Shown: in pieces, positions 1 to 64,000 of the stretch | Position numbering within the stretch: the stretch's first letter is position 1 | Layout: every line of letters starts with the position of its first letter | Assembly: GCA_029239675.1 (NCBI GenBank) | Contig: JARBUM010000005.1 | Location: 1 to 64,000 of the forward strand | Source: Pelosinus sp. | Lineage (GTDB): Bacteria; Bacillota; Negativicutes; DSM-13327 | Direction: 5' to 3' | Length of the DNA stretch: 64,000 nt | Notes under the pieces: model-generated | What the model saw: the letters and a program-made list of their open reading frames with translations, nothing else | The model's database searches: none | Told to the model about the DNA's origin: nothing | Made by a program: the position numbers and the translations under genes

Positions 1-426
1 TTCCAAACCATTATCGCCAAATTCCTTATGATATGCCTTATGGAAGAGCATTTCTTTTTCAAATCGTTCACTAATAGACATTTTTAAAATCGCCTCTTCA
101 CCATATTTCTGGATAAAATCTCTTCTGGCAAGTCTTTCAATTAATTCCTCCCAAAAAGTAGCATTCTCAAAATTTCCGACATGCTTTGTCATATTATTAT
201 TTTGAGTAAAATTCTTATTAAGAAAATACTCCCCTGATTTTCCATTATGTTCTACAACATTCTCCATACCAAATTCATTTGCCAATATCAATATTTTTTG
301 TTCAAATTCTTTATACGACTTTGTTTCCTCATTTCTCTCTTCTGAATGAGCATGGAGTACCCAGTCACTTAGGTATAACATATCCAAGAGAGTTTGATAT
401 TCTTTTTTAGTAATATTAATCTTCAT
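1..426 (-). CDS. Partial hypothetical protein (3' end outside window)
   Basis: An open frame of 142 codons runs from ATG at 426 to the left edge without a stop, so the C-terminus lies outside the window. The start is supported by AGGAGGA at 431-437, five bases upstream. The visible protein is hydrophilic and charged, begins MKINITKKEY, and contains WVLHAHSEER and FWEELIERLA; I see no signal peptide or membrane segment. I do not recognise the family. It is read in the same direction as the oxidoreductase at 647-2086 but lies beyond that gene's terminator, so it probably has its own promoter. Confidence 0.75.
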   Translation of the reverse strand, partial: MKINITKKEYQTLLDMLYLSDWVLHAHSEERNEETKSYKEFEQKILILANEFGMENVVEHNGKSGEYFLNKNFTQNNNMTKHVGNFENATFWEELIERLARRDFIQKYGEEAILKMSISERFEKEMLFHKAYHKEFGDNGLE

Positions 427-590
427 ATTTTCCTCCTTTTTTTTAAAAAAATACATAAATCTTTCAATTTGCTATGTTTCTATAAAAATCCTGCTGTTTG
501 TATAAAAACATCATTCTTCATTTTTACTAGTAACATTAAGCGTCCTCTTATTCTCAAGAACTTATACCTTCTGGATACTATTAAAAAAAT

Positions 591-631
591 AAATAGCCTT
601 AACTCCCCTCATAGAGAAGATAAGGCTATTT
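591..631 (-). terminator. Terminator of the FAD oxidoreductase gene
   Basis: Inverted repeat AAATAGCCTTA (591-601) with TAAGGCTATTT (621-631), 19-base loop. Read on the minus strand it ends in a T run (ATTTTTTTAATAG), directly after the stop of the 647-2086 gene. The sequence just beyond it (about 555-590) resembles that at 32703-32730. Confidence 0.75.
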
Positions 632-646
632 ACGCTCCGTACACAA

Positions 647-2086
647 TTAGAATTTTACATAGTCCTTGCGTTTTGCTCTTTCCGGCAATCCTGGTGAATC
701 TTTGCCGCGTTGTGTAACTTCTTCTATCGGAATATTAAGTTCACGAGCAATAATTTCCTTTACCCTAGAACGGCAGAATCCACTTTGGCATTTTCCCATA
801 CCTGCTCTAGTCCGTCTCTTAATCCCATCTATTGATTTAATGGTTATGCCACGATGTAGAGCATCAATAATCTCAGATTCTGTTACCTGCTCACATCTGC
901 AAATAATATGTTCCTCAGGGTTCTTCGAATTTATGTCTCCTTTAAAATCTTCATTTTTGGCTTTAATGATAGGCTGACGGTGCGCTATAAAGTCTGTTTT
1001 GGCGTTGAGTTCCAAACCTGCTTGTTTAAGTATTTGAATGACTTTCAAGGCAATAGCTGGAGAAGCTGTAAGCCCTGGAGAATCAATGCCGATCAAATTA
1101 ATAAATCTTTTTATACGACTTTCCTCAATAATCCAATCCTTTTTGCCGGAAATAGGTCGATTTCCAGCAAAAGATGTAATCGCTTGTTTCATATCAAAAT
1201 CGGGTACTGACATTCTAGCTGTTGTCACAATCTTTTCTAATACTTCTTCCGTCGTACCCACATCGTCTTTGTCTTTTATTTCTTCCGCATTGGGCCCTAT
1301 CATTAGGTTACCATGATAGGTAGTGGTCACTAAAATCCCCTTACCCATTTCAGTCGGCACCTGAAAGATTACAGACTTAGCTAGGTAATTCTGCTCTTTA
1401 TCAAACAAGACATATTGACCCCTGCGTGGTGTAATGTGAAAATCATCAATACCTACCAAGCTGGAGATTTTATCACAATATACACCAGCAGCATTGATAA
1501 CATATTTGGCTTGTATCTCTTCTGTATTCGTAGCAATTTTAAAAAAGTCATCTACTTTTTCGATGCCTATTACGGCAGTATTTAATTTTAATTCAACCCC
1601 ATTTGCTATGGCATTCTCTGCTAGTGCAATCACAAATTCATAAGGAGAGGTTACACCAGCATTCCCACAATAAAGAGCGGCCTTTACGTCCTTACTTACA
1701 TAAGGCTCTAGTTCCCTCACTTTTTCTCCATCAATGATGGCAAGTCCCCCAACACCATTTTTAATGCCATACTGATACAATTTTTCTAATGTTTTAATAT
1801 CCTCATCACGAAAAGCTAATACCAAGGATCCTGTTTCTCTATAGCCAAAATTTAATTCTTTATTTAGTTGTTCATACATCCTATTGCCTTTTACGCATAA
1901 CTCAGCTTTTACAGTACCTGGTTCATCAGAATATCCACCATGAACAATTCCGCTATTTGCCTTCGATGCCCCACAGCCCACATCTTCTTCTTTTTCAAGA
2001 AGGCATACACGTAGCTGATACTTAGCTAATTCTCTCGCTATATTAGCCCCCACTACTCCAGCACCAATAATACAGATATCGTACAT
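647..2086 (-). CDS. FAD-dependent oxidoreductase, GlpA/LhgO-like, with BFD [2Fe-2S] domain
   Basis: A 479-residue member of the glycerol-3-phosphate dehydrogenase/DAO family, predicted to oxidise a small hydroxy acid or glycerol phosphate with FAD. The N-terminus carries the Rossmann motif GAGVVG (residues 8-13), and the DAO fold fills about residues 1-360. A BFD-like [2Fe-2S] domain follows, with CxC at 396/398 and cysteines 433 and 438 (GKCQSGFC), the arrangement seen in Firmicute GlpA-like enzymes. GAGGAGGA lies six bases before the ATG. Such proteins often sit with a second NADH-linked flavoprotein and a DUF1667 protein; neither is next to it here, so the electron acceptor is unknown. L-2-hydroxyglutarate oxidase is an alternative label. 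Confidence 0.85.
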   Translation of the reverse strand: MYDICIIGAGVVGANIARELAKYQLRVCLLEKEEDVGCGASKANSGIVHGGYSDEPGTVKAELCVKGNRMYEQLNKELNFGYRETGSLVLAFRDEDIKTLEKLYQYGIKNGVGGLAIIDGEKVRELEPYVSKDVKAALYCGNAGVTSPYEFVIALAENAIANGVELKLNTAVIGIEKVDDFFKIATNTEEIQAKYVINAAGVYCDKISSLVGIDDFHITPRRGQYVLFDKEQNYLAKSVIFQVPTEMGKGILVTTTYHGNLMIGPNAEEIKDKDDVGTTEEVLEKIVTTARMSVPDFDMKQAITSFAGNRPISGKKDWIIEESRIKRFINLIGIDSPGLTASPAIALKVIQILKQAGLELNAKTDFIAHRQPIIKAKNEDFKGDINSKNPEEHIICRCEQVTESEIIDALHRGITIKSIDGIKRRTRAGMGKCQSGFCRSRVKEIIARELNIPIEEVTQRGKDSPGLPERAKRKDYVKF

Positions 2087-2226
2087 ACTATATCCTCCTC
2101 AACCATTGAATTATGTATTATTCTTCATTCACTTTGGCAACGATTTTTAAACCTTTTAAATTTCATCATGTGGTTGCCCTATAGCTTGCTATATTTTTCT
2201 GAATAGTCTAGCACTATTAAATTATA

Positions 2227-2553
2227 TCAAAGATGCATGCCGTTCTCATAGTATTTATTTCGCTCCAATACAATAAAAAATATTTCTACCTGCTCGTAGC
2301 CAGCATCTTGAATATTTTTAGTTATACTAATCGCTACTTTATCTTGCACTTCTTGCCCTCTATCAAACCAATTAACTTGTACCATCGGACACCCTGCTAT
2401 GATATCTCCATCTTTAATCAAAATGGAATCTACACATTCAATTCTAAAGTAGTCTCGCGGGCAACCGATAATCTCTTCCAGCTCATTTACCATTTGTTTG
2501 CTGATCTTTTGTATCTCTTCTACTTTCATACCTTTGATTAGGAATTGTGGCAT
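2227..2553 (-). CDS. DUF1904 family protein
   Basis: A 108-residue protein beginning MPQFLIKGMKVEEI, matching my recollection of the DUF1904 family, a small fold related to 4-oxalocrotonate tautomerase/MIF with an N-terminal proline after Met. I chose ATG 2553 because GAAAGGGG precedes it at normal spacing and because it exposes Pro-2; an in-frame start 18 bases upstream lacks a ribosome site. Its role is unknown. It lies 25 bases after the MFS gene on the same strand and may share its transcript. Confidence 0.7.
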   Translation of the reverse strand: MPQFLIKGMKVEEIQKISKQMVNELEEIIGCPRDYFRIECVDSILIKDGDIIAGCPMVQVNWFDRGQEVQDKVAISITKNIQDAGYEQVEIFFIVLERNKYYENGMHL

Positions 2554-2578
2554 TTTTTTAACCCCTTTCACACGTTTT

Positions 2579-3766
2579 TTATTTGCTAACTTGAGCTACT
2601 AAGCCTATTCTTCCTTCCTCTGGTTCTTTCACAAATAATGTTAGTACAAAGCCGACAACAGGCAAGCAAGCTAGTACGGTAAAGATTAAAGGCATCCCCC
2701 AAACATCTGCTACTTTCCCCAAGGCTAATACTCCCATAGCACCTAACCCTACACTTAAACCAATGGTCAATCCTGATGCCATTCCTACATTATTAGGCAT
2801 CATTTTTTGCGCTAATACCAAACTGCTAGTAAAGGTTGCAGATAGTAAGATACTCGCAAAGGATAATACAATAAATGCCCCAATGTCACCAACAACGGGG
2901 AACAAATACAACAATAAAGAAATGGGTAAAATAGAGTATATCATGACACGTTTACTACCGTAACGATCACTCATAGCACCACCTAAGAGTGTGCCTAATG
3001 CACTCGTTGCCAAATATACGGTCAGCAAAGAACTTGCATATATCTCACTGCCGTGTAAATAGGACACATAGTATAAAGGAACAAAGGTACTAATACCGGC
3101 TGCTACCGTTGATCTTGACAATACCATCCCTAAGAGGGAGACTAAAGGCCAATTAAGTGATGCTTTAAGACTTCTCAAGCTACCAGCCTGCTTCACTTCT
3201 GGTATCGGCAAATTACGGCTCATTTGTATTAAAGGCACTCCTAGCAATGCATAGGGCAGAATATAGATAAGTACTTTGGTACTGAATCCACCGTACAATA
3301 GTGTTGCTAACAACAACGACCCTATTGCAAAACCAGCGTTGCCTCCCACAGCAAAGATACTTACCCCCTTACCTTTTGCCTTGCCACTCAATCGATTAGC
3401 AGTCTTGGCTGCCTCTGGGTGGAAAGCAGCCATACCGAATCCTGCTATGGCTGTAAAGAGTAGAGTCAAATAATAGTGAGGAGCCCATAAAGATGCCACC
3501 ATAGCTATTCCTGAAATCAAACAACCAGCAGGCATAAGCCAAGGACGGGGGTTCCTGTCACTAAAATATCCAAATAAAGGCTGACTAACAGAGGATGTTA
3601 GATTTTGTATAAGGGCAATTGCACTTACCTCTGCGTAAGTTAAAGCAAACTTAGCTTTTAAGAAGGGTAACGCTACTAATAAAGCACCTGCAGACAAATC
3701 CGTAACACCATGAGCAATAACAACAATCCACAAAGCTTTGGGATGATTTTTAAGAATAGAGAACAA
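2579..3766 (-). CDS. MFS transporter, fosmidomycin-resistance (Fsr) type
   Basis: A 395-residue, 12-helix major facilitator resembling the Fsr drug exporter group: an N-terminal ALWIVVIAHGVTDLSAG segment, the loop 2-3 motif GYFSDRNPRPW, and a second-half counterpart GGAMSDRYGSKR. It probably exports a drug or metabolite by proton antiport in the inner membrane. The start is likely TTG at 3766, eight bases after AGGAG (3775-3779). The GTG at 3775 overlaps that ribosome site and cannot use it. The gene appears cotranscribed with the DUF1904 gene downstream. The substrate cannot be read from sequence. Confidence 0.82.
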   Translation of the reverse strand: MFSILKNHPKALWIVVIAHGVTDLSAGALLVALPFLKAKFALTYAEVSAIALIQNLTSSVSQPLFGYFSDRNPRPWLMPAGCLISGIAMVASLWAPHYYLTLLFTAIAGFGMAAFHPEAAKTANRLSGKAKGKGVSIFAVGGNAGFAIGSLLLATLLYGGFSTKVLIYILPYALLGVPLIQMSRNLPIPEVKQAGSLRSLKASLNWPLVSLLGMVLSRSTVAAGISTFVPLYYVSYLHGSEIYASSLLTVYLATSALGTLLGGAMSDRYGSKRVMIYSILPISLLLYLFPVVGDIGAFIVLSFASILLSATFTSSLVLAQKMMPNNVGMASGLTIGLSVGLGAMGVLALGKVADVWGMPLIFTVLACLPVVGFVLTLFVKEPEEGRIGLVAQVSK

Positions 3767-3896
3767 TATAATCACTCCTATTGGGGAATTTTTATGAAAT
3801 AACTTAGTTATAAAAACATTAATATTTTTCTTATGATTGGTCTAATCTATAGATATCTGAACCCACGAAAAATTAGTACCGAGGAGATGTTACTAC

Positions 3897-4595
3897 ATGA
3901 ACTGGGATGACTTTTTAAGAGATACTTGGCAAACCACATTAATTTTTGTTACCTTATTGATTCTCACCCGCATACTCGACAAAACCCAAGTGGGACAGCT
4001 AACCTTTTACGAATATGTCAGTGGCATTACCATAGGATCACTGGCTGGCACTATCGCCTCATCCGATCCTGATAAAGTATGGAGTAATTATTATGATCTC
4101 ATACTCTTTATAGTACTTACCTACATAGTTTCACTCTGTGCCTTGAAAAGTCGCCCATTCAGAACATTAATTGAAGGTTCCCCCAGTATTTTAATTGAAA
4201 ATGGTCGTATTATCAAAGAAAACATGAAACCTCTCCGTTTTGATCTAGACGAGCTGAATTCCCTACTCCGGGCTAAAGATGTTGTAGATATAAGTGAAGT
4301 ACAATATGCTATCCTTGAAACAACGGGAGAATTAAGTATTATCAAAAAATCTGATTTTCAACCATTAACTAAAGGTGACATGAATATCCATCTAACTGAT
4401 CCGAAACTTCCCGTAGAATTAATTATGGATGGAGAAATTATTGAAGAAAATCTCAGGAGCCAGAACCTTACCCATGATTGGCTAACAGAGCAATTAAAGG
4501 CACGGAATATTAAAAGTGCTTCTCACATTATGTATGGAGTCATTGATTCAAAGGGACAATTATTTATAAGCAACAAGGGCAGTCACCAAGAGTAA
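3897..4595 (+). CDS. DUF421 (YetF-like) membrane protein
   Basis: A 232-residue protein with an N-terminal membrane region of about three helices (residues 13-105, including YYDLILFIVLTYIVSLCAL) and a cytoplasmic YetF-type domain containing GSPSILIENGRI and LLRAKDVVDISEVQYAILE, both hallmarks of DUF421. GAGGAGATG lies just upstream of ATG. In Bacillus relatives occur in sporulation and stress loci, but the biochemical role is unknown. The gene stands alone and is convergent with the DUF456 gene 26 bases away; I see no clear terminator between them. Confidence 0.85.
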   Translation: MNWDDFLRDTWQTTLIFVTLLILTRILDKTQVGQLTFYEYVSGITIGSLAGTIASSDPDKVWSNYYDLILFIVLTYIVSLCALKSRPFRTLIEGSPSILIENGRIIKENMKPLRFDLDELNSLLRAKDVVDISEVQYAILETTGELSIIKKSDFQPLTKGDMNIHLTDPKLPVELIMDGEIIEENLRSQNLTHDWLTEQLKARNIKSASHIMYGVIDSKGQLFISNKGSHQE

Positions 4596-4621
4596 GCAGA
4601 TCATAATCTCCTACTACAAGA

Positions 4622-5137
4622 TTACTGCCATTTTATTTGATATACTATTAAACTAGCCATGGTAACTGCAGTGGCAGACTTGATAATAATGCCAAAGAAT
4701 TGTCCTTTTACCACGCCTTTAGCCACTCTCTTAGCTTGCGCCAGGTCTTTGTTTTTACTATATTCCGCAAGAATAGTGGCAACAAACGCTCCAAGTAAAG
4801 CCCCGAGTAGAGAACCGATGATAGGAAATAAAGCAGTTCCCCATATCCCCCCCACAATTGTGCCAATAAAGGGGGCAAGCATTGCCCTTCTAGAGGCTTT
4901 TTCTTTTCTTGCGCCTATTAATCCTGCTGCAAACTCAATAATTTCACCAACAATATAAATTCCAAATACAATCACTAAAATAGCATAATCCATATTCTCA
5001 AAATGGTCATAATAACCATATGCTAGACCAGTCAATAGAATTAAAGTATTACCTGGCAAGCCTATTACAGTCATAATAACTCCACCTAAAACAAAAAAAA
5101 TACATACTATATTAATGATTAGCCCAATATATTCCAT
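4622..5137 (-). CDS. DUF456 family membrane protein
   Basis: A 171-residue integral membrane protein. It has the family features: a first hydrophobic helix ending in a G-x-PGN turn (VIGLPGNTLILL), then GARKEKASRRAMLAPFIGT and glycine-rich helices (GTIVGGIWGTALFPIIG, GSLLGALLGAFVATILAEY). The ribosome site AGAGGTG precedes ATG 5137. Function is unknown for the family. It is convergent with the DUF421 gene. Confidence 0.85.
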   Translation of the reverse strand: MEYIGLIINIVCIFFVLGGVIMTVIGLPGNTLILLTGLAYGYYDHFENMDYAILVIVFGIYIVGEIIEFAAGLIGARKEKASRRAMLAPFIGTIVGGIWGTALFPIIGSLLGALLGAFVATILAEYSKNKDLAQAKRVAKGVVKGQFFGIIIKSATAVTMASLIVYQIKWQ

Positions 5138-5310
5138 AGGCTACACCTCTTTTTTTCTCAACGTATTATATTCTATTATTCCCTCTTATCTTCTATTTTA
5201 CCTTTTAACTACATTATCGGATTTTTTCATACCACTTTAACCCTCCTTATGTTACACTATAGATAAGCAAAGAACCACTTTCCGTCTTACTATAAATGGA
5301 GGTGTTAGTG

Positions 5311-5745
5311 ATGTTTGATAAAATTTTAGTTCCTGTTGATGGCTCTGAAGCCGCTTGGCACGCCTTAGAATATGCTACTGTATTGGGAGAAAAGTTTCAT
5401 AGTACCATCACTATTGTTCATGTAGTACAAGCCCATTATACTCTCCCCACCGTTGGTCTCAACGGAGAAATCCCTTTTATTTCTCTTAATATTCAAGAGG
5501 TAGAAACAACAGGTTATAAAATCATTGAACTAGCGAAAGAACGTATGGGCAACTATCCTACATTTGAAACCACTCTAGAATTTGGCCATCCAGCAGAGCG
5601 CATCTTATCTTTAGTAAAAGAAAACGCCCATGATTTGATTGTGATAGGATCCAGAGGTTTGAGCGGTATTAGCGAATTTTTTCTTGGTAGTATTAGTAAC
5701 AATGTATCCCAATACTCTTCAGTCCCTGTCATGATTGTGAAGTGA
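5311..5745 (+). CDS. Universal stress protein, UspA family
   Basis: A 144-residue single-domain UspA protein. It begins MFDKILVPVDGSEAA and carries the ATP-binding signature GSRGLSGISEFFLGSISNNV near the C-terminus, so it belongs to the ATP-binding subclass. ATG 5311 is chosen because GGAGGTG (5298-5304) sits six bases upstream; an upstream in-frame ATG at 5296 overlaps the ribosome site. It is monocistronic and ends at a strong bidirectional hairpin. The role is general stress tolerance, with no partner indicated. Confidence 0.93.
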   Translation: MFDKILVPVDGSEAAWHALEYATVLGEKFHSTITIVHVVQAHYTLPTVGLNGEIPFISLNIQEVETTGYKIIELAKERMGNYPTFETTLEFGHPAERILSLVKENAHDLIVIGSRGLSGISEFFLGSISNNVSQYSSVPVMIVK

Positions 5746-5767
5746 TTTAACTTTTAATAATTGTATA

Positions 5768-5800
5768 AAAGGAGTCAGGAAGCATCTTCCTGACTCCTTT
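5768..5800. terminator. Bidirectional terminator between usp and ddl
   Basis: A perfect 15-bp stem (AAAGGAGTCAGGAAG at 5768-5782 with its complement at 5786-5800) around a 3-base loop. It serves the convergent usp (+) and ddl (-) genes. Confidence 0.85.
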
Positions 5801-5825
5801 GTTGTAATTATTTCTCAGACAATAA

Positions 5826-6920
5826 TTAATAACAGCTTTGTATCTTTTCTTCCCTAGCATTTCTTTCTAAGGCTAGTTGGATTAATCGATCAATTAGATC
5901 CTTATAGGAAATCCCACTAATTTCCCATAGTTTAGGATACATACTTATTTTTGTAAAACCTGGAATTGTATTAATCTCATTAATCAGGATTTTATTTTCT
6001 TTCGTTAAGAAAAAATCTACTCGGGCCATCCCTTCACAACATAAAACCTGGAAGGCCTTAATGGCCAACTCTTGTACCAAGATTACTAGTTCCTGAGGAA
6101 TGTCTGCAGGAATTTGAATGGTAGCACCTTTCTCATCAATATACTTTGCTTCATAAGAATAAAATTCTTGTTGAGGAATAATACCACCAACAGCAGAGGC
6201 GATTGGAAATTCATTTCCTAATATCCCACATTCAATCTCCTGTCCCTCAATATACTCTTCAATTAAAATTTTGTTATCAAAGGAAAATGCCTCTTTGATT
6301 GCCGCCAAAAACTCTTCTTTATTTTTAACTTTACTAATCCCCACTGACGACCCCAAATTAGCAGGCTTTACAAACATGGGCAGCCCCAATTGTTCCACCA
6401 CAGTTTCAAAATCGATCCTTTGTTTCTCCCAAAGGCGATATGTCAAACCCTTCGCTATGGGAATACCAGCATCTCTGAGAAGTCGTTTAGCAACATCTTT
6501 ATCCATACCTAGTCCTGAGCCTAGAAGACTTGGTCCGACAAAAGGTATATTGGCTAGTTTAAACAGACCCTGTACTGTTCCATCCTCTCCATATGTTCCG
6601 TGGAGAATAGGAAAAACAACATCAATACTTTTAGTAAAGGTTTTTTCTGCTAAACAAATAAGTTGTTCTGTTGATTTTCCCATTTGAAAACTAACAGCAA
6701 TTCCACTATGTTTCATCCTAATTTCTTTTGGGTTATCCTCATTAAGCAAAAAATCCTCTTGATCACATAAATACCATTGTCCTTTTTTATCAATACCAAT
6801 TAAAGTAAGTTCATATTTCTCTTTATCAATTGCATTTATTATATTTTTTGCCGATTGCAAAGAAACTTCATGTTCTGTAGATTTCCCGCCAAACAATAAC
6901 GCTACATTTATCTTTCTCAC
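5826..6920 (-). CDS. ddl: D-alanine--D-alanine ligase
   Basis: An ATP-grasp enzyme of 364 residues joining two D-alanines for peptidoglycan precursors in the cytosol. Visible motifs are GGKSTEHEVS at the N-terminus, HGTYGEDG, GLGMDKDVAKRLL, the ATP-grasp strand MFVKPANLGSSVGISK, the Tyr-containing loop FYSYEAKY and the metal/product site NEINTIPGFT. The Tyr in that loop fits D-Ala-D-Ala rather than D-Ala-D-lactate specificity. The start is GTG at 6920, eight bases after TAGGAG. It is monocistronic here, away from murF. Confidence 0.95.
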   Translation of the reverse strand: MRKINVALLFGGKSTEHEVSLQSAKNIINAIDKEKYELTLIGIDKKGQWYLCDQEDFLLNEDNPKEIRMKHSGIAVSFQMGKSTEQLICLAEKTFTKSIDVVFPILHGTYGEDGTVQGLFKLANIPFVGPSLLGSGLGMDKDVAKRLLRDAGIPIAKGLTYRLWEKQRIDFETVVEQLGLPMFVKPANLGSSVGISKVKNKEEFLAAIKEAFSFDNKILIEEYIEGQEIECGILGNEFPIASAVGGIIPQQEFYSYEAKYIDEKGATIQIPADIPQELVILVQELAIKAFQVLCCEGMARVDFFLTKENKILINEINTIPGFTKISMYPKLWEISGISYKDLIDRLIQLALERNAREEKIQSCY

Positions 6921-7054
6921 TTTTTCAACTCCTACTATTCTTTTCTCTTAGTATATTAATATTTTTAGCAATAATGATTGCTAAAAATGCTCATATTGTT
7001 GCAAAAAATGCTGTACAATAGTATTACAACTCTATATAAGAAAGGATGCTCTTT

Positions 7055-7972
7055 ATGGAACTTGAGAATAAGGAAATAAATCATAAAAGAGGTTATTTGG
7101 ATACAGATTTTCATTTTTTTCATCTTAAGGATAGTAAAAATCTGCAATTTGAATTCCACTACCATGATTTCAACAAAATTATTATTTTTATTTCTGGCCA
7201 AGTAACCTATTTAATTGAAGGTAAGACATATAAATTAAAACCATGGGATATTCTCTTAGTCAATAACAATGAAATTCATAAGCCGATCATTGATGGATGT
7301 GAAACCTATGAACGTATCATCATTTGGGTGAATTCTGCTTTTTTGTTACAACATAGTGATCAACAATGTAATTTGTTAACTTGCTTTGAATGGGCCGCGG
7401 CAAAAAAGCTAAACTTACTACGTCTACCCCCGGATTTGCTTCTAGGAGTAAAAAACATTTTGTCCCAACTTGAAGATACTTGTGTCAGCCAGGAATTTGG
7501 CAGTAAAGTCCTAAAGAATTCTTTATTTCTACAATATATTGTCCAACTCAATCGAATGTATTTAGGCATCGAAATTGACACTGAGCATCCAGATATTGAA
7601 TATGATGAAACGATAGGACGTATATTGGAGTATATCAATGCGAATCTTAATGAAGATTTATCTATGGATAGCCTAGCCTCCATTTTTTATCTTAGTAAAT
7701 ATTATTTAATGCGCAAATTTAAGCAGCAAACAGGTTATACAGTCCATAATTATATCTTGCAAAAAAGATTAATTGCAGCCAATGCTCTGATTAAAAAAGG
7801 CAAATCTATCACTACAACCTGTATAGAATGTGGTTTTGGTGACTATTCCAACTTTGTCAGATCTTTTAAAAAAGCTTTTGGTCTCTCACCTAAGAAACAT
7901 TACAAAATGTCTCTAGAAAAGGAAAAGATGGCTAGCCAACATATCCATCAGCCTCACCACCAAAATACTTAA
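7055..7972 (+). CDS. AraC-family transcriptional regulator
   Basis: A 305-residue regulator. The N-terminal cupin-like effector domain (about residues 15-140; FEFHYHDFNKIIIFISGQVTYLIEG and DILLVNNNEIHKP) precedes a two-helix-turn-helix AraC domain (about 195-295; SLASIFYLSKYYLMRKFKQ, ITTTCIECGFGDYSNFVRSFKK). ATG 7055 is preferred because AAAGGA (7041-7046) lies eight bases upstream, whereas ATG 7046 overlaps it. Candidate targets are unclear: ddl is divergent, with 134 bases between the two genes. The effector is unknown, probably a sugar or small aromatic. Confidence 0.9.
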   Translation: MELENKEINHKRGYLDTDFHFFHLKDSKNLQFEFHYHDFNKIIIFISGQVTYLIEGKTYKLKPWDILLVNNNEIHKPIIDGCETYERIIIWVNSAFLLQHSDQQCNLLTCFEWAAAKKLNLLRLPPDLLLGVKNILSQLEDTCVSQEFGSKVLKNSLFLQYIVQLNRMYLGIEIDTEHPDIEYDETIGRILEYINANLNEDLSMDSLASIFYLSKYYLMRKFKQQTGYTVHNYILQKRLIAANALIKKGKSITTTCIECGFGDYSNFVRSFKKAFGLSPKKHYKMSLEKEKMASQHIHQPHHQNT

Positions 7973-7978
7973 CTGCTA

Positions 7979-8202
7979 TTACCCCATATTCATCTTATAT
8001 TCCCATAGTCCTTTCAACGGAACTGAAAAATAACATCCACAAATCAATTCTTGCGCAACAAGGCTATATCTGGATCCAGTAAGGGCAATTCCCCCAACTG
8101 GAAAAACATGATAAATCCTGCAACAAGAATGATGGTAATGACTTCAACCCAAGTTTTTTCCTTATGCCTCCATACTTTATCTAATGAAATAGGATATTTT
8201 AT
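7979..8202 (-). pseudogene. Remnant of an ArnT/PMT-type glycosyltransferase N-terminus
   Basis: No intact gene fits this gap, but two minus-strand frames together look like the start of a family-39 (ArnT/PMT) membrane glycosyltransferase. The frame from 8202 to 8044 gives WVEVITIILVAGFIMFFQL followed by GELPLLDPD. Another frame then gives RYSLVAQEL, stopping at 7979. In intact relatives LPLLDPDE-x-RY-x-x-A-x-E is continuous and the Asp-Glu pair is catalytic. Here a short deletion in the sequence corresponding to DPDE-x-R breaks the frame, and everything after the first roughly 70 residues is gone. No start codon with a ribosome site survives. The family assignment rests on memory of the motif. 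Confidence 0.5.
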
Positions 8203-8257
8203 CTATCTAAGTAGTATAAGAATGGATTCTGAAAAGGGCTGAAATTAAAAATAAGTA

Positions 8258-8294
8258 GGAAAGGACTTGTTGAAAATCTCAACAAGTCCTTTCC
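8258..8294 (-). terminator. Terminator of the ygiD-like gene
   Basis: A 16-bp perfect stem (8258-8273 with 8279-8294, GGAAAGGACTTGTTGA and complement) with a 5-base loop, followed on the minus strand by a T-rich stretch (ACTTATTTTTAATTT). Confidence 0.85.
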
Positions 8295-8349
8295 CACTTA
8301 TAACGCCGGACTCTTAAAAAACGTATTACAGTTCAATTGAACAATCTTA

Positions 8350-9126
8350 TTACATCCCAATAGAAAGGCAACGCATCGACATCGAAGCATTTTGAAATCC
8401 CTCATAAGTAAAAGTAAGGTTTTCATCTTGTCCCTGTAATGCTGCGGCATACAAAAGGGGTAAATAATGTTCATTGGTAGGAATAGACAATAAGGCTTCT
8501 TTACCCATTTTTTCATATTCTATTAATGCCTGATGATTCCGTTCTATTAAACATTGCTTCAGTATATTATCAAAATTCACAGCCCACTCAAAAGGTTTGG
8601 CATCCATATCCCAATCTACCAACCGCAAATTATGCACCATATTTCCACTACCAATTATGAGAATACCATGCTCTCGTAAAGGAGCTAATTTTTGAGCTAA
8701 TTCATAATGCTCTTGAGGATTTTTCCTATAATCAAGACTCATTTCCATTACAGGTATATCTGCGTTAGGATACATATGCTTTAAAACCGCCCATGCAGCA
8801 TGATCTAAGCCACGCTGATGATCATAAACAATCGAAGCATTTTCAAATATAGATGCTGCTTCTTTTATTTGTGCTGTAGCCCCCGAGCATGGATAACGGA
8901 CATCATATAATTCCTGAGGAAAACCATAAAAATCATAAATGATCTCTGGATGTTTATTGGCTGTAATAAAGGTGCCTTTCGTAAGCCAATGAGCTGATAC
9001 AACTAGAATAGCCTTCGGCTTAGGCAGAGATTCTCCAAGCTGCATCAAACTGGCTGTATACTCATTCTTAAGGATAATATTCATAGGTGACCCATGTCCT
9101 AGAAATAATACGGGAGCTTTTTCCAT
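8350..9126 (-). CDS. ygiD: Class III extradiol dioxygenase, YgiD (4,5-DOPA dioxygenase) family
   Basis: A 258-residue LigB-superfamily enzyme. Family motifs with metal-binding histidines are visible: FLGHGSPMN, ILVVSAHWLT, GSGNMVHNLRLVDW and PTNEHYLPLLY. YgiD-type proteins cleave 4,5-DOPA-like catechols with a Zn or Fe centre, although the physiological substrate in bacteria is often unknown. AGGAGG precedes ATG 9126. The gene is monocistronic with its own terminator. Confidence 0.88.
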   Translation of the reverse strand: MEKAPVLFLGHGSPMNIILKNEYTASLMQLGESLPKPKAILVVSAHWLTKGTFITANKHPEIIYDFYGFPQELYDVRYPCSGATAQIKEAASIFENASIVYDHQRGLDHAAWAVLKHMYPNADIPVMEMSLDYRKNPQEHYELAQKLAPLREHGILIIGSGNMVHNLRLVDWDMDAKPFEWAVNFDNILKQCLIERNHQALIEYEKMGKEALLSIPTNEHYLPLLYAAALQGQDENLTFTYEGFQNASMSMRCLSIGM

Positions 9127-9171
9127 AGTTAATCGAACCTCCTATGTATTATGATCATACCATTTTAACTC

Positions 9172-9247
9172 CACCTGAATCTGAGTCGCTCTAGAGCTCC
9201 CACTTTTAGAGACTGGGAAACCGGAAGTCTTAGAGTGACTTGGTCAT
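9172..9247 (-). repeat. Dispersed two-hairpin repeat, degenerate copy
   Basis: On the minus strand this reads GCGATGACCAAGTCACTCTAAGACT, a variable loop, then GTGGGAGCTCTAGAGCGACT and CAGATTCAGGTGGAGTTAAAA. It matches the copies at 12140 and 20890 in order and spacing, but the last hairpin's 3' arm is missing. The repeat start overlaps the stop codon of the HAD phosphatase (TGA 9244-9246). Confidence 0.7.
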
Positions 9248-10098
9248 CGCATAAACTTTTCAATAGCATGAGCAACACCATCTTTATCATTACCGTAGGT
9301 AACAAAACTACATAACTCCTTAATATCATCTTTAGCAGTACCCATGGCTACGCTAAACTTAACGATTTTCATCATGGAAACATCATTATAATTATCGCCA
9401 ATTGCCATTGCTTTATTAAGGGAAATTCCTAAGCGATCAGCTACTATTTTTAATGCATTTCCTTTGGAAGCATCCCTATGTCCTAGCTCAAAATTATTAG
9501 TCATGGAAGAAGTCATTAAAAATTGTTTCATTCCTGCAAATTGATTAATTGCAATTTGTCTTTTTTTATCATTGAATGAAAAACCAAAGACTTTATAAAT
9601 TCCTTCATTTGCAATCATAATTTCTTCATGATTCTTCACAGAAGTCATGCCACTTTGGCTAAAAATTTGATCTAGTGTTTCTTCAAAATAAATAGGTTCT
9701 AATTCAAACTTTGTTCCTTTTAGGCTTTCTGCCTCTCTATATAATATTTCCTTAGCATTAGAAGGTATGTAAATCTTTTTGTCGGTAGAAACTTCGTAAT
9801 AATAATCTCTTTCCTCTAGCCATTTCGCCATATATTGCACATCATCCCGCTCCATTGTTAAGGATGATATTCTTTGACCGCTTTTATCATGAATTGCTGC
9901 ACCATTATAAGAGATTAAATAGGTATTTAATCCAAATTTTTCACAAATGGTAAACGCATCAAAATAGGTTCTACCTGTTGCAACGATTACTTCGATACCT
10001 TGCTTTTGAGCCTGGCGAATCGCTTTTATATTTTCCTTACTTACTTCATGTTCCTCATTTAGTAATGTTCCATCTAAATCTGTTGCGATTAATCTCAT
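9244..10098 (-). CDS. Cof-type HAD-IIB phosphatase
   Basis: A 284-residue Cof-type haloacid dehalogenase hydrolase, which typically dephosphorylates sugar phosphates or FMN-like substrates. Motif I is DLDGTLL (residues 7-13), motif II is ATGRTY, and motif IV is GDNYNDVSMM with the preceding conserved Lys in SKGNAL. The C2B cap lies between them. The last codons and stop are contributed by a dispersed repeat (ATGCGATGA), so the extreme C-terminus may not be ancestral. It is monocistronic. Confidence 0.9.
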   Translation of the reverse strand: MRLIATDLDGTLLNEEHEVSKENIKAIRQAQKQGIEVIVATGRTYFDAFTICEKFGLNTYLISYNGAAIHDKSGQRISSLTMERDDVQYMAKWLEERDYYYEVSTDKKIYIPSNAKEILYREAESLKGTKFELEPIYFEETLDQIFSQSGMTSVKNHEEIMIANEGIYKVFGFSFNDKKRQIAINQFAGMKQFLMTSSMTNNFELGHRDASKGNALKIVADRLGISLNKAMAIGDNYNDVSMMKIVKFSVAMGTAKDDIKELCSFVTYGNDKDGVAHAIEKFMR

Positions 10099-10202
10099 AG
10101 TAATGTCACCTTTCTATGTATGTAGCTATAATTTTATTACTCCTTTTTACTTCTCTTTTACCTCGTATTATCCTTTTTTATAGAACACTATTATAACGAA
10201 GG

Positions 10203-10262
10203 TGTGGCCAGGCGGAGTTTTAACTCGATCTATATCTTAGCTGCGCTGATCCAAGGACTTAT
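10203..10262 (-). repeat. Dispersed two-hairpin repeat, 3' fragment
   Basis: The minus strand carries AAGTCCTTGGATCAGCGCAG, then CTAAGATATAG and GAGTTAAAACTC. This parallels the second half of the copies at 12140 and 20890 (AGTCCCTGGATAAGTGCGAC, CTAAG, GAGTTGAAACTC). The first hairpin is absent. Confidence 0.55.
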
Positions 10263-10271
10263 TTATCAGAT

Positions 10272-10314
10272 AGAATGGCTTACTTCTTTCCAGTATGAAA
10301 AAGTAAGCCATTCT
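10272..10314 (-). terminator. Hairpin after the HD-domain gene
   Basis: A 14-bp stem, AGAATGGCTTACTT (10272-10285) with its complement at 10301-10314, starts one base past the HD gene's stop codon. No strong T run follows on the minus strand, so termination may be weak. Confidence 0.6.
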
Positions 10315-10315
10315 A

Positions 10316-10858
10316 TTATGACATACAGAAATCTTTTGCCAATGCTGCAGTCACAAATTCAATATGTTCTTGTAGATCGATCCCTAACATTTCTGCCCCT
10401 TGTACGATAGTCTCCCGATTAACAGCCCTGGCAAAAGCTTTGTCTTTCATTTTCTTCATGACAGATTTCACTTGCAAGTTAGCAATACTTTTATCTGGGC
10501 GAACTAAAGCGCAGGCAATAATAAAGCCCGTAAGTTCATCTACTCCTAGTAGTACCTTTTGTAGCAGGTTTCTCTCTGGCACCCAATCTCTAGCATGAGA
10601 TTCTATATCTGTGATAAATTGCCCTGTATAGCCATGAGGCTTTAATATCTCTTCTGTATGGTCTAGGTGCTCCTCAGGGTATTTTTCAAAATCTACATCA
10701 TGTAGTAATCCTACAGCACCCCAATATTCTACATCTTCACCATATTTTCCAGCATAAGCACGCATAGCAACCTCTACTGCTAAACAATGATTCAATAGAG
10801 GTTTTTCCTGCACATGCTCTCTTAGAATATTCCATGCTTTTTCTCTCGTTGTATCCAT
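10316..10858 (-). CDS. HD-domain protein
   Basis: A 180-residue HD-superfamily protein. Metal ligands are visible as LLNHCLAVEVAM (His), GLLHDVDFEKYPEEH (HD), and ESHARDW (His). Such standalone proteins are metal-dependent phosphohydrolases, often on nucleotides; no substrate is indicated. GGAGTAAGGA precedes ATG 10858. It is read in the same direction as azlCD upstream, with 43 bases between azlD's stop and this start, so cotranscription is likely. Confidence 0.85.
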   Translation of the reverse strand: MDTTREKAWNILREHVQEKPLLNHCLAVEVAMRAYAGKYGEDVEYWGAVGLLHDVDFEKYPEEHLDHTEEILKPHGYTGQFITDIESHARDWVPERNLLQKVLLGVDELTGFIIACALVRPDKSIANLQVKSVMKKMKDKAFARAVNRETIVQGAEMLGIDLQEHIEFVTAALAKDFCMS

Positions 10859-10901
10859 TCCTTACTCCTCCAAACTAATTGTTATTTTTTACTATTCCCG
10901 A

Positions 10902-11210
10902 TTATAAGAAGATCATATTCATCATAAAGGCTCCTGCTATGCCTCCGATTACCACTATAATAAGATTACTTTCTAAAAAAGCAAGTATTATAGAGGTTAT
11001 ACACCCTACTACCGCGGGTTCTAAATGGTCACTTCCTGTTGAATATAATACTCCAGGAAAAATAAGTGCTCCTAAAGCCGCATAGGGAATAAAGCCCATA
11101 AAACGATTGATATAACTGGGCAAGGTAACATTTTGTAACATTACCAAGGGCAACATCCTAGGTATAAATGTAACAATAGCCATCCCTATAACCAAATACA
11201 CTAACATCAT
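10902..11210 (-). CDS. azlD: AzlD-family branched-chain amino-acid exporter subunit
   Basis: A 102-residue small hydrophobic protein with about four helices and the conserved FIPRMLPLVML near the N-terminus and FMGFIPYAALGALIFPG in the middle. With AzlC it forms an exporter for branched-chain amino acids (and azaleucine) in the inner membrane. Its ATG overlaps the azlC stop by four bases, indicating translational coupling. Confidence 0.92.
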   Translation of the reverse strand: MMLVYLVIGMAIVTFIPRMLPLVMLQNVTLPSYINRFMGFIPYAALGALIFPGVLYSTGSDHLEPAVVGCITSIILAFLESNLIIVVIGGIAGAFMMNMIFL

Positions 11211-11926
11211 GTCTTTTGTGCCCCCTCAGGATAAATAAGCGCGCCAATACCCGCACTTACTATTGTCGCAACAATAATACCCCATCCTTTTGAAATTTCT
11301 GCAAAAATGGGCAGCCAATAAAATAAAGAATTGACGGCAATAGCTATACAGGAAATAACCAACACGGGTCTTGCCTTTCTTATATTGGGTACAAGTAATC
11401 CAATAAACATGGCATATAGAGCGATTCCCATACTTGCCTTAACAACGTAAGGCAAGCTGGTTGCAAAAAACAGACCAAGCCATGTCCCTAGATTCCAAGA
11501 AAAAAATGCAATGGTGTTTAGACCTAAGATGAAGTACTTGGACATCTTTTTATCACTTTGCAGTACGCCAACGGTAAAAGTTTCATCTGTAACACCAAAA
11601 GCGATAAGTGCCCTCCATTTTTTTGATACTTCCTCTCCAAGTTTCTGAGATAATGCTGCAGTCATAAGAAAATGACGTAAATTTAAAATAAAGGTGGTTA
11701 TAATAATTTCACTATAGGAGGCTCCTAAAACCAATAAATTAACGCCAATAAATTGACTAGCACCCGCATAAATCAGAAAAGACATTAAAATCGTAATTTG
11801 ATTCGGAATATCAAAGGATCTTGCTAATAACCCAAATGCAACTGCAATGGGTATATACCCTACTGCCACAGGTACTCCTACCTTTAAACCTGCCCAAAAC
11901 TCCTTCTTCTCTTCCCCATATCTCAT
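11207..11926 (-). CDS. azlC: AzlC-family branched-chain amino-acid exporter subunit
   Basis: A 239-residue membrane protein. Conserved segments are GVPVAVGYIPIAVAFGLLA, IYAGASQFIGVNLL, and NLRHFLMTAALS. ATG 11926 is taken as start because GGAGG lies six bases upstream; an upstream in-frame start at 11956 has no such site. I looked for a T-box or leucine leader upstream and did not find one. Confidence 0.92.
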   Translation of the reverse strand: MRYGEEKKEFWAGLKVGVPVAVGYIPIAVAFGLLARSFDIPNQITILMSFLIYAGASQFIGVNLLVLGASYSEIIITTFILNLRHFLMTAALSQKLGEEVSKKWRALIAFGVTDETFTVGVLQSDKKMSKYFILGLNTIAFFSWNLGTWLGLFFATSLPYVVKASMGIALYAMFIGLLVPNIRKARPVLVISCIAIAVNSLFYWLPIFAEISKGWGIIVATIVSAGIGALIYPEGAQKT

Positions 11927-12139
11927 TGTTTTCCTCCACGATACAAGTTGATTCACAATACCTCATAATTACCCCATTGTAATCTTATTATTATAACATA
12001 AATAATTTGACAGGTGCTAACAAAAGGGACTTTCCTTTAATATATCTGCACTTTTCAGGAGATTATTTATTGAATATTTTTCTATTTTTATAAAAATCCT
12101 TGGCTTATATGGAAAATACTCCTTATAATATAAGTATCG

Positions 12140-12366
12140 TTTATCCGATGACCAAGTTGCTCTAAGACTCCTATCTCTTTAACAGCTACCCTATCCATGG
12201 TGGTCAGGGAAACAGGCTGTAGAACTCGAACTAAGTTCACTCTAAGGGGCTCCGGTCCCAAGGCTCATTTATATAATTGAAAGCTCTAGAGCAACTAAGT
12301 CCCTGGATAAGTGCGACTAAGATTCAAATGAAGTTGAAACTCTACTTGAATCAAATCTTCTTTATC
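12140..12366 (+). repeat. Dispersed two-hairpin repeat, longest copy
   Basis: Begins TTATCCGATGACCAAGTTG and ends near AATCTTCTTTAT. TTGCTCTAAGACTCC on the left pairs with GAGCTCTAGAGCAA on the right, and outer TTATCC pairs with GGATAA, giving one long imperfect hairpin. Here its apex holds about 90 extra bases absent from the copy at 20890. A second hairpin follows, GATTCAA...TTGAATC around GTTGAAAC. It fills most of the 474-base gap between azlC and the C_GCAxxG gene; the remainder (11927-12139) shows nothing I recognise. Confidence 0.75.
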
Positions 12367-12400
12367 ATCTGTAAAACCATATCATTGGAGGTAATAGGTT

Positions 12401-12823
12401 ATGTTGCGTAATTTAATAGAAGAAGGCTATGGAGAAGCAGAGGATCTTAACTGTGCTGAAAAGATACTTTATGGTGCCAATCAAGTGTATCAATTAGATT
12501 TAAATCCTCAATCACTAAGAATCGCTTCAGGTTTTGGTGGGGGAATGGCAATTGAGAGTGTCTGCGGTGCTCTGACAGCGTCCATTATGGTACTAGGAAT
12601 TCTTTTTGTTAAAGATAGGGCCCATGAAAGTAGCAAAATTAAGACCTTAACACAAGAATTGTTTAACACCTATCAAAAAGAAATGGGTGTTATTAACTGT
12701 ACCTCTTTAAAATCCCGCTATCGTACGGACGACCTCAAATGCAGACATGTGATCGCTAAAGCAGCAGGAGTTCTAGATACTATTATTAAAAGGGAACGAG
12801 AAAGTGCTGAGGCTAAATGCTAA
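12401..12823 (+). CDS. C_GCAxxG_C_C family protein
   Basis: A 140-residue protein matching the redox-type family named for its cysteine pattern: NCAE (Cys-18), GFGGGMAIESVCGALTASIMVLG, then INCTSLK and DLKCRHVI near the C-terminus. These cysteines probably bind a metal or Fe-S cluster; function is unproven. GGAGGTAATAGGTT precedes ATG. It is monocistronic and ends before a hairpin terminator. Confidence 0.88.
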   Translation: MLRNLIEEGYGEAEDLNCAEKILYGANQVYQLDLNPQSLRIASGFGGGMAIESVCGALTASIMVLGILFVKDRAHESSKIKTLTQELFNTYQKEMGVINCTSLKSRYRTDDLKCRHVIAKAAGVLDTIIKRERESAEAKC

Positions 12824-12900
12824 TGGCCCAGCGTTAATAGGATGGCAATGCGATTTAGAAGCATCAAGATTCACTAAGATTTATATATTCAGGCACCATA

Positions 12901-12933
12901 AAAAAGAGGAAAGCACAAGGCTTCCTCTTTTTT
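12901..12933 (+). terminator. Terminator after the C_GCAxxG_C_C gene
   Basis: Stem AAAAAGAGGAA (12901-12911) with TTCCTCTTTTT (12922-12932) and a T run, 78 bases after the stop codon. The stretch 12934-13229 beyond it holds nothing I recognise except two GTCATACTTC direct repeats at about 13203-13223. Confidence 0.8.
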
Positions 12934-13229
12934 GTCATCGTTACATTATTATGGGAAGAGCAATATATTGCACTGCTCTGTTCCCAGCACAACATCAGTT
13001 GTACTCTTTAATATTATCGTAACTTACTATATATATAATTGTGGTTCACCCTTCATTAATTCTTGTAATCGAACCACCCCATTCCAATCTCATTTTTTCT
13101 GTTTTAGTATTTTGATATCCTCCTTTCTCTGTTTGAGTTCATTATATTATAAATAAACTTAATTTTCAATATATTTATTCGGAAAGCTTATAACTAAATT
13201 TCGTCATACTTCTGTCATACTTCCATGCT

Positions 13230-13282
13230 ATGCTGTGAATAAAAAAAAGGTTGCTATAGCAACTATTTTTTATTCACAGCAT
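13230..13282. promoter_or_regulatory. Long palindrome upstream of the MarR efflux operon
   Basis: A near-perfect 53-base palindrome centred on TATA: ATGCTGTGAATAAAAAA on the left, GTTGCTATAGCAAC in the middle, TTTTTTATTCACAGCAT on the right. It lies 30 bases before the MarR start and is a good candidate operator for autoregulation. Because the arms are A/T-run flanked it could also act as a terminator for read-through from upstream. Confidence 0.6.
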
Positions 13283-13312
13283 ATTCGTTTCATCTTCTGG
13301 AGGAGGTTCACA

Positions 13313-13810
13313 ATGGTCAAAACACCTTATATTGGGAAATGGATTTCTTGTTTGTATCGAACTGGCCAATCCTTTTTTGATTACCACTTAGGCTCTTATG
13401 GCCTAGGAAGTGGCAACGGATATTATGCTTGCTTTACATACCTTTTTCGCCATGAGGGCATTACCCAAGATACAATAAGCAAACATGTAGCCATTGATAA
13501 AACAACCATTGCGCGTTCTATCATGAAATTAGAAACGTTAGGATATGTTGTAAGACATATTGATCCTATTGATCGACGCGCCTACAAAGTATATTTAACG
13601 GAAAAAGGCCGTGCCCTTCAACCGATAATTGAAGCTACCCTTACTCAATGGACTACTTCACTTACCCATGGACTTACCCCCGAGGAAACTCAAATGGCAT
13701 ATATACTGTTGGAACGAATGACTCAAAATGCAATTATTACCAAAGAAAAGCTAAGCTCACAAGAACTTTCTAGGAGTGAACCAAATGAAACAACGTTTAT
13801 TAACAACTAA
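13313..13810 (+). CDS. MarR-family transcriptional regulator
   Basis: A 165-residue winged-helix regulator: EGITQDTISKHVAIDKTTIA (recognition region) and the wing DPIDRRAYKVYLTEKG match the MarR signature. GGAGGAGG precedes ATG 13313; the frame is open further upstream through the palindrome but lacks a ribosome site there. It probably represses this efflux operon and responds to the pump's substrates. Its 3' end overlaps the adaptor gene by 26 bases. Confidence 0.92.
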   Translation: MVKTPYIGKWISCLYRTGQSFFDYHLGSYGLGSGNGYYACFTYLFRHEGITQDTISKHVAIDKTTIARSIMKLETLGYVVRHIDPIDRRAYKVYLTEKGRALQPIIEATLTQWTTSLTHGLTPEETQMAYILLERMTQNAIITKEKLSSQELSRSEPNETTFINN

Positions 13811-15026
13811 CAGAAAAAAGCTATTCATTATTGGTATTGCAATTTTTGCTGTACTATTTTTATCTTATCGAGGAATCTATTCAAAAAATATAGAACAAAG
13901 CCAACGTCCTGATAATACTAAGCCAGCAGTTGATATCATGAAAGTACAACGCAAAGATATGAACCGAAAAATTGACCTAACAGGACAAACAGTTCCTGAA
14001 TCACAAGTAGACATTGCTGCAAAATATACGGGGAAAATTACGCAGATTAATGTTGAGCTAGGGCAACAGGTTTCTCCTGGACAAATTTTACTCATGCAAG
14101 ATAATAGCGATGTTGACATTGCTATATCTCAAAATGAAGCTAGTTATCGGCAAGCCAATGCAGATACGATTGAAAGCAATGCTGCCTTTCAAGCAAGTTA
14201 TCAAAAAGCGCAATCAGACTATCAACATAGTGTAACCACTTATGAGCGTTATAAGACATTATATACTGAAGGCGCCATTTCCAAAGAAGCACTTGATAAT
14301 ACAGAACAACAAATGATTTCATCTCGATCTGCCCTAGACACTTGGTCTAAACAACTGACTACTGGCAGTGCCGCCTCTGTTGATTCCAAGATAGCCAGCC
14401 GTGATAAAGCACAAAGTGCAATTGACGCACTAAGGAATCAAAAAGCTGACCTTACATTACGAGCCCCACGTTCTGGCGTCATTGGATTTCGGCAAGCTGA
14501 AGTTGGTAATATTGTCTCAGCTGGCCAGAAATTACTATCCATAGTTGATAACAGTAATATCTATGTAGATTGCTCTGTATCCGAACAAGATATCGGACAA
14601 ATTACCTTAGGACTACCTACTACTATTTCAATTGAATCACTAGGAAAATCCTATATTGGTAAAATCATTTATATAAGTCCCGCAATGGATAGCAAAACAC
14701 AAACATTTACTATCCGTGTAGCTCTGGATCAACCAGATGCTAGTATTAGAAGCGGTATGTTTGCACGAACCACTATTAATGTCGCCTTAAGACTACAAAC
14801 CCTATTTGTGCCAAAAGAAGCTGTTATTTCTTTAAATGGTAAGGACCGAATCTTCATTGTCAATGCTAATAACCAAGTAGAGGAACGCATCGTACAATTA
14901 GGCTTACGTAATGACAAAAGCATTGAAATTCTTGGTGGACTCAATGATGGCGAGCAAATAGCCCTTAGCAATTTATCTAGGCTCAAAACAGGTACAGACA
15001 TTACTCCAAATAACATTACAGAATAG
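13785..15026 (+). CDS. RND efflux periplasmic adaptor (HlyD/AcrA family)
   Basis: A 413-residue membrane-fusion protein. An N-terminal signal-anchor (KLFIIGIAIFAVLFLSY, no lipobox cysteine) is followed by the lipoyl half-motif GKITQINVELGQQVSPGQIL, a coiled-coil hairpin (about residues 110-220), the second lipoyl half LRAPRSGVIGFRQAEVGNIV and the beta-barrel domain. It links the RND pump to an outer-membrane channel. ATG 13785 lies eight bases after AGGAG; the GTG at 13776 overlaps that site. No TolC-like gene is present in this operon. Confidence 0.92.
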   Translation: MKQRLLTTNRKKLFIIGIAIFAVLFLSYRGIYSKNIEQSQRPDNTKPAVDIMKVQRKDMNRKIDLTGQTVPESQVDIAAKYTGKITQINVELGQQVSPGQILLMQDNSDVDIAISQNEASYRQANADTIESNAAFQASYQKAQSDYQHSVTTYERYKTLYTEGAISKEALDNTEQQMISSRSALDTWSKQLTTGSAASVDSKIASRDKAQSAIDALRNQKADLTLRAPRSGVIGFRQAEVGNIVSAGQKLLSIVDNSNIYVDCSVSEQDIGQITLGLPTTISIESLGKSYIGKIIYISPAMDSKTQTFTIRVALDQPDASIRSGMFARTTINVALRLQTLFVPKEAVISLNGKDRIFIVNANNQVEERIVQLGLRNDKSIEILGGLNDGEQIALSNLSRLKTGTDITPNNITE

Positions 15027-15062
15027 TCAAGTCAAATTAACATTAGATACGAGGTGGCACTT

Positions 15063-18000
15063 TTGAATATTACAAAGTTTTCTATACAAAAACCAATCGG
15101 CATCACAATGATTATTCTGTTCTTTGTTGTGCTTGGTTTATATAGCCTTCATAGCATTGGTGTTGAACTGCTACCTGCTTTGAATACTCCTTATGTAACC
15201 GTTTCTGTCCGATATCCCGGTGCAGGAACAGAAGAAATGGAACAGCAAGTTATTAAGCCATTAGAAGATTCCTTATCCTCAGTTGCCCATTTAAAACATA
15301 TGACATCCACTGCCAGGCCTGAAAACGCTAACATTGTTTTAGAATTTGATTTCTCAGCAAATGCAGATATTGCCTCGATTGATGCCACAAAGCAGGTAAA
15401 CTCCGTACGACGGAAATTACCTGAGGGAATTGATGAGCCATCTGTTAGAAAAAGGGACATTAATGCTACTACCATCTTAGAAATTGCAGTAACATCTAAC
15501 CAACCATTGGCCGATACTTACACCAAAGCGAATACTGTTTTTAAAGAACGTCTACAGCGGGGTGATGGAGTTTCAGAAGTCACCCTATACGGTGGCAGAG
15601 ATAAAGAAGTTGCTGTTGAACTTGATAAAAATAAACTTCGTTTTTATAACTTAGCCATTAATCAAATTGTTAGCAAGATTAAAGGTGAAAATACCCTGCT
15701 TCCTGCCGGCACCGTATTTAATGACAAAACCCAAAGCGATGTACGTTTACTTGCTCAATACACTACTCCTGATGAAATTGCCAAGTTGCAAGTTACAAAT
15801 GCCGATGGTATTCCTGTGCAACTACAAAATGTCGCAACCATTAAAGAACAAGATATGCGAGTGAGCCGCTATAGTCGTGTAAATGGTTCTGATGCTATTT
15901 CATTATCCGTATATAAAAATAGTGATGCCAGTATTGTTGATACCGTTAAATCCACGTTACTACAATTAGAAACACTGCGCGCAGAATATCCAGACTATAC
16001 ATTTACTATTGTCACTGATTCCTCAAAATATGTTGCTAATTCATTACACAATACCATGGGAAGTCTTCTAGAGGGTTTGTTTACTACCGGACTGATCTTA
16101 TATCTTTTCCTGCGTGGCTGGCGCTCTACTGCTGCTGTAATTATTGCCATTCCCACATCCATGATTTCCACCTTTTTTGCCATGTACATTGCAGGCTTTA
16201 CTTTTAATATGATGTCTCTCATGGGTATGGCACTTTGTATCGGCGTCCTAGTAGATGATTCCATCGTTGTATTGGAAAATATCCATCGTCACTTACAAAT
16301 GGGCAAAGATGCTGCCACTGCTGCCGAAGACGGTCGTACTGAAATTGGCATGGCGGCTATTGCGATTACGCTTTGCGACGTTGTTGTCTTCATGCCGATC
16401 GCATTTATGACCGGTATGACAGGACAATTCTTTCGCCAATTTGGCTTAACAATCGTTTTTGCTACCTTATTTTCCATGCTTGTATCCTTTACTCTTACCC
16501 CTATGCTTGCTTCACGCCTTTTTAAAGATGGCTTAGCCGAACCCAAGGGTGCAGTTTGGGATTTTATGAATCGCATGGAACAAAGTGCAATTAGCAAATA
16601 TGAGGCTATTTTACGTTGGAGCTTAGGACATAGCAAAAAAGTCATTGCAGCTGTTCTTCTACTATTCCTTGCCACTATTGCCTTAATTCCTCTTGGAGTT
16701 ATTGGCTCAGAATATATGCCACGTACTGATGAAGGTAGTTTTCGTATTTCTGTTGAACTACCAGTTGGGCAAAATATTGAACTGTCAGATAATGTAGTAA
16801 AAGATTTAGAGCACTATCTCTCCACCATTCCTGAAGTAACCAATTATCTCTCCAGCACCGGTTCCCCCTCCAGTAACAATGGTTCTCTTAGTGTGCAACT
16901 TGTTGATCGAAAAGACCGAGATCGTACGGTTTGGCAAATTACTGATCTTGTTCGTGCTTATGCAAAACAAAATATACCGAATGCCATTATCAGAGTCAAT
17001 GAGTCCCAATCCTCAGTCGCTGGCGTTTCAGGCGGTGGTGGCGGTGGCGGTGCCCCCATACAGATCCAATTACTTGGCACCAATATGGATAACTTAGTCA
17101 AGTCTTCCTATGAAGCACAATCAATACTTTCTCAAATACAAGGCATCAAAGATATTCGCAGTTCCTATACAGAAGGTATGCCTGAGATCCAACTTACCGT
17201 TGATCGCGACAGACTAAAGTTTTATAACAGTTCTGTATCGGAAGTGACAAATGTATTTAATGCCGCAATCGCCGGGCAACAGGCTGGCACCTATGCCAAT
17301 GACCCAGCGAACGACGGTCAAGATACCGACATTACAGTTCGTCTCAAAGGAAGCGATGGCTTCACAATAAATGATATTCGCTCACTGCCAATTACGGCTG
17401 GTAATCATCAAATATCTTTAGGAGATGTGGCTAAGCTCCAGGAAGGAACTGGACCCGTTATGTTGCAGCGTGTAGACAAACAGCGCTCTATTACTATACA
17501 AGCAAACATAACCGACCGTCCCTTAAACGAAGTATTACAAGAAATTTCTAAGAAGTTAACACCAAAAGAATTAAGTCCTGGCATAAGTTATCGCTATACA
17601 GGTCAAGCAACTAGTATGAGTGACACCTTTGGTCAAATGTTCCAAGCCTTAGCCCTGTCCCTTATCCTAGTATATATGTTACTAGCCGTTCTTTATGAAT
17701 CACTACTAACTCCATTCATTCGTATGTTCTCTCTCCCATTAGGGATGATCGGCTCTTTGCTCTTCCTAGTTATCACTCACAATACCATTAATCTATATTC
17801 TCTCATCGGAATCTTGGTAATGGACGGTTTGGTTGCCAAGAACGGTACTTTACTTTTGGACTATACCCTAACATTAATGGATCGAGGAGTCGGAGCCTTT
17901 GATGCCATCATTGAGGCAGGAAGAACGAGATTAAAACCAATCTTTATGACGACACTTACAATGGTCGTTGGTATGCTGCCAACCGCTTTATCTATCACAG

Positions 18001-18185
18001 AAGGGTCAGAAACAAGAGTAAGTATGGCATGGGTTCTTATTGGAGGTCTATTAAGTTCCACAATATTTACCCTAGTTATTATTCCGATTATCTTTCTGTT
18101 CTTCCACAATCATCCTATTCGCACTTGGATAAAAACTTCATCTCTAACTGATTGGTACAAAAATAAAATGAAGACCACTCCTTAA
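15063..18185 (+). CDS. RND efflux pump permease (AcrB/HAE1 type)
   Basis: A proton-driven multidrug or solvent exporter of 1040 residues in the inner membrane. It begins with NITKFSIQKPIG and TM1, and the large periplasmic loop contains GTEEMEQQVIKPLED. The TM4 proton-relay pair is visible in GVLVDDSIVVLENI. A glycine-rich GGGGGGG stretch occurs in the second periplasmic loop (around residue 658). The start is likely TTG 15063, five bases after GAGGTGG; GTG 15054 lies within that site. It is the last gene of the marR-adaptor-pump operon and ends at a strong hairpin. RND pumps in Firmicutes point to a diderm (Negativicutes) host. Confidence 0.95.
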   Translation: MNITKFSIQKPIGITMIILFFVVLGLYSLHSIGVELLPALNTPYVTVSVRYPGAGTEEMEQQVIKPLEDSLSSVAHLKHMTSTARPENANIVLEFDFSANADIASIDATKQVNSVRRKLPEGIDEPSVRKRDINATTILEIAVTSNQPLADTYTKANTVFKERLQRGDGVSEVTLYGGRDKEVAVELDKNKLRFYNLAINQIVSKIKGENTLLPAGTVFNDKTQSDVRLLAQYTTPDEIAKLQVTNADGIPVQLQNVATIKEQDMRVSRYSRVNGSDAISLSVYKNSDASIVDTVKSTLLQLETLRAEYPDYTFTIVTDSSKYVANSLHNTMGSLLEGLFTTGLILYLFLRGWRSTAAVIIAIPTSMISTFFAMYIAGFTFNMMSLMGMALCIGVLVDDSIVVLENIHRHLQMGKDAATAAEDGRTEIGMAAIAITLCDVVVFMPIAFMTGMTGQFFRQFGLTIVFATLFSMLVSFTLTPMLASRLFKDGLAEPKGAVWDFMNRMEQSAISKYEAILRWSLGHSKKVIAAVLLLFLATIALIPLGVIGSEYMPRTDEGSFRISVELPVGQNIELSDNVVKDLEHYLSTIPEVTNYLSSTGSPSSNNGSLSVQLVDRKDRDRTVWQITDLVRAYAKQNIPNAIIRVNESQSSVAGVSGGGGGGGAPIQIQLLGTNMDNLVKSSYEAQSILSQIQGIKDIRSSYTEGMPEIQLTVDRDRLKFYNSSVSEVTNVFNAAIAGQQAGTYANDPANDGQDTDITVRLKGSDGFTINDIRSLPITAGNHQISLGDVAKLQEGTGPVMLQRVDKQRSITIQANITDRPLNEVLQEISKKLTPKELSPGISYRYTGQATSMSDTFGQMFQALALSLILVYMLLAVLYESLLTPFIRMFSLPLGMIGSLLFLVITHNTINLYSLIGILVMDGLVAKNGTLLLDYTLTLMDRGVGAFDAIIEAGRTRLKPIFMTTLTMVVGMLPTALSITEGSETRVSMAWVLIGGLLSSTIFTLVIIPIIFLFFHNHPIRTWIKTSSLTDWYKNKMKTTP

Positions 18186-18225
18186 ACATAATATACTCTT
18201 AAATAAGATCTTGCATGATTAATGC

Positions 18226-18266
18226 AAAAAATGCTATCCCTATTAACTTATAGGATAGCATTTTTT
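18226..18266. terminator. Bidirectional terminator after the RND operon
   Basis: A perfect 14-bp stem, AAAAAATGCTATCC (18226-18239) with GGATAGCATTTTTT (18253-18266), serving the RND operon (+) and the convergent HipA-like gene (-). Confidence 0.85.
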
Positions 18267-18302
18267 GCTGAATTTAAGGGATAGATAACTTCTAAAATTA
18301 CA

Positions 18303-18336
18303 AGTGTGACTAAGATCAAATGGACTAAAAGCTCCC
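18303..18336 (+). repeat. Possible fragment of the dispersed two-hairpin repeat
   Basis: GTGTGACTAAGATC then AAATGGACTAAAAGCTCC parallels GTGCGACTAAGGTTC and AGATGGAGTTGAAACTCC of the copy at 20890. It overlaps the stop codon of the HipA-like gene (18325-18327), the same placement as the copy at the HAD gene. Confidence 0.4.
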
Positions 18337-19134
18337 ATTGCTAAACCACCATTGACGTCCCCCTCTCGACTTTGGAATATGCTTATACACTACCGCCAAA
18401 ATGTCCTCTACCATATCTCTTCGTAAGGCAATGTACTTCGCCAGTGCTTGACGCTCACTATCATCTGGTAACCATTCCTTTGGTATTTCTTTTACTAAAC
18501 TATCAATGTACTCCTGACTCATCTCCATTACTTTTTCTACATAAGGAGAAAAATGAGAAGGAGAAAGCCAATCTCTGAGCAATAATCCATAGGAAAAACG
18601 AGAGTAGGACTTAATTATTGTACCGAGACTATTGAGATGCTCAATCTTCCACCTGCCAGATCTAAATAGATGAGAATTGTCAATAGCGTATATTTTATAG
18701 TTATCATCTTCCTTGCGCAATATCAGGTTTTTCTTGTTAGTGGTACGGTCTGAATTATGATACATATAGTCAAATAATATTACACCAGCCATTTCAGTTA
18801 TATTAACAGCTTGATGTAAATTATCTTTTCTCACATATTCCGTATGATTTAGGTACTGAGAGGCGAAATGGCGCCCTGGAACCACACCTGTTGCCTTTAA
18901 TTGTGGGCTTTGCTGTATTGTTTTTTTTGTAATTTCAATAATATTACTTATAGGAAAACACAAGCCCATGATTTCACCAAGCTTTGCTGCTAAAAATTCG
19001 CTTACTAATACCTTGGGACCAAGTCGATTATTCTGTAATTTAACTACATAAAATTTCCGGTCATTAGCGCGAAATAGTTGGGGTGAAGTGACTCCTACTC
19101 CTACGTTCCCAAAATGTTTCATAGCCATGAGCAT
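18325..19134 (-). CDS. HipA-like kinase family protein
   Basis: A 269-residue protein of the HipA-like kinase type. The N-terminal ATP-lobe segment is FYVVKLQNNRLGPKVLVSEFLAA. The catalytic-loop-like segment is ILFDYMYHNSDRTTNKKNLIL (HNxDR with a downstream N), and IYAIDNSHLF supplies the metal-binding Asp. It is shorter than HipA toxins (about 440 residues), lacks the N-terminal HipA subdomain, and has no HipB-like antitoxin beside it, so it is probably not a classical toxin. ATG 19134 follows GAGGT by seven bases. Substrate unknown. Confidence 0.7.
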   Translation of the reverse strand: MLMAMKHFGNVGVGVTSPQLFRANDRKFYVVKLQNNRLGPKVLVSEFLAAKLGEIMGLCFPISNIIEITKKTIQQSPQLKATGVVPGRHFASQYLNHTEYVRKDNLHQAVNITEMAGVILFDYMYHNSDRTTNKKNLILRKEDDNYKIYAIDNSHLFRSGRWKIEHLNSLGTIIKSYSRFSYGLLLRDWLSPSHFSPYVEKVMEMSQEYIDSLVKEIPKEWLPDDSERQALAKYIALRRDMVEDILAVVYKHIPKSRGGRQWWFSNGSF

Positions 19135-19167
19135 ACTATCAACCTCTTCTCAACATGTCTTAATTAA

Positions 19168-19199
19168 AAAAGACCCGGTAAAAATCACACCGAGTCTTT
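19168..19199 (-). terminator. Terminator of the duplicated Sm-like protein gene
   Basis: Stem AAAGACCCGG with CCGAGTCTTT (one bulge), followed on the minus strand by TTTTTTAATTAA. It separates the 19219-19821 gene from the HipA-like gene. Confidence 0.75.
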
Positions 19200-19218
19200 C
19201 CAATTTTTAATTAGAGAT

Positions 19219-19821
19219 TTAACAACAACGATCTCCAGAAACAGAAGTTAGGGCTTCTAGATTTACCACTGCGGTTCTAATTTTTCTGTCTGAAAGGGAA
19301 GTACTGGTACCAGGAACGAAGATATCTGTGTTTGAAAGGATTGCTAAGCAATCGTCGATGGCAATGAGGGTCCCTTCAACAGAGAAGCCACCAAGAGTTG
19401 TTAATACGACTCCGTCGCCAACCATGCGACACAATACTCTGACTAAATGGCGACTTTCCTGACGTTCTGTTCCTTCTTCTAACTCATTTCTGGGTGATGT
19501 AGTTGGAGTTGTTGCTACCCCTTTATGTCCTAGGTCTCCAATAGGATCACTAACTATTGCCGTACCTTTAGCAACTATGTTCCATAGATCCACACGGGTG
19601 AAATCTACATGTAGAACTTCTCCTCCCGGACTAAGAATTTCTACACTGTTTGAATCTGCTTCTATCGCTGGAGAAAGAATGGCTATACGACAATCTTCTA
19701 CAGCCTGTAGATTACCGAAATATGCGAACCCATCGAAACCAAACAATACTACATCTGTATTTAATTCCCGTTCTAGTTCTCTAACGAGTGCTTGATTCCG
19801 TAATTCTGTAAAAATGCTCAT
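19219..19821 (-). CDS. Unrecognised protein with two Sm-like repeats
   Basis: A 200-residue protein I cannot place in a named family. It contains an internal duplication. Repeat 1 (about residues 11-88) has LVRELERE, VVLFGFDGFAYFGNLQAVED and CRIAIL. Repeat 2 (about 125-197) has LVRVLCRM, VVLTTLGGFSVEGTLIAIDD and CLAIL. The V-x-L-x-x-x-GG/DGF-x-x-x-G-x-L-x-A-x-(E/D)DC-x-AIL pattern resembles an Sm/LSm beta barrel. The linker between repeats is low complexity (TTPTTSPRNELEEG) and the chain ends in CC. No signal peptide. It is monocistronic with its own terminator. A spore-coat or RNA-binding role is conceivable but unsupported. Confidence 0.75.
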   Translation of the reverse strand: MSIFTELRNQALVRELERELNTDVVLFGFDGFAYFGNLQAVEDCRIAILSPAIEADSNSVEILSPGGEVLHVDFTRVDLWNIVAKGTAIVSDPIGDLGHKGVATTPTTSPRNELEEGTERQESRHLVRVLCRMVGDGVVLTTLGGFSVEGTLIAIDDCLAILSNTDIFVPGTSTSLSDRKIRTAVVNLEALTSVSGDRCC

Positions 19822-19966
19822 ACACTACATACCTCCTATGCGGTAATACTATTTAATTTAGCTTACTATACTGTATGAGTGAGAAACTCATAGTGTTACT
19901 CTAATTTTTTCTTTGTGTTCTCTGATTTCTCCGCGGTTCACTCACAATTTTTACACTATGTACAAC

Positions 19967-20003
19967 AAAAAGTAGACAGGGAATAAACCTCTGCCTACTT
20001 TTT
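19967..20003. terminator. Terminator after larE
   Basis: Stem AAAAAGTAG (19967-19975) with CTACTTTTT (19995-20003), extended inward by CAG/CTG pairing, with T runs on both sides. Confidence 0.8.
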
Positions 20004-20034
20004 TTAAAATCATCATATATTATTTTTTTTCAGA

Positions 20035-20847
20035 TTAGACTAAAACGTCATTCATACTGCCACTTCGATATCCTGCTAAATCAACAGTAACATAAGTAAA
20101 GCCAATCTTTTTAAGACCTTGTTCGATACACTTTGCTATTTCAGGAGCTGTAATTAAGGCAATATTTTCTGGTAACACTTCAATTCGGGCAATATTATCA
20201 TGATGACGAACACGAACTTGTCCTGGGCAAAACTCTTTTACTAATGCTTCGGCTTTTTCTATCTGATTGAGCCGTTCCGCAGTAATGGATAGCCCATAGG
20301 CTACTCTTGAGGAAAGACAAGCAGCACTGTCCTTATCCCAAGTCTTAAGAGTCCATCCCTTAGATGCCTCTCGGATTTCCTTTTTCGTCAACTCCACTTC
20401 AATCAAAGGACTCCTTACATGTTCTAGCTCTTCTACTGCCTTAATTCCTGGCCGATAATCCGACAAATCATCCACATTTGATCCATCAAGTACCCAATTA
20501 TATCCATTCTTCTTTGCCCAATCCACTAATGCCGAAAATCTTTCTTGTTTACAGTAATAACATCGCTGCTTGTTATTCTCAACAAAATCCCGGCTATTTA
20601 ATTCACTAATATTTAACAATATATGTCTAATGCCAATACTTTTTGCGATTAAGATTGCCTCATTTTTTTCACTCTCTGGCAAGGTCTCAGAATAAGCGGT
20701 AATAGCAATTGCTTTTTCTCCCACAGCACGTACCGCCGCTGCTGCTAAGAAGCTGCTATCAACACCTCCTGAAAAAGCGACTACAATGCTATCTAACCCA
20801 ATCAGTAAATCGTTCAGTTGCTCCAGTTTATTCTCGATAGTTTTCAC
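20035..20847 (-). CDS. larE: ATP-dependent sacrificial sulfur transferase LarE family
   Basis: A 270-residue PP-loop ATPase. The ATP loop is SGGVDSS (residues 26-32). Cys-96 and Cys-99 (CYYC) and Cys-177 (in SAACLSSR) are present. In Lactobacillus plantarum LarE a cysteine near position 176 donates sulfur to the nickel-pincer cofactor of lactate racemase; LarE homologues with three cysteines use a [4Fe-4S] cluster instead, and this sequence has the three-cysteine set. No larA, larB or larC occurs in the window, so lactate racemase maturation is not shown by context. It lies downstream of the SAM-riboswitch gene on the same strand, about 265 bases away. Confidence 0.85.
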   Translation of the reverse strand: MKTIENKLEQLNDLLIGLDSIVVAFSGGVDSSFLAAAAVRAVGEKAIAITAYSETLPESEKNEAILIAKSIGIRHILLNISELNSRDFVENNKQRCYYCKQERFSALVDWAKKNGYNWVLDGSNVDDLSDYRPGIKAVEELEHVRSPLIEVELTKKEIREASKGWTLKTWDKDSAACLSSRVAYGLSITAERLNQIEKAEALVKEFCPGQVRVRHHDNIARIEVLPENIALITAPEIAKCIEQGLKKIGFTYVTVDLAGYRSGSMNDVLV

Positions 20848-20889
20848 GATTATTCTCCTTTACATTCCATTTAAAAGGAATCTGCACGT

Positions 20890-21022
20890 TTTTATCCGAT
20901 GACCAAGTTGTTCTAAGACTCCCATCTTATACAAGTGGGAGTTAAGAGCAACTAAGTCCCTGGATAAGTGCGACTAAGGTTCAGATGGAGTTGAAACTCC
21001 ATCTGAACCAAGTCTTCTTTAT
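20890..21022 (+). repeat. Dispersed two-hairpin repeat, best preserved copy
   Basis: TTATCCGATGACCAAGTTG at the start and GAACCAAGTCTTCTTTATA at the end. Hairpin 1 pairs GTTGTTCTAAGACTCCC with GGGAGTTAAGAGCAAC, closed by TTATCC/GGATAA. Hairpin 2 is a perfect 14-bp stem (20978-20991 with 20996-21009) capped by TGAA and closed by GACT/AGTC. It occupies the gap upstream of larE. Confidence 0.8.
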
Positions 21023-21088
21023 ATTTTCTACTATACCATGGCAGTTTACATTCTGCCAATAAAATTCAGCCTTTTTCTATACCTAGTA

Positions 21089-21118
21089 TTTTATCCGATG
21101 ACCAAGTCTTCTTTATAT
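21089..21118 (+). repeat. Internally deleted copy of the dispersed repeat
   Basis: TTTTATCCGATGACCAAGTC joined directly to TTCTTTATAT. This is the first and last part of the element fused at ACCAAGT, a 7-base sequence present near both ends of the intact copy at 20890. The fused end supplies the stop codon of the small protein gene at 21113. Confidence 0.7.
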
Positions 21119-21307
21119 TCCATCTCCATTTACACACTCCAGAGAGGGATAGTAAAGACTTTGTTTAAACTTAACTGCAGCACCATTCCGAATGATAATA
21201 ATAATTTCTTCATTTTCTTGGTAGGTAGCTTCTTTACTCATTTTAGATAATACCACATTTGTTTTATTTTGATCTGCAGTTACTGCAACGTTATTTTTAA
21301 GCGTCAT
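21113..21307 (-). CDS. Small unknown protein under a SAM riboswitch
   Basis: A 64-residue protein starting MTLKNNVAVTADQNKTNVVL and containing NEEIIIIIRNGAAVKFKQ; no signal peptide, membrane helix or cysteine cluster (one Cys near the end). I do not recognise it. AGGAGG lies seven bases before ATG 21307, so translation looks genuine. It is the first and, by position, main gene behind a SAM-I riboswitch and its terminator, implying a link to methionine or sulfur metabolism. Its stop codon lies in a fused remnant of the dispersed repeat, so the original C-terminus may have been longer. larE is the next gene downstream. Confidence 0.65.
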   Translation of the reverse strand: MTLKNNVAVTADQNKTNVVLSKMSKEATYQENEEIIIIIRNGAAVKFKQSLYYPSLECVNGDGI

Positions 21308-21330
21308 TTCTTTTCCTCCTTATTATACAA

Positions 21331-21385
21331 AAAAATGTTATTTAAATCCCCTTCCATAAAGAAAGGGACTTAAATAACATTTTTA
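21331..21385 (-). terminator. Expression-platform terminator of the SAM riboswitch
   Basis: A long stem, AAAAATGTTATTTAA plus TCCC/TTC (21331-21354) with its imperfect complement (21361-21385), ending in T7 on the minus strand, between the aptamer and the small gene. Confidence 0.85.
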
Positions 21386-21390
21386 GCCCT

Positions 21391-21491
21391 CTCTCATCTG
21401 TCAGGATAAATCCTGCTGGAATTAGCACCACTGCATTTCTGCCGGTTGCTGGGTGTCATCGGGCCAGTCCCTCGACCACTCTTGATAAGAG
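21391..21491 (-). promoter_or_regulatory. SAM-I (S-box) riboswitch
   Basis: The minus strand shows the S-box core in order: CTCTTATCAAGAG, GGTCGAGGGACTGGCCCGAT, CAGCAACCGGC, GGTGCTAATTCCAGCAG, and closing GATGAGAG that pairs with the 5' CTCTTATC. It should turn transcription off when S-adenosylmethionine is abundant. The controlled gene is the 64-residue protein. Confidence 0.95.
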
Positions 21492-21507
21492 TTTGTTTAT
21501 TAAATTA

Positions 21508-21542
21508 TTGCTAACTATATCACAAATTGATATAGTTAGCAA
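21508..21542 (-). promoter_or_regulatory. Promoter of the SAM-riboswitch transcript, inside a palindrome
   Basis: On the minus strand TTGCTA (21537-21542) and TATAGT (21514-21519) are separated by 17 bases, a good sigma-A promoter 23 bases before the S-box. Both boxes lie within a 15-bp inverted repeat (TTGCTAACTATATCA and complement), which may also bind a regulator or help end the pfkB transcript. Confidence 0.6.
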
Positions 21543-21573
21543 TGCTTATTTCGTAAAAAATTTTAGGGGCTTA

Positions 21574-22530
21574 CTATTTATTTCTCAAATTATTAATATC
21601 GGCTAAAGACGGTAGTGATGGGATGGCCCCCCTTTTCGTTGTCGCTAATGCACCAGCCGCATTGGCGAAATCAACAATATCCCCAAATTCCTTTTGCGGC
21701 AAAGAACAAATTTCAGTCAAACTGCAATCTCCTATTTTGTATAAGAAAGCACCCAAGAAAGCATCTCCCGCCCCAGTAGTATCAATAGTCTTTACATAAT
21801 ATCCTGGAATTATTCCTTTTCCTCCTGAATACTGATAATAACAACCTTCTTCTCCCAAGGTGACCAAAATAATTTTACAGCCTGCAGTATAGAGCTGTGC
21901 TGCACCTTGCTCTATATCGGCGTACCCAGTAATCAGTTCTAGTTCTTCGCCAGAGATCTTGACAATATCTGCATAGATTAGCCCAACTTTCATATGTTTA
22001 ACTGCGTCTTCCTTACTAGGCCACAAAGGCTGACGATAATTTGGGTCATAAGAAATCATAACGCCTTTATCTTTCGCAAACTCCACCGCTGCTAAGGTAG
22101 CACTACGGACTGGTTCATGAGTCATGGACAATGAGCCAAAATGAAAGATCCGTGAATGGAGAATCATTTCATAATTAATATCCTTACTTCTCAATAACAT
22201 ATCTGCCCCTGGATTGCGGCAAAAACTAAAAGATCGGTCACCAGTACTATCTAAATGGACAAATGCTAAGGTAGTATGAGCCTGAGAAGAAAACTTTAAT
22301 CCAGTCACATCAATTTGACTTTGAACAAGAATATCTCTTAAAAATAGACCAAACTGATCCTGGCCTACCATACCGATAAAAGCACCTTTTTTTCCTAACT
22401 TAGCCAAAGCAGTCAACACGTTCGCTGGCGCTCCTCCAGGATTTCGCTCAAATCGTAAATTGCCTTCCTCAGAAAGACCAGCGGGAGTAAAGTCAATTAA
22501 CAGTTCACCTAAAGCCACTACATCAAACAT
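21574..22530 (-). CDS. PfkB-family carbohydrate kinase, fructokinase-like
   Basis: A 318-residue ribokinase-fold enzyme. Visible are the N-terminal GELLIDF, substrate region NPGGAPANVLTALAKLG, and the catalytic DTTGAGDAFLGAFLY with its Asp base. Its overall pattern (SYDPNYRQPLW, KISGEELELITG) is closest to ScrK-type fructokinases. It is the last gene of the leftward sugar operon, following the ABC importer, and probably phosphorylates the imported sugar or its ketose form. Confidence 0.88.
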   Translation of the reverse strand: MFDVVALGELLIDFTPAGLSEEGNLRFERNPGGAPANVLTALAKLGKKGAFIGMVGQDQFGLFLRDILVQSQIDVTGLKFSSQAHTTLAFVHLDSTGDRSFSFCRNPGADMLLRSKDINYEMILHSRIFHFGSLSMTHEPVRSATLAAVEFAKDKGVMISYDPNYRQPLWPSKEDAVKHMKVGLIYADIVKISGEELELITGYADIEQGAAQLYTAGCKIILVTLGEEGCYYQYSGGKGIIPGYYVKTIDTTGAGDAFLGAFLYKIGDCSLTEICSLPQKEFGDIVDFANAAGALATTKRGAIPSLPSLADINNLRNK

Positions 22531-22598
22531 AAAATCTCCTCCTCAACTTGCTTAGCAATAGTAATCTTTCTGAAATAACCAACTATAGCAGTAAACAA

Positions 22599-22671
22599 GG
22601 CAAAAGATGAGCATAACTATAATCGTAGGTTAAGTACAAGGTTGGAGTGTTAGTTATGCTCACCCTTTGCC
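22599..22671 (-). terminator. Intra-operon hairpin between permease and kinase genes
   Basis: Arms GGCAAAAGATGAGCATAACT (22599-22618) and AGTTATGCTCACCCTTTGCC (22652-22671) pair nearly throughout. It lies between the permease stop and the PfkB start and may lower kinase expression or protect the upstream RNA. Confidence 0.5.
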
Positions 22672-22692
22672 GTCCTAAATGACTTCCTATCA

Positions 22693-23691
22693 TTATGCTC
22701 TTGCTTCCTTTCTTTTCTTCATCATATCTACATAAACGGCTGCCAAAATAACAATCCCTTTAATGATCAACTGCCAAAATGAGTTTATATTTAAAAGATT
22801 CAATCCGTTATTAAGAACACCGATGACAAGCACACCGATTAAGGTTCCGCCAATTTTCCCAATTCCCCCTGTCATACTAGTACCGCCAAGCACAACTGCA
22901 GCAATCGCATCTAGTTCAAATCCATTGCCTACTGTAGGCTGCCCAGAAAACATACGTGCAGCTAGCACTACGCCAGAAAAGGCTGCCAAAAATCCTGAGA
23001 AAGTGTATACAAATATTTCAATCCTCTTAATCTTGATGCCCGTAAATCTTGCAGCCTCTTTGTTACCGCCAACTGCATAAATATGCCTACCTAGTTTTGT
23101 GTTATTTAATATAATAGCTGTAATGACCAGAAAGATAAAAGAATAGATGACAGGTAGTGGAATGGGCCCTAAATAGCCTGCACCAATCACATTGAAGCCT
23201 TCATTCATGACACGTATTGGCTGCCCACCTGTATATACATAAGCAGCGCCACGGGCTATATTTAACATGGCGAGGGTCACAATAAAGGATGGTATACCTG
23301 TATATGCCACCATCACACCATTGAACACCCCTGCAAGAGTTCCCACAAATATTCCAGCAAACACTGCCACAGGTATAGGAACATTGCTAAATGCGATGAG
23401 CCCGCCCGTCACAGTTCCTGATAATGCTACAATGGAACCTACTGAAAGATCAATACCACAAATGATAATTACAAGTGTCATACCTAAGGCAAGGTTTGCA
23501 TTTGTAGATACCTGCCTTAATATATTAAGAATGTTTGATTCCGTTAGAAAGGCTGGTGATATGATAGATAAGGCAATGCATAAGGCTGCAAAACCTATTA
23601 ATATACCAACATTTTCTTTAATGAATTCTAGAATTTCTAGACCTACCCTCTCAAAGAGGTTTGGTCTACTGGTCGTTACAACTTTCAACAT
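22693..23691 (-). CDS. Ribose-type sugar ABC transporter permease
   Basis: A 332-residue inner-membrane permease with about eight to ten helices. Family motifs are LNILRQVSTNANLALGMTLV, GIDLSVGSIVALSGTV, IPSFIVTLAMLNIARGAAY and AVGGNKEAARFTGI (the EAA-like loop contacting the ATPase), as in RbsC. It starts two bases after the ATPase gene ends (23694), so the two are coupled. The substrate is a monosaccharide; see the divergent isomerase and kinase genes. Confidence 0.93.
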   Translation of the reverse strand: MLKVVTTSRPNLFERVGLEILEFIKENVGILIGFAALCIALSIISPAFLTESNILNILRQVSTNANLALGMTLVIIICGIDLSVGSIVALSGTVTGGLIAFSNVPIPVAVFAGIFVGTLAGVFNGVMVAYTGIPSFIVTLAMLNIARGAAYVYTGGQPIRVMNEGFNVIGAGYLGPIPLPVIYSFIFLVITAIILNNTKLGRHIYAVGGNKEAARFTGIKIKRIEIFVYTFSGFLAAFSGVVLAARMFSGQPTVGNGFELDAIAAVVLGGTSMTGGIGKIGGTLIGVLVIGVLNNGLNLLNINSFWQLIIKGIVILAAVYVDMMKKRKEARA

Positions 23692-23693
23692 AA

Positions 23694-25184
23694 TTACATA
23701 CCTCCTGTTGCCATATGCATTATTTTCTCTTGCGAAAATTCTTCCCGATTCAGTATTCCTGCTATACTGCCATTGCGAACAACTACCACTCGATCGCTCA
23801 TATTAATAATTTCTGGCAACTCCGAGGATATCATAATAATGGATACGCCCTCTTGTGCAAGGCGGTTCATAATCCCATAAATTTCTGCCTTTGCGCCAAC
23901 ATCAACGCCTCTGGTTGGCTCATCGAGGATTAATATTTGAGGTTTTGCGGCCAACCATTTGGCAATGACCACCTTTTGCTGATTCCCACCACTTAGATTA
24001 CTGATTAACTGAAGTACATTGGCTGTTTTAATACCGAGTTTTTCTACATAGGTATTTATAATTTCATTCTCTTGTATTTTATTTACACTAATAAAAGTAA
24101 TAAATTCATCCAATACACGAAGAGTCATATTGTATCCTACCTGTTCCTTCATTATAAGACCTTCGTCTTTCCTGTTTTCAGGAACAAGGGCAATGCCAAG
24201 ATTCATTGCATCACTAGGTGATTTTATCTCTACCTTTTCACCATGGATATAGATTTCACCCGATTCAATCTGATCAAGTCCGAAGATAGATTTCATAATT
24301 TCAGAACGTCCTGCACCTACCAGTCCAGAGAATCCTAATATTTCTCCTTTCCTAAGGCTAAAATTAATGCCTCTAAATATGCCTGTTCTTGTTAGATTTC
24401 TTACTTCGAGAGCATTCTCACCTAGTTCATGAGGTATTTTATGATAATAGCTTGTAAGCTCACGGCCTACCATCAATGAAATGAGTTCATCTACATTGGT
24501 TTCTTTTGTTACCTTCGTATCAATGTATTGTCCATCGCGCATGACAGTAATCCTATCGCTTATTTTGAACAGCTCTGACATTCTATGAGAAATATATACG
24601 ATCCCTACTCCTTGGGATTTTAAATTTTCTATGGTTTTAAAAAGAAATTTTACTTCTTTTTCTGTTAGTGATGACGTAGGTTCATCCATTACTAGAATCT
24701 TAGAATTAAATGAAATAGCTCTGGCGACTTCAACCATTTGCTGTTGCGCTATATTTAGCTTAAATACTAACTGAGAGGCATCTATGCCAAGATTAAAAGA
24801 ATCTAATAATTGTTGCGCTTTTCCTAACATTTCATCCTTCTTAATAAAGCCAAATCTTCCCGTTGGTTCCCTTCCGGAAAAAATATTCTCAGCTACAGAC
24901 ATATGAGGTACTAACACAAGTTCTTGGTGAATGATACTTACACCAGCATTTTGTGAATCCTTAACATCATGAATTGCCATATTCTGACCATCGATGTAGA
25001 TCTCACCCTCATCTACATTATAGATACCTCCAAGCACCTTCATGAGTGTTGATTTGCCAGCCCCATTTTCCCCAAGCACACCATGTACCTCTCCAGCTCT
25101 TAGTTCAAAATTCACATTTTTCAATGCATAGACACCAGGAAAGCGCTTATGAATATTCTTCATTTCAAGAATAACGTTGCTCAT
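23694..25184 (-). CDS. Ribose-type sugar ABC transporter, fused ATP-binding protein
   Basis: A 496-residue RbsA-like protein with two ABC domains. The first has GENGAGKSTLMK (Walker A) and VMDEPTSSL (Walker B). The second has the degenerate Walker A GLVGAGRSEIMK typical of this family, and signature NLSGGNQQKVVIAKWL followed by ILDEPTRGVDVG. ATG 25184 (MSNVILEMKNI) is used because TAGGTG sits four to five bases upstream; the frame extends 21 codons further without a ribosome site. Confidence 0.93.
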   Translation of the reverse strand: MSNVILEMKNIHKRFPGVYALKNVNFELRAGEVHGVLGENGAGKSTLMKVLGGIYNVDEGEIYIDGQNMAIHDVKDSQNAGVSIIHQELVLVPHMSVAENIFSGREPTGRFGFIKKDEMLGKAQQLLDSFNLGIDASQLVFKLNIAQQQMVEVARAISFNSKILVMDEPTSSLTEKEVKFLFKTIENLKSQGVGIVYISHRMSELFKISDRITVMRDGQYIDTKVTKETNVDELISLMVGRELTSYYHKIPHELGENALEVRNLTRTGIFRGINFSLRKGEILGFSGLVGAGRSEIMKSIFGLDQIESGEIYIHGEKVEIKSPSDAMNLGIALVPENRKDEGLIMKEQVGYNMTLRVLDEFITFISVNKIQENEIINTYVEKLGIKTANVLQLISNLSGGNQQKVVIAKWLAAKPQILILDEPTRGVDVGAKAEIYGIMNRLAQEGVSIIMISSELPEIINMSDRVVVVRNGSIAGILNREEFSQEKIMHMATGGM

Positions 25185-25268
25185 AGTTGCACCTACTTTG
25201 CATTTAATAACAGCTGATGATGCAAGGCTCTTATCCTTTAGATACATTTTTATCGTTATAATAATAAT

Positions 25269-25311
25269 GTCAGAAAGTTTTATTTGGTTATCCCAGATAA
25301 AACTTTCTGAC
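25269..25311 (-). terminator. Intra-operon hairpin between binding-protein and ATPase genes
   Basis: A 15-bp perfect stem (GTCAGAAAGTTTTAT, 25269-25283, with 25297-25311). In this position such hairpins commonly make the binding protein more abundant than the ATPase and permease. Confidence 0.6.
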
Positions 25312-25362
25312 CCTTTGATACATAGAAACCTCTTTCTTGCAAGTGATGTTATGGCATATTCA

Positions 25363-26322
25363 TTACTGCCAGTTCTTTATACCAAATTTTTCTACGTTTT
25401 CTTTATTAATCAGCTCCGTTTTAACAGGTACATTTTTCTGATATTGCTCGCCTTTGAGAATTTGCATTGCGATCTTATATGATTCCTTACCAATGTTAAT
25501 TGGAGATTGTGCGCCAGTTCCTGTCATATCGCCATCTTTAATTGCTGCCTTAGATTCAGGAGCACCATCAACGCCATATACCAAAATACCTTTCTTATTT
25601 GCGGTTTTCAAAGCTGCTATAATCCCAAGAGCTGTGGGGTCATTACCGCCCATAAACGCTTTAACATCAGGATTAGCCTGAAGTATAGCTTCAGCGATAG
25701 GCATTGAAATTTCTAATTGTCCTTTGCCATCCTGTTGAGCTACAATCTCAAACTTGCTCTTCTTATCCCCAAGGCCTGCCATAAATCCGTCGATTCTGTC
25801 AATAACAGACTTCATTGTAGGAGAATCAATAATAGCAATTTTTCCACCGTTTGGCATTTGTTTTACAAGATCTTCTCCGCAGACTTTTCCAGCATTAAAA
25901 TTATCAGATACTACAATAGAGTTTACTAACTCTTTATCAAATACCTGTGCATCAAAATTAACGACGGGGATATTCGCTTTCTTAGCAGCATCAAGCGCTG
26001 GTTTTATACCCTTCCAATCTACAGGGTTCAAGAAAATGATATCTACTTTCTGGGCAATCATATCTTCAACCTGTGCAATTTGCTTTTGGGTATCAAGTTG
26101 AGGATCTAGAGTTATAAGAGTACCGCCATCTTTCTCAACAACTTCTCGAATAGACTTCTCAAGGGTAATAAAGAATGGGTTATTCATTGTCATACAGGTA
26201 TATCCAAACTTATATTTTTTCACAGTATCATTGGCTTTAGGTTGATCCACTGACTTAGAGCACCCTGCTAGTAAACCTACACAGAAAAGCACCGCTAACA
26301 GAATCGGCATTACCTTTTTCAT
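25363..26322 (-). CDS. Sugar ABC transporter substrate-binding lipoprotein
   Basis: A 319-residue periplasmic binding protein of the ribose/galactose group (RbsB-like fold). A lipoprotein signal peptide ends in LLAGC (Cys about residue 20). Sugar-site patterns include NPVDWKGIKPALDAAKKANI, PVVNFDAQV, and GGNDPTALGIIAALK. ATG 26322 (MKKVMPILL) is chosen because GGAGGG lies five bases upstream. It is the first gene of the importer operon, just after a long palindrome likely to be its operator. The sugar is not fixed by sequence. Confidence 0.92.
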   Translation of the reverse strand: MKKVMPILLAVLFCVGLLAGCSKSVDQPKANDTVKKYKFGYTCMTMNNPFFITLEKSIREVVEKDGGTLITLDPQLDTQKQIAQVEDMIAQKVDIIFLNPVDWKGIKPALDAAKKANIPVVNFDAQVFDKELVNSIVVSDNFNAGKVCGEDLVKQMPNGGKIAIIDSPTMKSVIDRIDGFMAGLGDKKSKFEIVAQQDGKGQLEISMPIAEAILQANPDVKAFMGGNDPTALGIIAALKTANKKGILVYGVDGAPESKAAIKDGDMTGTGAQSPINIGKESYKIAMQILKGEQYQKNVPVKTELINKENVEKFGIKNWQ

Positions 26323-26505
26323 ACTATCCCTCCATATCTTTCTTCTAAAAAACCCTACCAATCTGATAGTTCATGAGAGTGTTTAAAAACATCTACACCT
26401 CCAGTCTAAATAGGATATAATCCTAAGATCAAAGGGCTAATGAATTACCTTACTTAACTACAGAGTAATTATAAGACTATTCTGAATACGATTCATATGT
26501 CATCT

Positions 26506-26567
26506 GTCATAACTATTCGGTTATATTTGTCATTTTAGAATGACAAATATAACCGAATAGTTATGAC
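26506..26567. promoter_or_regulatory. 29-bp perfect palindrome, probable operator of the sugar importer
   Basis: Arms 26506-26534 and 26539-26567 are perfect complements (GTCATAACTATTCGGTTATA then TTTGTCATT, and its reverse complement) around TTAG. The outer TAACTATTC and AGTTATGAC units recur at 30017-30059 upstream of the aldolase operon. It lies between the anchored binding protein's stop and the importer operon. No T run follows on the minus strand, which argues for a regulator site rather than a terminator. Confidence 0.6.
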
Positions 26568-26586
26568 CTTTTTCAATGCATTATAC

Positions 26587-27912
26587 TCAATTATTTTTCA
26601 AAAAATTATTAATTTCTTTATTTAAATCTTCTAGGGCCTTTCCTGCATCTTTCTCCATACTTACAACCTGAAAAATTTCCTTATCAGCCATCATTACTGC
26701 TTCTTCGTACTTTTGGAATTTAGGAGTAACAATGGATTGTTCAATAACCTCACTTAGCAAGGATTTATTAATGAACGTCTCTTCAGGACTAACTGCTGAA
26801 AATACTTTTTCCCCAAATTCAGATTCTGTAATATAGCGTAAGACAGGTATGCCATAAGAATATTTTAGAACATTCGTCTGGGTACTTTCTTTATATACTA
26901 AGAATTTCAGAAATTCCCAAGCCTCCTTTTCGTGCTTCGTACGAGAACTGATTCCCATGAGCAAGCTATGCAATTCTGAAACATTATTTCCTTTGGGGCC
27001 TCTAGGCAGCTTTATACACTCCCACTCAAATTGTCCATACTTTTTTACTCTATAAGGATATGGTTTATAGGCCTTATACGTGGAAAATAGAAAGGGTCTG
27101 AAAGCGACCTTTCCAGCATCAAAGTCATTGGATGTAACTTTATAATTCAAATTTAAGTCATCCAGCTTCATTAAAAATTCTACTGCTTCCACAACGCCAG
27201 GACTGTCAAAATAAGCCCTACTACCGTCAGCTTCAAAAAGCCGTTGTCCGTTAGTATAGACAGCATCTTGCCAACCAAAACCAAATGTACCAAATTGGTC
27301 TATTTTCCCATCCCCATTTGTATCCTTTGTCACCCTATTACAAATATCATAAAAATCATTCCAAGTCCAATCGCCTTTTGGAATGGGTATCCCCTCTCTT
27401 GTAAGTAGCGTCTTATTGACAAACATCAAAGCAGGAGCAATTTCACTCGGAAGAGCATATTGCTGTCTCTGAAATTGGCCCGATTTAATTGCATTTACAT
27501 ACATTTTACTTGCATCAAATTGAGGGTCGTTCATCATAATTTCATCTAGCTCTTTTAAGATTCCAATTGATACTAAGGTATTAAAATCCCTTGGTAGGAT
27601 ACAAAAAAGATCGGGCTCGTTTCCTCTGATAATTTTTTGTGACAACCATTCGGAATAATTACGTTTCAAGGTTCCACTTCTGTACGTAATCTTTACTCTA
27701 GGATGTATCTTTTCAAATTCAACAATAGCTTCATCAAAAAACCGATTGCTATCTTGTATAGGCACATCCCAATAGCTGCCAGCAAAGACTCCAATTTCAA
27801 GGGTAATAGGCTGCTTTATCATTTGATATCCTTGAAATGCTATCATTACAAGCACTAAAAGTCCTAGGAACGTCCATGCTACGATTTTTTTTCTACTATT
27901 CTTCAGCATCAT
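26587..27912 (-). CDS. Membrane-anchored extracellular solute-binding protein (family 1)
   Basis: A 441-residue sugar-binding-protein fold with an uncleaved-type N-terminal anchor (IVAWTFLGLLVLVMIAF, no lipobox Cys). Family-1 patterns: FFDEAIVEFEKIHPRVKITY, PDLFCILPRDF, ALPSEIAPALMFVNK and TKHEKEAWEFLKFLVY. It has no cognate permease; instead it follows the response regulator by one base and the sensor kinase before that. This suggests it presents a sugar to the kinase rather than feeding a transporter. The start is ATG 27912 or 27909; no strong ribosome site, consistent with coupling to the regulator gene. Confidence 0.85.
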   Translation of the reverse strand: MMLKNSRKKIVAWTFLGLLVLVMIAFQGYQMIKQPITLEIGVFAGSYWDVPIQDSNRFFDEAIVEFEKIHPRVKITYRSGTLKRNYSEWLSQKIIRGNEPDLFCILPRDFNTLVSIGILKELDEIMMNDPQFDASKMYVNAIKSGQFQRQQYALPSEIAPALMFVNKTLLTREGIPIPKGDWTWNDFYDICNRVTKDTNGDGKIDQFGTFGFGWQDAVYTNGQRLFEADGSRAYFDSPGVVEAVEFLMKLDDLNLNYKVTSNDFDAGKVAFRPFLFSTYKAYKPYPYRVKKYGQFEWECIKLPRGPKGNNVSELHSLLMGISSRTKHEKEAWEFLKFLVYKESTQTNVLKYSYGIPVLRYITESEFGEKVFSAVSPEETFINKSLLSEVIEQSIVTPKFQKYEEAVMMADKEIFQVVSMEKDAGKALEDLNKEINNFLKNN

Positions 27913-27913
27913 A

Positions 27914-28585
27914 TTAATTACTAACTTCTTTCATAGTTAAGCCAGACTGCACAGCATAAATAGCAATCTGTGTTCTGTCCCTTAAATTAAGCTTACTCAA
28001 AATGCTGCTTATATAATTTCTTATCGTACCTTCGCTGAATTTTAATTTTTCCGTTATTTCTTTATTGGACATACCCATACCGATAAACTGTATAATTCTT
28101 AACTCATTTTTACTCAAATCTTTTACAGCACCCTTTGCTACATTTACTATATAATCTGCATTTGCCATCTGAGAAAAAAATTTGAAGACCTTTACAGCTA
28201 TATTCGGGTTAATTAGTGCACCACCACCATATACGATTTTAATAGCTTCAACCAGCTCTTTTACGGAAATTCCCTTTAAAAGATAGCCGCTTGCACCATT
28301 CTTCAAGGCATTAAATACATACTCATCATCATCGAAAGTAGTAAGAACTATTATCTTTATTTTGGGGAAGGTTTCTTTAATAATCTCAATACATTGTACG
28401 CCGTCCATCTCAGGCATGCGGATATCCATTAAAATAACATCTGGCACAAGTTTCTTTATTAATTTTATCGCTTGCTTACCGTTTTCTGCTGTACCAATAA
28501 TTTGAATGCCGGCTTTGTTATGTAACATAATTTCAAGGCTCTGCCTAATGATTTCTTGATCCTCTACAATTAATACTTTAATCAT
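27914..28585 (-). CDS. NarL/LuxR-family response regulator
   Basis: A 223-residue regulator. The receiver domain has EDQEII, the phospho-acceptor in DVILMDIRMPEMDG, TTFD and the conserved Lys in NGASGYLLKG. The C-terminal LuxR helix-turn-helix is LSKNELRIIQFIGMGMSNKE to NYISSILSKLNL. GGTGGAGGTGACATT precedes ATG. It pairs with the kinase gene four bases upstream and probably binds the inverted repeats at 26506-26567 and 30017-30059. Confidence 0.93.
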   Translation of the reverse strand: MIKVLIVEDQEIIRQSLEIMLHNKAGIQIIGTAENGKQAIKLIKKLVPDVILMDIRMPEMDGVQCIEIIKETFPKIKIIVLTTFDDDEYVFNALKNGASGYLLKGISVKELVEAIKIVYGGGALINPNIAVKVFKFFSQMANADYIVNVAKGAVKDLSKNELRIIQFIGMGMSNKEITEKLKFSEGTIRNYISSILSKLNLRDRTQIAIYAVQSGLTMKEVSN

Positions 28586-28589
28586 AATG

Positions 28590-29906
28590 TCACCTCCACC
28601 TTATGGGCAATACAGCGTGCATGATAAAACCTGTACCATTCTGACTGAAAAATTCAGCTTTTCCATTTAATAATCCAACCATTTCTCTAATATGTGTGAG
28701 TCCAAATCCTTCTTCAATGTCTGCACAACCAATCCCATCATCTATGATCTTAATATTTATAACACTATGGTCAAATTGAAAACTAATATTGATCTCCTTA
28801 GCTTTCCCATGACGCACAGCATTTGTAATTCCCTCCTGAATAAATCGATACACGGTTTCTTCTTCTTCAATCCACAGTTTTTTAACCGTTCCTTCGATAT
28901 GTAAGTTAACCTTTGTTTTTGTACATTCGGTAATATTGTCTGCTAACTTCTGTATGGCAGGAATGAGGGATAATCGATCTACTGCATCAGGTCTTAATTC
29001 ACTGACTGACCGTCTTACTTCCAGCAAACCCTCCTTTGCAAGGGCCGCTATTTTTATAATCTGACTCTTTGTCTTTTTAATATCCCAATCTATAATTTCG
29101 ATACAGGCTTCAAGCCCTGTAGCAATGCCTGTTAGAGTATGTCCTATTGTGTCGTGAATTTCTCTAGCAAGACGGTTTCGCTCCTTTGTCTTGACCATAT
29201 CTTCTGATTTTCTACTATATTCCTGCAACTGTATATTAGCAATTTTTGATTCCTCTGCTGTTTGATAAAGGGTGTCATATAAATCTTTCAATCTGATCTT
29301 CTCATCTATCTGATTTTGAATCACGATAATCATAAAGAGAATAAAGAGTACTTCATTTATAGAAAACAAGGCATTGCGAATACCAAAAATATAAAGACGT
29401 TGGGTAAACGTATAATGCTGTATATAGTCATTAATGGAAAACAGATTAAATTTTATGGAGAATATATCGTAATCAAACAATATGTAAACAAGTACAGATA
29501 ACACAAGGAACATATACTTCTTCTTATTGCCCTCGATGTAAACGATAATATTAACAATGGAAAGCAGCATCACTCCCTTATAGCTCATATTCAAATAATA
29601 CATGATAGCAATGCAAAGTATGATATCAATAATGGAAAATAAATAGAGTACTGGTTTTATGTACTCTCCAAATTTTTCCCGTATGGTAACACCAAGGATC
29701 AATGCGCTAAGTAGGGCGAGAGAAAATACAGGAACTTTCCAGGGAGTTGTTGGAATAAATTTTATTTTTTCCAAAAAATCTCTTGCCATATAATTATCAC
29801 AAATGAGCTCGGTAGTCTCGTATATTATAATTGACATAAATAATATAACGATAAAATTCACAAGAAACATCATCATTCGTATTACATGCAAATTTTTATG
29901 ATTCAT
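28590..29906 (-). CDS. Sensor histidine kinase, HisKA_3/NarL type
   Basis: A 438-residue kinase. The first 190 residues form about six membrane helices with short loops and no large extracytoplasmic domain. A coiled segment follows, then the HisKA_3 box RNRLAREIHDTIGHTLTG (phospho-His), N-box FIQEGITNAVRHGKA and G-box DDGIGCADIEEGFGLTHI. With no extracellular sensor domain of its own, it may rely on the anchored binding protein encoded two genes downstream. First gene of the kinase-regulator-binding protein operon, divergent from the aldolase operon. Confidence 0.9.
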   Translation of the reverse strand: MNHKNLHVIRMMMFLVNFIVILFMSIIIYETTELICDNYMARDFLEKIKFIPTTPWKVPVFSLALLSALILGVTIREKFGEYIKPVLYLFSIIDIILCIAIMYYLNMSYKGVMLLSIVNIIVYIEGNKKKYMFLVLSVLVYILFDYDIFSIKFNLFSINDYIQHYTFTQRLYIFGIRNALFSINEVLFILFMIIVIQNQIDEKIRLKDLYDTLYQTAEESKIANIQLQEYSRKSEDMVKTKERNRLAREIHDTIGHTLTGIATGLEACIEIIDWDIKKTKSQIIKIAALAKEGLLEVRRSVSELRPDAVDRLSLIPAIQKLADNITECTKTKVNLHIEGTVKKLWIEEEETVYRFIQEGITNAVRHGKAKEINISFQFDHSVINIKIIDDGIGCADIEEGFGLTHIREMVGLLNGKAEFFSQNGTGFIMHAVLPIRWR

Positions 29907-30016
29907 ATTCTTATCCCCTATCTACCTGACTGAAGGATAGGCTCAAATGGAAAAATATTGAATATTATTCTTTCTTCTATTGTAACAAGTTGTCTATAAA
30001 ATTCAATATATTTTTC

Positions 30017-30059
30017 TAACTATTCAGATAGGTGACAAATGTAACTTGCCAGTTATGAC
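30017..30059. promoter_or_regulatory. Probable operator in the divergent kinase/aldolase intergenic region
   Basis: TAACTATTC (30017-30025), TGACAAATGTAAC (30033-30045) and AGTTATGAC (30051-30059) appear in the order found in the 29-bp palindrome at 26506-26567, which has TGACAAATATAACC. It lies in the 243-base gap between the kinase start and the aldolase start, where it could control both directions. Confidence 0.55.
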
Positions 30060-30149
30060 ATAATACAGATGTTTTTTGGTCAACCAAACTCTATAATACA
30101 TTCTGTAATGCTCTATAGTACAGCTCTTAAAATAAGGAGGATAAAAACT

Positions 30150-30995
30150 ATGTCATTAACATCTTTGAAACCACTTCTTGAAGATGCTACAAAAAGAGGC
30201 TATGCGATCGGTGCTTTTAATGTGGTAAATATTGAAATGATTAGAGGAGTGATTCAAGCTGCTGAACACTTAAATTCCCCTGTTATATTACAACTGGCAG
30301 AAGTACACCTCCCTTCCGCTCCTATTGAATATATGGCTCCTGTAATGATTGAGGCCGCCCATAGGGCAAAAGTACCCGTATCTGTACATTTTGATCATGG
30401 TACCAGTTTTGAGAGTATAGCACTAGCAATCAAACATGGTTTTACCTCTGTCATGTTTGATGGAGCAAATCATTCACTGGAAGAGAATATTAAACTGACT
30501 AAAGAAGTGGTTCAACTGGGAAAAGCCCTCGGCGTAACTGTAGAAGCAGAATTAGGGCAAGTGGGTGGTGCCGAGGGTGGAAATAAAAATATTGATGCCC
30601 ATCTTACAGATATAGAGGAAGCAAGAACATTTACTACCAGAACCTTAGTTGATGCCCTCGCTGTATCTATTGGTAATCTTCATGGACAGTATATCGAAGA
30701 GCCTAAACTCCGATTTGATAGGTTAAAACAATTAAGAGAATATACAGATACTCCCCTTGTACTCCATGGAGGTTCTGGAATTAGCCCTATGGATTTTAGG
30801 GCATGCATACAACAGGGTATACATAAAATCAATATAGGAACTGCCCTTCAACTAGCTTCTAGTGAAAAGATTAAAAGTTTTTGCGATGCCCATAGTATAC
30901 CTGCCTATTTCTCAATAATGGATTTAGCTCTTGAAGGTACATATGAAGCAGTAAAAGAACATCTGCAAATCTTTATGAGCAATGACAAAGCATAG
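30150..30995 (+). CDS. Class II ketose-bisphosphate aldolase
   Basis: A 281-residue zinc aldolase of the FbaA/GatY/KbaY family, splitting a ketose phosphate to DHAP and an aldehyde. Motifs: YAIGAFNVVN, the catalytic/metal VSVHFDHGTSFE, VEAELGQVGGAE, and the zinc/phosphate sites LHGGSGIS and INIGTAL. ATG 30150 is chosen because AAGGAGG lies upstream at normal spacing. It is the first gene of the rightward operon with a PfkB kinase and a lyxose isomerase, so its substrate is likely the phosphorylated ketose made by them. Confidence 0.92.
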   Translation: MSLTSLKPLLEDATKRGYAIGAFNVVNIEMIRGVIQAAEHLNSPVILQLAEVHLPSAPIEYMAPVMIEAAHRAKVPVSVHFDHGTSFESIALAIKHGFTSVMFDGANHSLEENIKLTKEVVQLGKALGVTVEAELGQVGGAEGGNKNIDAHLTDIEEARTFTTRTLVDALAVSIGNLHGQYIEEPKLRFDRLKQLREYTDTPLVLHGGSGISPMDFRACIQQGIHKINIGTALQLASSEKIKSFCDAHSIPAYFSIMDLALEGTYEAVKEHLQIFMSNDKA

Positions 30996-31030
30996 CAACA
31001 TCTCATAATTTTCAATATTGGAGGTAAATC

Positions 31031-31990
31031 ATGAGCAAGGTTGTCTGTTTGGGGATACTGGTTGCAGATCTCATTGCAAAGCCTGTAACTCAGTTTCCGC
31101 CTAAAGGTAAACTCATGACGGTTGACACAATAGAGCTTCATACTGGGGGATGCGCAACGAATACTGCCATTGATTTGGCGAGACTTGGTGAGGATGTGGG
31201 CGTGATCGGACTCATCGGCCAGGATGGTCTTGGAGCTTTTATCCTCGATAGATTAAAAACTGAAAATGTGGATATTCTCGGTTTAAAAACTACAGCAAAG
31301 ATAGGTACTTCTACGTCATTAGTACTTTCAGACGTGGATGGAGAAAGAAGCTTTCTGTATTATTACGGAACCAATGGTATTTTCGCAGAGGAAGATATCG
31401 ATTTTTCTGTAATCGAAACGTGTAAAATACTGTTCATTGCAGGTTCTCTATTAATGCCTGCCCTAGATGGAGAACCAACTGCCAGAGTATTAAAAAGGGC
31501 CAAGGAGCTCGGCAAATATACAATACTTGATACAGCATGGGACGCAACAGGAAGATGGCTGTCAGCAATAGGTCCCTGCCTTCCATATCTCGATTTGTTC
31601 ATACCGAGTATGGAAGAAGCCAAGATGCTTAGTGGCAAAGACAATGTTGAAGATATGGCAAAGGTCTTTCTAAATTCAGGTACTCAAAATGTCGTCATTA
31701 AGTGTGGCGCTAATGGATGTTACATGAAAAATAGCACGGAAGAACATTATCTACAAGGGTTCCAAGTGGATGCCATTGATACCAATGGTGCTGGAGATTC
31801 ATTTGTTGCAGGTTTTATCACAGGTCTCTTAAACCAGTGGAATTTTAAGCGCTGTGGGCAATTTGCCAATGCAGTCGGTGCCCATTGTGTGACGGCACTT
31901 GGCGCATCTAGCGGCATCAGAAATAAAGAGGAAATCATGTTATTTATGGAAAATAGGAGTAATGACAATGATACACAAATCGGAATATGA
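31031..31990 (+). CDS. PfkB-family carbohydrate kinase
   Basis: A 319-residue ribokinase-fold kinase. It has the N-terminal LHTGGCATNTAIDLARLG and C-terminal DTNGAGDSFVAGFITG with the catalytic Asp. It differs clearly from the second PfkB kinase at 21574 (for example SLVLSDVDGERSFLYYYGTN), so the locus has two separate kinases. TTGGAGGTAAATC precedes ATG. The 3' end overlaps the isomerase gene by 23 bases. Confidence 0.9.
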   Translation: MSKVVCLGILVADLIAKPVTQFPPKGKLMTVDTIELHTGGCATNTAIDLARLGEDVGVIGLIGQDGLGAFILDRLKTENVDILGLKTTAKIGTSTSLVLSDVDGERSFLYYYGTNGIFAEEDIDFSVIETCKILFIAGSLLMPALDGEPTARVLKRAKELGKYTILDTAWDATGRWLSAIGPCLPYLDLFIPSMEEAKMLSGKDNVEDMAKVFLNSGTQNVVIKCGANGCYMKNSTEEHYLQGFQVDAIDTNGAGDSFVAGFITGLLNQWNFKRCGQFANAVGAHCVTALGASSGIRNKEEIMLFMENRSNDNDTQIGI

Positions 31991-32495
31991 GAACATCGCA
32001 AAAGAAGCTGTTACCTATTATAATCAAGCTGGCATTGCTATTACCAATGAAGAAAAGGATCGTATTGAGGTCGCTGATTTTGGATTGAATGATATTTATA
32101 ATACAGGACTGCAGCTAATAACCTATATAAATACGGATAGAGTTTGTGCCAAAGAAATGGTACTTATGCCTTATCAGACTTGTCCTGAGCACAAGCATCC
32201 TACCAGGAACAGAATCCTGGGAAAAGAAGAAACCTTTCGCTGTAGATATGGCACCGTATATCTATATGTAGAGGGAGAAAGAACAGAACGTCCACACTGT
32301 AATCCGCCTTCTGGTTCTGAGCAGTACTATACCGTCTGGAAAGAGATCATTTTGACTCCAGGAGAACAATATACCTTATATCCTGATACTCTACACTGGT
32401 TCCAGGCTGGTAGATTAGGTGCTGTAATTTCAGAATTCTCTACTCGTTCTACAGACGAGACCGACATCTTTACGGATAGCAGAATCATAAGGTAA
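31968..32495 (+). CDS. D-lyxose (D-mannose) isomerase family protein
   Basis: A 175-residue cupin. It resembles D-lyxose isomerases: metal ligands in CPEHKHPTRN (two His plus following KEETFRCRYG Glu) and the later LYPDTLHWFQAG His. Such enzymes convert D-lyxose to D-xylulose and D-mannose to D-fructose in the cytosol. ATG 31968 lies eight bases after AGGAG; the ATG six bases earlier is too close to it. It completes the aldolase-kinase-isomerase operon. Confidence 0.85.
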   Translation: MIHKSEYENIAKEAVTYYNQAGIAITNEEKDRIEVADFGLNDIYNTGLQLITYINTDRVCAKEMVLMPYQTCPEHKHPTRNRILGKEETFRCRYGTVYLYVEGERTERPHCNPPSGSEQYYTVWKEIILTPGEQYTLYPDTLHWFQAGRLGAVISEFSTRSTDETDIFTDSRIIR

Positions 32496-32637
32496 ATAAT
32501 GATTACGGATTTCCTATAATTCGATTTTTAGCCACACTACTATAATACTATTTACCTCTTTCCCCAAAAAGACCAACCCTTCAGCATATCGTGGCGACAA
32601 GAAAAACGCTTATGCGTCCTTTTAAAACATAGCCGTT

Positions 32638-32724
32638 TTGAAATACAAAGACACAATGGGGTAGAATAAGCACGTCTCTGTGTTTTAGCCTTCTCCTTAA
32701 AAAACTTATACGTTCTAGACTATT
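32638..32724. repeat. CACAGA-type interspersed palindromic repeat
   Basis: Contains AAATACAAAGACACAATGG and ACGTCTCTGTG, then CTTCTCCTTAAAAAACTTAT and ACGTTCTAGAC. The last part resembles 555-590 (AAGAACTTATACCTTCTGGA) and the first part resembles 60892-60977. The gap 32496-32749 holds this repeat and a terminator, and no gene. Confidence 0.45.
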
Positions 32725-32725
32725 A

Positions 32726-32762
32726 AAAAAGTAGGTAAGGATAAAATCCCTACCTACTTTTT
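32726..32762. terminator. Terminator of the purine operon, overlapping the purD stop
   Basis: AAAAAGTAGGTAAGGAT (32726-32742) pairs with ATCCCTACCTACTTTTT (32745-32762 with one bulge). The right arm includes the last codons and TAG stop of purD. T runs flank both sides, so it can also end the convergent lyxose isomerase operon. Confidence 0.85.
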
Positions 32763-34021
32763 ATCGCCCGATATGCAATATCTTTTCGATAGTGCATATC
32801 CTTAAATTTTATTTTTGCAATGGCTTGGTATACTTTATCTACCCCTTGCCGAATATCGAAAGCGGTGGCTGTTACACCAAGTACACGTCCACCATTGGTC
32901 ACCACTTGATTCTCGTGACTGGCAGTCCCTGCATGAAATACATAACTTCCTTGCTGTTCAGCTTCATCGATACCAGTAATGATATCACCTTTATCATATT
33001 TTTCTGGGTATCCTCCAGCTGCCAACACAACACATACAGCCGCTTCATTCTTCCAGTTAACAGAAACATCTGCTAAAGTACCTTCTATACATCCTTGCAT
33101 GATGGTTACTAAATCACTATCTAGTAATGGCAATACGACTTGTGTCTCAGGATCACCAAAACGAGCATTAAATTCAATTACCTTAGGACCATCAGCAGTC
33201 ATAATTAGTCCTAAATATAAGCATCCAGAATAAGGGCAGCCTTCACTTTTCATAGCATTGACTGTTGGCTGAAAAATTTCTTTCATTACTTGTTCGCTAA
33301 TAGCAGGAGTAATGACTGGTGCAGGCGCATAAGCACCCATGCCTCCCGTATTTGGTCCTTGATCCTGATCATAGACTCGTTTATGATCTTGAGCTGCCAC
33401 CATAGGAATGATGGTTTTACCATCCGTAAAAGCTAAGATAGAAGCTTCTTCACCCACTAGAAACTCTTCAATGACCACCTGGCTACCTGCTTCACCAAAA
33501 ACACTATCACACATGATCATATCTACAGCTGCCAAGGCTTCCTCTATGGTCATAGCCACCACAACACCTTTACCCGCTGCCAATCCATCGGCTTTCACAA
33601 CCACAGGTGCTCCCTGAGCTCTTATATACTCTTTTGCTTGCTCGGCATGATTGAATACGGCAAATTTAGCAGTAGGAATATCATACTTTTCCATTAGTTG
33701 CTTTGCAAAAGTTTTTGAACTTTCGATGCGAGCAGCAGCCTGAGTAGGGCCAAAACAGGCAAGTCCATTTGCCTTAAAGGCATCTACAATGCCATTGGAT
33801 AAAGGCATTTCAGGACCTACTACAGTGAGTTTAATCTGATGAGCTTTGGCAAATGCCACAAGAGCAGCATTATCCATAATATCCAACTCTACACATTCAG
33901 CGATTTTCGTAATACCTGGATTACCAGGAACACAGTATATTTTTTGTACTTCTACATTTTCTTTTAATTTCGTTACTAAGGCATGCTCACGTCCGCCGCT
34001 ACCGATAACCAATAGATTCAT
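32750..34021 (-). CDS. purD: Phosphoribosylamine--glycine ligase (GARS)
   Basis: A 423-residue ATP-grasp enzyme making glycinamide ribonucleotide, step 2 of IMP synthesis. Motifs: VIGSGGREHAL at the N-terminus, GPEMPLSNGIVDAF, KADGLAAGKGVVVA (ATP-grasp), PNTGGMGAYAP and EFNARFGDPETQ. I start at ATG 34021 (MNLLVIGSGG), six bases after AGGGAG; the ATG at 34027 abuts that site. Last gene of the purine operon, 14 bases after purH. Confidence 0.97.
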   Translation of the reverse strand: MNLLVIGSGGREHALVTKLKENVEVQKIYCVPGNPGITKIAECVELDIMDNAALVAFAKAHQIKLTVVGPEMPLSNGIVDAFKANGLACFGPTQAAARIESSKTFAKQLMEKYDIPTAKFAVFNHAEQAKEYIRAQGAPVVVKADGLAAGKGVVVAMTIEEALAAVDMIMCDSVFGEAGSQVVIEEFLVGEEASILAFTDGKTIIPMVAAQDHKRVYDQDQGPNTGGMGAYAPAPVITPAISEQVMKEIFQPTVNAMKSEGCPYSGCLYLGLIMTADGPKVIEFNARFGDPETQVVLPLLDSDLVTIMQGCIEGTLADVSVNWKNEAAVCVVLAAGGYPEKYDKGDIITGIDEAEQQGSYVFHAGTASHENQVVTNGGRVLGVTATAFDIRQGVDKVYQAIAKIKFKDMHYRKDIAYRAIKSR

Positions 34022-34035
34022 AGCCATCTCCCTTA

Positions 34036-35577
34036 TTAATGTTTAAAATGTCTTATACCTGTGAATACCATAGCAATTCCATGTTCATCAGCAGCTTCAA
34101 TTGATTCTTGGTCACGCACGGAACCACCAGGCTGAATAATTACTTTAATTCCAGCTTTTGCTACAGTATCTACGGTATCACGAAAAGGAAGAAATGCATC
34201 GGAAGCCATTACTGCACCTTTAGCATTGTCTCCAGCTTGTTCTAGTGCAATAGCAGCTGCCCCTACGCGATTCATTTGCCCTGCACCAACACCTAAAGTC
34301 TGATTATCTTTAGCAATAACAATGGCATTGGATTTTACATGCTTTACTACCTTCCAAGCAAAAAGCAGTTGTTCCCACTCTTCGCTGCTTGGCTGACTTT
34401 TTGTGACAACCTTCATATCCTGATGATTTTCAGCAACTGTATCTTTCTCTTGCACTAACATTCCACCAGAAACAGTCTTGATATCCACTTGCTTACAGCC
34501 TAATTGCAGCTTATCAGCCATTAGAAGGCGAATATTTTGTTTTTTCGTTAACAAATCCAAGGCATCTTTTGTATAACCTGGAGCAATAACTGCTTCAGCA
34601 AATAATTTGCTAATTTGCACAGCTGTTGCTACATCTACCTCTCGATTCAAACCAATAATCCCACCAAAGGCAGATACAGGATCAGCCTGGTAAGCTTTAC
34701 CATAGGCTTCTGCTAAATCAATACCCACTCCTGTTCCGCAGGGATTGGTATGTTTTATAATGGTAGCTGCCGGCTTCTCAAATTCAGCTACAATATTATA
34801 AGCAGATTCTATATCCACAATATTATTAAAAGACAATTCCTTGCCATGAAGCTGCTGGGCATTTGCTACGCCCACACCAACAACATTTTTTTCACGATAA
34901 AAGGCTGCATGTTGCTGAGGATTTTCTCCATACCGCAGAGGCTGAACTTTTTCATAAACTAAATGTACTGTGTCAGGAAATTCCCCTTCTCCTAACTGAC
35001 TAGCTAAATAATTTGCAATGCAAGCATCATATTCAGCAGTATGATGAAAAGCTTCCTTTGCTAAAGCCATACGATAGGCTGGCAAAATATCTCCTTCTTG
35101 AGCTAATTGATTCAAAATATCATTATAGCGTGCTGGATTTACTACTACTGATACATACTCAAAATTTTTCGATGCTGCCCGAATCATAGCCGGTCCACCA
35201 ATATCAATATTTTCTACTGCATCCTCCAAGGATACATTAGGACGTTCTATGGTTTGACGAAATGGATACAAATTGACAACCACAATATCAATGGCTAAAA
35301 TATGATGTTTCTCCATGGCTTCTACATGATCTTTATTATCCCGAACGGCTAAGATTCCACCATGAATATAGGGATTTAATGTTTTCACTCGTCCATCCAT
35401 AATTTCAGGAAAGCCAGTAATATCACTAACATATTTGACAGGTATTCCAGCTTCTTTCAATGTTTTCATGGTACCGCCAGTAGAGATAATCTCTACACCA
35501 TAACTGTGTAATTGCTCGGCAAATTCAACAATTCCAGTTTTATCAGAGACGCTAATAAGTGCACGCTTGATGTTCAT
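34036..35577 (-). CDS. purH: Bifunctional AICAR transformylase/IMP cyclohydrolase
   Basis: A 513-residue enzyme catalysing the last two steps to IMP. The N-terminal IMP cyclohydrolase domain (about 1-195) has [27 protein letters not shown], and [15 protein letters not shown]. The C-terminal transformylase has [44 protein letters not shown] and [24 protein letters not shown] precedes ATG. Confidence 0.97.
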
Positions 35578-35596
35578 TTTTATTCCTCACTTGTAG

Positions 35597-36205
35597 CTAT
35601 ATAATTTTTACATTCCGGCCCTCTATACAAAGACGCTGCTCACAATACAGACGGATTGCTTGAGGGTATAACTCATGTTCTACTGCTAAAATACGACCGC
35701 TCAAACTCTCTACCGTATCATCAGCAAGTATAGGCACAGCTTGTTGCATAATAATTGGACCTGTGTCCATACCTTCATCCACAAAGTGTATGGTACAGCC
35801 AGATACTTTAGCTCCATAGGCAATCGCTTGTTCATGAGCATTCAATCCAGGAAAAGCTGGTAGCAAGGATGGATGAATATTCATTATACTTCCCGAGAAA
35901 AGATTAACGAAATACTTACTTAAAATACGCATAAATCCTGCCAATACCACTAATTTTATATTATATAAAGTAAGCTGTTGGGCAATAGCTGCTTCAAACT
36001 CTTGTTTCGAATTGAAATTCTTGCGTTCAATGCATACTGCTGGAATTCCCTTATTGACTGCATGTTCTAGTACCTTGGCATTAGCCTTATCACTGATCAC
36101 TAGGCCAATTTTTGCACGAAGCTGCCCAGCATCAATGCTGTTACAAATGGCCTGCATATTGCTTCCCCGCCCAGAAGCCAATATACCCAATACGGTTTCA
36201 CTCAC
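35597..36205 (-). CDS. purN: Phosphoribosylglycinamide formyltransferase
   Basis: A 202-residue 10-formyl-THF-dependent GAR transformylase. Motifs: [21 protein letters not shown], the catalytic [12 protein letters not shown] and [15 protein letters not shown]. The start is taken as GTG 36205 ([12 protein letters not shown]), about eight bases after AAGGTGG and overlapping the purM stop; TTG 36208 is an alternative, while GTG 36217 lies inside the ribosome site. Confidence 0.95.
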
Positions 36206-37247
36206 CAAAGATGCCACCTTTCAGTACAGTCTCTTTGGTTCCCTGGGTTACTTGGCCAATTACATAAGATGCTTCTCCCCTTGCAGTAAGGTCATCTTGA
36301 ACCTTTTGGACCTCAGATGGAGGAACAACCAGTATCATACCAAGCCCCATATTGAAAGTTCGATACATTTCACTCCAAGCCACATTACCCCACTGTTGCA
36401 ATAACGCAAACACAGGAGGTTTGGGCCAACTTTGCGTATCTACTTCTACACCGCAGCCATCTGGCAGTACACGAGGAATATTTTCGTAAAAACCGCCTCC
36501 CGTAATGTGTACCATACCTTTTATCTCAAACTTTTCGATTAAAGGTAAACAAGCCTTGGGATATAACTTAGTAGGAATTAATAATTCTTCGCCTAATGTC
36601 TTCCCTAATTCAGGAATAAATTGATTTATATCCATTTCTTTTATATCAAAACAAATTTTTCTGACTAAAGAGTAGCCATTGGAATGTAAGCCACTGGAAG
36701 GTAAGCCAATGAGAACATCTCCAGGCTGTATGCTTTGCCCAGTAATTAATTTAGAGCGCTCTGCAACACCTACGGCAAAACCACCAATATCATATTCCCC
36801 ATTTTTATAGAAACTTGCCATTTCTGCTGTTTCGCCACCAATTAGAGAACATCCAGATTCGAGACAAGCTCCAGCAATACCGCTAACAATGGCTGCCACT
36901 TGTTCGGGCGCTAATTTACCCACTGCTAAATAATCCAAGAAAAATAAAGGCTCAGCACCTTGCACCAAAATATCATTTACACACATTGCCACTGCATCCT
37001 GACCAATGGTGTCATGTTTATCAGCCATAAAGGCAATACATAATTTCGTACCTACACCATCTGTCCCAGATACTAATACTGGCTGGCGATATTTGGCAAC
37101 ATCTAGAGCAAACAGACCGCCAAAACCACCAATATCTCCTAACACTTCAGGCCGATAAGTCGACCTAACATGTTTTTTCATTAAATCAACCGCTTTATTA
37201 CCAGCATCAATGTCTACGCCAGCATCACGATATGTTAATTGACTCAT
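36198..37247 (-). CDS. purM: Phosphoribosylformylglycinamidine cyclo-ligase (AIRS)
   Basis: A 349-residue PurM-fold ATPase forming AIR. Motifs: [60 protein letters not shown] and [28 protein letters not shown] precedes ATG, and its ATG overlaps the purF stop by four bases. Confidence 0.97.
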
Positions 37248-38689
37248 AAAGGACCCTCCTGTTCAAACACGTACTTGCTGCCACCACAACCTTGCTCACA
37301 AGACATAGGCATACTACCGGGATATTCTGAATTAAAGCAGGCATAACACATTTTTTTGTCTTGTGCTGTTTTAAGAGAGGTAGCTAATCCTTCTATAGTA
37401 AGGTAATGCAAGGAATCAGCACCAATAAATTCTCGTATTTCTTCTATACTCTTTGTCGCCGCAATAAGTTCTTTGCGCACTGACGTATCGATTCCATAAT
37501 AACAAGGGTAAATAATTGGCGGCGAGCTGACACACATATGAACAGCAGTAGCTCCAGCCTCACGAATCATTCGTACGATTTTGCCACTGGTTGTACCACG
37601 CACAATAGAGTCATCCACCATAATAACGGATTTACCTTTTACTACAGACTTTATAGCATTTAATTTAATTTTTACGCTTCTGTCTCGATCCTTTTGGTCT
37701 GGTTGAATAAAAGTACGGCCGATGTAGCGATTCTTTATCAAGCCTTCTGCAAAAAGAATTCCTGATTCATGACTAAAGCCAAGCGCAGCTGTTGTTCCTG
37801 AGTCGGGTACGGAAATAACAAGATCAGCACTCAGGCCACTTTGACGCGCCAATGCTCGTCCCATTTCAAACCTAGCTTGATACACACTTTGCCCATCAAT
37901 AATGCTATCTGGACGAGCAAAATAAATATACTCAAATACACATAGAGCCTGATTGGCATTATCACCAAAACGTTCTGAAGATAGTCCCTTGTTATCAATG
38001 ATAACCATTTCACCTGGTTCCACATCTCTTAGAAATTCTGCATCTACAGTATCCAAAGCACAGGATTCGGAAGAGATAACAAATCCATCTTTCACTTTAC
38101 CAATGCACAATGGACGAAGTCCATGAGGATCACGCACACCAATCAGTTTTTCTTCTGTCATAATGACTAAACAATAGGCACCCTCAATTTGTGATAAACT
38201 TTCTATGATTTTTTCTTCTATAGTAGCTTTACGAGAACGTGCGATCAAATTGACAATTACTTCACTATCAATGGTAGTCTGAAAGATACTACCCTGTTCT
38301 TCCATTTTCTCGCGTAAAGATCGTGCATTTGTCAAATTCCCATTATGAGCTAAACTAATGTGTCCACCAGAATATTTAACCTTTAAGGGCTGAGTATTCA
38401 TCAGTGAACTAGAACCTGTAGTTGAATAACGGACATGCCCTATGCCGATGTGCTGATCTGGTAGATCCGGTAACTGGTGGCGAAAAACTTCACCGACTAG
38501 CCCCATCCCCCTAGATACATCCATCCAAGAACCATTGGTTACTGCAATACCTGCACTTTCTTGACCACGGTGCTGCAGTGCATATAACCCCCAATAGGTA
38601 TTTAATGCTACATTGTTTTGGTGAGAATATATACCGAATACTCCGCACTCTTCTTCCATTTTATCAACTTCTAGGGGTTGGTTGATCAT
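37244..38689 (-). CDS. purF: Amidophosphoribosyltransferase (glutamine PRPP)
   Basis: A 481-residue enzyme for the first committed step, PRPP plus glutamine to phosphoribosylamine. An 14-residue propeptide precedes the nucleophile Cys-15 ([10 protein letters not shown]), as in the B. subtilis type that is processed. The glutaminase has [12 protein letters not shown] and GHVRYSTTG. The PRPP site is [16 protein letters not shown]. Cysteines in [11 protein letters not shown] and SCEQGCGG fit the [4Fe-4S] site. It is translationally coupled to purC upstream by an ATGA overlap. Confidence 0.97.
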
Positions 38690-39396
38690 GCTTTTTCACC
38701 TGTCAGACGAAATAATATTTCTTTATAGGCATCTTCTACGTTGCCAAGGTCACGACGAAATCTATCTTTATCTAGTTTTTCTCCTGTTTCACTGTCCCAA
38801 AAACGACAAGTGTCTGGTGAAATCTCATCACCTAACAATACTTGACCCTTGTGAATACCAAATTCCAGTTTAAAATCAATTAACTCTATTTTCTTTTCTT
38901 GTAAATAGCCTGTTAAAATTTCATTAATTCGAAGAGCATAGTCTTCTAAGGTTTTAACTTGTTCTTCCGTAGCCAATTCCAGTATTTTAATGTGATACTG
39001 GTTAATCAAAGGATCACCAAGATCATCATTTTTATAATACATTTCCACGATTGGTGCAGGAAGTTTTCTCCCTTCTTCCCAACCAATACGTTTTGCTAAG
39101 CTACCTGCTGCAATATTACGTACTACTACTTCTACGGGCAGAATTTTTAAAGACTTAACCAATTGCTCCCGTTCACTTACCATTTTGATAAAGTGATGAG
39201 GAATGCCATTTTGTCCTAGTAAATTAAAGAAGAAGGTAGTAATTTTATTATTGAGTACTCCCTTACTTTCAATGGTACCTTTTTTCAGGCCATTAAAAGC
39301 AGTCGCATCATCTTTGTAATACACTAACAACTCATCTGCCACATCAGTACTATAGATCCTTTTTGCTTTTCCTTCATATATTGGTTGCTTTTCCAT
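38686..39396 (-). CDS. purC: Phosphoribosylaminoimidazole-succinocarboxamide synthase (SAICAR synthetase)
   Basis: A 236-residue ligase joining CAIR and aspartate. Motifs: [53 protein letters not shown] and [20 protein letters not shown] lies before ATG 39396. purE lies 27 bases upstream. Confidence 0.97.
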
Positions 39397-39423
39397 AATT
39401 AAAACCCTCCTAAATTTTTTATC

Positions 39424-39909
39424 CTATAACTTAGCTGAAAGTCTAGCGGCCTTCATTTCTACTTCTTCGGCCATCATTTTGCGACTTTCTCCTAGTTTCT
39501 TAACTAATTCATTATGCTTACCAGCCATAATCTGTACCGCAAAAATAGCGGCATTTTTGGCACCATTCACAGCCATAGTAGCGACTGGAATTCCAGCAGG
39601 CATCTGCACAATACTAAGAAGTGCATCAAGACCATTTAAACAAGTGCTGTTAATGGGTATTCCAATTACTGGCAAGGTTGTATATGCCGCAATCACCCCA
39701 GGCAAATGAGCCGCGGCTCCAGCGGCAGCAATAATCACCTCAACACCCCGTTCCCGTGCTCCTGCTGCAAATTCATGAACTTTATCAGGTGTACGATGGG
39801 CTGAAGCCACAACTACTTCCGTAGTTACACCAAAATCAGTTAACACATCAACGGCTGGCTGTACAACAGACCAATCAGAATCACTTCCCATAATAATTGC
39901 TACTTTCAT
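39424..39909 (-). CDS. purE: N5-carboxyaminoimidazole ribonucleotide mutase
   Basis: A 161-residue class I PurE. Motifs: IIMGSDSDWSVV, SAHRTPDKV, IIAAAGAAAHLPGVIAA, and GLDALLSIVQMPAGIPVAT. Its N5-CAIR substrate would need PurK, which is not in this window. AGGAGG precedes ATG. It is the first enzyme gene after the permease and an intervening hairpin. purL, purQ, purS and purB are also absent from this operon segment. Confidence 0.97.
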   Translation of the reverse strand: MKVAIIMGSDSDWSVVQPAVDVLTDFGVTTEVVVASAHRTPDKVHEFAAGARERGVEVIIAAAGAAAHLPGVIAAYTTLPVIGIPINSTCLNGLDALLSIVQMPAGIPVATMAVNGAKNAAIFAVQIMAGKHNELVKKLGESRKMMAEEVEMKAARLSAKL

Positions 39910-40008
39910 AAAGTTCCTCCTTTTTCTTTCCTTTGATATAAATCTATAAAAGCTCTAAATACCTTATCAGTATCAGAGAATAGAATGCAAATTCAATCTA
40001 TATTAATG

Positions 40009-40047
40009 GTAAACCCAGATACTTTTTCTTTTAGTATCTGGGTTTAC
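40009..40047 (-). terminator. Hairpin between the purine permease and purE
   Basis: A perfect 15-bp stem, GTAAACCCAGATACT (40009-40023) with 40033-40047. There is no T run on the minus strand, so it probably causes partial termination or RNA processing within the operon rather than a full stop. Confidence 0.6.
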
Positions 40048-40055
40048 TACTTTAT

Positions 40056-41423
40056 CTAAGCAAGAAAGGCTAAACGTACAACAACTAAAACAGCTAATAT
40101 ATATACGATCCAATGAACCTCACGACCACGACCTGTAATTAATTTTAATAATGGATATAAAACCAAGCCAAAAGAAATACCATTTGCAATGCTATAAGTA
40201 AAAGGCATCATAATAATTGTCATGAAAGCTGGCATCGCCTCTGTAAAATCAGCGAAATCAATATGTTTTACACTTTCCATCATTAGAGAACCTACAATGA
40301 TAAGAGCCGGCGCTGTGGCAGCATCAGGAATCAGGCCAACGATAGGAGTAAAGAATAAAGCCAGCAGGAACATACCGCCACAGACAACAGCAGTTAAGCC
40401 TGTGCGACCACCTGCACCAACACCAGCAGCACTTTCTACAAAGGCAGTAATGGTACTTGTTCCTAAAACAGCACCAAGACTAACACCGGTAGCATCTACC
40501 AGCATGGCTTTGCCAATACCAGGAATCTTACCATCCTTGTTCATTAGACCAGCTTTACTGGTTGTACCAACTAATGTTCCCATTGTGTCAAATAACTCAA
40601 CAAAGGTAAATGTGAATATAATGGTTGTTAGGCCCATACTAATTGCACCAGGAATATCAAGGGCAAAAAAAGCATTGTTACTAAAATCAGGAATAGCGAC
40701 AGGAACAAAACCTGATGGAACATTTACAACCCCCATTGCAATACCAACAAGAGTACTGATGAGAATTCCGAATAACATAGCACCTTTGACTTTACGTGCC
40801 ATTAAAATACTAATGAAAATTAGACCAAAAACAGCTAATAAGACATGTTTATCCGCTAGTTTTCCTAGTTCTATAATTGTCTCAAAGGACAGTGGTGAAC
40901 CATTACCCTTGGCAGCAACAATTTTTTCTAAAGTAGGTTGAATTAAGGATAGCCGAATATTCATAATGCCTGAAAGCTTCAATCCAATAATGGTAATAAA
41001 GAGGCCAATCCCAACGGTAATCGCATGTTTTAAAGAATTAGGCATGCCTTCAATTAAAAGTTGGCGAACTTGGGTTAATGTTAAAATTAAGAATATAATA
41101 CCGGAAATAAATACAGCTCCTAAAGCCACTTGCCAAGGAATACCCATACCAATAACAACTGTAAAAGCATAAAAAGCATTTAGTCCCATACCAGGTGCTA
41201 GAGCGATAGGATAATTCACAAATAACCCCATCATCATTGTAACTGCCGCAGAACCAATAGCCGTAGCAAGTAGAACCGCATTCTTATCCATCCCAGCAGA
41301 TCCTAAAATGCTAGGATTAACAAATAATATATATGCCATTGTCATAAATGTAGTAATACCAGCCATTACCTCCGTTTGTACGTTGGTATTACGTTCACTT
41401 AATTTAAATAATTTTTCTAACAT
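40056..41423 (-). CDS. NCS2-family purine permease (AzgA/PbuG group)
   Basis: A 455-residue inner-membrane nucleobase:proton symporter. Motifs: TEVMAGITTFMTMAYILFVN, GLFVNYPIALAPGMGLNAFYAF, FTFVELFDTMGTLVG and GTSTITAFVESAAGVGAGGRTGL, characteristic of the hypoxanthine/guanine (AzgA) group. GAAGGAGA precedes ATG 41423. As the first gene behind a guanine-PRPP tandem riboswitch, it likely imports guanine or hypoxanthine. It heads the pur operon. Confidence 0.92.
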   Translation of the reverse strand: MLEKLFKLSERNTNVQTEVMAGITTFMTMAYILFVNPSILGSAGMDKNAVLLATAIGSAAVTMMMGLFVNYPIALAPGMGLNAFYAFTVVIGMGIPWQVALGAVFISGIIFLILTLTQVRQLLIEGMPNSLKHAITVGIGLFITIIGLKLSGIMNIRLSLIQPTLEKIVAAKGNGSPLSFETIIELGKLADKHVLLAVFGLIFISILMARKVKGAMLFGILISTLVGIAMGVVNVPSGFVPVAIPDFSNNAFFALDIPGAISMGLTTIIFTFTFVELFDTMGTLVGTTSKAGLMNKDGKIPGIGKAMLVDATGVSLGAVLGTSTITAFVESAAGVGAGGRTGLTAVVCGGMFLLALFFTPIVGLIPDAATAPALIIVGSLMMESVKHIDFADFTEAMPAFMTIIMMPFTYSIANGISFGLVLYPLLKLITGRGREVHWIVYILAVLVVVRLAFLA

Positions 41424-41513
41424 ATATGACTCTCCTTCAATTTATCTTTTTATTATAAAACGAATAATACAGAAGTATTCTTTTGTAATCTATTATTTAG
41501 TATCACCTCCAAA

Positions 41514-41578
41514 GTATAAAAATAACCCGGGCAGGGAAAATCGCTTCAGGTCATGAGCGAAACCTCCCCGCCCGGGTT
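41514..41578 (-). terminator. Expression-platform terminator of the tandem riboswitch
   Basis: AACCCGGGC pairs with GCCCGGGTT, an inner hairpin TCGCT...AGCGA caps it, and TTATTTTTATAC follows on the minus strand. The 5' arm overlaps the conserved CCCGGGCGGGG end of the PRPP aptamer, so aptamer folding and termination exclude each other. Confidence 0.85.
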
Positions 41579-41686
41579 TTTATCCCATCGGTGTAACACT
41601 GTCATAGTGCCTGTACCACTTGGTCACGGACCATAATATAAACAGATACTCTGTTTAGCATATGCGGAACCCTAGGTACACTTTCA
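41560..41686 (-). promoter_or_regulatory. ykkC subtype 2 riboswitch aptamer, probably PRPP-sensing
   Basis: On the minus strand the ykkC landmarks appear in order: GTACCTAGGGTTCCGC, GGTCCGTGACC, ACACCGATGGGATAAAAACC and CCCGGGCGGGGAGG. The end CCCGGGCGGGG rather than CCCGGGAGA, and the position behind a guanine aptamer before purine genes, fit the PRPP class (subtype 2b) rather than guanidine or ppGpp. PRPP should favour read-through. Confidence 0.8.
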
Positions 41687-41757
41687 CCCGTAGTCAGACA
41701 ATTTACGGTCGTCCGGTAGAAACGCTTGAGCCTTATTCTCAAAATTATACGAGCATA
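41685..41757 (-). promoter_or_regulatory. Guanine riboswitch aptamer
   Basis: The minus strand reads CTCGTATAATTTTGAG, AAGGCTCAAGCGTTTCTACC, GGACGACCGTAAATTGTC and GACTACGGG. GTTTCTACC and CCGTAAA are the purine core, and GACTA with C (not U) at the discriminator position indicates guanine rather than adenine. It ends directly against the PRPP aptamer. Confidence 0.92.
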
Positions 41758-41773
41758 TTTTCTTTACGGTTTT

Positions 41774-41802
41774 ATTTTATAGCATATAGAAACACCTGTC
41801 AA
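41774..41802 (-). promoter_or_regulatory. Promoter of the purine operon
   Basis: On the minus strand TTGACA (41797-41802) and TAAAAT (41774-41779) are separated by 17 bases, about 17 bases before the guanine aptamer. A strong sigma-A match. Confidence 0.75.
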
Positions 41803-41854
41803 TAACTATGAACATTTAAGTGCATTTTTTATTCATCGTTCGGATTTTTTAAGG

Positions 41855-42517
41855 TTATTTACGATTTATGCGTTTTCCTTTTCCCATTATTTTACCAATA
41901 ATGACAACAAGCAACCCACAAAATCCAGAAATAATGTTTTTAAGCCATAAGTATGAATTCATTAATTGAACTATGTAGTAATCTGACAAAATCATATGGG
42001 CGGCTGTCCACCCTAAAAAAAATGAGCCAAAGATGATGATAATCGGCCATTTTTGAATTAACTTGCATACAAAATTACTGCCCCAAATAATAATCGGAAT
42101 GCTGACAACTAAACTAATAATCACTAAGCCTATATTCCCCTGCGCTACTCCAATGATGGCAATTACATTATCAAGGCTCATGACAAAATCAGCAGTTATA
42201 ATGGTTTTAATGGCCCCGTTTAAACTCTTCTTCCCCTCTAAACGCTCGCAATCCTTTTGATCTGCCACGAGCTTGATTGCAATCCATAACAACATTAATC
42301 CAGCCAGTATTTGTAGATAAGGTATTTTTAGTAGGAATACTGCAATAAAGGTTAATCCAATTCTAAGGATAATAGCACCAAAGCAGCCCCACACCATAGC
42401 CTTTCTTTGCTGGGAAATGGGTAAATTACGACTAGCAAGAGCAATTACCAGAGCATTATCACCACTGAGTAAAATATTAATAATTATAATACTAAATAAA
42501 TGTAACATATACTCCAT
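41855..42517 (-). CDS. TerC-family membrane protein (YjbE type)
   Basis: A 220-residue integral membrane protein with about seven helices. Acidic metal-site motifs are NILLSGDNALVIALASR and DFVMSLDNVIAIIGVA. YjbE/TerC relatives export Mn2+ or metallate secreted enzymes. AGGCGG eight bases before supports ATG 42517. I looked for a yybP-ykoY manganese riboswitch upstream and did not find its core. Monocistronic. Confidence 0.88.
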   Translation of the reverse strand: MEYMLHLFSIIIINILLSGDNALVIALASRNLPISQQRKAMVWGCFGAIILRIGLTFIAVFLLKIPYLQILAGLMLLWIAIKLVADQKDCERLEGKKSLNGAIKTIITADFVMSLDNVIAIIGVAQGNIGLVIISLVVSIPIIIWGSNFVCKLIQKWPIIIIFGSFFLGWTAAHMILSDYYIVQLMNSYLWLKNIISGFCGLLVVIIGKIMGKGKRINRK

Positions 42518-42690
42518 CCCAGCATCCGCCTTTTCATTTGGAATTTTTAAACTAGAGGAGACAAGTTTTCTTTACCTCGTGGCCCGAATATAATGTAAGA
42601 AATTCCTTTCTTTAAAATATCACTTAGTCCAGATGTTAGTATTTCCAATATCATTTGCTACCATGTAGCTTTTAAAAAGGAGATTTTTGC

Positions 42691-43617
42691 ATGCAGCCTT
42701 ATGATGTTGTCATCATCGGTGCAGGACCTGCGGGCCTAACCTCAGCCCTCTATAGTGCTAGAAGTAAATTAAGTACACTTTATCTCGAAAACTTAGGAGT
42801 AGGCGGCCAAGTAGCTGCCACCGATGAAGTTGAAAATTATCCTGGTTTTTCTCATGGCATCAGCGGTTTCGAACTATCCCTGCAAATGGAAGAACAAGCA
42901 TTACGCTTTGGTGCAAAGCCATTACTAGCAAAAGTCCTGAGCTTAGAACTTGCAGAAAAGTATCGAATCGTTAAAACCACTAAAGGTGATTTCATCAGTA
43001 AGATTGTTATTATTGCCTCAGGTGCTACGCCAAAAGCCTTAAACTGCCCAGGCGAATTTGAGTTTCGCACTCGTGGCGTTTCTTATTGCGCTACCTGCGA
43101 CGGTCCCTTTTACGAAGAATCCAATATCATTGTCGTAGGTGGCGGCAATTCCGCAGTAGAAGAAGCCTGCTATCTTACTAAGTTTGCTAATAAAGTTAGC
43201 TTAGTACACAGAAGAGATGCACTTCGGGCAACAAAAATTATTCAAGAAAGAGCTTTAACAAACCCAAAGTTAGAATTTATCTGGAATACTATCATCCACG
43301 AAATTCAAGGAGAAAATATAGTCCAAAAAGCCATCCTTAAAAATCTGAGGACAGAAGAATTTGTTGAAATGCCAATTGATGGTATCTTTATTTATGTTGG
43401 AAATGAGCCAAACACTTCTTTTGTCAAAAACGTTATAGAGCTCACAGAAGAGGGCTATATCCAGACAGATGATTTTATGCGTACCAATATTCCAGGAATT
43501 TATGCTGTAGGCGATGTACGGCAAAAACTCTTGCGTCAAGTAGTTACTGCCGTAAGCGATGGGGCCATTGCAGCCTACCATGGAGAAAAATATATAGAAG
43601 AGCATTTTTATAAATAA
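42691..43617 (+). CDS. trxB: Thioredoxin reductase
   Basis: A 308-residue flavoprotein passing electrons from NAD(P)H to thioredoxin. FAD motif GAGPAG (residues 10-15), redox pair Cys-133/Cys-136 in YCATCDG, NAD(P) motif GGGNSAVEEA and C-terminal FAD motif YAVGDVRQKLLRQ. The nucleotide-binding patch VHRRDALRA is of the NADPH type. AAAAGGAG precedes ATG. It sits 17 bases before the thioredoxin gene and is clearly cotranscribed. Confidence 0.95.
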   Translation: MQPYDVVIIGAGPAGLTSALYSARSKLSTLYLENLGVGGQVAATDEVENYPGFSHGISGFELSLQMEEQALRFGAKPLLAKVLSLELAEKYRIVKTTKGDFISKIVIIASGATPKALNCPGEFEFRTRGVSYCATCDGPFYEESNIIVVGGGNSAVEEACYLTKFANKVSLVHRRDALRATKIIQERALTNPKLEFIWNTIIHEIQGENIVQKAILKNLRTEEFVEMPIDGIFIYVGNEPNTSFVKNVIELTEEGYIQTDDFMRTNIPGIYAVGDVRQKLLRQVVTAVSDGAIAAYHGEKYIEEHFYK

Positions 43618-43634
43618 GTCAGGGAGGTAAAACT

Positions 43635-43964
43635 ATGACTGAAGGGATCATTGATATCACTAAGGAAAATTTTAAGCAAGAAGTACTCAAAAGCCAGCTG
43701 CCAGTATTACTGGATTTTTGGGGTCCAAGATGTATTCCCTGCAAGCGACTGATGCCTATATTCGAAGAATTAGCAGCAGATTATGCAGGTAGAGTTAAGT
43801 TCTGTAAGGTAAACACTTCCGAAAATCGTAGCCTTACTCAACAATTCAATATAATGAGCATACCCACGCTACATTTTTACAAAGAAGGTACGATTAAGAA
43901 AACTGTGCGTGGCACTGTAAGCCGTGAAGAACTTGAAGAGCATCTTAAGGTAATTCTGGATTAG
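43635..43964 (+). CDS. trxA: Thioredoxin-like protein with CIPC active site
   Basis: A 109-residue thioredoxin fold with LLDFWGPRCIPCKRLMPIFE: the redox pair is Cys-33/Cys-36 but the usual WCGPC is replaced by RCIPC, and the cis-proline loop SIPTLHFY is intact. The changed dipeptide should shift redox potential or partner choice. AGGGAGG precedes ATG. It follows trxB and is probably its dedicated partner. Confidence 0.9.
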   Translation: MTEGIIDITKENFKQEVLKSQLPVLLDFWGPRCIPCKRLMPIFEELAADYAGRVKFCKVNTSENRSLTQQFNIMSIPTLHFYKEGTIKKTVRGTVSREELEEHLKVILD

Positions 43965-44027
43965 GCAACAACCTAGGGAAGGCAAGAAAATTGTCCACAG
44001 AGGACACTGAGAAGTGGCATGGTTCGT

Positions 44028-44077
44028 AAAAAAGAAGACAGCCCACAGAATTCATTCTGCCAGCTGCCTTCTTTTAC
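44028..44077. terminator. Bidirectional terminator between trxA and thiC
   Basis: AAAAGAAG and CAG arms pair with CTG and CTTCTTTT around an inner CAGAAT/ATTCTG hairpin. It serves trxA (+) and thiC (-). Confidence 0.8.
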
Positions 44078-44082
44078 ATAAT

Positions 44083-45381
44083 TTAGATGTCTACTTCTTC
44101 TCCATTAAGTATTTTCTTCATAGTTTTCATCGCACACATTTTACCGCACATGGTGCATGTGTCACTATGCTCAGGTAATGATTCTTTCCGATACCTTCCC
44201 GATTTCTCAGGATCAATGGATAATTCAATCATTTTATCAAAATCAATATCTGCCCTCGCTTGGCTCATCTGATTATCCCATTCTTGGGCTCCTGCTACCC
44301 CCTTGGCAATATCAGCAGCGTGAGCCGCAATTCTAGAAGCAATAATACCCTCTTTCATATCTTCCATGGTTGGCAATCTCAAATGTTCTGCAGGAGTCAC
44401 ATAACATAAGAAATCTGCCCCAGCAGCGGCAGCTACTGCGCCCCCAATGGCACTGGTAATATGATCATAGCCTGGTGCCACATCCGTAACTAAAGGTCCT
44501 AGAACATAGAATGGAGCGCCATGACACAATTTCTTTTGCAACATCACATTGCCCGTAATTTGATTTAACGGCATATGTCCCGGTCCTTCAACAATCACTT
44601 GCACATTTTTTGCCCAAGCCCGTTTCGTTAATTCTCCTAGCACAATTAATTCCTGGATTTGTGCAGCATCTGTTGCATCTTGGATGCATCCTGGCCGACA
44701 GGCATCTCCTAAGCTAATCGTCACATCATATTTAGCACAGATATCTAACACTTTATCATAATGCTCATAAAAAGGATTCTCTTGATTGTTCAGCTCCATC
44801 CAAGCAAATAATAAAGACCCACCTCTTGATACAATATTCGTAAGTCTTTTCTCTTGCTTCACTTTCCCTGCTGTTTCTCTATTGAGCCCGGCATGAATTG
44901 TCATAAAATCCACGCCATCCTCTGCATGTTTTTCAACTACAGATAAAAATTCTTCTGCAGTAATATTTTTCAGTTCTTTATCCAAAAAACCAACGGCATC
45001 ATACATAGGAACAGTGCCAATCATCGCTGGGGAAAATTCAATTAATCTACGACGAAATTGTCGTGTTTTACCAAAACAGCTTAAATCCATAATCGCATCT
45101 GCTTTTAAATCAATAGCCTTTTTCACTTTACAGATTTCTTGTTCTATGTCGCAGCAGTCCTCTGATACCCCTAAATTGACATTGATTTTTGTACTCAGTC
45201 CTTGTCCAACACCAGCTGGCTCAAGTGAAGTATGATTTTTATTAGCAGGTATAGCAATTTTCCCTTGGGCAACTAAATCCCTCAATACAGCAACATCCAT
45301 TTTTTCCTTAATCGCCACTGCTGTCATTTCCTTTGTTACAATACCTTTTTTTGCTGCATCCATTTGTGTAGTATATGTCAT
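44083..45381 (-). CDS. thiC: Phosphomethylpyrimidine synthase (HMP-P synthase)
   Basis: A 432-residue radical-SAM enzyme converting AIR, a purine intermediate, to the thiamine pyrimidine. Motifs: MDLSCFG region, [28 protein letters not shown] and [12 protein letters not shown]. The C-terminal cluster is Cys-409, Cys-412, Cys-416 (CTMCGKMC), a C-x2-C-x3-C spacing found in the short ThiC group rather than the C-x2-C-x4-C of E. coli. Its ATG abuts the end of thiE. Last gene of the thi operon. Confidence 0.96.
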
Positions 45382-46040
45382 TATATTTCCTCCTTCGCAT
45401 TTTTAATTATTTTCCTAAGATCACCAATCTTTTTCCCTATATCCTGAGCCTTAGTTATTTCTGTTACCATGGCGATACATTTGGCACCCCTTAGAACAAC
45501 TTCAGATATATTACTCTCTTTTATTCCTCCGATAGCAACAAAAGGAAGGTCTATATTATTAACTACATATTGCAAATACTCTAAACCCACAGGCTGACAC
45601 ACATTTTTCTTCGTTGAAGTTTTAAATATCGGCCCTACTCCAATATAATCAGCACCAGCAATAACAGCAGCCTGAGCCTGCTCTGGTGAGTGAGTGGAAA
45701 TACCAATAATCATGTTTTCACCCACTAAATGGCGAACTGCCGTTAGAGGAAAATCATCTTGGCCAATGTGTACCCCATCTGCCCCTATCATCATGGCCAA
45801 ATCAATATCATCATTCACGATGAAGGCTACCCCAGCTTCTTTGGTTAGCTCTCTAATGACTTTGCACTCTTGATACTTCAGTTTCATGTCCTTGTCTTTT
45901 TCCCGATATTGGATGACTTTTACACCAGCTTGAATCCATTGCTTTACTATCTCAATATTGCTGCGGCCTAAAGAATAGTCCTCCGCTGTAATACAATATA
46001 AATCGGTCGGTAAGGGATTCGCTCTATCCATACTATTCAC
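45381..46040 (-). CDS. thiE: Thiamine-phosphate synthase
   Basis: A 219-residue TIM barrel joining the pyrimidine and thiazole halves. Motifs: [57 protein letters not shown] and VAIGGI. Its stop overlaps the thiC start by one base. Confidence 0.95.
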
Positions 46041-46052
46041 CCAGCCCCTCTA

Positions 46053-46694
46053 CTATAATTTAGGCATTAAAGGATTTGCCAGCACATGCTGTAAAATCAG
46101 ATTAGCCTGTTTGGCGGCAGCAATGCTTACCCGAGGCGCACAAGGGGGTAAATCTGCACCAACCTCTGAAGACAAATCGCCAACAACATATAAATTTTCT
46201 TTAATTTTATGAGTTTTAATATTATCACTATCAGCCCATCCTGCAATGCCAGAGGCAGACACGATAAACTTATCTGACTGTATATATTCCTCCACAATCA
46301 TCTTTTTGTATTTTGCTTGGTCAAAGGCTTCCACAATAATGTGACATTTCTCAAACATAGATGCAATATTGTTTTCTTCAATTTTTTGTAGCAATATTTT
46401 TATTTGTAAATTAGGATTAATCTTGAGCAAATTATCTCGCAAAGTTTCCACCTTAGATTTACCAATTTGGTTGTAAAAATAAAACTGTCTGTTAAGATTG
46501 GAATACTCAATTACGTCAAAATCGGCAAGTATGAAATTAACAAAACCGCTACGTACTAAATTCACTGCACAATTAGAACCTAATCCGCCAGCCCCTGCGA
46601 TTCCGACAGTAATTTGCTGAATTTTTTCTAAATTTTCTTCACCAATCGCTATCTCTAAAGCTTTTTCAAATAAATTTCTATTCTGCATTATCAT
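46053..46694 (-). CDS. thiF: ThiS adenylyltransferase ThiF
   Basis: A 213-residue E1-like enzyme that adenylates the ThiS C-terminus. ATP motif GIAGAGGLGSNCAVNL, then FDVIEYSNLNRQFYF with the conserved Arg. The usual zinc cysteines and distal catalytic Cys of longer E1 enzymes are not evident, as in the short Clostridial ThiF type. The start is placed at ATG 46694, four bases after GGAGG and overlapping the thiH stop by four bases; ATG 46688 is possible. Confidence 0.9.
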   Translation of the reverse strand: MIMQNRNLFEKALEIAIGEENLEKIQQITVGIAGAGGLGSNCAVNLVRSGFVNFILADFDVIEYSNLNRQFYFYNQIGKSKVETLRDNLLKINPNLQIKILLQKIEENNIASMFEKCHIIVEAFDQAKYKKMIVEEYIQSDKFIVSASGIAGWADSDNIKTHKIKENLYVVGDLSSEVGADLPPCAPRVSIAAAKQANLILQHVLANPLMPKL

Positions 46695-47794
46695 ATGGCC
46701 TCCCAATCCTTGAATACAGGCTGGTATCCTAATTGAAGAATGGCCTCAGACATTTCTTCTACATTCCTCGTATCAGACACTGCGAATTGCCCAGAATTTT
46801 CTTGTCTATTAATATGACCACCGACAGCGGTATGTACTCCTGCAGACATTTTGGTAATGCCTAATTTAATGGCGTGGTTCCGAAATTCTGCATTTTCCCT
46901 AGTTGAAAGAGGCATGCCTGCCCTTGGCATAAACAAACGAAAAGCTGTCATAAATTGCACGATATTTTTGTCACTTACACTGCTTCCCGTTTCACAATTT
47001 CCCATAGTGGGACGTATGCGCGGCAAGGAGATGCTCACTTCTACACTGGGATATTTATTTTGTAAATAATTAGCATGTAACCCAGTGAAGAAACCATCCC
47101 TACGCCAATCATCAAGACCCAATAAAGCACCAATATTAATCGACCGCATGCCAGACTTACAAGCCCGTTCTGGTGCATCTAAGCGGTAATGATAATCTTT
47201 TTTTGGACCTTTTACATGAAGACGATCATACAGAATCGGATTGTATGTTTCTTGATACATGGTCATGCTCTCTACACCAGCTTCCATTAACTGAACATAT
47301 TCTTCCTCTTCCATGGCATAGACTTCAATGGCAATGGAAGAAAAGTATCGTTTTAATATTGCAACACAATCTTTCATGTAAGGAACACCAGCAATTGCAG
47401 GTGCCTCTCCTGTAAGGATGAGGATATGTTGGATTCCAGAAGCTGCAACAGCTTGAGCCTCTTTTTCCACTTCTTCCATCGTTAGCTGTTTACGATTAAA
47501 AGTATTGGTTACATTAAAGCCACAATAAGTACATTTATTGGTACAGTAATCCGACAAATACATAGGCGTGTAGAGTAAAATCACACGTCCAAAATTTTGC
47601 ACTGTCAATTGATACGCCTTTTGCGCCATCAATTCCAAATGTTCTTCAGCCCTAGGTGACAGCAAGGCTAAAAAATCTCTTGCTGTTAGCCTGTTTTTCC
47701 CAATAATATTGATAATCTCTTGGGAGGTAGTATTTTCGATGATGCCCTTCATATCACTTTCTGAAAACTGTAAATACTCATCATAAAAGCCCAT
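46691..47794 (-). CDS. thiH: 2-iminoacetate synthase (tyrosine lyase)
   Basis: A 367-residue radical-SAM enzyme cleaving tyrosine to dehydroglycine for the thiazole ring. The cluster is Cys-84, Cys-88, Cys-91 (YCTNKCTYCGF), followed by ILILTGEAP and PRIRPTMGN. ATG 47794 follows GAGGGGG; the frame extends 18 codons upstream into thiG without a ribosome site. Use of tyrosine rather than glycine oxidase (ThiO) suits an anaerobe. Confidence 0.95.
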   Translation of the reverse strand: MGFYDEYLQFSESDMKGIIENTTSQEIINIIGKNRLTARDFLALLSPRAEEHLELMAQKAYQLTVQNFGRVILLYTPMYLSDYCTNKCTYCGFNVTNTFNRKQLTMEEVEKEAQAVAASGIQHILILTGEAPAIAGVPYMKDCVAILKRYFSSIAIEVYAMEEEEYVQLMEAGVESMTMYQETYNPILYDRLHVKGPKKDYHYRLDAPERACKSGMRSINIGALLGLDDWRRDGFFTGLHANYLQNKYPSVEVSISLPRIRPTMGNCETGSSVSDKNIVQFMTAFRLFMPRAGMPLSTRENAEFRNHAIKLGITKMSAGVHTAVGGHINRQENSGQFAVSDTRNVEEMSEAILQLGYQPVFKDWEAI

Positions 47795-47804
47795 ATTTAC
47801 CCCC

Positions 47805-48575
47805 TCAATTATGTAGAAATCCAGTAAGAGGCGACGACGAACTCGCATATTGATGAGAACTTCCCAATCCAGCTAAATAGGCTTTTCGCCCAGCAACTAC
47901 AGCCAATCCAAAGGCTTCTGCCATTAGAGCCGGCTGATCTGCACTTGCAATCGCAGTATTTAACAAACAAGCTGCTGCTCCCATTTCCATTGCCTCACAA
48001 GCATCGGAAGGTTTACCAATACCAGCATCTACAATTACTGGCAAAGAGATTTCCTCAATTAAAATTCTCAACATTTCTTTGGTCTTTAATCCTCGATTAC
48101 TGCCAATAGGTGCACCGAGGGGCATAACCGCCGCCGCACCAACTTCCACTAATTTCTTAGCCACCATTAAGTCAGGGCTAATATAAGGTAATACTACAAA
48201 CCCTTCCCCGGCCAAGACTTCCGTAGCTTTAATGGTTTCATAGCCATCAGGCAACAAGTATTTATTATCTGAAATTACCTCTATTTTGATCCAATTACCA
48301 CACCCTGCGGCTTTTGCTAAATGCGCTATTCTTATTGCCTCTTGAGCATTTCTAGCTCCAGAAGTATTAGGTAAGAGCTGCATGCCAGAAGGAATATGAT
48401 CTATCACATTCCCATTCGGAGAATTAAAATCAATTCTTCGTAATGCTACAGTTATAACCTCTGAGCCAGATTTCCTAACAATCTCAGGAATTAGTGCATC
48501 TGCAGAATACTTACCTGTACCTATAAACAAACGACTACCTAGGCTTCTCCCGCCAATTACTAATTGATCAGTCAT
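47805..48575 (-). CDS. thiG: Thiazole synthase
   Basis: A 256-residue TIM barrel assembling the thiazole phosphate from DXP, iminoacetate and ThiS thiocarboxylate. Motifs: [44 protein letters not shown] and [14 protein letters not shown] 48575 lies eight bases after GGAGG and four bases past the thiS stop. Confidence 0.96.
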
Positions 48576-48579
48576 ATTA

Positions 48580-48780
48580 TCAGCCTCCACCAACAAATTT
48601 CAGCACTTCTAAACTATCCTTATCTTGTAGAACAATTCTTTCCCACTCTTGCTTTTTCACAATAGTTTCATTATGTTCTACAATAATGGAGTCAAGATTG
48701 AGTCCCTTAGAAAACAAAAACTCTGATAAATTCATCTCCTTATCTAATTTCTCAATATTTCCATTTAGTACTACTTCCAA
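48580..48780 (-). CDS. thiS: Sulfur carrier protein ThiS
   Basis: A 66-residue beta-grasp protein ending in VGGG, giving the Gly-Gly tail that becomes the thiocarboxylate. [11 protein letters not shown] and the I-V-E-H-N-E-x-I-V segment ([11 protein letters not shown]) are typical. The start is TTG 48780, eight bases after GGAGG; a GTG nine bases earlier overlaps the ribosome site. First gene of the thi operon, 24 bases after a terminator. Confidence 0.92.
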
Positions 48781-48804
48781 GCTAGCCACCTCCTAAAATT
48801 AATA

Positions 48805-48833
48805 AAAAGCTTATCCAGAGAGGATAAGCTTTT
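48805..48833 (-). terminator. Terminator of the second TPP riboswitch
   Basis: A 12-bp stem, AAAAGCTTATCC (48805-48816) with GGATAAGCTTTT (48822-48833), then T-rich minus-strand sequence just before the thiS ribosome site. Confidence 0.85.
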
Positions 48834-48878
48834 CTCAATTTTTATATAATATGAGATATAAAATATAAAATATAAAAT

Positions 48879-48960
48879 AGCTTCCCTACGTTGGTACTAA
48901 CCACATCAGGTTCAAAGGGTCAGGAATATAATTCCCGCTCTGCCAAACGGCTCCCCCAGC
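48879..48960 (-). promoter_or_regulatory. TPP riboswitch, thiS-proximal copy
   Basis: The minus strand has the thi-box order GCTGGGGGAGCCG, GCAGAGCGGGAA, GACCCTTTGAACCTGATGTG, GTTAGTACCAACGTAGGGAA. It should stop transcription of thiSGHFEC when TPP is bound. Confidence 0.95.
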
Positions 48961-49011
48961 CTATTATTCAATTGTTTTGTTAATACTCAAAAACAGTATA
49001 CATCCATAAAA

Positions 49012-49037
49012 AAAGCTTATCCAAAAAGGATAAGCTA
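49012..49037 (-). terminator. Terminator of the first TPP riboswitch
   Basis: AGCTTATCC (49015-49023) pairs with GGATAAGCT (49029-49037) and T7 follows on the minus strand. Same stem sequence as the second unit's terminator. Confidence 0.85.
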
Positions 49038-49062
49038 CTTTTATAAATTCAATATAAAACAG

Positions 49063-49142
49063 CTTCCCTACGTTGGTACTAACCACATCAGGTTCAAAGG
49101 GTCAGGAATATGATTCCCGCTCTGCCATACGGCTCCCCCAGC
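49063..49142 (-). promoter_or_regulatory. TPP riboswitch, promoter-proximal copy
   Basis: Differs from the copy at 48879-48960 at only two of about 80 aligned positions. It has its own terminator, so transcripts meet two TPP checkpoints in series. Confidence 0.95.
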
Positions 49143-49196
49143 ATTATTATTTAATTTCCTCAAGTATAATACAGGTGTCTTTAATATGCAATGTTT

Positions 49197-49898
49197 TTAT
49201 TCTACCATCTCGAGAGCAATCTTCATCATTTGTGTGAAAGTCGTTTGACGTTCTTCCGCTGACGTAGCTTCACCTGTTACTAAGCTATCACTAACTGTCA
49301 CAATCGTTAAAGCATTTACACCATGTTTGGCAGCTAAGGTATATAACCCTGCTGTTTCCATTTCTACAGCCATCACACCAAATTTCATCCAGCGTTTCCA
49401 ATCTTCCGGATCATCATGATAGAAAGTATCCGTCGTTAGTACATTACCTACCTTAGGTTCAATGCCTAACTTCTGAGCAACATCATAGGCCTTTTTCAGT
49501 AATGGAAAACTGGCAGTAGGTGCATATGTCATACCAGCAAAACGTTGGAGATTAATATTGGAATCGTGAGATGCCGCCATTGCCATAACAATATCTTTGA
49601 TTTTTACATCTTCTTGCAGTGAACCACAAGTACCAATACGAATAATATTTTTCACATTATAATTTGTCATTAATTCACTAGCATAAATGGATATAGAGGG
49701 AATTCCCATCCCTGACCCTTGTACCGAAACTTTTTTTCCATTATAAAACCCAGTAAATCCATACATACCTCGAACTACATTATAACAAACGGCATTCTCT
49801 AAGAAATTATCAGCAATAAATTTTGCCCTTAGGGGATCACCTGGCATTAGCACTGTACTTGCAATTTCACCTGGTTTCGCACTAATATGTAGACTCAT
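49197..49898 (-). CDS. deoD: Purine-nucleoside phosphorylase, DeoD type
   Basis: A 233-residue hexameric-type PNP cleaving purine (deoxy)nucleosides. Motifs: [59 protein letters not shown]-like [13 protein letters not shown] and [11 protein letters not shown] 49898 lies eight bases after GGAGG. It is monocistronic and reads into the thi region, whose upstream TPP element begins 55 bases after its stop. Confidence 0.95.
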
Positions 49899-49946
49899 TG
49901 TTCTAACCTCCATTTATTAATCAATTTATTGTTATTCTACCTATTT

Positions 49947-51491
49947 TTAAATCTTTGTATAATGAAAATCATCTGCAAATTTTTCCTGTACCTGTAGGAA
50001 CTCATTTAAATTACTAAAAAGCAATTCCACCAACTGAGGATCAAACTGTGTCCCCTTAGCTTCTTGGAAATAAGCCAACACATCTTCCAACGGCCAAGCC
50101 TTCTTATAGACTCGATCACAGCATAGAGCATCAAATACATCGGCTATCGCTGTTATTCTGGCGAAAATATGAATTTCATCACCTTGTAAACCAGAAGCGT
50201 AACCTCTTCCATCATACCGCTCATGATGCTGTTTGGCAATGATGGCTGCTGCTTGTAACATATGCAAGGGAGACCCCTTTAACATATCATACCCAATATC
50301 AGTGTGATGCTTAATAACTTCAAACTCCGCCGGTGTTAATTTTCCTGGTTTATTTAAAATTTCATCTGGTATACCTAATTTCCCTATATCATGCATCGGT
50401 GCTGCTAAGTGAATCGTATCTACTTCATTTTCTGACAGTCCATATTTTATAGCTAACAGACGGGCATACTCTGCAACGCGCCGTACATGATTCCCTGTCT
50501 CCTTTGACCTTGTTTCCGCCACTTCTGCCAAACGAAAGAAAACTTCTCTCTGAGTATCATACATCTCTAAATGCAGCTTTAAATTTTCAAAAGCAGATGA
50601 GACATTTAAGCAGAAAACATCTAATAAACGTTTATCTAAATCACTAAGTCTTTGATCGCCTTCCATATAAATTAAATACACATAGTCATCTGCGCTTTGC
50701 CAATATAAAATAAAATAATCTTCAAGAAATATACTTTGTTTTGTCGTCAATACATAATCTAATTTGCTACGTATATCCTCGGAAAGATTTTCATTTTGAT
50801 CTTGATCAAATTCACCAGTAGCTGCCAAAATTTTAATTTCACCATCTTTCTTACACGTAGCGGCAAAACTGGATACCTTCAGATATAAACTATTCTTATT
50901 TAATCTTAACATAGCGATTAACTGCATCAATACACCAGTTGCAAAATTTTGCATGGATTGCATGCGAAAAATCTCAGGTGAAGACTCAATAATTTTTTCC
51001 AATCCTCTCTTATTCATGGCAATGGTCATTAAATCCCGGTGTGAGCGCAATGCAGAAATTAAGGTTGTCAACAATTTTTGCGCTGTTAATTCTGTCTTTT
51101 CTTTATAGTCATTAATATCGTATTCTACAATTACCCGTGCTTCTGGTGCTTCCCCTGGTTGCCCTGTACGCAATACAATTCGTACTAATTTATTATCCAT
51201 GACTTCTCTGATATATTTTACTAACTGTAACCCAGCATCAGCCCTCTCCATCACCACATCTAATAAAATAAGAGCAATATCTTCATGCTTCGTTAATATT
51301 TCCCGAGCTTCACTAGCAGAATAGACGCTAAGGAGCTGAATCTTTTTTCCTTCAAAAATAAAACCATTTAGTACTAGCTTAGTAACGATATGTACTTCTT
51401 CTTCGTCATCAACGATCAATACTTTTATCTGCTCTGCTATCTTAGTATCTTGTACATCCACCTCTTCTATAAATAACAATTCATCATCCAT
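49947..51491 (-). CDS. Response regulator with DUF3369 and HD-GYP domains
   Basis: A 514-residue protein. An N-terminal receiver (about 25-150; phospho-acceptor in ALILLDVVMERADAG) is followed by a DUF3369 GAF-like region (about 165-320) and an HD-GYP domain (about 325-500). The HD-GYP motifs are HDIGKLGIPDEIL, HHERYDGRGY and ARITAIADVFDAL, so it should hydrolyse cyclic di-GMP. Its start overlaps the sensor kinase stop by eight bases. Confidence 0.93.
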   Translation of the reverse strand: MDDELLFIEEVDVQDTKIAEQIKVLIVDDEEEVHIVTKLVLNGFIFEGKKIQLLSVYSASEAREILTKHEDIALILLDVVMERADAGLQLVKYIREVMDNKLVRIVLRTGQPGEAPEARVIVEYDINDYKEKTELTAQKLLTTLISALRSHRDLMTIAMNKRGLEKIIESSPEIFRMQSMQNFATGVLMQLIAMLRLNKNSLYLKVSSFAATCKKDGEIKILAATGEFDQDQNENLSEDIRSKLDYVLTTKQSIFLEDYFILYWQSADDYVYLIYMEGDQRLSDLDKRLLDVFCLNVSSAFENLKLHLEMYDTQREVFFRLAEVAETRSKETGNHVRRVAEYARLLAIKYGLSENEVDTIHLAAPMHDIGKLGIPDEILNKPGKLTPAEFEVIKHHTDIGYDMLKGSPLHMLQAAAIIAKQHHERYDGRGYASGLQGDEIHIFARITAIADVFDALCCDRVYKKAWPLEDVLAYFQEAKGTQFDPQLVELLFSNLNEFLQVQEKFADDFHYTKI

Positions 51492-53595
51492 GGTTCCCTT
51501 CTCCTTTATCTTGAATACGTTCTGGAAGCTTTATTGTAAAAACAGTACCGCTTCCCAACTGACTAGTACACTCAATGGTTCCTTTCATTTTGAAAACCAC
51601 TAAATTATAAACTATATGCATACCAAGACCAGTACCTCCAGTACCTCGACGTGTTGTAAAAAAGGGTTCAAAGATTTTCTTTTGTACCTCTGGCTCCATA
51701 CCTTTTCCATCATCTGCATAAGTCAAGGTAATCATCCCATCCTCATAAGAAATAGCAATGGTAATCGTGCCTGCTTCTTCTAAATCATAAGCATGCAAAA
51801 TAGAATTATTCAACATGTTAGAAATAATTTGCCAAAAGGCACCAGGATACCAATAAACGATAATGTTCTCAGGACAAGTTACATTTATCTTGTGCTGAGT
51901 CTTTTTTAATTGAGGGTTCAAGCTTGTCAAGACATCCTGTATGTATTCTCTTAAGTCAAAATTCCGTCGTTCTTCAACTAACTGATCAACTGCTACTTTT
52001 TTAAAGCTACGAATTAGTTCTGCAGCCCGCTCCAAATTAGAAGAAATAATTTTACTCACTTTGTTACAAGACTCTAAATAGGTTTCTAAATCTGATTTTT
52101 TCATTTGACTATCCAAGAATTTCTGATTGAATTCCCCTGTCATCACTGCTAAGTGAGAACTTGCCGTAATACCATTTCCTACAGGCGTGTTTATTTCATG
52201 TGCTATACCAGCTACTAATTCACCTAATAAGGCCATTTTCTCTGACTCTACTAAGTGACGGCGAGCTTGGTGCAAATCTTCTAAAGTCTGCCTTAAGGCA
52301 GAATTAGTATCTTCTAATGCCTTAGTTCGCTCAAAGACTTGATTCTCTAAGGCCCTATTGAACTGACGGATTTCCTCTTCAACCTTTCTACGGCGATTTA
52401 TATTAATTGCTAATACTGTTACTAAGAACAATAATACTACAAATAGTACCATCAAGAACCAAACTAAGGATTTATAAGTTTCATAGAAGGTAACTGGCTT
52501 ATTCACGATAACACTACCTGCTGGTAATTGCTCTTCCTTAATACCAGCCTTGCGTAATGCATTAAAATCAAACATATACTGCTGCATACTTTCTGTTATC
52601 ACAGGCATGTTAACTGATTTTGCACCGTCAAATACAATCTTTCGGGCCATCTCACCCGCGGTTTTCCCTTGATTGTACCCACTAGTTACCTTCCCGCCCA
52701 ACATACCATGTTGTAAATAGAAATCCCAGAAACAATATACAGGAACCCTACTTTTTGCACCAATTAAATCACCACTTTCCTCATAACTAAAGATAGCATT
52801 ATTCTTATCTACATTAAAAGTCATAAGCAATACGGCCGTATCATCAGAAAGAGTAGCTACCTGTTCTAATACTTCTGACATCGCCATCTTCTCTAAGAAT
52901 ACAAATTGAACCTTTTCCTTAAAAGTAGGCATTATCTTTTCTAGTAATTGTTTATTGGCTTTACCAACTACAGTCTCATCATTAATAACGACAATTTTTT
53001 TTACTTGAGGCTGTAAAGCTAAAGCAACATCAATAGTACTCTTTATGTCAACGTCTTCAACGATTCCTGTTACCCATTCCTTGTCTTTTATATCCCCTTC
53101 ATTAAAATTATTAACACCGCAGAAAATAATAGGAGTGAAAGGAAATAGCTCCTGCTGGTATTCTAATGCAAATTCATAGGCTGCATCATCAGTAACAATC
53201 AATGCATCAAATTTCTTCCCTTGATATTTTTGTTTATAAAATTCATATACATTATCTACATACTCAGGGGTAATATTATATTTTTTATCCATATACTCAA
53301 AAGAAAGTATTGCCTGCTTTTCTTGTTGAAAAGCCGATTTAATACCCTGTTCTTCTAATTTCACCCAAGGCATCTCAGAGTCATAGGAGTGTAGAACCAA
53401 GATCTTCTTTCGTTCTTTGTAGTAAGACTCGACATCGTCATTAGCCGCTGAATGTAAAATATTGGCCTCCTTATGCCCCCCAGCCCAAGGAATATCTCCG
53501 CCTAATTCTTGCTCAATTAGAAAAATAAAAGTCCCACCCAATAAAAACGTAATAATCAGCACAGTTAGTAAACTAATCGTGACTGTATGTTTCAC
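51484..53595 (-). CDS. Sensor histidine kinase with ABC-type substrate-binding domain
   Basis: A 703-residue membrane kinase. A signal-anchor helix (residues 8-28) is followed by an extracytoplasmic domain (about 60-380) of the ABC substrate-binding-like type, with KKILVLHSYDSEMPWVKLEE, ALIVTDDAAYEFA and GVNNFNEGDI. A second helix (about 393-418), a coiled coil, the H-box ELVAGIAHEINTPVGNG, N-box SNMLNNSILHAY and G-boxes DDGKGMEP and GTGLGMHI follow. The HD-GYP regulator is its likely partner. The ligand is unknown. Confidence 0.93.
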   Translation of the reverse strand: MKHTVTISLLTVLIITFLLGGTFIFLIEQELGGDIPWAGGHKEANILHSAANDDVESYYKERKKILVLHSYDSEMPWVKLEEQGIKSAFQQEKQAILSFEYMDKKYNITPEYVDNVYEFYKQKYQGKKFDALIVTDDAAYEFALEYQQELFPFTPIIFCGVNNFNEGDIKDKEWVTGIVEDVDIKSTIDVALALQPQVKKIVVINDETVVGKANKQLLEKIMPTFKEKVQFVFLEKMAMSEVLEQVATLSDDTAVLLMTFNVDKNNAIFSYEESGDLIGAKSRVPVYCFWDFYLQHGMLGGKVTSGYNQGKTAGEMARKIVFDGAKSVNMPVITESMQQYMFDFNALRKAGIKEEQLPAGSVIVNKPVTFYETYKSLVWFLMVLFVVLLFLVTVLAININRRRKVEEEIRQFNRALENQVFERTKALEDTNSALRQTLEDLHQARRHLVESEKMALLGELVAGIAHEINTPVGNGITASSHLAVMTGEFNQKFLDSQMKKSDLETYLESCNKVSKIISSNLERAAELIRSFKKVAVDQLVEERRNFDLREYIQDVLTSLNPQLKKTQHKINVTCPENIIVYWYPGAFWQIISNMLNNSILHAYDLEEAGTITIAISYEDGMITLTYADDGKGMEPEVQKKIFEPFFTTRRGTGGTGLGMHIVYNLVVFKMKGTIECTSQLGSGTVFTIKLPERIQDKGEGNHG

Positions 53596-53791
53596 AGTTA
53601 TTTCTCCTCCTGTGTATCAGACGTTTTAACCCTTTTATACAACTTTCGCCATTTTCCATCCATCCCCTTCCTAATTTATTGCTGAATAATCAAAAAATTG
53701 TCAACTAGCCCTTGTCTAAAGACTATTCATTTTCTTGCCAAACTGTACTCTTATTAAGCTCAGACAATGCCTCACGAATAATGTGCTTTTA

Positions 53792-53836
53792 AAAACAAGA
53801 CTAACAACCTAGATACTAGGTTGTTAGTCTTGTTTT
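53792..53836 (-). terminator. 21-bp perfect hairpin terminator
   Basis: Arms 53792-53812 and 53816-53836 (AAAACAAGACTAACAACCTAG and complement, 20-residue core shown by AACAAGACTAACAACCT) with a 3-base loop ATA and T/A runs. It ends the AI-2E-family gene. The rest of the 53596-53865 gap shows nothing else I recognise. Confidence 0.85.
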
Positions 53837-53865
53837 CCTATTAGGATCATTTTTTCTCACTTACA

Positions 53866-54915
53866 TCACTCTTGAAGAGTATTTGACTTATCAAGCAAGT
53901 GTATTAACCAAACCCGGCCTACAGCAACAGAGGGTACAGCAAATAGCATTCCGGTAACCCCAAAAAGATGCCCAAAAAGCAAGATAGTTACCATGATAAA
54001 TATAGGGTGAACCTTAATCGCTTTACCAACGACTTTGGGGTATATCACATTATGATTTATTTTAAGTAAAATAATATAAAATAGCAGTACTTTAAAAGCC
54101 AATAAAGGTGAATAGGATAAGCCAACTAAAGTTCCTGGAACAGTAGCTACTACAGAGCCAATAACAGGCACAAATTCGGATAATGCGGATACTAATGCTA
54201 AAACATGAGCATAGGGTAAACCTAAGATATACATGCCTAGATAAACAGCACAACCTGAAAAAACGGAAATCAGCATCTGTCCTCTAATATAACCTCCTAG
54301 TACGATATTCACATCGCCAAAGAAGGCAGCAAAACGTTTAACCTGTAGTGGAGGTAAAAAGTCGGCGATAGATGAAGTAATCTTCCGACCATCCTTTAAC
54401 AAATAAAAAGTTAAGAATGGTATAGCAATCATTTCTGCAACTCCTGAGAAAGTACGAATTAAAGGAATCACCGATTCTTTTACAAGGTTCACAGCAAAAA
54501 CTACGGCATCCCGTAATACCTGATTACCATACTCAGTAAATTCAGCTGGCAGCAGATTCACTACCATAGAAGAATCAAAATGAATAATAAAGGCAGGGAA
54601 CTCTCGAATAAAACCGGCTAGATCAGGTATTATCGTGCGAAAAATCATACTCATCAACATCACTAAGATACCTAAAAAACCAACAAGAGCCAATAAAACT
54701 GCCATCCCGTGAGAAAGGGACCGTGAAAGCCAAATCACCAGAGGATCAAGTAAAATGAATAGCAAAGCTGTAACAAATAAAAGTATCAGCAATGATTTTG
54801 CAAATATGTATAAAACAGCTACCACACTAATAAATGCTATGAAAAAAATAAAAATTGAATCTTTCCAAATACTCGCCCATTGTAACGGAGTTATTTTCCT
54901 ACTATCTCCTACCAT
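53866..54915 (-). CDS. AI-2E family transporter (YtvI/PerM type)
   Basis: A 349-residue membrane protein with about seven to eight helices. Motifs: ALVGFLGILVMLMSMIF, FLTFYLLKDGRKI, GYIRGQMLISVFSG, SEFVPVIGSVVATVPG, and PKVVGKAIKVHP. Family members export autoinducer-2 or act as Na+/H+ antiporters. I start at ATG 54915, six bases after AAGGGGAG; ATG 54921 abuts it. Monocistronic. Confidence 0.9.
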   Translation of the reverse strand: MVGDSRKITPLQWASIWKDSIFIFFIAFISVVAVLYIFAKSLLILLFVTALLFILLDPLVIWLSRSLSHGMAVLLALVGFLGILVMLMSMIFRTIIPDLAGFIREFPAFIIHFDSSMVVNLLPAEFTEYGNQVLRDAVVFAVNLVKESVIPLIRTFSGVAEMIAIPFLTFYLLKDGRKITSSIADFLPPLQVKRFAAFFGDVNIVLGGYIRGQMLISVFSGCAVYLGMYILGLPYAHVLALVSALSEFVPVIGSVVATVPGTLVGLSYSPLLAFKVLLFYIILLKINHNVIYPKVVGKAIKVHPIFIMVTILLFGHLFGVTGMLFAVPSVAVGRVWLIHLLDKSNTLQE

Positions 54916-54955
54916 AATCATCTCCCCTTATTTTTAAGTATCACTTAAAAAAGCA

Positions 54956-55360
54956 CTACATTTTCTTACTCATCATTACATATTCTATTCCCGCCTTTAT
55001 AATAGCATCTCCAGTTTCTTCTAAGCCAAATCTCTTATAAAAATCCATTTTACTTTTTCTTGCATTACACCAGATTATCTTCGCACCTCGTATTTTTGCC
55101 TCTTCCAATACAAAATTCAGCAACATGGTCCCATAGCCCTTACCTTGCAATTCTTGTAACGTTGCAAATTTACGAAACTGAACACTACTCCTATTAGCAA
55201 AAATAGAAATAACAGAAACTAATTCATCACTAACAAATAAACCGAAATGCCTTCCTATGTCATCATCTTTTAATTTCACATATTCAATATCTTTTTCTGG
55301 CCACATTACTTTATGTCTTAAATTCCATGTTTCTTCTGCGGAAATCTCTCTTATATCTAT
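54956..55360 (-). CDS. GNAT-family N-acetyltransferase with apparent ATA start
   Basis: A GNAT acetyltransferase with the acetyl-CoA loop LQELQGKGYGTMLLNFVL and terminal YKRFGLEETGD. The first ATG (55306) would start at MWPEKDIEYV and drop the conserved N-terminal strand. The same frame runs upstream as IDIREISAEETWNLRHKV, the usual start of this subfamily, until a TAA at 55361-55363. The only codon positioned after AGGGGGGAG (55366-55374) is ATA 55358-55360, five bases away. Either ATA is used as a start or an ATG was lost; coordinates follow the former (134 residues). Fallback: ATG 55306, 116 residues. Confidence 0.75.
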   Translation of the reverse strand: MDIREISAEETWNLRHKVMWPEKDIEYVKLKDDDIGRHFGLFVSDELVSVISIFANRSSVQFRKFATLQELQGKGYGTMLLNFVLEEAKIRGAKIIWCNARKSKMDFYKRFGLEETGDAIIKAGIEYVMMSKKM

Positions 55361-55390
55361 TTACTCTCCCCCCTCTTGCTAATTATTCCT

Positions 55391-55487
55391 AGATAAGCAT
55401 GACAACTACGAGTATATAGAATCCCCCTTAAATATAACATATACGTGATACTTACGTAATGGTCTATTTAAGGGGGATGCTTATCAT
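55391..55487. repeat. Inverted repeat between the GNAT and PqqD genes
   Basis: GATAAGCAT and ATCCCCCTTAAATA on the left find their complements TATTTAAGGGGGAT and GCTTATC on the right (about 55466-55486), with a central CGTGATACTTACG. Could be an operator or leader hairpin for the GNAT gene. Confidence 0.45.
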
Positions 55488-55529
55488 ATTCTAAAGCAGC
55501 CCCTAATTAACCTAGAGGTCTGATAACAA

Positions 55530-55566
55530 ATAAAGATGGCAACTACAGTATAGTGCCATCTTTATT
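55530..55566 (-). terminator. Hairpin after the pqqD-like gene
   Basis: AATAAAGATGGCA pairs with TGCCATCTTTATT, three bases after the PqqD stop codon; followed by TTGTTATC on the minus strand. Confidence 0.7.
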
Positions 55567-55568
55567 TA

Positions 55569-55919
55569 CTAGAAAGTTGTTTTTTCTATATAGTGACAAT
55601 TAACATTGATATGGTTTAAGAATAATAATAATCTTTCATAAAGCGGGTGAACTTTATCACCATACTTGGCTTCTAGACTTTCTCCAATATCTTTTACAGT
55701 TTTCATGCCATCTATCAGTAAAAACACACAACTCCCATATTCATCCAAAGACGTTTTTTTATATTCTGGGATTCTAAATTTAAGTTTTCTAAAGAATTTT
55801 TGGATCTTATGATCTTGTTTTACAAGCATAGTAACAATATTGTCTGTACTTACTTCGTATTCTAAGCCATCGGAGATTTTAAATATTATACTTAAAATCT
55901 CTTGATTATTCCTATCCAT
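55569..55919 (-). CDS. PqqD-family protein
   Basis: A 116-residue protein whose C-terminal half is a PqqD (RRE-like) winged fold: LDEYGSCVFLLIDGMKTVKD, IGESLEAKYGDKVHPLYERL and LLFLNHI. PqqD domains bind peptides in RiPP maturation. No radical-SAM or peptide-precursor gene is nearby; it overlaps the OPT peptide transporter gene by eight bases, suggesting a peptide-handling role with that transporter. Confidence 0.85.
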   Translation of the reverse strand: MDRNNQEILSIIFKISDGLEYEVSTDNIVTMLVKQDHKIQKFFRKLKFRIPEYKKTSLDEYGSCVFLLIDGMKTVKDIGESLEAKYGDKVHPLYERLLLFLNHINVNCHYIEKTTF

Positions 55920-57828
55920 TTCTTACCTTGCCCTTAATGATAGGTATAATAGTTAACACTACCAGAGCTATTAACATTATAAATGCCATTCCATTAGAAG
56001 CAGCAAATCCACTTGGGCTAGCTCCCTGTATAACACCTGTTACTTGAAGTATTATACCGATAAGTCCTATTATAGAACCACCAGCAACAAGTCCGGAAGA
56101 TAAACTAATACCATTTGAAACTTTAGTTTCTTTTTCTTTTTCAGATTTACAAGTTTTTTCTACGAATAGTTTAACTAACGCACCCAATAATATGATAGAA
56201 GTCGTAGAGATTGGCAGATAGAATCCGATCGCCACTGTCATGACAGGAAGGTTTAGTAAGAATAAAACGACTCCCATAACAGCACCTACAATAACCATAA
56301 CCCAAGGTAATTTACCTGACATGATACCATCAGTTAATGTTGACATTAAATTAGCCTGAGGCAGTGCAAATGGAACATTATCACCAGTCATTGAAAGCTG
56401 ATTGGAAAGTAATAATATAGTACTAACTACTACTGCAACACCAAATACACTAGCAATAGTAAAGTATTTCTGCATTTCATTTTTGTTACCACCGATTACA
56501 TATGTAACTTTTTGTGATTGTGAATAACCACCAGCCATTGATATCGCAGTAACTATAAATGTACCAAATAACAGTAACGATTTATTACTTTCAGGATTTG
56601 CCCATCCCATTATAACGAATAATAAAGTTACAAGAACGATAGAAGCGATAGTCATACCAGATACAGGAAGATTTGAAGTTCCTATAGTACCTGTTAAACG
56701 GCCTGCAACGATAACAAATAATAGTGACAAGAATAATGATAAAATAGCAGCTGATATTGCCATTACTATATTACCGCCGGATACTACAAAGCCCCCTAAG
56801 AAAGCTAAAATTATCCCACCAAGCAATATCATGTTTCCAGCAGATGAACTATCAGCACCATTTCCAGCTTTGGCATTAAGAGTTTCCTTTATCGATGATA
56901 CGATCGTAGGTATAAGTTTTATAGCACCGATCAAACCACCAGAAAGCATCATGCCTGCACCGATATATTTTACATAGCTGCCAGCAATATGCTTAACCTG
57001 CATGGAACTTATAGCAACGCTAGGACTATTCCATACAGTTGCACCGTCTCTGCCAAGTTCAGCAAAATAACCTATTAAAGGCATAATACAAAAGTTTGAT
57101 AATATTGAGCCCGCAAACATAGTTAAAGAGACTTCCAAACCAACTATAAACCCAATACCTAATAACATCGGGCTCACTTCAACTTGAAATTTCCACTTGT
57201 AGAAGCTTTCATTTACAAAGCTTATAACGTTGTTTGCTACATTTAAAAATGATTCCGTTACAACTGTTAGAAGACCACCAATTCCGAAACCTATTCCCAT
57301 GTACTTCATTGATTCTCCAGCACCTTCTGAAGCAACAAGTGTTTCAGATATAGCCATTGACTCTGGGTACATCAATTTACCATGTTCTTCAACAATTAGA
57401 TAATTGTAAACCAATGAAGCGGCTCCTACACCAAATAGAACTCCACCTATACCAACAACAAAACCTTCTAAGAAACTAACCTGAGAACCTATTAAAAGGA
57501 TTGCTGGTAAAACGAATATAATACCACTGGCAACAGATTCACCACCGCTTGACATACCTTGAAGTAAGTTTTTGCCAAGGATACCTTTTTGCTTAGCAAA
57601 TGCAGCTATAAATCCTGAACCTATTATAGATCCAGGTATACCTGCCGCAACTGTAAGACCTGATTTCATGCCTGAATAGGCAGTAGATGCTGCGAATAAA
57701 ACAGCTAAAATAATACCAATTATTAATACCGCAACATTTCCACCAGAGTTAGAACCACTTGAAACGTAGGGAACATAGTCTTTACCAGCTATGCCACCAT
57801 ATGCATCTTTAGATAATTTATTATTCAT
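55912..57828 (-). CDS. OPT-family oligopeptide transporter
   Basis: A 638-residue, roughly 14- to 16-helix transporter for oligopeptides or metal-siderophore complexes. Motifs: STAYSGMKSGLTVAAGIPGS, NLLQGMSSGGESVASGIIFV, LVASEGAGESMKYMG and PVMTVAIGFYLPISTT. ATG 57828 (MNNKLSKDAYGG) lies six bases after AAAGAGGCG; the frame extends 15 codons upstream without a ribosome site. A decayed second copy lies immediately upstream. Confidence 0.93.
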   Translation of the reverse strand: MNNKLSKDAYGGIAGKDYVPYVSSGSNSGGNVAVLIIGIILAVLFAASTAYSGMKSGLTVAAGIPGSIIGSGFIAAFAKQKGILGKNLLQGMSSGGESVASGIIFVLPAILLIGSQVSFLEGFVVGIGGVLFGVGAASLVYNYLIVEEHGKLMYPESMAISETLVASEGAGESMKYMGIGFGIGGLLTVVTESFLNVANNVISFVNESFYKWKFQVEVSPMLLGIGFIVGLEVSLTMFAGSILSNFCIMPLIGYFAELGRDGATVWNSPSVAISSMQVKHIAGSYVKYIGAGMMLSGGLIGAIKLIPTIVSSIKETLNAKAGNGADSSSAGNMILLGGIILAFLGGFVVSGGNIVMAISAAILSLFLSLLFVIVAGRLTGTIGTSNLPVSGMTIASIVLVTLLFVIMGWANPESNKSLLLFGTFIVTAISMAGGYSQSQKVTYVIGGNKNEMQKYFTIASVFGVAVVVSTILLLSNQLSMTGDNVPFALPQANLMSTLTDGIMSGKLPWVMVIVGAVMGVVLFLLNLPVMTVAIGFYLPISTTSIILLGALVKLFVEKTCKSEKEKETKVSNGISLSSGLVAGGSIIGLIGIILQVTGVIQGASPSGFAASNGMAFIMLIALVVLTIIPIIKGKVRNG

Positions 57829-57889
57829 AAAATTCGCCTCTTTCTTATTTGTTATATTTAAGTCACACTGCAATAAATTATAGTGCTAT

Positions 57890-58160
57890 TTAAATTGCCA
57901 CTACACCAATCAAACTAACATTCATCTGCGGCATAATGGCCGCTGAAGCAAATACCCCTACTGCACCTGTAGCCTGAATCATATTAATTTCCAAAAGATT
58001 ATTGCGACGGAATCCCCTCTAATAATTGCTGCAGCTAATACCGCTCCAGGAATGGAAGCCTAAACATTTCAGGTACACTCGTACTTGCAGGTACATAAGG
58101 TTTATACTGTTCCACAGGTATGCCGCCATATGCAGTATGAGATAAACCTTTTTTCTCCAT
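57890..58160 (-). pseudogene. Decayed OPT-transporter copy
   Basis: On the minus strand a good ribosome site (GGGAGGTAGGAG) and ATG 58160 open a frame MEKKGLSHTAYGGIPVEQYK, then PYVPASTSVPEM, parallel to the intact gene's DAYGGIAGKDYVPYVSSGS. It soon stops (LERY). Other frames then give ASIPGAVLAAAIIRG and NLLEINMIQATGAVGVFASA, matching the intact protein's GIPGSIIGSGFIAA and NLLQGMSSGGESVASG regions. Hence several internal deletions and frameshifts. The remaining 58161-58380 shows nothing I recognise. Confidence 0.75.
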
Positions 58161-58380
58161 TCTCCTACCTCCCAATCATTCTTTAAAATAAGTACTCTCA
58201 AAAAATACTTTTTCCTGCATTGTCCATTTTCATAGTACATTAGTAGGAAATTCCTGTCAATATTTTTTGTATAATTCAACTACTTTATCTCTACCTAACC
58301 ACTATTATTTTATATAATAGGATCTAACTAGATCTTGCAAAACTAGCGGATTCAATTCACAGCATAATTGATCACTAAAA

Positions 58381-58415
58381 ATAAAACACCGTCATATTCT
58401 ATGACGGTGTTTTAT
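58381..58415 (-). terminator. guaA terminator
   Basis: A perfect 15-bp stem ATAAAACACCGTCAT (58381-58395) with 58401-58415, 5-base loop, followed by TTTTTAGTG on the minus strand. Confidence 0.85.
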
Positions 58416-58425
58416 CTTTACTATT

Positions 58426-59967
58426 TTATTCCCACTCAATGGTAGAAGGTGGTTTTGATGTAATATCATACACAATACGATTTACACCCTTTACTTCGTT
58501 TACAATACGACGAGAGATTTGATCTAATACTTCATAAGGCATTCTTACCCAGTCAGCTGTCATACCATCTTCACTGGACACGATGCGTAGTCCCACTGTA
58601 TAGGCATAGGTACGTTCATCTCCCATAACACCTACACTCTTCATAGCAGGCAAGACTGCAAAGGACTGCCATACTTTACGATACATGTCAGCATTTTTTA
58701 TTTCTTCCTGAACAATCGCATCTGCTTCCCGCAAAATTTCCAAACGTTCTTCTGTAATTTCACCGATAATACGGATGGCTAGACCTGGTCCAGGGAAAGG
58801 CTGACGCCATACGATTTCCTCTGGTAAATTTAATTCTCTAGCTAATGCTCTAACTTCATCTTTAAACAAATCACGCAATGGCTCTACCAACGCAAATTTC
58901 ATATCTTCTGGCAAGCCGCCTACATTATGATGACTCTTAATAACAGCAGCCGTATCCGTGCCACTCTCAATTACATCTGGATACAAAGTACCTTGTACTA
59001 AGAAGTCAATTTCACCTAGTTTATTTGCTTCTGTTTCAAATACGCGAATAAATTCATCGCCAATAATTTTACGTTTCTCTTCCGGCTCAACAACACCAGC
59101 AATACGGTTCATAAAGCGTTCTGGTACATTTGCATATACTAGATTCATATTAAACCCTTCACGGAAGGTCTTAACAACCTGCTCAGATTCATTTTTACGC
59201 ATAAAACCATGGTTAACATATACACAAGTCAATTGATCACCAACAGCTCTATGTACCAATACAGCAGCTACGGAAGAATCAATACCACCACTTAAAGCGC
59301 ATAATACACGTTTATTGCCCACTTGTTTACGAATGGCTGCAATGGCTTGATCCACAAAAGATCCCATGTTCCAATCGCCACGACATTGACAGATATCAAA
59401 TAAGAAATTACGCAGCATTTTCATGCCTTCTGGTGTATGTACTACTTCTGGATGAAATTGTACGCCATATATATTACGTTCCGCATTCGCCATTCCTGCC
59501 ACTGGGGTATTAGCAGTATGAGCAGTAATCACGAAATTAGCTGGAGGAGTTTCAATATAATCACCATGGCTCATCCATACTTGTGTCTCTGAACCTAATT
59601 CAGTGAAAACATCCGTATTTTTGTCGATAGTCAAATGAGTATTTCCATATTCACGAGAATCTGAGTGAGCAACTACACCACCTAGAGTATGAGCAGTGAG
59701 TTGCATGCCATAACAAATTCCAAAGATAGGAATACTAAGATCAAATATCTGAGAATCACATTTCGGTGCTTTATCTGCATACACGCTAGATGGACCACCA
59801 GAAAAAACAATTCCCACAGGGTTCAGCGCTTTTATTTTTTCAATTGATGTTTTGAAAGACACAATTTCGCAGTACACGCCGCACTCACGAATACGTCTGG
59901 CAATCAACTGACTATACTGACCACCAAAATCCATAATTAAAATTAATTGGTTTTGCTTATTTTCCAT
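58426..59967 (-). CDS. guaA: GMP synthase (glutamine-hydrolysing)
   Basis: A 513-residue enzyme converting XMP to GMP. The class I amidotransferase domain has the catalytic FGICYGMQL and His/Glu in [12 protein letters not shown]. The ATP-pyrophosphatase domain has [13 protein letters not shown], and the dimerisation domain ends PPSTIEWE, the normal terminus. ATG 59967 is used ([10 protein letters not shown]); GGGAGG lies 13 bases upstream, a little far, and a GTG at 59988 overlaps that site. No purine riboswitch seen upstream. Monocistronic. Confidence 0.96.
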
Positions 59968-60022
59968 AGTAAAAAAAATTCCTCCCACATGTAGATATTA
60001 AATCAAAATATAGCACATAATG

Positions 60023-60844
60023 CTACTTATTGTAAATGCCCTTTAGCAAAGTTTCTTTCCGTAAATCACGACAAGAGCATTTTCCATCTGCTGGCAAATT
60101 ACGGATTGTATCCAAAATAATCCTACTAACCATAGGCGCATCATCATAAAATATATCTGTTAAGTCCTGATGAGACCATTCCTTAACTAGGCCCTCGCCA
60201 TAATTTACTACAAAGTACAGTCCTGCATAACATGCCCCAATTTCTCTTGCTAAATACACCTCTGGACAGATACTCTGACCAATAATATCAGCATGTCCTT
60301 TCATCATCCCAACTTCTGCTGGGCTTTCAAAATGACGTCCATCTGTATTCGCATAAATACCACGTGTAAATATACGACCATCATAATGTTTACGTGTGGC
60401 TTCCACCAAAGTACTACGCACTTCAGCACATAATGCTTCTCGCATAATTAATAAATATTTCCCATCTAACTCCACATCTTTACGCACAGATAAATCAAGA
60501 TAATCATCGGGTATCACAAAGTCTCGAGGATCTAATAAGTGATTTGCAGTCCCCACACCGCCTTCACTAATGATGCGCTTTACACCCACTTTACGAAATA
60601 CCCAAAAAATTTGTCTGGAAGCATCAGCCCGGCTTACGCCGCTACGCCAACCATGCATTTTACAAGTAAGCACTTGCTGATGATCTACACTAAACAAGGA
60701 GAAAATAGGGCTTAGTCCATAAGGTGTAGCAAATTGTACATGATCATCAATTAACACCACTCCGGGATCATTAGCGCCTAAAGGAAAATTACTAGACAAG
60801 GTTCCTGAACCACCAATTACTGCATAATCAACCTGTATATCCAT
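60023..60844 (-). CDS. MTAP-family nucleoside phosphorylase, divergent
   Basis: A 273-residue protein of the methylthioadenosine phosphorylase family. It keeps VIGGSGTL at the N-terminus and PEVYLAREIGACYAGLYFVV (family PEVxLAREAGxCYA). The usual HG-x-x-H-x-x-x-P and EGPRFST-type segments are altered to MHGWRSGVSRADASRQIFW and NTDGRHFESPAE. It lies downstream of mqnC on the same strand. No mqnB gene is present, so it may release adenine from aminodeoxyfutalosine or simply salvage MTA. Substrate is inference. Confidence 0.8.
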   Translation of the reverse strand: MDIQVDYAVIGGSGTLSSNFPLGANDPGVVLIDDHVQFATPYGLSPIFSLFSVDHQQVLTCKMHGWRSGVSRADASRQIFWVFRKVGVKRIISEGGVGTANHLLDPRDFVIPDDYLDLSVRKDVELDGKYLLIMREALCAEVRSTLVEATRKHYDGRIFTRGIYANTDGRHFESPAEVGMMKGHADIIGQSICPEVYLAREIGACYAGLYFVVNYGEGLVKEWSHQDLTDIFYDDAPMVSRIILDTIRNLPADGKCSCRDLRKETLLKGIYNK

Positions 60845-60891
60845 ATTATAAAACCACCCTCGCTATATATTTGAGATTAAATATTTAGTGA

Positions 60892-60977
60892 ACCACAGAA
60901 ACGCAAAGGGCAAAGAGATTTTATTATAGTATAAATTCTCTTTATACTATTCAATAGCAGAAATTCGTCTGTGTGGC
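60892..60977. repeat. CACAGA-type interspersed palindromic repeat
   Basis: AACCACAGAAACGCAAAGGG at one end pairs imperfectly with CGTCTGTGTGG at the other; an inner perfect hairpin ATAGTATAAA/TTTATACTAT lies between. It fills the gap between mqnC and the MTAP-family gene and resembles 32638-32724; a shorter match is CCACAGAGGACACTGAGAAG at 43995. Confidence 0.5.
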
Positions 60978-61002
60978 TCCTATAACGGTTTTATACAGTT
61001 CC

Positions 61003-62037
61003 CTACTCGAATGTTTTTATAATATTATATTGAGTATCACGCTGCGCTGGTTTTTTACCAGCTTCATTGATAAGACTTACCATCTTATCAATTGTCATCT
61101 GATAAGACGTTCCTGCGGCCTTAACCACGTTTTCTTCTAGCATAATACTGCCTAAATCATTAGCACCAAACGCTAGCGTTAATTGCCCAATACTTTGTCC
61201 TTGAGTCACCCATGAGCCTTGAATGTGTTTGATATTATGGAAATATAACCTAGCCACAGACAATGTCTTTAAATACTCCCAAGAAGAGATTTTCTCCCCA
61301 CCCATCTCTGTATTACCCGGCTGATAAGACCATATAATAAAGGCACGAAAACCACCAGTCTTTTCCTGTAAATTACGGATTTTCTCCATATGTTCCATGC
61401 GCTGGGCATAGGTTTCTCCCATACCAATTACCATAGTAGCTGTCGTTTCAAGCCCAACATGATGAGCTGCTTCCATAACTCGTAGCCAATTGCTGGCACT
61501 AATTTTCTTAGGACTTATCCTTTGACGAACTTCATCTACCAAGATCTCGGCCCCACCACCTGGCAGTGAGTCCAAACCAGCTGCTTTTAGTCTTTGTAAG
61601 GTTTCTGTGATAGACAGACCTTCTTTATTTGCAATATGTAATATTTCAGCAGGTGAAAAAGAATGAATCGCAATACTAAAATTCTTTTTGATAAATGTTA
61701 ATAATTCAACATAATAATCTAACCCCAAAGCTGGATTAAGACCACCTTGGAGCATAACCTGGGTACCACCTGCGTCAATCGTTTCTTTCAACTTTTCAAA
61801 AATAATGGATTGGGATAAAGTATAACCATCTGGATGGCCTTCCTTGCGGTAAAAAGCACAAAACCGACATTCACTCGTACATATATTGGTATAATTAATA
61901 TTACGATCAATCACAAAAGTAACAATATTACCTGGATGCATCTTCTGTCGCATCTCATTTGCCGCCTGACCCAGTTCTAAAATATCTCCAGTAGACAACA
62001 TTTCTACTGCTTGATTGGTTGTTAGTATTGTACTCAT
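61003..62037 (-). CDS. mqnC: Cyclic dehypoxanthinylfutalosine synthase
   Basis: A 344-residue radical-SAM enzyme cyclising dehypoxanthinylfutalosine in the futalosine menaquinone pathway. The cluster is Cys-53, Cys-57, Cys-60 (CTSECRFCAFYR), followed by GGTQVMLQGGLNP, SLPGGGAEIL and TTATMVIGMGETYAQRMEH. Its ATG overlaps the mqnA stop by four bases. Confidence 0.95.
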   Translation of the reverse strand: MSTILTTNQAVEMLSTGDILELGQAANEMRQKMHPGNIVTFVIDRNINYTNICTSECRFCAFYRKEGHPDGYTLSQSIIFEKLKETIDAGGTQVMLQGGLNPALGLDYYVELLTFIKKNFSIAIHSFSPAEILHIANKEGLSITETLQRLKAAGLDSLPGGGAEILVDEVRQRISPKKISASNWLRVMEAAHHVGLETTATMVIGMGETYAQRMEHMEKIRNLQEKTGGFRAFIIWSYQPGNTEMGGEKISSWEYLKTLSVARLYFHNIKHIQGSWVTQGQSIGQLTLAFGANDLGSIMLEENVVKAAGTSYQMTIDKMVSLINEAGKKPAQRDTQYNIIKTFE

Positions 62038-62873
62038 TTTACCACCTTTACAAACTCAATCTCTGGTACTTTAGGGCTTAACCCTAAACCATGAGCCATT
62101 CTATAATATGTCAATAACGCCTGTTCATGAGCAGGTGTAAATTGATAGTTTAATAAACCAATATAATGAATAATTTGTGCAGCTGTTAAGGAAAATTTAC
62201 CTTGTAAGGTATTCGCCGCAGCCTCTATATGGGATAGTCCATAGGCAAAACCGCCCGTTATCTTCTCATATAATATTTGTACAGCCTCACTATAATGGGC
62301 AGCAAAATCACGATTAACTACCCAAACAGCATACACCATGGGAAGCCCTGTGAGTTTTTTCCACTCATCTCCCATATCATAATAATAGTAGCCTGGTATT
62401 TGATGATGATAAGCAGAAAGAGCATCATCTCCAATAAATAATACTGCTTGAGCGTCATCAAGCACCCCTTCGTTAAGCAATAAGGGGCTAGTAAAATATT
62501 CTGGAGAAGCCTGATAAGCATGGTGCAAAATAATTTTCAATAAACCATGAGACGTAGCCGATTTTGACGTTAGTGCAATACGCCCTTGGCCTAACTCCTC
62601 AATAGGACGTTTAGATACTAAAATAATACTCTCTAGGGCTCCTTCAGCACTAATAGACACATTGGGCAACACCATTAATTTTTCACTATTTCGCGCATAA
62701 ACAATGGAAGATACAGGACTAATATTTAATTCTCCCTTGACAACTAAATGATTCAGTTCCGCTGGAGTCGCCGAATGTATATGAACATTTTCCCCAAATC
62801 CGCCATGAGCTAGTCCATAGTGCAGAGGCAAACAATTAATAAATTTGATATTTCCTAAACTCAGATTCTCCAT
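62034..62873 (-). CDS. mqnA: Chorismate dehydratase
   Basis: A 279-residue binding-protein-fold enzyme making 3-enolpyruvylbenzoate from chorismate, the first step of the futalosine route. Motifs: FINCLPLHYGLAHG, TPAELNHLVVKGELNISPVS, LTSKSATSHGLLKIIL and FIGDDALSAY. It begins one base after the mqnE stop. Confidence 0.92.
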   Translation of the reverse strand: MENLSLGNIKFINCLPLHYGLAHGGFGENVHIHSATPAELNHLVVKGELNISPVSSIVYARNSEKLMVLPNVSISAEGALESIILVSKRPIEELGQGRIALTSKSATSHGLLKIILHHAYQASPEYFTSPLLLNEGVLDDAQAVLFIGDDALSAYHHQIPGYYYYDMGDEWKKLTGLPMVYAVWVVNRDFAAHYSEAVQILYEKITGGFAYGLSHIEAAANTLQGKFSLTAAQIIHYIGLLNYQFTPAHEQALLTYYRMAHGLGLSPKVPEIEFVKVVK

Positions 62874-62874
62874 A

Positions 62875-63969
62875 TCATTTCACTCCACTTGAGATTTTAA
62901 GGGGATGGTAAAAAGTATCTCTTTCTACTGCAAGGTAACCAGTCTCTTCCACAAAGCTGATAATCTCTTTTTTTGTAATTCCTGTCTTCGTTGTAGCACC
63001 AGCCGCATGAATGATCTTTTCTTCCACCACAGTTCCATCTAAATCATCTGCACCAAAGGCTAAGGCCAATTGGGCAATAGGCAAAGTCAGCATCATCCAA
63101 AATGCTTTTATATGATCAAAATTATCTAAAATAAGCCGTGCTAAAGCGATCATTTTTAAGTCTTCCCATGAAGACACTCGCTGTAACTGAGTAAAGCCAG
63201 TATTGGCAGGATGAAAGGGAAAGGCAACGAAAGCTTGAAACCCACCCGTTTGATCTTGAATATCTCGTAATGTGATTAAATGCTTAATACGCTGTTCGAT
63301 TGTTTCAATATGCCCATACAACATGGTCGCATTGGTAGGCAAGCCTAAAGAATGAGCAGTGGTAATCACATCGATCCATTCTGCTTTTGAAGCTTTGTTA
63401 GGGCAAATGATTTTTCGAATCGTATCATCTAAAATTTCAGCCCCGCCCCCTGGCAACGAATCAAGACCTGCAGCTTTTAATTGTTCCAATACTGTACGTA
63501 TACTTAACTTTGAGATAGTAGCAAAATGTACGATCTCTACAGGAGTAAAGGCTTTTAGATGCACCTGGGGAGCAGCAGCTTTTACTGCCGCAACAATCTC
63601 AAGATAATAGGAAAATGGCTTATCAGGATGCAAGGCACTCACCATATGTATTTCGCTAAGGTCAGGGGTTTCCTCTACCGTCTTACTTACAATTTCGATT
63701 ACCTCTGCCTTTTCCATGACATAAGCCCTACTATGTTCCGCCTTACAACCAAAAGCACATAAAGGACAACCAGACACACAAATATTCGTTAAATTAATAT
63801 GCCTGTTCACATTATAATAAACATGATTGCCTGATTTACGTTCTTTAACACTACGTGCTAAACTAGCCAACCTTAAAATATCATTTTGTTGGTATAGTGC
63901 CAATGCCTCTGCAAAATTCAATCGCCCACCACTACTTATCTTTTCTGAGGCTATCTCTATAGGATTCAT
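62875..63969 (-). CDS. mqnE: Aminofutalosine synthase
   Basis: A 364-residue radical-SAM enzyme adding the SAM-derived adenosyl unit to 3-enolpyruvylbenzoate. The cluster is Cys-64, Cys-68, Cys-71 (CVSGCPLCAFGC), followed by SLPGGGAEIL and PTNATMLYGHIETIEQRI. ATG 63969 lies five to six bases after GAGGTGG. It is the first gene seen of the mqnE-mqnA-mqnC set. Having MqnE with MqnC points to the 6-amino-6-deoxyfutalosine variant of the pathway. Only 31 bases remain upstream, so a promoter cannot be judged. Confidence 0.95.
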   Translation of the reverse strand: MNPIEIASEKISSGGRLNFAEALALYQQNDILRLASLARSVKERKSGNHVYYNVNRHINLTNICVSGCPLCAFGCKAEHSRAYVMEKAEVIEIVSKTVEETPDLSEIHMVSALHPDKPFSYYLEIVAAVKAAAPQVHLKAFTPVEIVHFATISKLSIRTVLEQLKAAGLDSLPGGGAEILDDTIRKIICPNKASKAEWIDVITTAHSLGLPTNATMLYGHIETIEQRIKHLITLRDIQDQTGGFQAFVAFPFHPANTGFTQLQRVSSWEDLKMIALARLILDNFDHIKAFWMMLTLPIAQLALAFGADDLDGTVVEEKIIHAAGATTKTGITKKEIISFVEETGYLAVERDTFYHPLKISSGVK

Positions 63970-64000
63970 TTTTTGCCACCTCATTATCTTATGATGGTAG

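Follow-up and report, generated by a model that had tools for sequence, protein, structure and literature searches.

A small protein gene behind a SAM-I riboswitch in Pelosinus encodes a CysE-like C-terminus and is a candidate regulator of CysK

Known partners of CysK and comparison with the Pelosinus locus

In the cysteine synthase complex, CysK is bound by the C-terminal tail of serine acetyltransferase (CysE), and the terminal isoleucine of this type of tail is an essential anchor (PMC9547175; also PMC6829319, PMC5562914). The YGDGI pentapeptide alone binds Salmonella CysK with a KD of 11.8 uM, and MNDGI is bound about 25 times more weakly (PMC9547175). CdiA-CT binds CysK through a GYGI end; C. 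elegans EGL-9 and CymR are named as other partners whose C-termini contain Ile (PMC12895370), and EGL-9 likewise relies on a CysE-type tail (PMC5562914). The CymR-CysK pair of Bacillus subtilis makes CysK a regulatory partner in cysteine control, and in P. aeruginosa, where CysE lacks the Ile and the CysK pocket is kept, the authors proposed alternative regulatory partners (PMC12895370). OscA of Pseudomonas is a small protein with links to both sulfur starvation and resistance to chromate, with no function assigned (PMC2996968), and we found no study of DUF2292 function other than those of OscA in the open-licence literature.

We analyzed a 64,000-nucleotide stretch of a Pelosinus sp. genome (here called the window), in which a SAM-I (S-box) riboswitch precedes a 64-codon gene. 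The window protein has the same last four residues as the CysE tail, but differs from CysE in that it is no acetyltransferase and is a separate small protein under SAM control, for which binding to CysK would be predicted. It would resemble CdiA-CT(EC536) and EGL-9 in acting through a C-terminal G-x-G-I or Ile end (PMC12895370, PMC5562914), although it is neither a toxin nor a hydroxylase, and is conserved by vertical descent in sulfur operons, under the control of an S-box. CymR, with which it would share CysK as a partner, is a transcription factor, whereas the window protein has no recognizable DNA-binding domain. It probably acts as a regulator through which cysteine synthesis responds to methionine status.

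The SAM-I leader and the 64-codon gene

The sequence-only reading of this DNA had described a complete promoter, S-box aptamer, terminator, ribosome site and ATG leading into a 64-codon gene, with a LarE-type sulfur transferase gene next on the strand, and all of these were located (Table 1). The Rfam SAM search that it had proposed gave a score more than twice the RF00162 gathering score of 44.4, over the full-length model, as expected of a consensus aptamer with P1-P4 and the core motifs. The terminator, which stands as an expression platform between the aptamer and the gene, has hairpin arms at 21331-21354 and 21361-21384, and most of this hairpin is conserved in an alignment of 6 Pelosinus sequences. 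The leader folds with a minimum energy of -65.6 kcal/mol (z -6.1 vs shuffles). At the promoter, TTGCTAACT and TGATATA are conserved across 6 aligned Pelosinus sequences, and both promoter hexamers are mostly retained in the five other Pelosinus sequences of the alignment. A perfect palindrome over the window's promoter was considered as an operator and rejected, since the palindrome is not conserved in relatives and the hexamers alone are.

Table 1. Coordinates of the leader, the 64-codon gene and the next gene in the window
Feature	Position	Strand	Basis
Promoter, TTGCTA (-35), 17 nt, TATAGT (-10)	21514..21542	-	Consensus scan and conservation
SAM-I (S-box) riboswitch aptamer	21391..21491	-	RF00162, 91.9 bits, E 1.1e-20, model 1-108
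Intrinsic terminator (expression platform)	21331..21384	-	24-nt inverted repeat, then T run; minimum-energy fold
Ribosome-binding site AGGAGG	21315..21320	-	Sequence reading; purine-rich block common to relatives
Start codon ATG	21307	-	Sequence reading
64-codon gene, diverged DUF2292-type protein with C-terminal GDGI	21113..21307	-	ORF, homologues, selection, profile link
Conserved core, residues 33-49 (EEIIIIIRNGAAVKFKQ), predicted beta-hairpin	21161..21211	-	Alignment; AlphaFold, low confidence
Codons of C-terminal GDGI	21116..21127	-	Invariant in 12 homologues; E. coli CysE has the same four-residue end
LarE-type ATP-dependent sacrificial sulfur transferase, next gene	20035..20847	-	TIGR00268, 312 bits

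SAM-I switches are few in this genome, with only 6 per 3.9 Mb. As judged from reading the ORFs, four of them precede genes for methylenetetrahydrofolate reductase, a methionine-type ABC transporter, an aminotransferase and SAM synthetase; the remaining two precede a metB-metC-DUF2292-cysK operon and the window gene.

The 64-aa protein has homologues in 6 of the 7 other Pelosinus genomes (G007, in which none was seen, has a completeness of 85%) and in 5 further genomes of the class Negativicutes. Conservation extends across families of the class. A SAM-I riboswitch lay upstream on the same strand at 11 of the 12 first homologue loci, and within the stretch examined at 14 of 18 further loci, which mostly hold larger paralogues. 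Nei-Gojobori comparison of the window gene with three Pelosinus relatives gave a dN/dS of 0.07-0.19 for residues 31-64, placing the C-terminal half under strong purifying selection, and near-neutral values for residues 1-30, the drifting N-terminal part. Based on these homologues, the riboswitch upstream of them and the selection on the C-terminal half, the ORF is a real gene. The two outcomes that had been named beforehand as counting against it, an unconserved frame in relatives or a truncated known protein, did not occur: the reading frame is kept in relatives and under selection, and the small protein is no truncation of a known one. Searches with the single Pelosinus protein as query returned three Pelosinus matches only, and tblastn against plasmids returned none. 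At one short homologue locus (L057 5193-5420, genome G024), SAM-I is followed by a 75-aa protein without GDGI and then by an apparent hybrid-cluster protein gene.

A diverged DUF2292-type core with a CysE-like tail

The protein had been regarded as unassignable, and this held to the extent that scans of the ORF itself against Pfam and NCBIfam gave no match; its core, however, appears distantly related to DUF2292/YezD/OscA, and its last four residues are those of E. coli CysE. The core, EIIIxIRNGxVVKF, resembles Pfam DUF2292 and carries the hairpin pattern E-I/V-x-I-x-I-x-x-G-x-V-V-x-F/I that is also found in YezD (PF10055) and OscA (NF033785), with which the window protein shares its sulfur context as well. 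The window ORF had no match at the DUF2292 (PF10055) gathering score, and the best of the 12 homologues, that at locus L008, reached an E of 0.07. Tailed paralogues from the same genomes do reach the gathering score, and two tandem neighbours of the L010 homologue match DUF2292 at 4e-16 and 2e-14. Against the OscA equivalog model, with its cut-off of 85 bits, the window ORF gave no match and the paralogues scored 27-37 bits, under the cut-off. When the profile of the short proteins was compared with tailless DUF2292 domains by hhalign, the hairpin was aligned and the probability was 46% (P 2e-4), and with tailed DUF2292 domains, hairpin and tail included, it was 98% (E 7.6e-14). Because the window protein falls below both the Pfam and the OscA thresholds, we treated it as a diverged relative of DUF2292/YezD/OscA outside Pfam membership, and not as a member. 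It further differs from DUF2292 proteins in that the N-terminal helix part is missing, as is the TEK motif, and in bearing the GDGI tail, which most DUF2292 proteins of the phylum lack. AlphaFold, run on a 4-row alignment, gave a poor model (mean pLDDT 56) of three short strands, with low-confidence strands at residues 34-38 and 44-48 in the core; Foldseek of this model against the PDB gave no significant match, and a profile search of the PDB gave chance matches only.

In the first alignment, each of the 12 short proteins ends in GDGI, while the rest of the sequence diverges. Tailed DUF2292 paralogues that were aligned end in GDGI or GEGI, mostly as the YGDGI that is common among the larger paralogues, and a few short homologues have no tail. 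E. coli CysE, translated from NC_000913, ends in INHTFEYGDGI. The window protein thus has the C-terminal Ile and the GDGI-like end of a CysE-type peptide; its affinity for CysK cannot be assumed, because position -5 differs (VNGDGI in the window protein vs EYGDGI in CysE) and the MNDGI peptide is so much weaker a ligand than YGDGI. The sequence-only reading had suggested a new player in sulfur or methyl metabolism. The sulfur part of this suggestion was supported; GDGI, which we consider the informative part of the protein, points to CysK and not to methyl metabolism.

A search of the Pelosinus genome for GDGI followed by a stop codon gave 4-5 DNA matches, which is no excess over the reversed pattern (5 vs 4). 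What is unusual is not the number of matches but that three of them are DUF2292-type proteins, namely the window ORF, a 113-aa protein and a 129-aa protein, which are the three GDGI-ended proteins of this genome. The same genome encodes one MetY and a single CysK (466 bits), which keeps the TSGNT loop and QQF, so a CysK with a kept peptide-binding site is present in the same cell; these segments should include the peptide-binding residues T71, S72, T75 and Q145 listed for PaCysK (PMC12895370). CysK was also present in 23 of 23 other tailed genomes tested. The CysE of the window's own genome ends in NDTKSV, without GDGI, and a GDGI end was absent from every CysE sequence read in tailed genomes. 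In some relatives CysE ends in KSI, and in these it may still bind CysK. This weakens the idea of a CysE left with no CysK-binding end at all: no GDGI was seen in the sequences read, yet some KSI ends exist.

Linkage to sulfur genes and a possible SAM-controlled CysK ligand

The window gene is not itself adjacent to cysK, whereas larger paralogues are cysK neighbours. In the same genome, the 113-aa double-domain DUF2292 protein with GDGI sits between metC and cysK, in an S-box operon of the order metB-metC-DUF2292(GDGI)-cysK, and the 129-aa GDGI protein adjoins an ABC-transporter binding protein and a DUF1847 protein. In 15 of 24 genomes a GDGI- or GEGI-tailed DUF2292 gene was no more than 1.5 kb away from cysK, often together with genes for MetY and LarE, where about 0.07 genomes would be expected by chance; many of these genomes are related, so 6 of 13 genera is the fairer figure. 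Two cysK-linked genomes lie outside the class Negativicutes and have the order cysK-DUF2292(YGDGI), followed in G694 by metY, and no S-box was seen at either locus within the stretch examined. Other clusters read SAM-I, DUF2292(GDGI), MetY; SAM-I, ACT-like protein, DUF2292(GDGI), MetY, LarE; and SAM-I, DUF2292(GEGI), MetY, LarE, CysK. The order of small gene and then larE was the same in other Pelosinus loci, which suggests a further role in sulfur transfer, and larE is possibly in the same transcript as the 64-codon gene.

We propose, with a probability of roughly 0.6, that the product of the 64-codon gene is a small regulatory protein that binds CysK and is synthesized when SAM is low. Under this condition the terminator would not form and the protein would be made. 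Its drifting N-terminus and hairpin core would leave the C-terminus free, and GDGI would insert into the active site of CysK in the manner of the CysE tail. CysK would probably be inhibited or tuned as a result, which could send sulfide or cysteine to homocysteine and methionine and not to the cysteine pool, because MetY consumes the same sulfide as CysK, and MetB and MetC consume cysteine. Alternatively, CysK might be held in a state that reports on O-acetylserine and sulfide; co-induction of CysK with the tailed protein in the metB-metC operon fits such tuning or sensing better than a plain shut-off. Accumulation of O-acetylserine would be expected to loosen the complex, as in the cysteine synthase complex, and the DUF2292 core may be the part that bears the bait or binds a partner, possibly linking CysK to LarE or MetY. 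The broader idea, that a family of small proteins under SAM riboswitches took over the CysE tail, so that SAM status sets the level of a diffusible CysK ligand and the split of sulfur between cysteine and methionine, is more tentative, and we rate it slightly short of even odds. We found no earlier account of such a small CysK-ligand protein in the open-licence literature, and it may have been described elsewhere.

If GDGI binds CysK, the protein might instead act as a tether, its DUF2292 core recruiting CysK to LarE or MetY so that sulfide or cysteine is passed on with no inhibition. LarE lies next to the small gene in Pelosinus loci, and at L010, L050 and L054 it shares the cluster, with MetY, LarE and CysK as neighbours there; but a CysE-type tail in the active site blocks the site that it binds, which makes simple hand-over less likely. 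We regard the tether as unlikely. Somewhat less likely again is a general sulfur-starvation role by an unrelated mechanism, in which GDGI would have another use, such as a degradation or localization signal. It would agree with OscA as a sulfur-starvation protein of unassigned function (PMC2996968), with the matches of the OscA model NF033785 to paralogues, and with the many tailless DUF2292 proteins of the phylum; against it, the tail varies no more than the core does and equals that of CysE residue for residue, and tailed genes are linked to cysK.

The glycine-rich conserved C-terminus, the sulfur context, the LarE neighbours and a MoeB/ThiF-type gene 3' of the homologue in L008 could also recall a small sulfur carrier that a ThiF/MoeB-type enzyme would adenylate and thiocarboxylate at its C-terminus, for use by LarE or in other sulfur transfer. 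ThiS/MoaD-type carriers have a C-terminal Gly-Gly on a beta-grasp fold; the window protein ends instead in GDGI, with Ile last, its hairpin core of about 20 residues (three short strands in the low-confidence model of the protein) is too small for that fold, and a ThiF neighbour of the short type was found at only one of the loci read, making a carrier improbable. Hardly credible is that the ORF, being small, first behind the switch and followed by larE, serves as a leader peptide or translational decoy of a riboswitch for larE and yields no functional protein, given the low dN/dS of its C-terminal half, the strong ribosome site, conservation across families and homologues that follow S-boxes with no larE adjacent. 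If the protein is indeed a SAM-controlled CysK ligand, it would give the DUF2292/YezD/OscA family of small proteins a testable molecular role, add a dedicated partner of CysK to the known CysE, CymR and CdiA-CT, and tie post-translational regulation of cysteine synthesis directly to an S-box riboswitch. The protein would also be a candidate type of partner for organisms in which CysE lacks a CysK-binding tail and the CysK pocket is kept.

Several minor observations were made at these loci. Between the ORF and larE lies a spacer of 265 nt (about 100 nt in L003) with mosaic direct repeats over 20890-21119: 19 nt at 20890-20908 and 21089-21107, and 19 nt at 21007-21025 and 21101-21119, the latter overlapping the ORF stop codon. 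The spacer also has a 15-nt inverted repeat at 20978-21009. The 200-aa protein downstream of larE (19219-19821, - strand) has a marginal LSM-like match (E 0.041). Proteins that are ACT-like by eye come first behind SAM-I and before DUF2292-type genes at L050 4094-4588 and L043 5818-6489, and DUF1847 proteins adjoin tailed DUF2292 genes in two genera (L064 810-1517 and, by eye, L050 3167-3841). At L045 (G048), where a GDGI homologue is present and no SAM-I was detected, the cluster reads amino-acid ABC transporter, RuBisCO-like protein, M20 peptidase, MetQ, MetY and a MetB-like gene. Elsewhere in the window, a purine riboswitch aptamer (83.9 bits) lies at 41671-41772 (- strand), and two tandem TPP riboswitch aptamers lie 80 nt apart on the same strand at 48866-48967 and 49048-49149 (- strand).
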